A stretch of DNA of 64,000 nucleotides from NCBI GenBank assembly GCA_907164885.2, contig OU015490.1, positions 203,613,661 through 203,677,660 on the forward strand, in the 5' to 3' direction. The stretch is from Dolomedes plantarius (Eukaryota; Arthropoda; Arachnida; Araneae; Dolomedidae). The translations under genes and the position numbers were made by a program. Positions 1 to 64,000 of this stretch are shown here, one piece after another (position 1 is the stretch's first letter; every line of letters starts with the position of its first letter). Below the pieces are notes generated by a model, which was not told the DNA's origin, did no database searches, and was given only the letters and a program-made list of their open reading frames with translations.

Positions 1-162
1 CTGATCTAGTCAATTATTTCTTTCCAAGAAGGTTTAAGACATTTGAAGAATGTAACAACTTTTGTAAGTATAAAAAGTATTCTAAAAAGAAAAGAAAAAT
101 CATGTTTTGTTTTCAAAGTTTCTGTTATCTTACTGAAGTGTGGTTTCAGTCAAACATATAAC

Positions 163-333
163 GGCCTGTTCACACTGAATCCGGAGCAATACGTAGCGTC
201 AACGTTAAAAATTTTAACCAATCACAGAGCTAAATTCAATGACTACGTGATATGTCAAAACAATCACAGGTCATGTCAACAATGTCGGAGCCAACGTGGT
301 AACGTAACACAACGAGATGCAATGTGAACAGGC
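163..333. mobile_element. 171-bp MITE, PIF/Harbinger-like
   Basis: A short element starts GGCCTGTTCACA and ends with the inverted form TGTGAACAGGC. No coding capacity is visible. The termini resemble those of the MITE at 13941-14117, so both probably belong to one nonautonomous family. The Harbinger label rests only on the look of the TIR; the target duplication is unclear. Confidence 0.55.
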
Positions 334-1042
334 TTCAAAAGTTATTGATAATACAAATTATCTTAAATACGCATATCCTGTTTGCATCTATAGCACTTAT
401 TGTCGAAAGGTTTTTAAAAAGTATAAAATATTGCCTGAAATCAATTTAATTAGTTGGATATTTCAAACATATTTTTCATATTTGATTTTCGTAGAATTCT
501 TTTAATACTATGACGAATTAAAAATTGAGAATAGTCTTAATATCATAATTCGTTGAGTCCCTGCGAAATCCCATCGTACTTCTTAAAATTTTCTCGAGAA
601 TGAAATTTTACGAATCAGACACTCATTTGCCATACAGAAAAGTCATTTTATGAAATGGAAAATGTAAAAACTAAAATTCTTACCATAAAGGGAAACATTT
701 GACATAAAGGGAAACCCACCCAAATAACAAGTGTCGCAGAAATGGCGACACTACGAATAAAATTTTGAATACGAATATTGGAGCGATCTATGGGTATACG
801 GAAACCGAATAAAAGAAATATGAATACGAATAATGTAAGGGGGTACTAATCCCTACTTCCAAAACCTTCAATCCATACGGCGAGAGAGGCACACATCAAA
901 TAAGAACATAGCCATATGTACCATACGCAATCAACTTTATTCTCTTCTACATCTAAAAATTGGCAATTTCTTTTTTACTGTTGTCATACATGAGAATGTT
1001 ACTTTACGGTTATTTTGCTTTATCTGCTGCCACTCGACAGAA
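334..1042. other. Noncoding stretch, probably intron
   Basis: This stretch is AT-rich with no recognisable exon or RNA gene. A small inverted repeat sits at about 731-751 (GTGTCGC and its complement around a short loop). It lies upstream of the first visible phospholipase C exon and is probably intronic. Confidence 0.4.
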
Positions 1043-1044
1043 TA

Positions 1045-2339
1045 CAGAAGGTCGTTCGCACTTTATGGAAACGATTTTGATAGTTACGTTATATGTATAA
1101 ATGCAGTATTTTATGCGGTGATTTGCTTCTATCGGATAGCCATGGTTCTTGACAATAGCTCGAATTTTCAATGAAAGTAAATTTTTGCTTAGTATTGTTA
1201 TGTCAGTTTTACCTCATTCCTCTTAGACCGTTTTCCAAAGTCCGTTAAGTGTTCTAAGATGCCGTTTTCCTAAGGTTCGTATTAAAAAACCGAAATCTCA
1301 AAAGTCCATTGGAGAAGAGTCTAATTTTACAAGTATTTCATTAAATGGGATACATTTTATTCCTGTTTCTGATTCTTTCTTTGCTAAATAAGCTGCAGTT
1401 GATTTAGACGTGTGACTAGAGGCTTTGTCCATATGAAGCTCAACTTTATCAATGTCCTTTCCATATAAGGCTGGAATTTCTTCTTCAAAATTTGGTTCTA
1501 AAATATTCTGCTGATAGTAGAGTGAATTAATTGTGGCTTTACTTAAGACTCTTTTAATTTTTAATTTGCCGTTGTAGCAAAATCCTGCTACTATTATGAA
1601 CTCCTTTGAGAACTTTTCTGTACACTGATGTAGCCATTTCGTACGGTCATTCCCGTCAGTTGGACAATAGAAAATTGATCTTTTTTATCACAGTCACTTA
1701 AATACACCCATGCCCCATCGAGTGTTACCACAAATTTGCATTTTCCAGCAGCTAGGTTTTTTCATATAATTTTCTACAATTTGTTTTCCTTTCAGCAGTA
1801 TGCTTTGACAAAAGCAGAGGAACTTTAGGTTTAAACATCTTTTTTAACTTCAAATCTTTATGAATGATTTTACTTACAGTGCCAGAAGACATTCCTAGTT
1901 TCGATGCAATGGATCTTTGAGCCGGCGTATTTTCTTTTAGGATCAGAGACTTCACTTTCTTGATATTTACCTGCGTTTGAACAGTCTTAGGATGAGGTTT
2001 AGTTTTCATGTTTTCATTTTTACTTTCAGTTAGACGTTTTTTCCCTTTCAAATTTAATATATTATAAATACCTATTTTTTAAAATGCCATAACCGCAATT
2101 TTTACACCGCTTTATAATTTGTTGATACGAATATTTCTCCCCAGAAAGTGCAGTTACGTAACCTTCGAGCCATCTATCAATTTTAGGAGCTATTTTCAAA
2201 ATAAATCTTTTATTTTGCATTCCAATCAAAGCAAAACAATAGCAGTCAATTATTCTGAAGTTGCCAAATTTTTATCTCAAAATGCAAACGCCAAAAACAA
2301 ATTACAAAATCGTTTCCATAAAGAGCGAATGACCTTCTG
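1045..2339 (-). mobile_element. Mariner-like DNA transposon, decayed
   Basis: This is a 1295-bp element with inverted ends. The left end begins CAGAAGGTCGTTCGC and the right end is its near-perfect complement, with about 30 bp of matching TIR. TA dinucleotides flank it at 1043-1044 and 2340-2341, the duplication expected for the Tc1/mariner superfamily. It encodes a broken transposase on the minus strand. Length, TIR and TA duplication all fit a mariner-type element. Confidence 0.85.
1180..2051 (-). pseudogene. Mariner-like transposase, broken
   Basis: On the minus strand the N-terminal third (2051-1752) is a helix-turn-helix region with the motif IASKLGMSSGTVSKI, typical of mariner DNA-binding domains. 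After a frameshift near 1752 the frame continues with TLDGAWVYL, then HMDKASSHTSK and SPMDF, followed by an in-frame stop. A downstream remnant reads LGKRHLRTLNGLWKTV and later VKNHGYPIE. The second and third catalytic aspartates are about 40 residues apart, so a D,D41D-like mariner lineage is likely. Frameshift and stops make it nonfunctional. Confidence 0.8.
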
Positions 2340-2341
2340 TA

Positions 2342-3776
2342 TAACGTTGCGGTTATAATGGCAAGCGCTAGCAGCGTTTCATATAAAATAATCTACAGTT
2401 AATAAAAGAAAAACTTCTAGCAGTCACTAGCCCCCTCTACCGGGCTTTTCGGAAGAACAAGTAAAAAATATTAATTTAACACTCTACCTGTGTATGTTTG
2501 TGTGCATGTGTCTTAGAAATGCATAGAAACGAAAAGAATCATTTTGCAAACATATCCATAAAGGAAACCAAAATTTGTAATGGTAAAGACAGTTTCATAT
2601 AAGCCAACGTAGTTGATATTAAGTGTTCAAATGTTTTTCATTATATACACATTCCAAACTGAAAAAAAAAAGAAACCATATCTCTGTTCTGTAGAATTTT
2701 CCTATAGAAAGATTTTTTTTCTTCTTTCTTTTTGTAACTATTGTAAATATGTAAAAGTTTCAACAAACGGATTTAATTTGAAAACCTGTAAAATAAAACA
2801 TTTAAAAACTCAAAAATGACTGTAAATAGTTCATATTTGTTTAGATAAAAAATTTTGGTATGTAAACAAAATTTGGTGCATAAAATGTTCCGAATATGGC
2901 GATGGATCTTCTCGTAAATATCGTTCAATTTCGTTAAAGGGATTGTGGACATTACGAAGCGATTTTTGAAATTTTGACCTCAGAGATATGAAATTTTGCA
3001 TATATATTCAGTAAAGTATATCTATATCAAACACCATGTAACATTTTTTAAATATGTAATTTTTTTTCATATTTTGAAAATTAAAATTATTACTATTTTT
3101 TAAATGTTCCCTGCGGTCCAATTTTTAACTTCCCCCCTTAATTTTGCATTTATATTGCTTATAAATATATTTTGAAAAGGGTTATGCATTACTTTGTGCT
3201 TTCGTTGCATAGTTAATTTTTAGGATATATTTTTATGCTTGTACTCTGAATTTTCGTGTAATGTTTGTACTTTTCTACCCTTTAGTTAAACTTTGATAAT
3301 CTAAATGATGTCGAAACCTGAAATTGATACATAACTTTATTTTAATGTATTAGAGGAGTCTTTATTATAAATGTTACAAAATTTCGTCAAAAATTATGAC
3401 GCAAGGAGCATGTCAAAGACTTGCAAATCTGGAAATTACTCATTTTGAGAAAATGCCATTTAAAAGATGTTTTTTCACTTACCTTTAATGCTTACTTTTC
3501 TGAAGCCACCAAGTTTTCATTTTATTTTTCACTGCATATATTAAATGCATTTTATTCCAATATTTACATTTTTTAAAATATTAATACACCTAATAAAAAT
3601 AACGGTGCTTGTCCAATTTTGGGTAATTTGTAAGTCTACCAGCCCCCTAAACGAAAATTATCTATGTAAAGGCTGGTGAAGGTATATCCTTGACGCTTGT
3701 ATTATTACAATGCCTGAGTAGAAGAACAATGTTGAACTTGAGCACATTTAATAACTGTAAATGACCTTAATCTTTT
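2342..3776. other. AT-rich noncoding stretch
   Basis: There is no exon, RNA gene or transposon end that I can defend here. The sequence is AT-rich, with scattered homopolymer runs and no long repeats within the window. It is probably intronic or upstream sequence of the phospholipase C gene. Confidence 0.35.
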
Positions 3777-4461
3777 TATATATATTTCTTCTGTCCGTGT
3801 GTATGTCACTGAACTCCTCCTAAACGGCTGGACTGATTTTAAGGAAATTTTGTATGTGCGATTAAGTTGATTCGAGAATGGTTTAGATTCACAATTTGAT
3901 CCGATAGAAAATGTTTTTTTAATTAATTTACTTATTTATGTGTTGTTGTTGACCTTTGGTTAGTTTAGGTACACAATTGGATCCGGTAGGCAGCGCTGCA
4001 ATCGCGTTTCATATTTTTTTTTCCTTAATTTTGTGATGTATACACGTGCATTCAATAATTGGATCCGGTAGGCAGTGCTGCAATCGCGTTACAGAATTTT
4101 TTTTTTATTTTCCTGAATTTTAATGCTGTATACACGTGCATTGAATAACAGTTAACTTAAGTTGCAAATTTAAATTGTCAATTCTCATTTGATTCTATGC
4201 AGCTTTTGAAGTATTGAACAGCTCATTGATTAGTCATACTAATAGCCATATTTATGAAATTTCGTCCACATTCTTGCTAATTTTAAGATAGGTCAAGTTG
4301 TGATAACTGTACGCGTGGTGGTGTAAGGTTTTTTAAAAATAATTTTTTTAACATATTTTTCCATCAAAACGATCCAAACAAGTTATAGTTTATTAAAATA
4401 ATTTTATGATTTTTGGATTTACAACGTTTGAACAGCAAAACGTCTGTCGGGTCCGCTAATA
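3777..4461. repeat. Interspersed nonautonomous repeat with internal duplication
   Basis: The segment opens after a short TA run with a phrase (AAACGGCTGGACTGATTTTA) that resembles arthropod interspersed repeats. It closes with ACGTCTGTCGGGTCCGCTAA, also a familiar repeat end. Inside, a block containing ATTGGATCCGGTAGGCAG occurs twice about 82 bp apart (from about 3975 and 4057), each followed by a poly-T stretch and TATACACGTGCATT. No open frame. Class not assigned. Confidence 0.5.
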
Positions 4462-4685
4462 TTTGTATAATTTTTTAACATTTTCAGAAATGTGCCTTAT
4501 TAGCTCCATTTGCTTGAATTTATTTTCCTTTAAATAAACGAATGGAAATTGCAAAACTCCTCACCCTTGGGTTAATAGCGTGTTAGCATTCACATTTTAA
4601 CTTCCGCATGGATCCTGCGATAAATAGTGCTTCAGATCATCGATGCACGCAATGGAATTTTATGTCTGAGTAATTTCCTTTCTAG

Positions 4686-25947
<21,262 letters not shown>

Positions 25948-26295
25948 GCTTAAATTTGAATCACTAGACTCACTTAGTATATTTACATTAGAGGAAATTT
26001 ATCACCAACATCACCCACTCCAAGAATGCCTTTATCAAAGAGCTTTGATATCAAACAGATTTTGTACATAGCATAAAGGAATTTTCAGAGATAAAGATCC
26101 TTCAGTTTAAATAATTTTTCTTTTCTTGGATCATATTTAACGTCATATTTTAGAAAAAAAATTATTTTTATAGATTTGTTAAAAAGAAAGTCTTAAAGTA
26201 TCAAAACTATTGTTGATTTTTTTGTATTTTCTTGGCAAATGCCAAAACTTTACGGACAATTTGTATTTTTATTCTACCTCTAATCTTTAATGGTA

Positions 26296-26612
26296 CAGTC
26301 GAACCCCGTTATAGTGAACCCGGTATATAACGAACGAAAATTTTGGTCTCGCCGTTTTCCTGTTGTACATAATTTAATTAGTATTGTGTCAGTTTAATGT
26401 AAGCGATTTTAGTCGATTTTATTCATTAATGATCATTTTTAATAGATTTTATAATTTTTTAATAGATCATTATTGAATACACATTGCAACTAATGAGTTA
26501 TACATTTCGTGAACTCTAGCATTTTTCTTAACCGTTCGGATATAGCGAACCACCGGATAAAGCGAAAAAAACCTTTGGTCCCAAGAAGTACGTTATAACG
26601 GGGGTTCGACTG
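26296..26612. mobile_element. 317-bp pogo-type MITE
   Basis: The ends CAGTCGAACCCCGTTATA and its complement are nearly perfect inverted repeats. The left target is TA; the right has become TT. It lies in the presumed PLC 3' UTR. Confidence 0.75.
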
Positions 26613-26784
26613 TTCTAAGATTATCCACAAAGATTAACCGCCCGAGGGTAATCGGGAGCACAGTGTAATTGGCTATAGCTATATTCATTTCTTTCATATA
26701 TTCATTTCCTATAATATTTGTTTCCTTTAGTAAATTTATGCATTTTAAGCCCTACAACGTCTTCAGAATTTAAATAATTGTGAT

Positions 26785-26790
26785 AATAAA
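26785..26790 (+). promoter_or_regulatory. Candidate poly(A) signal of the PLC gene
   Basis: An AATAAA hexamer lies 838 bp after the PLC stop codon. If used, the 3' UTR would include the MITE at 26296-26612. No GT-rich downstream element is clear, so this is only a candidate. Confidence 0.35.
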
Positions 26791-26799
26791 GTTGCAATT

Positions 26800-27662
26800 T
26801 AATTAAAAAGTATCTGCTATTAAACGAAGATTATAGAGAAAAAGCTAATTAAAAAGTTGGGTATTCACCCATAACTACAAAAGTTAGACCTTCTACCACA
26901 CTTCTTCTTTGTTTTCAATTAAAATTAACAAATATACGAAGGAAAATTTTATTAAATATATTTGCAGCTTTTCTGATGTATATGACGTGGTTGTTGAAAC
27001 ATTACGATCTCGTCATGGAAACCATAAAGTCTTTCATAGAAAGTGTGCATTAGTAAGGAATAATTTCCGAGTTTATAAATTTTGAAAATATTTAACATTT
27101 ATTCATCCTCCTGAAGTTCGACCTATCAGATTGACTTTTTCATATATATTTATAATATTTTTCATCCTGCTTTGAAACTTCACACTCCTAATGCCATAAG
27201 AGAAAACTTTTCTCTACAGCCATCATATTTTTTTTACCATTATGTAAGGAAAGTATCAAATAAGAGAAGAAAAGTATTTTTGATGTTTGATATTTTCGTA
27301 TATTTTAGTAAAATGTGTATTTTTACGGCACAATGCTTTAAAAAATTGTTCATTCCAAAGCAAAGAATTGTAAAAATGGAAAAAAATTGTAATTATTGTA
27401 AATTATACATTTTGTAGAAATTAAAATGTCTCTTTGAGCGATGTTTTTCTTTTCATGTGTCATAGAGGCTATTTCATAGTTATAGAGGCTTTTTTTAACA
27501 CATTAACACACCATCACATTTTAAACGAATACTTGTCGCTCTGGTACAGCGTTTTCCGACCTTTTTCTAACCTTGTAACCCTTGGTAACATTTTTCCACT
27601 GATTCTACCCCGGAATCTGAGTATCGAAGCCCCCTGAAGAGATTTTGCAAATCGTCGTGTTT
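26800..27662. other. AT-rich intergenic sequence
   Basis: No gene, RNA or transposon boundary that I can support lies here. Short open frames have AT-driven composition and no recognisable motif. Confidence 0.35.
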
Positions 27663-27836
27663 TTAAGGTACCCGACTACATTTAAAACGTCAGTTTTGAT
27701 TAAAATTCCGATTCTTATTCCTGATTCTTGAGACATGATCAGCTTCTGTTCTGTTTAAATCACTCTCATTTCATATCTAATGAGCTTAGAAAATAAAATA
27801 AAAGTTGATTTAGAAACTGAAATTTACATTCTTTAA

Positions 27837-29845
27837 GTCTGCAATGTACTAACCCTATTGGATTCGCTCACCTCAATGTTAACCTATGGAGAAAATTTGT
27901 CCAGTGATTGCTGACTTGGATTTAAAGATATTAATTAAAAAAGGTACTCCGTAATAGAGAAAGAAATATTACACTTTGGGACATTTTTCGCTTTTTTAAT
28001 GCAAATAAAATTTTTAAATTGAAATTATTCGGGGAAAAAATCTGGAGCAATCTGTTTTAAAAGCTCATAATTTCCTTTGGCGGACGAAATTTATAAAATG
28101 AATCCTGTCGCAAGTTCAGGCTATCTGAAAATATCATTTTTATCTAGTAACACTAGCCAACAGTGAAAATGTAACAAGAACAAAATGAGTTGTTCTGTAC
28201 TAAATAGACCACGCTGATCAGGAAAACGACCATGAAAATCCCCGATTAGCTCTAGTTTTCGATATATGAGGGGAGGGGGTCGTATCAGTTAATGATAAGC
28301 ATTTCCTTTGAGCCTTCCCGATATTGCTTTCGAAATTCCGTGGATGGTAAAAAACATGACGTTATCCCCTTACGAAAACACACAACAACATAAAATCATA
28401 CAATGTGAGTTGAATGATCTGGTAAGAGATTTACAATTACCTAACGGTAAAGCTTAAATGTTGGCATCTAAACTGCGTCAATGGTATTGTCTTGACCAGA
28501 CGGTAAATGTGACTGTGTTCCGTGACCGCCATACTCCATCCTTCAGTTATTTCAACAGTGAAAATAATTTGGTATTTTGTAGTAACATAGACGGTCTCAT
28601 GGCAGGTATGAAAATTGACTACAAAATATATGAATGGAGACTGTTCATCGATTTATCAAAGTTAAGTCTAAAAACTGTCCTTCTGCATAATGCAAATGTG
28701 TTTCCATCTGTTCCGATTGGTTACACAGCTTACATGAAAGAAACGTATGAGAACATGAAGCAAATTATGCACAGTAAACTATGACAAGTTTAAGTGGCAA
28801 ATTTCTGGTGATCTAAAAGTCATCGCCATTTTACTTGGCCTGCAACAAGATTATACCTAATTCTGTTGTTTTTGTGTTTATGGGACAGCCGTGCAATGGC
28901 ACGTCGCTACAGACAGGAAGATTAGCCTGTGCGTCAATCAGTTAAACCTGGAACACACGATGTTTTATATGAACCACTCATCGAATCAAGCAAAATTATA
29001 CTCCCTGATCTTCATGTAAAACTGTGCCTTATGAAAAACTTCGTAAAAACGATGGATAAGACTGGGGAAGCATTTTTGTATTTGTCTACGAAATTTCCAC
29101 GTTTCAGTGAAGCCAAGATAAAAGAGGGGGGTTTTCGTTGGTCCACAGGTACGCAAACTGTTTAAGGATGAATATTTCAATAATATTCTCAAAGGTGAGG
29201 AGAAGTTAGCCTGGGATTCCTTTGTTCAAATGTCCAACAACTTCTATGGAGATCATGAGGCAGAAAACTATAAGGATCTTGTGGAAAATCTTCTGCAATG
29301 CTACGATAGACTGGGGTGTAACATGTATTTAAAGTTACACTTCTTACATTCACACTTGGACTTCTTCCCCGAAAACTGTGATGCTGTTAGCGACGAACAT
29401 GGCAAACGCTTCCACCAAGAAATTTCGGACATGGAAGAAAGATATCAGGGAAAGTGGAGTGAATCAATGTTAGCGGATTACTGCTGGACGCTCATCAGGC
29501 AATAACCAGCAACAGAATACAAAAGGCAGGCAAAGCGATTGCGCCATCAGTGGCCTTCCTCCGAGGGAGAACTACAAGATAAATACATGCATAAGCTTTT
29601 AAGGACAATTCTGAAATGCTTCAATAACTAAAAAACGAGAGCTAAACTTGCATTTTCATTATCATTTCCGTGTTCAGCACCCTTGAAAACATAACGATGA
29701 ACTGTTTTTATCAATGTTCCAGAAAAAAAGTTAAATTTTGTTGGCTAGTGAAATTAGCATTTGTGTAGCTGTAAATAGTAGACAAATTTTCTCCATAGAT
29801 TAACATTGAGGTGAGAGAATCCAATAGGGTTAGTACATTGCAGAC
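27837..29845 (+). mobile_element. 2.0-kb TTAA-flanked DNA element with unassigned protein
   Basis: TTAA occurs at 27833-27836 and 29846-29849. The TIR of about 68 bp begins GTCTGCAATGTACTAACCCT and is almost identical at both ends. The target matches TTAA in the uninterrupted repeat copy at 58240-58908, which confirms TTAA insertion. It carries a broken gene (28458-29630) of unknown family. TTAA targets are used by piggyBac and Kolobok superfamilies; which of them, if either, is not determined. Deletion relatives are at 18056-18505 and 49983-50180. Confidence 0.8.
28458..29630 (+). pseudogene. Protein of the TTAA element, frameshifted; possible transposase
   Basis: Three frames in order carry one protein: 28458-28784 (VTVFRDRHTPSFSYF, EWRLFIDLSKLSLKTVLLHN, IGYTAYMKETYENMK), about 28929-29165 (RQSVKPGTHDVLYEPLIESS, KTMDKTGEAFLYLSTKFP) and 29182-29505 (KLAWDSFVQMSNNF, NYKDLVENLLQCYDRLGCNM, HFLHSHLDFFPENC, SDEHGKRFHQEISDMEERYQ, ADYCWTLIRQ). 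Acidic residues in DLSK, HLDFFPE and SDEHGERFH-like motifs could be catalytic. I recall similar multi-copy hypothetical proteins from arthropods, often left unnamed; position inside a TIR element suggests a transposase. At least two frameshifts make this copy dead. Confidence 0.65.
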
Positions 29846-30290
29846 TTAAAGAATGTAAATTTCAGTTTCTAAATCTACTTAAATTTTATTTTCTTCGCTC
29901 ATTAGATATGAAATGAGAGTGATTTAAACAGAACAGGAGCTGATCATTTCAATGCAAGTGAAAACTTGAATTGTGTATTCTGAAGAACTTATGTATTTTT
30001 CACCGAAAATGTATATGAAAATTTGTGATATCTCAAAATAAAATCATGATATGTCTATGAAATTTTTCAGGTTTTTTTTATAGTACTAAGAATGTAAGGA
30101 ACTACAGATTTGGCTCTAGGTATATAATTTGTTGATTTATTGATCTATAGCTGTATTTTTTTAAAAATCTCACGAGAAATGACTGAAATTGTGCCTGTAA
30201 TATCATATAACGACCTTCTTCTTCTTTTTTTCAAATTAAAGATCTCGAGATATCGATTAGGTTATAGTTCATTACACTCAGGTTCATTTA

Positions 30291-33200
30291 TGCGTCGGTC
30301 AGGAGTTGCAAGCGGGTCATCTACTTGGAAGGCAGCTATGCTAACCATTATACCACCGAAGCTCCGTATCAGTCACTCATGGTTTATTCTAAAAGACCAG
30401 AAAGACAGTACGCTTTGATGAAATCGAGGAAAAGGGAAGATACGCTGTATATTATTAGCGAAAAAAAGAACACTTATATAGAAATCCAGTTTACATTCTT
30501 AATAAAGAAAATAATTAACTTCAATCTAAACATTGTCACTGTTGATGCAAATTCTTGTCTTTTTGAACATGCATTAGAAAAAAATGCGAAGAAAAAGGGC
30601 AAAATTATCCTTGCGTCGGCCGGGAGTCGAACCGGGTCAACTACTTCGAAGGCAGCTATGCTAACCGTTATTCCACCGACGCTCCACACTAGTCACTCAA
30701 TGTTTTATCTAAAAGATCAAAAACACAGTCAGCTTTGATGAAATCGGGGAAAAGGGAAGATGCCCTGTATCTTAGCAGCAAAGCAAAGAACACTTTTATA
30801 GAAATCCAGTTTACGTTCTCAATTAAGAAAATAATTAACTTCAACCTAAATATTGTCAATGTTGATAAAAATTCTTGTCTATTTGAACATGCATAAGTAA
30901 AAATATACGACGATAAACGGGAAAACCAAACTTGCATCGACCGGGAGTTGAAACCGGGTCAACTGCTTGGAAGGCAGATATGTTAAACGTTATACAACCA
31001 AACCTTCGTACGAGTCACTCATGGTTTTGTCTAAAATGCCAGAAAGACAGTCAGCTTTGATAAAATCACGGTGAAGGGAAGACACGGTGTATCTTAGCAG
31101 CGATGCACAAAACACTTTTATAGAAATCCAGTTTACGTTCTTAATTAAAAAAACAATTAGCTTCAACCTAAACATTGTCAGTGTTGATGCAAATTCTTGT
31201 TTTTTCGAACATGCATAAGTAAAAAATGCAAATAAAAAGGGCAAAAACATCATTACACAGGCCGGGAGTCGAACCCGGGTCAACTGCTTGTAAGGCAGCT
31301 ATGCTGACAGTCATACCACCAACGCTCCACGTCAGTCACTCATGGTTTTGTTTAAAAGACCAGAAAGACAGTCAGCTTCAATGAAATCGACGTAAAGGAA
31401 AGACGTGGTGGTGTATCTTAGCAGCGAAGCAGAGAACACTTTTATAGAAATCCAGTTTATGCTCTTAATTAAGAAAATAAATAACTTAAACCTAAACATT
31501 TTCAGTATTGATGTCAATTCTTGTCTTTTTCAACATACATCAGTAAAATAATGTTATGAAAAATGCATAAAACATCCATGCGTCGATTGCTAGTCGAAAC
31601 CAGGTGAACTGCTTGGAAGGCAGCTATGCTGACAGTCATACCAACGACGCTCCACGTCAGTCACTCATGGTTTTGTTTAAAAGACTAGAAAGACAGTCAT
31701 CTTCAATGAAATCGAGGTAAAGGGAAGACGCGGTGTATCTTAGCAGCGAAGCAGAGAACACTTTTATAGAAATCCAGTTTATGTATTTAATTAAGAAAAT
31801 AAATAACATAAACCTAAACATTTTCAGTATTAAAGTCAATTCTTGTCTTTTTGAACATACAACAGTAAAATAATGTTATGAAAAATGCATAAAACATCCA
31901 CGCGTCGGCCGAGTCAAACCCGGGTCAAATATTTGGTAGGCAGCTATGCTAACCGTTATGCCACCGATGCTCCACGCCAGCCATTCAATGTTTAGTCTAA
32001 ACGACCAAAAACGTAGTCAGCTTTGGTGAAATCGAGGTAAAGGGAAGATGCGCTGTTTCTTAGTAGCAAAGCAAAAAAAACTTATATAGAACTCCAGTTT
32101 AAATTCTAAATTAAGAAAATAATTAAATTCAACCTAAACATTGTCAGTGTTGATGCAATTTCTTGTCTTTCTCAACTTGCATAATTAAAAAAATCCCAAG
32201 AAAATTGGTAAAAACATCCTTACGTCGGCCGGGAGTATAACCAAGGTCAAATGCTTGGAAGGTAACTTAGCTAATCAATATACCACCCACAAACCATATC
32301 AGTCACTCATGGTTTTGAATAAAAGATCAGAAAGATAGTCAGCTTTCATGAAATCGAAGTAAAGGGAAGACGCAGTGTATCTTTGCAGCGATGCAAAGAA
32401 CACTTTTTAGAAATTCAGATTATGTAAGAAAATGAATAACTTAAACCTAAACATTTCCAGTATTGATGTCAATTCTTGTCTTTTTGAACATTCATAAGTA
32501 AAAGAATGTAAAGAAAAGTGGCAATAAAATCCTTGCGTCGGCGGGGAATCGAACCCGGGTCAACTGCTTGGAAGGCAGCCATGCTAACTGTTATACCACC
32601 GATGCCCCACGTCAGCCACTCAAGCTATTGTCTAAAAGGCCAGAAAAACAGTCAGCTTTGATGAAATCGAGGGAAAGGGAAGATGCGCTGTATCTTAGCA
32701 GCGAAGCAAAATACACATATCTAGAGTTTCAGTTTACGTACTTAATTAAGAAAATAATTTACTACAACCTAAACATTGTCAGTATTGATGTAAATTCTTG
32801 TCTTTTTGAACATGCAGAAGTAAAAAGTACCACCGAAATGCATAAGTACCACCGACGCTCCACACAAGTCACTCAAGGTTTTCTTTATAAGACTAGAAAG
32901 ACAGTCATCTTTGATGAAATCGAGGAATATGGAAGATAATCTGTATCTCAGCAGCGAAGCAAAGAACACTTTTACAGAAATCTAGTTTATATTCTTAATT
33001 AAAACAAAATTTAACGTCAACCTAAACATTGTCAGTGATGATGCAAATTCTTGTCTTTTTGAACATTTATAAGTAAAAAAATGCAATGAAAAATTTCAAA
33101 AATATCCTTGCGTCGAACCCGGGTCAAGTGCTTGGAAGGCAGCTATGCTAACCGTTATACCACCGACGCTCCTCAGCAGTAACTCATGGTTTTGTCTAAA

Positions 33201-34128
33201 GGAGCAGAAAGACAGTCAGCTTTGATGAAATTAAGGTATAGGGAAGATACTCTCTATCTCAGCAGCGAAGTAAAGAACACTTTTATAAAAATCCAGGTTA
33301 TGATCTTAATAAAGAAAATAAATTTCTTAAACCGAAACATTGTCAGTATTGATGTCAATTCTTGTCTTTTTGAACATACATCATTAAAATAATGCAATAA
33401 AAAATGGAAAAAAAGATCCTTCGTTTGCCGGAAGTCGAACGCGGGTCAACAGCTTGGATGGTAGCTATGCTAACCATTATACCACCGACGCTCCACGCAA
33501 GTACCTCAAGGTTTTCTTTATAAGACTACAAATGCAGTCACCTTTGATAAAATCGAGGAATAGGGAAGGTAATCTGTATCTCAGCAGCGAATAAAAGAAC
33601 ACATTTACAGAAATCTAGTTTATGTTCTTAATTAAGACAATAATTAACGTCAACCTCAACAATGTAAGTGATGCTAATTCTTGTCTTTTTGATCATTTAT
33701 AAGTAAAAAATGCGACGAAAAAACTCAAAAATATGCTTGTGTAGGCTCGGAGCCGAACCCGGGTCAACTGCTTCGAAGGCAGTATGCTAACCCTTATACC
33801 ACCGACGTTCCACATCAGTAACTCAAGGTTTTGAATAAAGGAGCAGAAAGACGGTCATCTTTGATGAAATTTAGGTATAGGGAATATACTCTCTATCTGA
33901 GCTGCGAAGCAAAGAACACTTTTACAAAAATCTATTTTACGTTCTTAATTAAGACAATAATTAACGTCAACCTAAACATTGTCAATGTTGATGCAAATTC
34001 TTGTCTTTTTGATCATTTATAAGTAAAAAAATGCAACGAAAAATCTCAAAAATATCCTTGCGTTGGCCGGGAGTCGAACCTGGGTCAACTGCTTGAAAGT
34101 CACTATTCTAACCGTTTTACAATGGACG
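30291..34128 (-). pseudogene. Decayed tRNA-Gly copies, left block
   Basis: Copies (plus coordinates, approximate; anticodon): 30291-30362 TCC with broken T arm; 30612-30682 TCG; 30933-31004 TCC with broken A box; 31254-31325 TAC; 31579-31650 TCC; 31901-31970 ACC; about 32221-32290 TCC, very diverged; 32847-32860, 5' end only; 33109-33169 TCC with an 11-nt deletion across the 3' acceptor and T arm; 33420-33491 TCC; 33735-33806 TCG; 34059-34128 TTC. Stems are interrupted in all, so none is likely functional. Confidence 0.8.
32534..32605 (-). tRNA. tRNA-Gly(UCC), near-intact copy
   Basis: This 72-nt copy keeps the TCC anticodon, the A box and the B box (GGTTCGATTCC). One acceptor pair (A3-C70) and one T-stem pair are mismatched. 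On the minus strand a T-rich stretch (GGATTTTATTGCC) follows the 3' end. Possibly transcribed. Confidence 0.6.
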
Positions 34129-34440
34129 CACCACACCAGTAGCTCAAGTTTTTGCTAAAGGAGCAGAAAGACAGTCATCTTTGATCAAATTGAGGTATAG
34201 GGAAGATACTCTCTTTCTGAGCAGCGAAGCAAAGAACACTTTTATAGGAATCATGGATATGTTCTTAATTAAGAAAATAAATTACTTAAACCTAAACATT
34301 GTCAGTATTGATGTCAATTCTTGTCTTTTTGAACATACATCATTAAAATAATGCGATAAAAAAAGAAAAAACAACCTTGCGTCGGCTGGGAGTCGAGTCT
34401 GGTTCAACTACTTGCAAGGCAACTATGCTAACCGTTATAC

Positions 34441-34644
34441 CAGGAATAAAAAAGCGGTCCATCGCGATCGATCAGTCGATCTTCGACATGATTTTAGTCT
34501 ATCGCGAGCCATAATTTCATAAATATATGGACTATGTTAGTTCTAAACAGCTCATTTTCCATTTAAAAAATGATAACTCGTCGACCGACTAATAAAAAAT
34601 TATAAAAAAGTCGATCGCCAACTAAAAATGGTTGGCCAACCCTG
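34441..34644. mobile_element. 204-bp hAT-type MITE in a tRNA copy (a)
   Basis: The right end read inward is CAGGGTTGGCCAACC; the left end starts CAGGAATAAAAAAGCGG and is diverged. Eight-base flanks CGTTATAC and CGGTATAC are the tRNA sequence duplicated. The insertion point is in the D arm of the tRNA copy. The interior has ATCGATCAGTCGATC and similar GATC-rich repeats. Confidence 0.75.
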
Positions 34645-35099
34645 CGGTATACCACAGACGCTCTTACCAGCCACTCAATGTTTTGTCTAATAGACCAGAA
34701 AAACTGTCAGCTTTGATGACATCGAGGTAAAGGTTAGGCGCGGTGTATCTTAGCAACGAAGCAAAGAACACTTTTATAGAAATCTAGTTTACGTTCGTAT
34801 TTAAGAAAATAATTGACGTCAACCTAGACATTGTAAGTGTTGATACAAATTCTTGTCTTTTTGAACATTTATAAGAAAAAAAATGCGACAAAAAATCTCA
34901 AAAATATCCTTGCGTCGGCCGGGAGTCGAACCCGGGTCAACTACTTGCATGACAGCTATGCTTTATAGAAATCCAGTTTATGTTCTTAATTATGAAAATA
35001 AATTACTTAAACCTAAACATTGTCAGTATTGATGTCAATTCTTGTCTTTTTAAAGATACATCATTAAAATAATGTCATAAAAAATGGAAAAAACAACCT

Positions 35100-35171
35100 T
35101 GCGTCGGCCGGGAGTCGAACCCGGGTCAACTGCTTGGAAGGCAAGTACGCTAATCGTTATACTACCGACGC
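35100..35171 (-). tRNA. tRNA-Gly(UCC), near-intact copy
   Basis: Acceptor and T stems are fully paired, the anticodon is TCC, and a T-run (GTTGTTTTTTCC) follows. The anticodon stem has a G-U and one mismatched closing pair. With the acceptor, T arm and B box intact, this is one of the best copies in the array. Confidence 0.65.
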
Positions 35172-35927
35172 CCCACGTCAGTCCCTCAAGCTATTGTCTA
35201 AAAGGCCAGTTACGTTTAAAAATCCAGTTTACGTTCTTAATTAAGAAAAACAATTATTACAACCTAAACATTGTCAATATTGATGTAAATTCTTATCTTT
35301 TTGAACATGCATAAGCAAAAAGTTCCACCAACATGCATAAGTACCACCGACGCTCTACGCAAGTCACTCAAGGTTTTCTTTATAAATCTAGAAAAACAGT
35401 CGTCTTTGATGAAATCGAGGAATAGGGAAGATAATCTGCATCTCAGCAGCAAAGAAAAAAAAACACTTTTACAGAAATCTAGTTTATGTTCTTAAATAAG
35501 ACGGTAATTAACGTCAACCTAAACATTGTCAGTGATGCAAATTCTTGTCTTTTCGATCATTTATAACTAAAAAAAAAATGCGACGAAAAAAATCAAAAAT
35601 ATCCTTCCGTCGACCGGGAGTCGAACTCGGGTCAACTGCTTGGATGGCAGCCAAGATAACCCTTATACCACCGACACTCCATATCAATAACTCAAGGTTA
35701 TGTCTAAAGGAGCAGAAAGACAGTCATCTTTGATGAGATTGAGGTATAGGGAAGATACTGTCTATCTCAGCATCGAAGCAAAGATATCGTTCATAGAAAT
35801 CCAGGTTATGATCTTAATTAAGAAAATAAATTTCTTAAACCTAAACATTGTCAGTATTGATGTCAATTCTTGTCTTTTTGAGCATACATCATTAAAATAA
35901 TGCGATAAAAAGTGGGAAAAACATCCT

Positions 35928-35999
35928 TGCGTCGGCCGGGAGTCGAACCCGGGTCAACTGCTTGGAAGGCAGATATGCTAATTGATATACCTCCGACGC
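35928..35999 (-). tRNA. tRNA-Gly(UCC), D-loop altered
   Basis: The anticodon (TCC) and T arm are canonical and the acceptor is fully paired, but the D-loop GG of the consensus is replaced (TATCAATTAGC), which should weaken the A box and the D-T loop contact. Probably a pseudogene or a poorly transcribed copy. Confidence 0.5.
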
Positions 36000-36880
36000 T
36001 CCACGCAAGTCACTCAAGGTTTTAAGACCAGGTGACAGTCAGCTTTGATGAAATCGAGGAAAAGGGAACACGCGCTGTAACTTCGTTGCAAAGCAAAGAA
36101 CACTTATATAGAAATCCAGTTTACGTTCTTAATTAAGGAAATAATTTACTACAACCTAAACATTGTCAGTGTTTATGCAATATCTCTTCTTTTTGGACAT
36201 GCATGAGTAATAAAATGCGACGCATGGATGCACAAAAACATCCATGCGTCGGTCGGGAGTCGAGCATGTCTCAACTGCGTGCAAGATAGCTATGCTAACC
36301 GTTATACCACCGACGTTCAATGTTAGTCATTCAAGGTTTTTTTTTATAAGACCAGAAAGACAGTCAGCTTTGATGATATCGAGGAATAGGGAAAATAATC
36401 TGTATCTCAGCTGAGAAGCAAAGGACACTTTTACAGAAATCTAGTTTCTGTTCTTAATTAAGATAATAATTAACGTCAACCTAAACATAGTGATACTAAT
36501 TCTTGTCTTTTTGATCATTTATAAGTAAAAAAATGCGACAAAAAAATCAAAAATATCCTTCCGTCTGCCGGGAGTCGAATCCAGGTGAACTGCTTTGAAG
36601 GAAGTTATGCTAACCCTTATACCACCGACGATCCACATCAGCAACTCAAGGTTTTGGCTAAAGGAGCAGAAAGACAGTCATCTTTGATGAAATTGAGGTT
36701 TACGTATGATACTCTCTATCTCAGCTGCGAAGCAAAGAACACTTTTATAGAAATCCAGGCTATCTTCTAAATTAAGAAAATAAATTACTTAAAAATAAAC
36801 ATTGTCAGTAATGATGTCAATTCTTGTCTTTTTTAACAAACATCATTAAAATAATGCGATAAAAATGGAAAAATCATCCT

Positions 36881-36952
36881 TGTGTCGGCCGGAAGTCGAA
36901 CCCGGGTAAACTGCTTGGAAGGCAGCTATGATAACCGTTATACCACCGACGC
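36881..36952 (-). tRNA. tRNA-Gly(UCC), near-intact copy
   Basis: TCC anticodon and full length. One acceptor mismatch (C2-A71), a G-U in the T stem, and a GTTAGC to GTTATC change in the D arm. On the minus strand GGATGATTTTTCC follows the 3' end, a possible terminator. Confidence 0.55.
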
Positions 36953-38093
36953 TCCACATCAGTATCTCAAGGTTTTGTCTAAAGGAGCAGAAAGACAGTG
37001 AGATTTAATGATATTGAGGTATTGAGGTGAGGTTGAGGTATAGGAAACTCTCTATCTCAGCAAAAAAAGCAAAGAACACTTTTCTAGAAATCCAAGTTAT
37101 GTTCTTAATTAAAAAAATAAAATACTTAAACTTAAACATTGTCAGTATTGATGTGAATTCTTGTCTTTTTGAACATATACCATTAAAATAATGCGATGAA
37201 AAGTGGAAAAATTATCGTTGCGTCGGCCGGGAGTCGAAACCGGGTCAACTGCTTGGAACGCAGCTATGCTAACCGTTATACCACAACGCTCAACTTCAGT
37301 ATTTAAAGGTTTTGTCTAAAAGAGCAGAAAGACAGTCAGCTTTGACGAAATTAAGGTATAGGGAAGAAACTCTCTATCTCAGGAAAAAAGGCAAACAACA
37401 CTTTTATAGAACTCCAGGTTATGTACTTAATTAAGAAAATAAATTACTTAAAACTAAACATTGTCAGTATTGATGTCAATTCTTGTCGGTTTGAACATAC
37501 ACCATTAAAATAATACGACGAAAAACATCAAGAATATCCTTGCGTCGGCAGGGGAGACTGCTTAGAAGGCAGCTATGCTAACCGTTATACCACCGACGCT
37601 CCTCATCAGCAACTCAAGGTTTTGTCTAAAGGAGCAGAAAGACAGTCAGCTTTGATGAAATTGAGGTGTAGGTAGGAAACTCTTTATCTCAGCAGCAAAG
37701 CAAAGAACACTTTTATAGAAATCCAGGTTATGTACATAATTAAGAAAATAAATTACTTAAACCTAAACATTGTCAGTATTAATGTCAATTCTTGTCTTTT
37801 TGAACATACATCCTTAAAATAATGCGATAAAAAGTTGAAAAAACATCCTTGCGTCGGTCGAGAATCGAAACCGGGTCAACTGCTTGAAAGGCAGCTATGC
37901 TAATTGTTATACCTCCGACGGTCCACGCAAGTCACTAAAGATTTTCTTTATTAGACTAGAAAGACAGTCAGCTTTGATGAAATTGAGGAAAAGGGAAGAT
38001 GCGCTGTATCTTCGTTGCAAAGCAAAGAACACTTATATAGAAATCCAGTTTACGTTCTTAATTAAGGAAATAATTTACTACAACCTAAACTTT

Positions 38094-39548
38094 AGCTGCG
38101 TTTACATGGACAACAATAATACCCAGGATTTACCCTCTAAAAGGGAAATCCTTTGAAGTCCGTTTACACGGGCAACATTTTCGTCCTGCTTTTACCCGTC
38201 TTACCGGAAGTAAAGGCCATCACATGATTCTGCGAAAGTGATCCTCATACACCATCATTCCTTGTAAATCACGTTGTGGGTTCGACCCCAGCCGGTGTCG
38301 TACTTTTTCAAATTCACTCTATTGCTATTTTTAGCTTTCCCCTTTAGAACTCCGCATTTATCTCATTAAGAAGTGTATGGTTCTGCCGAGGGCCTTTTAT
38401 TTTTTCAATTGCTGTTCTTTTGACCTCGTGTTCTTAAATTTTAAAAATAACAAAAACAAAAATCATAAAACTTTAAAAATAAAAAAAACTGAAAAACTTA
38501 CAAAATATTTTTTGTATTCTTATATCTGCTTTTCTGTGCCTCTTAACATTATTACTTTTTTGTTTTCCGTGGATCATTAGTCTTATCTAATTTTTCTTCT
38601 AAATTTTCTTAACTTGTAACTCTATATTTTTTCTCTTAAAATTAAATTTTTTGTTTTAATTTAACTTTACTGTTAAATTTGTTTTCCTTTTACCCCCGTT
38701 ATTCTTACCTTAATATATTAATTCATTACTTAAATTTTTAACTACTGAGCACTCCTACCATGATTACATATATCTTGCTTACAGGAGATAAAATCGACAC
38801 GACGACGGTACTCCTCTTCTAAAACACAATTACGTCTGCGTCTATTTATAATTTAAATGCAGCACATGTCAGTCGCTGTTCATAATCATGGAACGTTTAC
38901 GATTTTTTCTGTTGTTTTTAAAAATAAATTCAGAAAATAGATTGGAAAAAAGGAATATAAGAAATAGAAGATTGATGCGGATATTAGACATAATCGTACA
39001 ATCTGTGGCTTCATCGCTAGATTAAAAATAATTAATTTATAAATTTTGATGTTACGTTTAATTATTGATTATACTTATTAAATTTAATAATTTTACCATA
39101 ACACTTTAAATGAAAATGTTATTGAAATTTTATTGAAATGAAATTTTATTTCTTATTTTACGTACCAGATGGCAGTACCAGTCTATTTATAATGTAATTT
39201 GAGATGGGTGTTTTTAAAACTAGATGTGTCAGATCAATAAATAAATGAAATCCTCCGGAAAAAAATAGGCACTTTTCTACAGTTTTCTAGAAAATTATGC
39301 GATTGTTAAGGGGTTCCAGATCCCTCCATCGATCATTTGGCTGCATTTTCATGGATTCGCACATGTTCAAATCCGCCATGTTTGTTTACTACTAGCTTCC
39401 TGCTTCGAAATACATCATGGGTAATTATTGGGTTTTATCCTAGTTCGAAGCAGGGTCGAAATTCCACCCTGCATTTTTCCCTATCGTAGGGAAAAAGCAA
39501 GAAACGACCCTGCGTTGACCCGGGTTTTTGGCACATGTAAACGGCACT
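38094..39548 (+). mobile_element. 1.45-kb TIR element, copy 2, inserted in the tRNA array
   Basis: It is nearly identical to 23101-24542, including ends AGCTGCGTTTACATGG and ATGTAAACGGCACT. The array sequence CCTAAACATTGTCAG is split into CCTAAAC-TTT and ATTGTCTG, consistent with a 3-bp target duplication with one change. Noncoding. Confidence 0.85.
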
Positions 39549-39628
39549 ATTGTCTGTGTTGATGCAAAATCTTATCTTTTCATTATGTATAAGTTAAGAA
39601 ATGCGATGAAAATTCTCAAAAGTATCCT

Positions 39629-39700
39629 TGCGTCGGCCGGGAGTCGAACCCGGGTCAACTCCTTGAAAGGCAGTTATACAAACCGTTGTACCACCAACGC
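39629..39700 (-). tRNA. tRNA-Gly-derived copy with UUC anticodon
   Basis: Acceptor and T arms are fully paired and the B box is intact, but the anticodon reads TTC, the Glu anticodon, by one C-to-T change. One anticodon-stem mismatch. The rest of the molecule is Gly-like, so charging identity is unclear; it may be a decayed gene. Confidence 0.4.
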
Positions 39701-40581
39701 CCCTCGTCAGTGAATCAAGCTATTGTCTAAAAGGCCAGAAAAATAGTCAGCTTTGATGAAATCGAGTTAAAGGGAAGATACGCTGTATCTTAGCAGCGAA
39801 GCAAAGAACATTTATATAGAAATCCAGTTTACGTTCTTAAGTAAGAAAATAATTTACTACAACCTAAACATTGTCAGTGCTGACGTAAATTCTTGTCTTT
39901 TTGAACATGTATAAGGGAAAAAATGAGACGAAAAATGGGAAAATCAACCTTGTGTCAGCCGGGAGTCGAACCCGGATCTGCTGCTTAGAAGGCAGCTATG
40001 CTAACCGTTATACCACCGACACTCCACGGAAGACACTCAAGGTTTTCTTTATAAGACCAGAAAGACAGTCGTCTTTGAGGAAATCGAGGAATAGGGAAGA
40101 AAATCTATATCTCAGCAGCGAAGCAAAGAACACTTTTACAGAAATCTAATTTACGTTCTTAATTAAGACAATGATTAACGTCAACCTAAACATTGTCAGT
40201 GATGCAATTTCTTGTCTTTTTGATCATTTATAAGTAAAAAATGCGACGAAAAATCTCAAAAATATCCTTGCGGCGACCCCAGGTAACCCCTGCTTGGAAG
40301 GCAGCTATGCTATCCGTTTTACCACCGACGCTCCACATCGGTAACTCACGGTTTTGTCTAAAGGAGCAGAAAGACAGTCATATTTGAAGAAATTGAGGTA
40401 TAGGGAAGATACTCTCTATCTCAGCAGCGAAGCAAAGAACAATTTTATAGAAATCCAGATCATGCTCTTAATTAAGAAAATAAATTTCTTAAACCGAAAC
40501 ATTGTCAGTATTGATGTCAATTCTTGTCTTTTTGAACATACATCATTAAAATAATGCGATGAAAAATGGAAAAAACATCAT

Positions 40582-40653
40582 TGCGTCGGCCGGGAGTCGA
40601 ACCCTGGTGAACTGCTTGGAAGGCAGCTATGCTAACCGTTATATCACCGACGC
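40582..40653 (-). tRNA. tRNA-Gly(UCC), near-intact copy
   Basis: Acceptor stem fully paired, TCC anticodon, canonical anticodon stem, B box GGGTTCGACTCC. One T-stem mismatch. GTTTTTTCC follows on the minus strand. It is about 115 bp right-to-left from the pogo-like insertion at 40768. Confidence 0.65.
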
Positions 40654-40767
40654 TCCACGAAACTCTCTCAATGTTTTCTGTATAAGAACAGAAAGACTGT
40701 CAGCTTTGATGAACTCGAAGGAAAGGGACTATGCGCTGTATCTTCGCTGCAAAGCAAAGAACACTTA

Positions 40768-43489
40768 GGGGAACACGGGGTAGAACGAGGTTCGGGGCGG
40801 AATGAAGTTTGACGTTTTTAGGTGTCAAGGAGATGTTGCCAGCCACCGGCAACAAGTACAACTAAACAAACGTATTGCTGCTCAACTTCGACAGTCATTT
40901 TAGTATAGTTTACTCAAGTGTTGGTGTGTGCAATTTTCGTTGTGTGAATTTTTGCTCCTGTATTGTAACTTTTGATGATTTTGTAACCAAGGTAAGGTAT
41001 TATACTTATTTACATCACAACTATAGTTAGTACATTTTCGAATTTCGTTTACTTGTCTTTAGTTTCCTATAGTTAAACATTTGTTTACGTATCTTTCTCG
41101 AGTGACCTTACGTCCCTAACCTAAATCGTTTCCCTGGGGCGGAACGGGTGGGGCAGAATGGGGTAGTATCCCATTCTGCCCCGCAATGTTTTTAACTAAG
41201 AGATCGTTTTTTGTATGCCCCTAATTATTTTCCTTCAAATGGTTCGAGACTATAAGAAAAAACAAATAGGCAATCATGGTCTATTGAGGCATTGAACAAT
41301 GCTGTCGAGGCGGTTATTTCTGGAATATCTGGGTATTTGAAGTCTTAATCATCGAACCAATTTGATGTTCTCCAGTCTACTCTGGAAAGATACGTTAAAA
41401 AAAGAAAGGAAAATCCTGATTACAAGATGGATAAAACGGCTGGAAATTTTAAAAATGTATTTGCAGAAGAGCAGGAACTTGTGCTCGTTAACTACTTAAA
41501 AACTATGGAGGCTAGGTTATTCGGTCTAACAATGAAGGACTTGCGTAGCTGAGCTTATCAGGTGGCAGTAAGAAATGGCATTGGTCATAGATTTATAAAT
41601 GGAATCGCAGGCCAAGATTGGGTCAATCGATTCCTTAAGGGACATCCTACTTTATCTGTTCGCAAAGCCGAGGCAACATCTGGTGCAAGAGCCGCGGGAA
41701 TAAAGTAGCTGTCGATAGTTTTTTTTTCGTTGGTAACGAACTTACTTGACAAGCAAAATCTAACGGCTTCTCAAATATTTAATTGCGATGAAACGGGTAT
41801 GTCAGTGAACCTTAAAAAACAATCAAAGATCATAGCTTGCAGGGGGAAACGACAAGTCAGATCATTAATATCCTCAGAAAGAGGTGAAACTGTAACCTGC
41901 CTTATTTGTATATCGGCAAGCAGAGATTACATGCCCCCCGATGTTCATTTTTCCTCGAAAGTAGAAGTAGAAAGAATTTGAGTTAGGATTGCCATCAGGA
42001 GGTTGGGTTGAGGTGCACAGCACTGGATGGATAGCTGCTGAGTGATTTCTTGTATTGTTTCGAAAATTTGGGGAATTTTCAAAAGCATCAAAAGACTTTC
42101 CGGTTCTTCTTATGTCAGATGGCCACTCAACACATACGAAGAACCTTGAGGTTATAGACTGCGCGAAGGAGAGTGGCGTTTCGTTGCTATGTCTACCACC
42201 ACATTGCTCTCACAGACTTCAGCCACTTGATGTTTCTTTTATGAAGCCTTTAATTCTTCATTACAGCAATGAGCTTCGAAAATGACTACGAAGCAACCCA
42301 GGGAACGTCGTAACTCTCTTTTAAATTTCAACGCTTTTTGGATCATATTGTATCCAAAGCGCAACAATGAAAACTGCTATTAATGGTTTCCAAGCTACAG
42401 GAATATGGCCAACTGATCCATCCATATTCACCGACGCAGATTTTCCCCCAGCAGACACAACTGAAATCGGACTTGGTAGGCCTTCAGGTGAAGAGGTGAT
42501 AACATCCGGAGCTGAACAATTGGAATTGCCTTCGTCTACCACACCAGTTAAAAACACATGCATATCAGGTTGGATGATAAAGCTGGTAAGGTTTCAGCCA
42601 ACTCTAATGATGACACGCCGGTTAAGAAGGTCCGATTTGATGACACTTATTGTGCCACTCCTGGCTGCTCTTGGATGACAATTGACAACAGGGCCTCTTC
42701 ATTCCATGTTTCAGCTGAAATTCTAATCCCTATTCCAAAAGTTAAAGAAAGCACGAAAAGGACGAATAGGAAGAGGGGGAAGACGGCTGTCTTAAAAGTT
42801 TCCCCATACAAAAAATTGTTAGAAGCCGCTATTAAGGAAAAAGAAGAAAAGAACTTTGCTAAAGAAGAAAGAGCAAGGATAAAAATATTTAAGAAAGAGA
42901 ATAAAATTAAGCATGGAAAAAACAAGGGAAAAAGCCTGAAGATTGATAGAAAAAGAATTCTGGGGATTGTTCTGACTGCGAGTGTTTATATTGCGGTGAA
43001 TTTTACTCAGTCAGTTGAAGGCTGTGTCGCTTGTTCCATGTGCAAAAAATGAACACACAATCCCTGTGCGGCAATAGATAGCGAAGATGATGAGGCTGTC
43101 CTAGTGTGTGAATTTTGTGAATAGGCTTAAGAAAAGGACACAATCAATGAAAACCATAACGTTAATTAAACATTTATAATCACTTAAAACTAAATAAATA
43201 TAGAGCAAACTTATTTTTTCTGAATTTCCACTAGCTTATATGTTTTTAAAATTAATTGTCCTTACCACCCCGAGCTGCCCCGTGCCCGGGGTAGAACGGG
43301 GCAAATGACATAATTTACTGAAATTGAAAAAAAATATATTGCTCTTTTATTTTCTTACAATATTATTGTATTTTTGTGATTATTACATTATAATGTATTC
43401 ATAGAAAAATTTTCAACTCTCTTAATTAACCCTTTTGTATTTTTAAAACACATTTTCAACTTCGCACCCCGTTCTACCCCGGGTTCCCC
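40768..43489 (+). mobile_element. 2.7-kb pogo-like transposon inserted in the tRNA array
   Basis: The TIR GGGGAACACGGGGTAGAACG is inverted at the right end (GGGGAACCCGGGGTAGAACG). The array sequence CACTTATATAG is split with TA duplicated (40766-40767 and 43490-43491). It carries a broken DDE transposase gene on the plus strand. TA target and DDE type place it in the pogo/Tigger-like part of the Tc1/mariner superfamily. Confidence 0.88.
41240..43125 (+). pseudogene. Pogo-like DDE transposase with C-terminal PHD-like finger, broken
   Basis: Frames in order: an N-terminal part (about 41270-41710; STLERYVKKRKENP, DWVNRFLKGHPTLSVRKAE) as in psq/CENP-B-type DNA-binding domains; 41730-41981 with FNCDETGMSVN, the first catalytic Asp; 42055-42285 with LLMSDGHSTHT, the second Asp, and CLPPHCSHRLQPLDVSF; 42367-42560 with NGFQATGIWPTDPSIF; and 42558-43125 with a lysine-rich region and CVACSMCKK, then NPCAAIDSEDDEAVLVCEFC across a stop, a PHD-type zinc finger. 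Multiple stops and frameshifts show it is dead. Confidence 0.82.
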
Positions 43490-43690
43490 TATATAGAAAT
43501 ACAGTTTACGTTCTTAATTAAGGAAATTATTTACTACAACCTAAACATTGTCAATGTTGATGCAAAATCTTCTCTTTTTGAACATGCATAAGTTAAAAAA
43601 TGCGACGATAAATGGGAAAAACAACCTTGCGTCGGCCGTTAGTTGAACCCGGGTCAACTGCTTGGAAGGCAGCTATGCTAAACATTATAC

Positions 43691-43894
43691 CAGGTGTGGC
43701 CAACCGGTCGATCGAGATCGATCGGTCTATATTCGACATGATTTTAGTCGATCGCAAGCCATAATTTCATAAATATATGGACTATGTTAGTTCTAAGCGG
43801 CTCATTTTCCATTTAAAAAATGAGAACTAGTCGATCGCCGAATAAAAAATTATAGAAAAGTCGATCGCACACTAAAAATGGTTAGCCAACCCTT
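43691..43894. mobile_element. hAT-type MITE in a tRNA copy (b), followed by a partial duplicate
   Basis: It starts CAGGTGTGGCCAACCGG and ends with TTAGCCAACCCTT. Flanks CATTATAC and CCTTATAC sit at the same tRNA position as copies (a) and (c). A partial second copy follows at about 43915-44013, ending in TTAGCCAGCCTTACG before another ACCACCGACG tRNA remnant. Confidence 0.75.
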
Positions 43895-44174
43895 CCTTAT
43901 ACCACCGACTCTCTTAGCGATTCATTTTCCATTTTAAAAAATGAAAACTAATCGATCGCCGAATAAAAAATTATAGGAATGTCGACGCCAACTACAAATG
44001 ATTAGCCAGCCTTACGTTTTACCACCGACGCTCTTACGCGCCACTTTATGTTTTGTCTAAAAGAACAGAAAAACTGTCAGCTTTTATGAAATCGAGGTAT
44101 ATGTTAGAAGAGGTGTATCTTACCAGCGAAGAAAAGAAAACTTTTATAGAAATCTAGTTTACGTTCTTCATTAA

Positions 44175-45518
44175 CCCTTTGACCTTCGTGATTGCCTCTT
44201 CAGACTTCGAAAATTAACCGGAAATACCTGAAAAACTGGTCTATTAGTTAGTTTTAACCTTTTTTTGATACTAGATGGCAGCACCACACAATCCGATCAA
44301 TAATTTCGGGATATGATACGCTTCTGAAAACCCTGATTTTTCAATGAAATGTTTCAAAATTTTTTTTAACTATAAAATAAATCAATGAAAAAAAAATTCT
44401 ATGTAATTTTGTAGTTTGTAGACTAATCTGTCTATTCTGTATTATTTTTAATTTTTTAGGTTGGAAAGTTGCTTAAAATCAGGCGATATGGCCTTAAATC
44501 AGGCCTAAAATCAGACGATCAGGCCCTGTGGGCTCACTGCACCACATGGCATTGAGCTATCACCGAGAAGAGCACTGAGTCATTGTAATGTTGATGTCGT
44601 TTCGACGCGAGGAGGCGAGCGTTGTGTTTACGTTATCTGCTTTTATTTTATTTCTATTTTTATTTTTATTTCTTTTTTATTTTTATTTCTTTTTTATTTT
44701 TACATGTATCCCAATTTGATGCAGCAGTGATAAATAGCTACATATTGCTCAAAATGCTAACAGTCAAGGAAATAAACAGTGCTAAACAATTCCGTTTAGC
44801 TCTAATTTATTCTCTATACAAAATGGGGAAAGTTACAATTCCGTCTTTGAAAAGAACCCTTTCTTCAAAGCCCCAAGATGCTCCCAGCTATAAAGTGCGT
44901 GTTTCAGAAGAAAAACATTTCACCAATGTGGAACACATGCCGGTGAAAGGAGCACGAAGATAATGCGCGTACTGCAGCACTAAGCAGAAGCCCCATAGGT
45001 TGCGGTACATGTGCAAAACTTGCAACGTAGGATTATGTTTTATGAAAAGTGGTTCTTCATGCTTCGAAAAATACCACGAGAAGAAAAAATAGAGGAATGT
45101 GCTAATGTAAAGATCTCATAGCCAAGATTCCTTTTTTATCCATATACATATATTCAAGAAGCTCATGTAATTTTTTTCAATTTTTTTTCATTTTATTTTT
45201 TTTGGGGGGGTAGAGTAGCAGGCCTCCCTTAGGTGCACCCTGGGTAATGCTAAATCTGCTACGGATATCAGATTCTTGTGTATTTTAATCACAGGCAAAA
45301 TCTTTTACTCTATTGCGCGCTTCACTGCAATTCTCGCCTCACCATGCCTTTCGAAGCTCGTTTGACTCGGTGAGCCCGCTTCGAGCACACCCATAAAATT
45401 AAAACCGTTACTGCAATCTTCACAAAATTATACTTGCGTACCCTTCTAGGCCTAAACAGACTGTCTATAAAATTTTTTGTTAAAATTCCAAATTTAAAGA
45501 GTAGCGTGCCGGAAAGGG
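44175..45518 (+). mobile_element. PiggyBac-like element, internally deleted, in the tRNA array
   Basis: TTAA occurs at both boundaries (44171-44174, 45519-45522) and restores the array sequence TTCATTAAGAAAATAA when removed. Ends are CCCTTTGACC and (inverted) CCCTTTCCGGCACG. Terminal CCCTTT after TTAA is typical of piggyBac. At 1344 bp it is shorter than a full element and keeps only the end of the transposase gene. Confidence 0.85.
44700..45100 (+). pseudogene. PiggyBac-like transposase, C-terminal remnant
   Basis: The frame up to 44963 reads VSQFDAAVINSYILLK, which matches the end of the piggyBac catalytic fold, and then an HMPVKGARR segment before a stop. Past the stop the sequence continues CAYCSTKQKPHRLRYMCKTC and GLCF, a cysteine-rich zinc-binding tail as in piggyBac transposases. 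The catalytic part is missing. Confidence 0.8.
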
Positions 45519-46188
45519 TTAAGAAAATAATTAACGTCAACCTAAACATTGTCTGTTTTGAAGGAAATTTTTGTCTTTTTGAACATGCATAAAAAAAATT
45601 CGAACCGTTATACCACCGACGTCCCACATCAGTGCCTCAAGATTTGGTCTAAAAAACAAAAAAACAGTCAGCTTTCATGAAATCGAGGTAAAGGGAAGAC
45701 GCGGTGTATCTTAGCAGCGAAGCAAAGAACACATTTATAGAAATCGAGTTTATGGCCTTAATTAAGAAAATAAATATCTTAAACCCAAACGTTTTCAGTA
45801 TTGATGTCAAATCTTATCGTTTTCAACATACATCCGTAACATAATCCGATGAAAAATGGAAAAAACATCCTTGCGTCTGCCAGGACTCGATCCTGAGTCA
45901 AGAGCTTCGGAGGCAGTTATGCTAACCGTTATTCCACCGACCACATTAGTCACTCAAGCTTTTGTCTAAAAGAGAAGAAAGACAGTCAGCTTTGATGAAA
46001 TCGTGGTATAGGGAAAATACTCTGCATCTCAGCTGCGAAGCAAAGGACACTTTTATAGAAATCCACTTTACGTTCTTAATAAGCAAAATCATTAACTTCA
46101 ACCTAAACATTGTCAGTCTTGATGCCAGATCTAGTCTTTTTGGACATGTTAAGTAAAAATATCTGACGAAAAAGGGGAAAAACAACCT

Positions 46189-46260
46189 TGCATCGGCCGG
46201 GAGTCGAACTCGGGTCAACTGCTAGGAAGGCAGATATGGAAACCGTTATACCACCAACGC
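46189..46260 (-). tRNA. tRNA-Gly(UCC), partly decayed
   Basis: Full length with TCC anticodon and an acceptor stem that pairs with two G-U pairs. The D arm is altered (GGTTTCCATATC), position 37 is T instead of A, and one T-stem pair is lost. Confidence 0.4.
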
Positions 46261-46813
46261 TCCACATCAGTCGCTCAAGGTTTTGTCTAAAAGAGCAGAA
46301 AGACAGTCAGCTTTCATGAAATCGTGGTATAGGTAAGATACTCAGTATCTCAGCAGGGAAGCAAAGAACACTTTTATAGAAATCCAGATTATGTTCTTAA
46401 TTAAGAAAATAAATAACTTAAAACTAAACATTTTCAGTACTGATGTCAATTCATCTCTTTTTGAACATACATCAGTAACATAATCCGATGAAAAATGGAA
46501 AAAAGTCCTTGCGTCAGCCTGCATCAACTGCTTGAAAGGAAGCTACGTTAACCGTTATGCCACTTACGCTCCACATGAGAAACTAAAGATTTTTCTAAAG
46601 GAGCAGAAAGACAGTCAGCTTTGTTGAAATCGAGGAAAAGGGAAGTTGCGCTGTATCTAAGCATCGAAGCAAAGAACACTTATATGGAAATCCAGTTTAC
46701 GTTCTTAATAAAGAAAATAATTTACTTCAACCTAAACATTGTCAATGTTGATGAAAATTGTTGCCTTACATGCATAAGTAAAAAAATACGACGATAAATG
46801 GGAAAATAAACCT

Positions 46814-46885
46814 TGCGACGGCCGGGAGTTGAACCCGGGTCAACTGCTTGGAAGGCATCTATGCTAACCGTTATACCACCGACGC
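46814..46885 (-). tRNA. tRNA-Gly(UCC), near-intact copy
   Basis: TCC anticodon and canonical A box. One acceptor mismatch (T4-T69), one anticodon-stem mismatch, and TTCGACT changed to TTCAACT in the T loop, which alters the B box. Expression uncertain. Confidence 0.5.
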
Positions 46886-47867
46886 CCCACATCAGTCAAT
46901 CAAGGCATTGTCTAAATGGCCAGAAAAACAGTCAGTTTTGATGAAATCGAAGTATAGAGAAGATACTCAGTATGTCAACAGCGAAGCGAAGAACACTTTT
47001 ATAGAAATCCGGGTTATGTTCTTAATTAAGAAAATAAATAACTTAAACCTAAACATTGTCAGTATTGATGTCAATTCTTGTCTTTAGGAACTTATATCGG
47101 TAAAATAATGCGATAAAAAATGGAAAAAGCATCCTTGCGTAGGCCCGGAGTCGAACCCGGGGAATTGATTGGGAGGCAGCTATGCTAACCGTTATACCAC
47201 CGACTCTCCACGTAAGCCACGCAAGGTATTCTTTATAAGACCAGAAAGACAGTCAGCTTTGATAAAATAGAAGAAAAGGGAAGATGAGCTGTATCTTCGC
47301 AGCGAAGCAAACAACACTTATATAGAAATTCAGTTTACGTTCTTTATTAAGAAAATAATTAACATAATTTTAAACATTGTCAGTGTTGATGTAAATTCTT
47401 GTCTTTTTTAACAGGCATAAGTAAAAAATGCGAAGAAAAATCTCAAAAATGGAAAAAATCTAAAAAATGGAAAAAGCATCCTTGCGTCGGCCGGGAGTGG
47501 AACCCGGGTCTACTCCTTGGAAGATAGCTATCCTAACCGTCATACCGCCGACATTCCACACCAGTCGCTCAAGGTTTTGTCTAAAAGACCAGAAAGACAG
47601 TCAGCTTTCATAAAATCGAAGAAAAGGGAAGATGCGCTGTATCTTCGCAGAGAAGCAAATAACACTTTTATAGAAATCACGTTTACGTTCTTATTTAAGG
47701 AAATAATTTACTACAACCTAAACATTGTCAGTGTTGATGCAAATTCTTGTCTTTTTGACCATGCATAAGTAAAAAAATGCAACGAAAAATGGGAAAAACA
47801 ACCCTGCGTCCGCTGGGAGTCGATTGCGGGTGAATTGCTTTCAAGTCACCTATGCTAACCGTTGTAC

Positions 47868-48053
47868 CAGGTGTGGCCAATCGGTCAATCCTCAAGATGA
47901 TTTTAGAGGATCGCGAGCGATAATTTCATAAATATATGGACAATGTTAGTGCTAAGCGGTTAATTTTCCATTTAAAATATTGAGAACTAGTCGATCGCCG
48001 AATAAAAAATTATAGAAATGTCGACGCCAACTAAAAATGATTAGCCAGCCCTA
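47868..48053. mobile_element. hAT-type MITE in a tRNA copy (c)
   Basis: It starts CAGGTGTGGCCAATCGG and ends TTAGCCAGCCCTA. Flanks CGTTGTAC and CGTTATAC match an 8-bp duplication at the same tRNA D-arm site. The unit downstream is closely related to that after copy (b). Confidence 0.75.
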
Positions 48054-49982
48054 CGTTATACCACCGACGCTCTTACGTGCCACTCAATGTTTCGTGTAAA
48101 AGACCAGAAAAACTGTCAGCTTTTATGAAATCGAGGTATAGGTTAGAAGAGGTGTATCTTACCAGCGAAGCAAAGAACACTTTTATAGAAATCTAGTTTA
48201 CGTTTTTCATTAAGAAAATAATAAACGTCAACCTAAAGATTGTCAGTTTTGAAGCAAATTCTTGTCTTTTTGAACATGCATAAGTAAAACAATTCGCTAA
48301 AAAAGCTGTGCTAACCGTTATACCACCGACGTCCCACATCAGTGCCTCAAGATTTGGTCTAAAAACCAGAAAAACAGTCAGCTTTCATGAAATCGGGGTA
48401 AAGGGAATACGCGGTGTATCTTAGCAGGGAAGCAAAGAAAACTTTTATAGAAATCCAGTTTACGTTCTTTATTAAGAAAATAATTAACATAAACCTAAAC
48501 ATTGTCAGTGTTGATGCAAATTCTTGTCTTGAAATTTTAAAAATATCTTTCAGTCGGCCGGGAGTCAAACCCGGGTGAACTGCTTGAAAGGCAGCTAGGC
48601 TAACCGTTTTACCCCCGAAGCTCCACATCAGTCGTTAAAGGTTTTGTCTAAAAGACCAGAAAGACAGTCAGTTTTGATAAAATCCAGGTAAATGGAAGAC
48701 ACGGTGTATCTTAGAAGCGAAGCAAAGAACAATTTTATAGAAATCCAGTTTATGTTCTTAATTAAGAAAATAAATAACTTAAACCTAAACATTGTCAGCA
48801 TTGATGTCAAATCTTGTCTTTTTCAACATACATCAGTAACATAATGCGATGAAAAATGGTAAAAACGTCCATGCGACAGCCGGGAGTCGAACCCGGGTCA
48901 ACTGCTTGGAAGGTAGCTAAGGTAACCGTTATACCACCGACCCTCTACATAAGTTGCTCAAGGTTTTGAAGACCACAAATACAGTCAGCTTTGATGAAAT
49001 CGAGATAAAAGGAAGAATTCATTCCTTTTGTTGTCTAATAAAAAATTGAGATAAATAAATACCCGGATAACGCTGGGTAAACAGCCAGTCTAAGATAAAT
49101 GACAGATAAAAAAAGGCACTGCGTCGGCCGGGAGTCAAACCCGGGTCAACTGCTTGGAAGGCAGCTATGCTTACCGTTATACCACCAAAGCTCCACGCAA
49201 GGTTTTCTTTATAAGACCAGAAAGACAGTCAGCTTTGATAAAATCTAGGAAAAGGGAAGATGCGCTATATCTTCGCATCGAAGCAAAGAACACATATATA
49301 GAAATCCTGTTTACATCCTTAATTAAGGAAATATTGTATTACAACCTAAACATTGTCAGTGTTGATGCAAATTCTTGTCTTTTTGAACATGCATAAGTAA
49401 AAAATGCGTATAAAAAAGGCAAAAACATCCTTGCTTCCGCCGGGAGTCGAACACAGGCCAACTGTTTGGAAGACAGCTATGCTAACCGTTATACCACCGA
49501 CGCTCCGCGTAAGTCACTCAAGGTTTTTTTATAAGACCAGGAAGACAGTCAGCAATGATGAAATAAGGAAAATGGAAGATTCGTTGTACCTTAGAATCAA
49601 AGCAAAGAACACTTATATAGAAATCCAGTTTACGTTCTTATTTAAGAAAATAATTTACTACAACCTAAACAATGTCAGTATTGATGCAAATTCTTGTCTT
49701 TTTGAACATGCATAAGTAAAAAAATGCGACGAAAAATGGCAAAAGCTTCCTTGCGTTGGCCGGGAGTCGAAACCGGGTCAACTGTTTAGAAGGCTGTTAT
49801 GCTAACCGGTTTACCACCGACACTCCGCATAAGTCACTCAAGTATTTGTCTAAAAGACCAGAAAGATAGTCAGCTTTGATGAAATCAAGGTAATGGGAAG
49901 ATGTGCTGTAAATTAGCAGCGAAGCAAAGAACACTTTTATAGAAATCCAGTTTACGTTCTTAATTAAGAAAATAACTAACTT

Positions 49983-50180
49983 GAACGCTCATTGATTCCT
50001 TGGGTGGCCGAAATTTATAAAATGAATGCTGTTGAAAAGTGCAGAAAAGTTCAGGCTATCTAATAATACTATTTTTATTTGATTTTCAGCATTTATGTAG
50101 CTGTAAATATAGACAAATTTGCTCCATAGTTTAACATTTAACTGAGCTATTCCAATAGGGTTAGTATAAAACAGACTTAA
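49983..50180. mobile_element. Remnant of the TTAA element family
   Basis: The left part (GAAATTTATAAAATGAATGC, TTCAGGCTATCTAATAAT) matches the interior of the 2.0-kb element near 28090-28140. It then jumps to the right TIR (GCTCCATAGTTTAACATT, CCAATAGGGTTAGTA). This is an internal deletion derivative that abuts the end of the tRNA array. Confidence 0.65.
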
Positions 50181-50359
50181 AGAGTGTAATGACCAGTAGC
50201 GGATCAAGCAGTTGGAAGGCCCCAAGCGAAACGTTTTTTTAAGACCCCTAAGAATGTACCTCTTTTTGAAGCTGCTAACTTTCGGAGGGACTAAGAATTG
50301 GAGTCTTCAAGCGCGCGCTTCTTGCACCTGTGCGGTGATGCGTCACTGATAATGGCATA

Positions 50360-51648
50360 TATTGCTGGCTATTAAAACTGCAACACCAGGAAGGAAAGTA
50401 AGTAACGAAACTTTACTTATTTTATGTTTACAGCACAGTAGGACGAAAAAAAGGATTAAATTTGTACGTCATTTAGAGGTATACAATGTCCAAAATTAGT
50501 ACACACAGCTACCGCCTCTGGCAGCTAAAATGGGTCTGACCCGGTTAGGCATCGAGTCGAACTGGGCTTGAATGACAGATACGGGCAAGTCATTCCATGC
50601 CGCTTTAAATCTATGTCACACTTCATCAATCGTAGCGGCTGGAGAGCAGTGGCGGCCCAGTATCTCAGCCACCCATAACTAGATGTTTTCAATGGGCGAG
50701 AGGTCTGGAGAACGTGCTTGCCAGGGCAACAGTCGAAAAAACTCTGTGTCGATGTAGGTCAGGACACGACGGGCAACATGCAGTCTTTCGTTATCTTGTT
50801 GAAAGATGACGTCTCCGAGGCCTTGAAGAGAGGGCACAGCCACCGGCCTTAATGTCTGAGAAATGTAAAGCTGGTTGTTCAGATTACCGACGACGTGAAT
50901 AAGGGGTGTTCGTGTCTTTACCTAATGACTGCCCATACCATCACACTAGGTGCAGGGCCCGTATGACGATATCGAATGCAAGCAGGCCAAGTGTATTCTC
51001 CTCGTCTCTCTGCTTCAATGTCAAGTGAAGCCGCAATAATGGTCGCCGTGCAGACAGTCTGTGCTGCTCCAGACGTCATCGCACTGTCCGTGCGGATACT
51101 TGTCGTGCTGCAAACAAGCCCAAATTTCCTGACTCGAGGTCCGTGATGTTGCTGTAAGATCCTGCAATACCGACCTGACAACATGTCCGTCCTCTCGGGC
51201 GTTAGTGGCGGGAGGCCGTTGAGATCCTGCATAGCGATCAGTATGACCTTCCTGGACCAATCGATTCCATATTCGCCTGACATCGTTGAATTCCAACCAA
51301 TGCGAGCAGCAATATCACGGAATGATAAACCGTACTCTCGATAGGCCACGATCCTACCGCTATCGAATTCCGACACATGCTGATAACCGTTTCTCTTTCT
51401 TGTACGAGGCATGACACGATCTTCCCACAAACAACCAACATTCAAATGCGATTTCCGAATGATAAATCCGCTGTGTAACTTTCCTTTTTTACAGAGTTTG
51501 CGATGCCGTTTCTCCCTCCAGCATTGTTCGATTGCGCTTAAATGCTAATCATTTGCATATCCCAGCATCTTCTTCCTTTCATGCAAATATGACGTTAGTA
51601 TTGTATCATCCCTCCTTCATGGTGTTGCAATTGTAATGGCTAGCAGTG
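50360..51648 (-). mobile_element. Tc1-like transposon, decayed
   Basis: A 1289-bp element with TIRs TTGCTGGCTATTAAAACTGC and (from the right) CTGCTAGCCATTACAATTGC, and TA at 50358-50359 and 51649-51650. The transposase is on the minus strand and broken. The family differs from the Tc1 element at 15994 in both TIR and protein. Confidence 0.85.
50500..51411 (-). pseudogene. Tc1-like transposase, frameshifted
   Basis: From the minus-strand start at about 51411 the frame gives MPRTRKRNGYQHVSEFDSGR, then YGLSFRDIAARIGWN, an HTH. A frameshift near 51300 moves the continuation to another frame (RRIWNRLVQEGHTDRYAGSQ, RPPATNARED). Later pieces include APSVMVWAVI at about 50920, and decayed sequence follows to 50500. 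It cannot make an active enzyme. Confidence 0.75.
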
Positions 51649-51659
51649 TATTTTCTATC

Positions 51660-52290
51660 GGAATCCTCAGGAAATGGGTTCTAAAACCCAAAACTACCGA
51701 TTTCCGGTAATCCTTTTTTTTTTCACTGTCAATATTTTATGTTTTCATTTTCAATGTGCCGCTAGATTAGAAATTCGTAGAAGACTAGACAGCGTAATTT
51801 TAAATAATATAAAATACAATGTATTTTTTTCTGTTTATATAACTACAATAAATAAAATTTCTCTTGAAATTTTCATTTGAAATAAATCAATAAAAATAAA
51901 TGACACTCGATGGGATATCTTATGACAGTACGAGGGAAGTGATTTCTGAGATGCTTGAGGAGGATATAGTAGTTAATATTATGGATACGATAAATACATA
52001 GGGTTCCAAAGATCGTAATTGTGATAAGTAGTGAAGCATGTTAAAACTGTTTATCCCCAGTAAAATATTGTTTTTTTAAACGTTAAATTTACGACTTTCG
52101 AATATTCTGTTCTACAACCTTTGAAACCGAGTTTTCGATGGCAATAATTTCCCGGTTATCCGGGAACCTGGTTCTATAATCCCTACCATGGGAGCATGAT
52201 CAACCGTTCTGAACATCATCTAAAAAACCTGGCATGATATCATAGGTTGAGTTCACCCCTTTGGTCATCGCTGATTCGCTGGAGTTGCTC
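51660..52290. other. AT-rich noncoding stretch
   Basis: No recognisable gene, repeat end or RNA lies here. A TCCGGTAATC and GGTTATCCGG pair of phrases occurs at 51703 and 52153, possibly a remnant of an element end, but I could not define an element. Confidence 0.35.
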
Positions 52291-52299
52291 TTCTTTAAA

Positions 52300-53620
52300 A
52301 GTGCCGTTTACATGTGCCAAAAACCCGGGTCAAAGCAGGGTCGTTTCTTGCTTTTTCCCTACGATAGGGGAAAATGTAGGGTGGAATTTCGATCCTGCTT
52401 CGAACTAGGATAAAATCCGCTAATTACCCATGATGCATTTCGAAGCAGGAAGCTAGTAGTAAACAAACATGGCGGATTTGAACATGTGCGAATCCATGAA
52501 AATGCAGCCAAATGATCGATGGAGGGATCTGGAACCCCTTAACAATCGCATAATTTTCAAGAAAACAGTAGAAAAGTGCCTATTTTTTTTCCGGAGGATT
52601 TCATTTATTTCTTGATCTCACACATCTAGTTTTAAAAAAACCCATCTCAAATTACATTATAAATAGACTGGTACCGCCATCTGGTACGTAAAATAAGAAA
52701 TAAAATTTCCTTTCAATAAAATTTCAATAACATTTTCATTTAAAGTGTTATGGTAAAATTAATAAATTTAATAAGTATAATCAATAATTAAACTTAACAT
52801 TAAAATTTATAAATTAATTATTTTTCATCTAGTGATGAAGCCACAGATCGTACGATTATATCTAATATCCGCATCAATCTTCTAGTTCTTATATTCCTTT
52901 TTTCCAATCTATTTTCTGAATTTATTTTTAAAAACAACAGAAAAAATCGTAAACGTTCCATGATTATCAACAGCGACTGACATGTGCTGCATTTAAATTA
53001 TAAATAGACACAGACGTAATTGTGTTTTAAAAGAGGAGTACCTTCGTCGTGTCGACTTTATCTCCTGTAAGCAAGATATATGTAATCAAGGTAGGAGTGC
53101 TCAGTAGTTAAAATTTTAAGTAATGAATTAATATATTAAGGTAAGAATAACGCGGGTAAAAGGAAAACAAATTTAACAGTAAAGTTAAATTAAAACAAAA
53201 TATTTAATTTTAAGAGAAAAAATATAGAGTTACAAGTTAAGAAAATTTAGAAGAAAAATTAGATAAGACTAATGATCCACGGAAAACAAAAAAGTAATAA
53301 TGTTAAGAGGCACAGAAAAGCAGATATAAGAATACAAAAAATATTTTGTAAGTTTTTCAGCTTTTTTTTATTTTTAAAGTTTTATGATTTTTGTTTTTGT
53401 TATTTTTAAAATTTAAGAATACGAGGTCAAAAGAACAGCAATTGAAAAAATAAAAGGCCCTCGCCAGAACCATACATTTCGTAATGAGATAAATGCGGAT
53501 TTCGAAAGGGAAAAGCTAAAAATAGCAATAGAGTGAATTTGAAAAAGTACGACACCGGCTGGGGTCGAACCCACAACGTGATTTACAAGGAATGATGGTG
53601 TATGAGGATCACTTTCGCAG
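52300..53620 (-). mobile_element. 1.4-kb TIR element, copy 3, reversed and truncated
   Basis: It starts AGTGCCGTTTACATG, the same terminus as the right end of copies 1 and 2, and runs in reverse orientation. Homology stops at about 53620 (CACTTTCGCAG), so the AGCTGCG end is missing. The internal B-box-like segment is present at about 53560-53585. Confidence 0.85.
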
Positions 53621-54375
53621 TACGAGCACACTCCGACGTACAGTCACGTCAGGAAAAAATGGTTCCCGATATTTTTTATACAAACCCTGTATGTTACCTA
53701 GATTCAAAACAGTTTCCAAACACATTCCATTAGTTTAATAGTATTTCTAAAACTATTGTTTCTGTAAAGCGAAAACACCTTAGAAACAAGTTATTGCTCT
53801 TCAATAAGGCAATAACACGAGGATATCACATTTTAACTCTTGCGAAAATGAAGGGCAAAATCTTTGTTGTTGTAAACTCACAGATTAATAAAATTCATGT
53901 GAAAATGCATGCCAGAGCTCCCCGTGTAATACGTGTGGAATCTATTTCCGGTCCTTTATTTTTTATGTGATTGCATCAGTTACGTTGCATGAAATTGCTT
54001 AATTTCCAAGTACTCATGCAATGCAATTGCATGCTTCATAATCTCATCTCTTGCAAAAAAAGAAAGAAAACATCATGAGGGTAAAAGTTTATCCTCCATG
54101 GAAAAAATGTTTGTTTTAAAAAGCATGGATTTCTCAAACCCACATAAAACGCATGCCTTTGGAAAATTGAAGACAAAAGAGGTAAAGGTATAAAACGAAT
54201 AGAAATTGAATAGGTTTTCTGTTGTTTCTTTATCCCGTGTTTGCATTAAGGGCGTTCAAGGATCAAGGAATTCAAAGTTGTTGGAGTTCCATGGTCAAAG
54301 ACTTCATCTCTAGTAATTAAGTGGCAATTGTGATCAACTAATGCTCACCAAATTGAATTGTGCCCCTATCAGTAA
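53621..54375. other. Noncoding stretch
   Basis: No coding region or element end that I can support. The sequence differs from the array and from the flanking repeats. Confidence 0.35.
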
Positions 54376-54379
54376 AATT

Positions 54380-55250
54380 AATCTATACTAATAAAAGGAA
54401 GTGTTTCTCTGTCTGTGTGCGGCCTCCAGACGAATCTATGGCACTTACAGACATGAAATTTGGCACACAGGTAGTGCAGACGATGGGTACGTACCCCCTC
54501 GAAGCCCGAATTTTAAATTTTATTCTAGAAGAATTTTTATTAAATTTTGTATGCAATATTTGGTTCTGTTTGCGCTAAGGTCCGCCAGATGGCGCCACCC
54601 CAAAAGAGAAGACCAGATTCCAACCTTGCGAAGTTATAAACTCTGATTATTTAACGAGTATGGTTGAAAAATTAATTTCAGTTTCGGGAAGGGAAAGGGA
54701 AATTCCATTTTACGTCAACGTTTTTGAATTACTTGTAAGATTCATTATTATCCGATTGACGATTTTTAATCATTTATTAGACTAGCCGGACTTCGTCTGT
54801 CTAGCCGATCGGTTTAGGGATCCGCTTTCTTCAGCAATCATCATCAGAGAATGGAAACACTAAAACACAACGATTAAAGATATTTCAACCGTTTTTGTTT
54901 TAAATAAGGGATATATGATCTTGTTTTTAATTAATTCTTTTCCCGAGGTCACTTTTTTATTTTCGACCAGTTCCGGACACCAAAGAACTATTTCTTCATA
55001 CCGGTAACTTCTCGAAGAAAGAATTTTTCGCCCATACGCGGAGGGGTGGATGGAAGGGAACTTCTCGCCGGGGGGGGAGGAAAAGAATTTTTGTTCTGTC
55101 TGCGACTGTTTGCAGGACGTGGGATGCGTAACCACAAAACTGAAATACCTTTATTCGTTGTTTTTTAGTGTTTCCATTCTCTGACGATAATTGCTGAAGG
55201 GAGCGGGTCCCTAAACCGACCGGCTAGACGGGCGAAACCAGGCTAGTTTA
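54380..55250 (+). repeat. Interspersed repeat related to 15606-17590
   Basis: It begins CTAATAAAAGGAAGTGTTTC, followed by TGTGTGCGGCCTCCAGACGA and ATGAAATTTGGCACACAGGT. After ACTAGCCGGACTTCGTCTGT at about 54782 a segment in the other orientation follows, ending CGGCTAGACGGGCGAAACCAG. The two halves are thus partly inverted relative to each other. No open frame. Confidence 0.6.
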
Positions 55251-55508
55251 AAAATAAAAACACAGTTGAAAAATAAATAAAGTGAAGTGAACAAGAAAGA
55301 AAAAAATGAGTTTAAAAAGGAAAAAAATTAAATAATAACAAAGTAATACAGGAATCGCTCAGTTTTGTACCCGGGACGAACGGTCAGAAAACGCGAGAGA
55401 ACCGACAGTAGGACATTACCATTAAGTCTTAAAGGGGGAAAACAGTAAAGAATGAGATAAGTGAGATAAATCGCAAAAATGATGAAAAAAATTATTATAA
55501 AAAAATAG

Positions 55509-55670
55509 CTGTTGTTGTTGCTAAGCCCTCTGAACTAGAAAAGGCTAGACCCGACTGTATTGGTCTCGAATATCCAAAAAGCAAGGCCAGACCGGAGCAT
55601 ATGGCCGGATACCAGTGGTGAGCAGGAGGCTCTCTCCAAACACTGTGTATAGCCTGATCTTACTACTAAA
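55509..55670 (-). mobile_element. SINE 3' fragment
   Basis: The plus strand begins GTTGTTGTTGCT, the complement of an AAC-type SINE tail, followed by about 150 bp of body-like sequence (AGACCGGAGCATATGGCCGG). The tRNA-like head is missing. Confidence 0.5.
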
Positions 55671-55671
55671 A

Positions 55672-55722
55672 AATTCCCTACCGTTATTAATACTAAAGAA
55701 ATAGTAATAACGGTAGGGAAAA
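55672..55722. repeat. Hairpin of about 18 bp
   Basis: Left arm TTCCCTACCGTTATT(AAT)ACT and right arm AGTAATAACGGTAGGGAA pair with a 3-base bulge around a short AAAGAAAT loop. It lies next to the SINE fragment. Function unknown. Confidence 0.75.
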
Positions 55723-56042
55723 TTAATGTTAGCTGCAGTTATGAACGTTGCATCAAATTATTAAAAAAAACAGTTGAAGAATACCGTTACTACGGGTACG
55801 TATAATTGAAGCAGTAGAAGTTAAACAACACAACATTTATCTTTTTTATTTATTTGAGCACGTATTCTTATTCAATTTAAACTTCTCAAAATATGGTGAG
55901 TGTTAACTTTATCAGCTATCATAAATATTTTCGTATTTTCTTAGGGATATTTCCGTATTATGTAAATTTTTTAATCAATGCGAGTTTAATGCTACTGATA
56001 CAAATGGGATGGGATATCACTAATTCCAAATAATGATGTTAA

Positions 56043-56798
56043 GGGGGGAGTACACCTTAAAACTTTCAAAAAATTCAATTTTTTTATTATGATTTAATTT
56101 TGAAAAATGGAATATAAGGTATCTTTTGGGGAAAAAAAATGAAGTCGATATTACAATTAGAACCGCTTTTATGGCCAAATGTATAAAGCTAATAGTAAAG
56201 AAATTCATTGAAAATTTAAACTTTAAATGGTTTTTTCTGAAAACTGTTATTTTCAAACTTGTGCGCACAATTTCTTCAAAACTAATCGTTACAAATTGCT
56301 AAAATTTTTTATACATCTATATCTTGTATCTTTATACAATTTCTACCTAAATTTAAGTAAGTACATATTACACATTATTTTACAGAAATGTTTTGTTTTT
56401 TTTTAAATTATGATATTTTTTGTACATTACAATACATTTGCCTGAAAAAAATATTTTTGTGTGAAATATGGTAATTATTTGAGGTGTAAATTAAAGTATA
56501 GCCTAAGGATATAATATATACAAATAATTTAATATAGATCTCTTATAGTTTTTAAAAAAATCTGCGCATCATGCATTGACCTAAGATTAATTTTTCATAA
56601 AACATTAATTATTTTTTTTACATAAAATAATTTCTAATAATCTCCCCAAAATTCTGCTTTTGTTTTCTAATAGATAAAGCTCTGTACAATTCACCCTAAA
56701 AAATGGTTTAAATTAATGACAAATTAACTATTTGACAACACGTTAAGCTTGGTAGTACAATCAGTGTATTTTTGCGGATGCAAAGGTGTACACCCCCC
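56043..56798. mobile_element. 756-bp TIR element of unknown class
   Basis: The left end GGGGGGAGTACACCTT and right end (inverted) GGGGGGTGTACACCTTT are matching termini. The left target reads TTAA or TAA and the right TATAA, so the duplication is unclear. The interior is AT-rich and noncoding. Confidence 0.6.
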
Positions 56799-56804
56799 TA
56801 TAAT

Positions 56805-58235
56805 AGTCTGCTTTCAAATAAAATTGTCAACTTATGAACCTATCCTCGAATAACTGATTTTGTAAAATATCTTTAACTTAATGATTTAATATGCATCTGA
56901 GAGATTTAATTAACATTTTACAGATATTTCTTGTATTTTGAAGGCATTTATTTGAAAAATTTACAAAGATTGAACCAACTGTAAACAATCCCTGGTAGCG
57001 AAAAATTCTAACAGTAGGACTGCTCATTTCGTCTCAGGTCTGGTTAAGAAATTAGGTACCCTTTAGTGAAACTTAGTGACACGCTAAGAGGAATGCATTG
57101 TAGCCCCGGGGAAAGTGAAGAATCGCCCACTGCCTGCCGCGATTTTCAAAATCGCCAACTTGGCTCGCTCTCGCTACTTGTCTCCTGTAGTTGCAACCTC
57201 TCCGGAAGACACTACGCAAGAGCGCCACATAAGATGGCGAAAAACTAAAATAAATACAAAAAGCAATTGAAAAAAGTTTAAAAAACTGAAAATCGTTGCA
57301 AAAACATGAAATTTTTTAAAGCTTAAAATCGTTACAACACACTGAAAAATCAAAATACTTTGTAGAAAACTATTGTAAACTATTGTAAATTATTCTAAAC
57401 TATTTCCCTCACTGGTACAGATGTGTTATACACACCTCCCTGCCAAGTTTGGCGATTTTGTATTTGACGTGGTAACCATGCGATTTTGGCGAGATTTTGT
57501 TATTTTGTGGCAACCCAGTTTGAATGGCTAGTTGTGTGCGTTTGTTTACGTGATATAATATGGCGGCCATGTTGCTGCGAAATATTAAAGACGTATTTCG
57601 GATAGTATTAGATATAGAAGAAATATATATTTAACCAAGGTGTATTTTATGTTTATTTAAATGAGTTATTATTAGTTGCATTATACAGACTTTGGGAGAA
57701 GTCCCATATCCAGTGCCGGAAAATTTGGTGATTTTTTTGGGCGATAAATATTTCAATATGGTGTATTGTCATTCATTTCTGTTGCGATGTTTTTCACGTT
57801 GTATATCTAAAGGCGAATCAATTTAATTTTAATGACGTGATAATTTCAAACGTTATGAATTCTATAGTTTTATTTTTGAATAGACATTGCAACCACGTAT
57901 GGAAGAATTGCAAGTAAGTCCCTTTGCTTCTGCCAATTTCTGTTTTTTATTTATTTATTTATTTATTTTTTTAGGGGGGGTTCATCCCTTACTTTTTAAT
58001 TTTCCATTTTTAAAAGTGATTTTAAAAGTTTATCACAGTAATGTTATTACTTAAAAATAGGTAAATGGTTCTTGTGGATATTTTCACTATAAGAATTTTT
58101 ATGTATTGCATTTTTGGGGGATATCTTGAAAAATAAAAAAAGGCAGATGCAATTTAGACTACTCAAAATCCCTTCCACAACTGTTTCTTCAAAACGTGGC
58201 TTTCTGGTAAGTTATAAAATTTCATTTTTTTTTTT
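56805..58235. other. Noncoding stretch; possible promoter-like patch
   Basis: Mostly AT-rich. Around 57060-57250 and 57540-57640 there are CpG-rich patches, one containing ATGGCGGCCATGTTGCTG. A GTAAGT donor-like site follows at 57912. These could be part of a 5' exon, but no downstream exon supports it and I do not call a gene. Confidence 0.3.
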
Positions 58236-58239
58236 TTAA

Positions 58240-58908
58240 GGTATCCGACTACCTTTTAAACGTCGATTTTGACGAACATTCCGAAAGTGTTTTTAATCCT
58301 TTTTCTTAAAGATTGTAAATTTCCATTTCTAAATCTGCTTGTATTTTTTTCTGTACGATCATTCGAAATGAAATGAAAGCGATTTATAGGTCAGCAGTAG
58401 CTATAAATTTCAACACAAGTTGAAAACTTTAGTTATGTTTTCTGACGAACTCATTTTTCAGCAAAATGCAAATAAACATTATGATATGTCTATGAAATTT
58501 TTCCCGTATGTTTTTCTTACTATTTAGAATGTAATGAACTACAGATTTGGTTTTGGGTATTTTATTTGTTGATTTATAGCTGCATTTTTAGAAAATCTCA
58601 TGAGAAATTACTAAAATTTTACATGTAATTGCATAAAATAATCTGTAATTTTTTTAGATTTCGCGATATCGATTAGCTTTTAGTTCATTACACTCAGGGG
58701 GTACTTATGTACATATGAGAAAAAGAAATTAATGTTATATGCATAAATTTTTTTTTAGAGCTAGAGCCGTTTCATAAAAATTTGTTAAATTTCAGCCCAA
58801 ATTCATAAATTTTGTTAAAAGTTGCATAGTCATGGTCTATTTTTTCATCATTTTCATGTTTTGGTGTTATACCCCTTCGAAAAATAAGACAGAAGGTAGT
58901 CGGATACC
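58240..58908. mobile_element. 669-bp TTAA-flanked element, complete copy
   Basis: TTAA at 58236-58239 and 58909-58912 flanks a perfect 16-bp TIR, GGTATCCGACTACCTT. It matches the repeat at 27667-30290, which gives the empty-site sequence for the nested 2.0-kb element. No coding sequence. Confidence 0.85.
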
Positions 58909-58913
58909 TTAAG

Positions 58914-58990
58914 CCTAAGTGACGCCGAAAAAATGGCGTCGCTTAGGTAGGGTTGCATTATTCTCAGTTTTCCGCGTTTGGCGGAAAACT
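58914..58990. repeat. Two adjacent hairpins
   Basis: The first pairs CCTAAGTGACGCC with GGCGTCGCTTAGG (one G-T) around AAAAAAT-type loop sequence. The second pairs AGTTTTCCGC (58966-58975) with GCGGAAAACT (58981-58990). Both lie just after the TTAA element and may mark the end of another repeat. Confidence 0.7.
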
Positions 58991-58999
58991 CAGAAACCG

Positions 59000-60590
59000 C
59001 GCCAGATTGCGCCAAGCGGCACAGGATACGGAACTCTTCCCCTGACTTTTTTTATCGGGGGGGGGGGGCATGGCGCCCCCCACATAACAAATTTCTAATT
59101 ATTAAGCTTTTATTTTTTGTATTTATTTGTTTTTAAGATCCCGTGTGCACCTACGAGTTTATTAAAGCCAGCAGTAAGTTTGATTTCCAATTTATTACGT
59201 TTACTACATCTGTTCCATATTTTGTTTACATTCGCACTTTAAGCCTAACATGTCTGCAGAAAACCCCTTGGCGACAAGTTGGCGACAAAAACTTTTGGCG
59301 CCAAGGGAGGTGCGTCTGACACATCTGTTCCGTTTCACTTACCTTAATTGTAAAAAACTATTCAAAATAGGTTTAGATACCACAATAGGCGCGCTTATGA
59401 ATCTCGTAAAAGGTGCCAAAAACGCGCCAAATAAGTGGGTGATTCTCCACCTGATCCGTAACCCCGATCATGAACATTAAGTGAAACAAAAATAACTAAC
59501 AACCGAATTTAGTAGAAAATGTGGTAAAAAAGTAAATTTCGAAAAGTTTTTTTGTAAACAGACTGTTTAATGATTTAAGAGAAGTAAAATATAAGGTTTT
59601 GTGTGCATAAAACATGTCAAACGCAGTGTTTAGTGAATATGGCTTCTTCATCGCAAATTGAAAAATTACTGGTATACTTCAGTCTGATATAACGCCCTGC
59701 ACTGCATCTATTTTGAATAAGATTTCTTAATTTGACAACGGTGATATACTGTTTTGAAATGTGATTCAGCAAAACGATAAATTTTAAGTCCATATCGTCC
59801 TACACCCCTACTTTTAAAAGCTCATAAACTTTTTGTTACATAATGATATAAACAAGCAATACTGAAGTTGCAATTCATCATACCCGATCAAAAACTTGTT
59901 CATTATTTGTATAATTGTTACAAGAATTTTTCAGTTAATTTAATTATTTACTAGCAGTGAAACTGATATACTTCTGGTGTGCTGACTCTCTGAGTTTTTT
60001 TTAAAATTCTCTCGGGTGATTTCTCAAATCCAAATCTAGAAATCTATGAATTATAGCTATAGTTTTGAGGATGATCTGTAGAACTATGAAAACACTATGA
60101 AAACACTATGAAACCCGTAGCAATCAAAGAAGTTAAAACTCTTGTGATGAGTTAAAAAATTTCCACTATCATTACAGCTGGCCTTTCGCAAGTGAACAGA
60201 GCCTCATAAGTAAAACATAGGCCCCGTCTTTTTACTTTGTGAACCGTGCCGACAGCTGATGTTTTCGATCTGCATTGTGAGAATGCTTAGATATCGGATG
60301 ATTTATTTGAACCCTCCGTAAGAATTCATGGAACCGCAAATGTTCAATATTTTCTTTTAATTGACGAAAATTCTGATCTTAAAAAGGAGCGATAGGGTGG
60401 ACATTACTTCCTTATAAAAGAAAATGAACTTACGGAACTACCAGCATGCTCCCCAATCTTAATTCTGTAGAAATGGTTAGGGGGACCTTGAGAGAGGGAA
60501 CAAATCAAAAAAAATTTTATATAATATTCAAGTTTAAACGAATTAAGTCGCATTTGAAAAGTATATGGTGGTGCGTATATATCACCACTA
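59000..60590. other. Noncoding stretch with G-run
   Basis: A G-run lies near 59059-59068 followed by GGCGCC-type sequence, with several TTGGCG phrases up to 59310. Short open frames (e.g. 59250-59480) lack recognisable motifs. Otherwise nothing definable. Confidence 0.35.
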
Positions 60591-60591
60591 T

Positions 60592-61054
60592 TGTGGAGGG
60601 CAAGTCAGTCACTCAAACGCATTTAACAAAACTCAACAATTTATTAACAAAATCTTAGCATTGGCAGATTACGCCGACATGTACATCTTAAATTATGGTA
60701 CGAACCTGCTTTGGTAAGATCGACTTGAAACATCACGAGAGGTCCAAATTAATTTTAAATACGTCGTAAAAGAGGGAGCAACCGCCTACAGCCTCCAAAT
60801 TAAAACACGCCAGTTAAACTGACAAAAGGCGAAACAAGCCACGTCTCAGTAAAACCTAAAAACTTAAGAACCTCTGCTTTCTACCGGTCTGGCTGTGGCT
60901 TATAACTGATTAAGCAGCCAATCAGAGTCTGATGTGACGCTTTCTGATGAGAAGCGATTCAAAGCATAAATTAAAGTGATTCACTGAATATTTAATTAGT
61001 AATTAATCTTTCTAAAATGCAAGCGGAAAATGCAGACCATGGTGCACCACACAC
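60592..61054 (-). mobile_element. LTR of a Ty3/Gypsy-like retrotransposon
   Basis: On the minus strand the integrase gene is followed by a purine-rich tract with GGGGGAG, directly followed by TGTGTGGTGCACCATGG. That is the expected polypurine tract and LTR start. The other end is inferred at a TGT (plus strand, 60592). The length would be about 463 bp. Confidence 0.55.
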
Positions 61055-61083
61055 TCCCCCGTAGAGAAGATTGAAATTTACTT

Positions 61084-62289
61084 TTAAAATTTAAATCTAA
61101 CAACTGGTTTTGAAATTCGCCCAGATTTAGTTACTGTATTTTCCTGTCGGGGAATGTGGTATTTCTCAGTATCTCTAAGTGCTTTAGATAATACATAAGC
61201 AGGCTTTACACGATCAATGTTTACAGTTTGAAGTTTACCCTTGATACAAATAGTCAGTGTCTTTGGTTTTCTTGACATGACAGCATATGGTCCTTCATAT
61301 GGTGGTGCCAACGGAGGCTTCACATGGTCTGTCCGCAGGAACACATGTGTACAGTCCTTGAGATCCTTGAAGACAAAGACTGGTGGCTTGGCATGTCTTC
61401 CTGTCGTATTTAGTATTAAGTTGGTCATATGGTAACTCAGTCTCTGCAACATCTCAGCTGGTTCGTCCTTCACCGGGTTACTCTGAAAAAACTCACCTGG
61501 AAGTCTTAACAGACCACCGAACACTAATTGTGCTGGGGAAGCCTGTAGATCCTTCCTTACAGTTGATTTGATAGCCAGAAACACCAGAGGTAGAGCATCA
61601 ACCCAATGTACTGGATCTACTGCCATCTGAGATGATTTAAGCCCTCGATGGAATCGTTCCACCAATCCATTGCTCTGTGGGTGGTATGCCTCAGTCCTGC
61701 TGCGCCGGATACCCAAGTACGTTGACAGCCTATTAAAAAGTTGGGACTCAAAGTTTGATCCGCGGTCTGTCGTTATCACCTCGGGAATACCATAACGAGC
61801 TATCCAAGTAGATAAGAAAGCATCCGCTATGGTTTCTGCCCGTTGGTCTGAAAGTGGCACAGCTTCAAGCCATCGCGTCTGGCGATCCACACAAGTCAGC
61901 AGATACCGGTTGCCTTTGGATGGAGGTAGGGGCCCAACTATATCAATGTGGATATGAGAAAACCTATTTGTTGCGACGAAGGTTCCCAGAGGCGCCTTCT
62001 TGTGTCTGGTCACCTTGACTCGCTGACACTGGTTGCATTGTCTACACCATTCTGCACAATCTTTTCTCATGCCCGTCCACACGAATCGTTGTTGGATGAG
62101 TCTCCAAGTTCCTTTTAAACCAGGATGTGAAAGTTTGTGGTTGGCTTCAAAAATCCTCCGTCTCCATACTCTAGGAACGAATGGTCTAACTAGGTCGTGA
62201 GACACATCACAATACAATTTTCTTTCACAGGCAGGCAAAGCAATTAACTTTAACTCAAGACCTCTTACCTCCTTTGAACGTAAAATTTG
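61084..62289 (-). CDS. Ty3/Gypsy-like pol: integrase end, 5'-truncated
   Basis: About 400 codons remain open on the minus strand down to the stop at 61084-61086. The N-terminal HHCC zinc finger (NHKLSHPGLKGTW, CRQCNQCQRVK) precedes the integrase core: HIDIVGPLPP (first Asp), ITTDRGSNFES (second Asp) and HPQSNGLVERFHRGLK (Glu). After the core there is a GPY-like segment (PPYEGPYAVMSRKPKTL) and a basic tail. The frame upstream is cut by a stop at about 62290 and RT/RNase H are absent. Integrase inserts cDNA into chromosomes; this copy lacks the rest of pol so cannot move on its own. Confidence 0.88.
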   Translation of the reverse strand, partial: QILRSKEVRGLELKLIALPACERKLYCDVSHDLVRPFVPRVWRRRIFEANHKLSHPGLKGTWRLIQQRFVWTGMRKDCAEWCRQCNQCQRVKVTRHKKAPLGTFVATNRFSHIHIDIVGPLPPSKGNRYLLTCVDRQTRWLEAVPLSDQRAETIADAFLSTWIARYGIPEVITTDRGSNFESQLFNRLSTYLGIRRSRTEAYHPQSNGLVERFHRGLKSSQMAVDPVHWVDALPLVFLAIKSTVRKDLQASPAQLVFGGLLRLPGEFFQSNPVKDEPAEMLQRLSYHMTNLILNTTGRHAKPPVFVFKDLKDCTHVFLRTDHVKPPLAPPYEGPYAVMSRKPKTLTICIKGKLQTVNIDRVKPAYVLSKALRDTEKYHIPRQENTVTKSGRISKPVVRFKF

Positions 62290-62294
62290 TTATA

Positions 62295-63190
62295 AATCGG
62301 GATCCGTTACTTGATCCTCGGCAAATAAATTGAAATCAATTAAACTTCAAATCAAATTGAACCAAATTGAAATCAAGTGTATATTCTGGATAGCGCACCA
62401 GCTACTATACAGAGGCTGTTCACACATTTTTTAGACGATGTATATTGTATTCACAAAACTAAATTACATAAAATTCTTGTGTTTTAAATGTCCTATTTGA
62501 CATCCTTTATTCTGAACTATCTTTTGACACCGCAATTTCCAAGAAAATAATGCCTTTTGAAGTGTCAGAAGTGTTGGAACGTAAAAGGATGTAGAACTTT
62601 TAGAGTGGCATTAAACATTTGTGGTAATTTGCAACAAAATAAACCCGAATAAACATAATCTAATAATAACCTATATAATACTTCAGAGATTGCACATAAC
62701 ATAAAAACATGAAACCATTGATCATTTATCATACCGCTCACAAAAAAAAATTCCTAACGAAGTACGCTCCACTGAACCTAAACCCAGTCAATAATCTAAA
62801 CCAAAACAACTAGTCTCTGTTTCAAAGGAATATATAAAAAAAATTTTACGACTTGCCTACCATTAGTTTACTCACATATCCGAACTCCTACAGTGCCAAC
62901 GAAGCATACGTCCCAAAACCTTTACAAAAAAATTGTATGCTCTGCTTAAATAAGCCACATCATATCGAACCAAAACTAAACAAAACAAATCAAAATCTCT
63001 CTTCAAAACTCAAAACCACTAAACTGAAAAACTACTGTTTGATCCCCCAAAAAAATCATTTTGACCTGTTTAGCTGAAAATATGCACTCGAAACGTAGTA
63101 GACAAGAGTAAAAAAAAATTGTTTAAGTAGCAACTGTTTAAAAAAAAATTTAACCAGATAAAATTTGGACTCCACAGTATATGCAAAAAA
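62295..63190. other. AT-rich sequence right of the integrase
   Basis: No RT, gag or second LTR follows, so the retrotransposon is truncated here. The sequence is AT-rich with no exon that I can support. Confidence 0.4.
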
Positions 63191-63470
63191 AAAATTTGCA
63201 CAAAATTTCTCACATGAAAGTCACAACGTGCCGAGGAAATTACGATCTCGCGTATTTGGAGAAAAACCATCTTGCAGAAGCATTGTATCATTTCAGAAGT
63301 AATTCGCGTGGAAAAAATTAAGAAAAAAAATTGTTAAATGAAACTAATAAAACACAAAATTTCTCGTATGAGAGTCTCAACGGGTAGAGGAATTTACGAT
63401 CTCGCGTCTTTGGAGAAACACCATCTTGCAGAAGCATTTAATACCGCTCACGAGTAGTTCGTGCGAAAAA
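63190..63470. repeat. Two tandem copies, 154-bp period
   Basis: A block with TACGATCTCGCG, TTTGGAGAAA and CCATCTTGCAGAAGCATT occurs at about 63195-63310 and 63350-63470. The copies differ at several positions. No protein. Confidence 0.75.
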
Positions 63471-64000
63471 AAAAAGAAAATCATTAACTATTATATGAAA
63501 AAAAATTAAGGCAATTTTCAATCTGTCTATGGAACTAAACTAATTCCAATTCCCGTTTGACCATGAGACCAGCTCTAAATGGGAAGGAGAGTGTAGAAAA
63601 AACTTAGCACCAGGCAAGACCGAAAAAACCCGTAATATGAAGCCCAAAACAAAAAAAAGAAAAAAAACCTGACATGTAGAATTGCCATAAAAAAACTTAT
63701 CATTACTTAGCATGCAAATATACCACAAATTTACACAATGGAAAACGCCAAATTTTTTAACACAGCAAATTATAATTATTATTCTTTAAACTTATAGCAA
63801 CCAATACCAAACAACAAATAATATCATTCAATATATCAATAATTATACGCCACATATTAGCATGAAAAAAATATTTAAACCAAAGGAATGCACATTTCAT
63901 TACACCATCAATATATCATTACTATAGAATTCATACATAACTAATAAACAAAATTTCTGTGCCAAAAATTGAACTAAGATTAAGCCTCTACTGTTTAGCT
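63471..64000. other. AT-rich noncoding end of window
   Basis: No features are supported here beyond A-rich runs. Confidence 0.35.

Follow-up and report, generated by a model that had tools for sequence, protein, structure and literature searches.

A decayed tandem array of tRNA-Gly(UCC)-derived units in the spider Dolomedes plantarius

The array, its interruptions and its tRNA copies

The window analysed here, a 64,000-nucleotide stretch of Dolomedes plantarius contig OU015490.1, contains on the minus strand at 30291-49986 about 44-45 head-to-tail units of ~320 bp each, all on the same strand and all derived from tRNA-Gly(UCC). Specifically, i) the 15 tRNA-like genes predicted by ARAGORN for the window are exclusively minus-strand and lie between 30612 and 49503; ii) Rfam RF00005 yields 17 hits in the window that reach gathering or better, all inside the array, at 30.0-59.0 bits; iii) a profile built from six copies gives 44 minus-strand matches at E<1, all in 30291-49823 and spaced mostly 309-325 bp apart; and iv) TRF arrives independently at periods of 320-322 bp across most of the region, along with some shorter periods. 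The consensus unit, 322 bp long, consists of a flawless 72-nt tRNA-Gly(UCC) and, after it, a spacer of 250 bp; the last spacer piece reaches 49986. Matches to other Rfam families within the array all fall below gathering and are probably due to chance. The first-pass annotation of this DNA had described ~45 direct, same-strand units of ~320 bp with a 72-nt tRNA-Gly(UCC) segment, and in both respects it was right; its 19.7-kb satellite stands insofar as the array fills that span, but the span also includes three longer non-array stretches, one of them a DNA transposon. The principal features are:

30291-49986, minus strand: decayed tandem array, ~44 units of ~320 bp (72-nt tRNA-Gly(UCC)-derived segment plus 250-bp spacer; ARAGORN, TRF, RF00005, profile and spacer matches)
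32534-32605, minus strand: tRNA-Gly(UCC)-like copy, 5 substitutions, both boxes retained (ARAGORN; RF00005, 46.6 bits)
35100-35171, minus strand: tRNA-Gly(UCC)-like copy, 5 substitutions (ARAGORN; RF00005, 50.0 bits)
36881-36952, minus strand: tRNA-Gly(UCC)-like copy, 4 substitutions (ARAGORN; RF00005, 46.3 bits)
about 38097-39538: non-array stretch of 1.4 kb interrupting the array (gap between spacer matches)
39629-39700, minus strand: Gly body with anticodon UUC (ARAGORN; RF00005, 53.6 bits)
39951-40022, minus strand: Gly body with anticodon UCU, top Rfam score of the array (ARAGORN; RF00005, 59.0 bits)
40582-40653, minus strand: one of the two least decayed 72-column copies, UCC, 3 substitutions, 19/20 pairs, A box off consensus (ARAGORN; RF00005, 49.8 bits)
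40766-43491: DNA transposon of 2.7 kb interrupting the array, bounded by terminal inverted repeats of 29 nt (90%) and carrying a DDE_1 (PF03184) fragment inside 42046-42282 (plus strand)
about 44175-45518: non-array stretch of 1.3 kb interrupting the array (gap between spacer matches)
46814-46885, minus strand: the other least decayed 72-column copy, tRNA-Gly(UCC)-like, UCC, 3 substitutions, 18/20 pairs (ARAGORN; RF00005, 48.0 bits)
48622-48870, minus strand: example of the 250-bp spacer (spacer consensus matches)
49120-49191, minus strand: tRNA-Gly(UCC)-like copy, 4 substitutions, 19/20 pairs, B box off consensus (ARAGORN; RF00005, 50.3 bits)

Near-full copies, defined as those covering at least 69 of the 72 tRNA positions, account for 28 of 42 profile matches. 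They differ from the functional tRNA-Gly(UCC) by 3-12 substitutions (median 7), so that the tRNA genes "in every stage of decay" of the first-pass annotation are indeed found in many stages; the five copies it had singled out as near-intact (starting at 32534, 35100, 36881, 40582, and 46814) are, however, already 5, 5, 4, 3, and 3 substitutions away. The UCC anticodon is kept in 15 of the 28 near-full copies and replaced in 13, both A and B boxes are kept in 6, and all 20 cloverleaf pairs in none; a run of at least four Ts follows 27 of the 28, so that Pol III termination sites persist. Under the joint requirement of a UCC anticodon, A and B boxes, 19 or more pairs, and a T-run, no near-full copy (0/28) qualifies as an intact gene. 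The Arg, Val, SeC, and Glu labels given by ARAGORN to several copies represent a Gly body with an altered anticodon. The array shares head-to-tail arrangement with satellite DNA, for which long arrays or many loci, as a rule in heterochromatin, are typical, and occupies one locus of about 20 kb; it shares with tandem tRNA gene clusters same-strand units that each carry a recognisable tRNA gene, but these genes are not intact by sequence in boxes, anticodon, cloverleaf, and terminator.

The same tRNA elsewhere in the genome, and the silk question

The consensus tRNA of the array is identical (72/72) to the recurrent intact tRNA-Gly(UCC) of the genome, which has 92 exact copies genome-wide, none of them (0/92) in the array; the nearest intact Gly(UCC) gene on the same chromosome lies about 27 kb beyond it. 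Two younger Gly(UCC) arrays were found, one at C10:39.93 Mb with 45 copies and a mean identity of 0.975 over 44 units, the other at C10:61.67-61.70 Mb with 32 copies found and an identity of 0.9345 over 29 units; in both, identity has no trend with distance across the 12 lags displayed. A further C10 array lies at 130.04 Mb. The tRNA families examined were Gly UCC, Gly GCC, Ala AGC, Lys UUU, and Thr, with 40 of 236 candidates scored in the Gly(GCC) search and 63 of 273,088 in the genome RF00005 search; tandem arrays exist for every one of them, Thr being represented by UGU/AGU genes, which makes at least five arrayed families. Exact copies of Ala(AGC) number 104 and those of Lys(UUU) 93, of which 55 sit in one array.

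The first-pass annotation had inferred that, if the host is a spider, glycine-rich silk and heavy GGA use would give a reason for the amplification. On this silk-demand reading, selection for translating GGA-rich spidroins would have multiplied tRNA-Gly(UCC) genes, and the array would be an outdated product. The host is a spider, with 29 Spidroin_N matches in its genome, all above cut-off, and 0/14 in controls. Heavy use of GGA in silk was also correctly anticipated, GGA being the commonest codon (740/4000, with GCT at 577/4000) in eight spidroin repeat stretches taken from the best 8 of the 29 Spidroin_N matches; and the Gly(UCC), Gly(GCC), and Ala(AGC) genes are all found in arrays. There is precedent in a gland-specific tRNA in Nephila (PMC6627382) and in the silk-gland tRNA-Ala tandem repeats of Bombyx mori (Underwood et al. 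1988, as cited in PMC12308677), likewise tandem tRNA genes in a silk-producing arthropod, although the latter source describes silk-gland-specific genes whereas the spider array is decayed Gly(UCC). Against silk demand, the 93 exact copies of Lys(UUU) are hard to reconcile with only 6 lysine codons in the same 4000 (AAA 4, AAG 2); Thr genes are arrayed too, so that over five tRNA families and eight spidroin loci amplification is not confined to high-demand isotypes; and no copy of the window array passes as an intact gene. Silk demand as the specific cause of the amplification is not supported, and we consider the explanation possible but unlikely. Silk demand may still have contributed when Gly and Ala tRNA genes were first amplified; the window array itself probably has no present use in silk production, none of its copies passing as intact.

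Constraint on the tRNA part

Cloverleaf pairs are formed in 83.3% of cells among 26 full-length copies, compared with 82.3% when partners are shuffled (40 of 500 shuffles as high), and raw mean pairwise identity, in a comparison that still held two misaligned edge rows (u44031 and u30362), is 0.762 for the tRNA and 0.751 for the spacer, leaving almost no sign of selection. With these two rows left out, as they also were for spacer matching and the unit tree, divergence is 0.123 in the tRNA versus 0.155 in base-matched spacer columns (P 0.0056; P 0.005-0.006 over two runs), and among the compared parts of the tRNA, divergence is lowest in the A box/D arm (0.083 versus 0.138, P 0.02). Yet contiguous spacer windows reach the whole-tRNA ratio in 9 of 178 cases and the A box/D-arm ratio in 23 of 231; the signal is therefore weak, and we do not claim selection on the tRNA part, although the lower divergence could weakly hint at some past or present constraint, mainly on the A box/D arm.

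The array might instead have been kept for a role other than tRNA supply, its A and B boxes serving as TFIIIC sites in a chromatin barrier or heterochromatin anchor, as the low divergence of the A box/D arm and the nearly universal T-run could suggest. We regard this as improbable: few near-full copies retain both boxes, divergence of the B box is not below expectation (P 0.28), and spacer windows attain the A box/D-arm ratio. Nor do we give much credence to the idea that decayed copies yield expressed, anticodon-shifted tRNAs that misread codons; non-UCC anticodons are frequent and the UCU copy scores highest of all in Rfam, but anticodon divergence (0.194 versus 0.138 expected, P high 0.18) does not exceed what decay would produce and cloverleaf pairing is not maintained. 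Descended from a functional tRNA and unconstrained in folding, the array copies are best read as tRNA pseudogenes, and the loss of selection on most copies that had been postulated is supported by near-random pairing, by the number of substitutions, and by the absence of exact copies from the array.

Spacer, origin and related systems

A search of the 2.78-Gb genome with the spacer consensus gave 47 matches, all within C1:203644028-203663646 (7 of 7 first-look candidates scored), and none outside the array locus at the sensitivity of a DNA search that skips very common words. A SINE-derived or unrelated satellite with a chance tRNA-like head, the finding against which the first-pass annotation had asked to be checked, would account for a satellite-like unit with a tRNA-related head, and SINE-derived satellites are reported in squamates (PMC10702118), but we reject it as barely credible because the spacer, at that sensitivity, matched the array locus only, leaving no dispersed SINE copies of the unit, and because the head of the consensus reproduces the host's own recurrent intact tRNA without a mismatch. 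Spacer columns 143-193 do align upstream of the tRNA, at the same offset, with three of the five flanks taken from a neighbouring Gly cluster on C1 (13.5, 12.0, and 10.4 bits), which belong to two genes and a decayed copy, a level of 10 bits being reached by none of 5000 first-order shuffles; the match is absent from the other 2 C1 flanks and from all 7 flanks on C5, C7, and C10.

The tree of 31 units is star-like, with 89% of branch length terminal, and unit identity is independent of distance along the array (about 0.80 at both lag 1 and lag 30), which rules out a higher-order repeat structure. We think it highly probable that the array is a local tandem expansion in which homogenisation has ceased, and which is now decaying as tRNA pseudogenes, a late stage of a more general process. 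The source would have been a functional tRNA-Gly(UCC) gene, very probably a member of a small dispersed cluster on this chromosome; a 320-bp stretch comprising the whole gene, its T-run terminator, and 5′ flank would have duplicated in tandem, with unequal crossing-over or replication slippage as the presumed mechanism; the array would have spread in a burst while homogeneous, after which exchange among units ceased; and the units would then have mutated independently and gained insertions, the one identified being the transposon. The process appears to be general in this spider: at least five of its tRNA gene families form tandem arrays. Since intact arrays of Gly, Ala, Lys, and Thr tRNA genes exist elsewhere in the genome, the array looks like the fossil of an ordinary local process, and, with no copy satisfying the criteria applied to the sequence of a functional tRNA gene, it most likely consists of inert tRNA pseudogenes.

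Together with its intact cousins, the array forms a young-to-dead series for one tRNA gene (identities of 97.5%, 93.5%, then about 79%), making the rate of homogenisation and the point of selection loss measurable; the old idea of silk driving tRNA gene amplification likewise becomes testable, and lysine, the first control, argues against its simple version. A broader proposal, which we find rather doubtful, is that tRNA genes are recurrent satellite seeds, Pol III units promoting their own duplication in a birth-expansion-death cycle that involves several isotypes and leaves dead arrays perhaps kept as A-box/TFIIIC sites.

Among the titles and opening lines of abstracts listed by a literature search, with most subscription papers outside its reach, none dealt with tRNA satellites in spiders. 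The newt PolIII/TAN (Hirt) tandem repeat of ~360 nt and the Xenopus OAX repeat (PMC10702118) are also satellite-sized tandem units with tRNA-like or tRNA-derived sequence, but are described there with no tie to a working host tRNA gene, whereas the spider consensus matches the host's at every position. The Arabidopsis SYY cluster of tandem Ser/Tyr/Tyr tRNA genes, reported to be functional and reactivated in root tips (PMC12308677), resembles the spider array in that whole tRNA genes are tandemly repeated at one nuclear locus, and has been linked to translation of repetitive proteins; unlike this functional plant cluster, the array is in an animal and lacks any copy that passes as intact. The Arabidopsis tRNA-Cys cluster (PMC10701932) has short tRNA-bearing tandem units of similar length (0.4 kb) but, unlike the spider array, is in a plant and comprises four genes only.

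The tRNA-Gly(UCC) array and its decay

The tRNA-Gly(UCC) array described in the first-pass annotation is confirmed by ARAGORN, whose 15 tRNA-like predictions for the window are all minus-strand and all within the array; by the Rfam tRNA model, every one of whose 17 matches above gathering in the window also falls there; by a nucleotide profile derived from six copies, with 44 minus-strand matches at E<1 within 30291-49823, mostly spaced 309-325 bp apart; and by the 322-bp consensus of full units, a perfect 72-nt tRNA-Gly(UCC) followed by a 250-bp remainder that starts with a short trailer, continues with a T-run, and ends as AT-rich spacer. Of the 28 copies covering at least 69 of 72 positions, 27 have four or more consecutive Ts within 25 nt downstream. 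Three longer stretches break the array:

30291-49986 (minus), the array
38097-39538, interruption
40766-43491, interruption: 2.7-kb DNA transposon, recognized by 29-nt inverted repeats and a DDE_1 fragment
44175-45518, interruption

Related inserts of ~190-210 bp also lie inside the tRNA part of units at 34440-34660, 43690-44040, and 47860-48070 (minus), adjoining the A-box motif GGTATA; judged by eye, the middle stretch has two.

The standard of an intact gene is an exact 72-mer found in 92 copies genome-wide (reversed-pattern control, 0), none of them within the array. Six exact copies from scattered places on contigs C1, C4, C6, and C8 have the same 72 letters despite largely dissimilar flanks, indicating that the gene is kept constant while its surroundings change; in 3 of the 6, blastn finds pieces of >100 bp that these copies share with the C1, C5, or C7 clusters. 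The array copies were scored with the generally known box patterns and pair numbering. Among the 28 near-full copies (the remaining 14 of 42 profile matches align over <69 positions), substitutions relative to the exact 72-mer number 3 to 12 (median 7); UCC is kept in 15, the A box in 16, the B box in 10, and both boxes in 6; none keeps all 20 cloverleaf pairs, and none is intact by all criteria jointly. In 26 full-length copies, picked for spanning the 72 columns without indels, pairs form in 83.3% of cells versus 82.3% with shuffled partners (40 of 500 shuffles equally high), which we read as a cloverleaf fold that is not maintained.

Tandem tRNA gene clusters are known from plants and insects (PMC10701932, PMC12308677), and tRNA-bearing tandem repeats are described for newt and frog in PMC10702118; the Uloborus genome, with 3,084 tRNAs and 57,824 putative tRNA pseudogenes (PMC9912274), makes high tRNA numbers in spiders unsurprising. 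Among the titles and abstract openings listed by our literature search, none describes such a decayed array in a spider. We class it as a dead example of tandem tRNA gene arrays; the intact genes that characterize such clusters were looked for and not found here, and "tRNA-pseudogene array" is therefore the better name.

Origin of the array and related arrays

The 31 complete units form a star-like tree in which terminal branches make up 89% of the length, and mean unit identity is ~0.80 for neighbors and likewise at a distance of 30 units; both fit a single expansion after which homogenization would have stopped. A genome search with the spacer (very common words skipped; 7 of 7 first-look candidates scored) gave 47 matches, all at C1:203644028-203663646. 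The more sensitive spacer profile aligns through its columns 143-193 to 3 of 5 neighboring C1 flanks (two genes and one decayed copy), at an identical offset from the tRNA start, and 10 bits was reached in 0 of 5000 first-order shuffles; it found nothing in the other two C1 flanks, nor in seven flanks from C5, C7, and C10. Beyond the array, the closest exact gene (C1:203690481) is reached after ~27 kb. This neighboring C1 cluster most likely supplied the parent, and the copying step would have been unequal crossing-over or slippage. Separately, the C1 and C7 tRNA-Gly clusters have in common a 1,250-bp segment of 97% identity (L010:848-2097 and L015:6005-7254), probably a transposable element.

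Three related, younger tRNA-Gly(UCC) arrays lie on C10:

39.928-39.954 Mb, 45 copies, 597-bp unit; 44 complete units, mean identity 0.975, UCC in 43, exact 23
61.672-61.701 Mb, at least 32 copies, 609-bp unit, exact copies extending upstream to 61.649 Mb; 29 units, mean identity 0.9345, UCC in 26, exact 4
130.039-130.057 Mb, 22 exact copies; units of a 2.5-kb piece 86.6-88.6% like the 597- and 609-bp consensus units

Outside the tRNA, no significant similarity links the 597- and 609-bp spacers to the 322-bp unit. C5 carries repeats, 99.6-99.9% identical, of a 4.36-kb unit that contains an exact gene. Dividing tRNA divergence by that of base-matched spacer gives 0.64 (P 0.22) for the 597-bp array on C10 and 0.46 (P 0.007) for the 609-bp array. 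For the array in the window the ratio is 0.80 (P 0.005), which is not taken as selection because 9 of 178 contiguous spacer windows are equally low. The 609-bp array already has the changed anticodons UUC, UUU, and ACC (L018 5017-5088, 5626-5697, and 8585-8656).

Silk and tRNA amplification

The genome holding the window (2.78 Gb, 390 contigs; window at C1:203613661-203677660) has 29 Spidroin_N matches, all above the family cut-off, versus 0 in 14 control genomes, identifying the host as the spider that the first-pass annotation had supposed. Its heavy GGA use in silk also stands: over 500 codons downstream of the N-terminal domain at each of the eight best Spidroin_N loci (4000 in total), 1494 are glycine, GGA is commonest (740), GCT is next (577), and lysine accounts for 6. 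From their repeats these eight loci look like ampullate-type spidroins, and the codon figures cover these alone.

Tandem tRNA genes have been proposed to serve repetitive secreted proteins, and Bombyx silk-gland tRNA-Ala genes are cited as tandem (both in PMC12308677); PMC6627382 mentions a gland-specific tRNA in Nephila. If silk demand drove amplification, the isotypes it demands should be arrayed and others not. Gly(UCC) (92 exact copies), a Gly(GCC) array at C8:59.20-59.21 Mb, and Ala(AGC) (104 exact copies, at least 54 in one C12 array and at least 22 in one on C1) agree; the C12 array (52.943-52.973 Mb, L054) is dense, with spacings of ~274 and ~570 bp. Contrary to prediction, exact copies of Lys(UUU) number 93, a C9 array of 612-bp units accounting for 55 of them, and Thr genes are arrayed with a 1,483-bp period at C9:3534530-3575749 (L031, L043), UGU and AGU genes alternating within the unit in L031. 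The comparison of five tRNA families thus weighs against a silk-specific cause; silk may still have contributed.

Other elements in the window

By its Tc3-type HTH (PF01498) and DDE_3 (PF13358) domains, a 369-aa open frame is a predicted Tc1/mariner-like transposase; Integrase_H2C2 and rve domains mark a 401-aa frame as a putative retroelement integrase region.

16072-17181 (+), transposase frame
61084-62289 (-), integrase frame
22380-22753, 127-bp tandem repeat, about three copies, 97%
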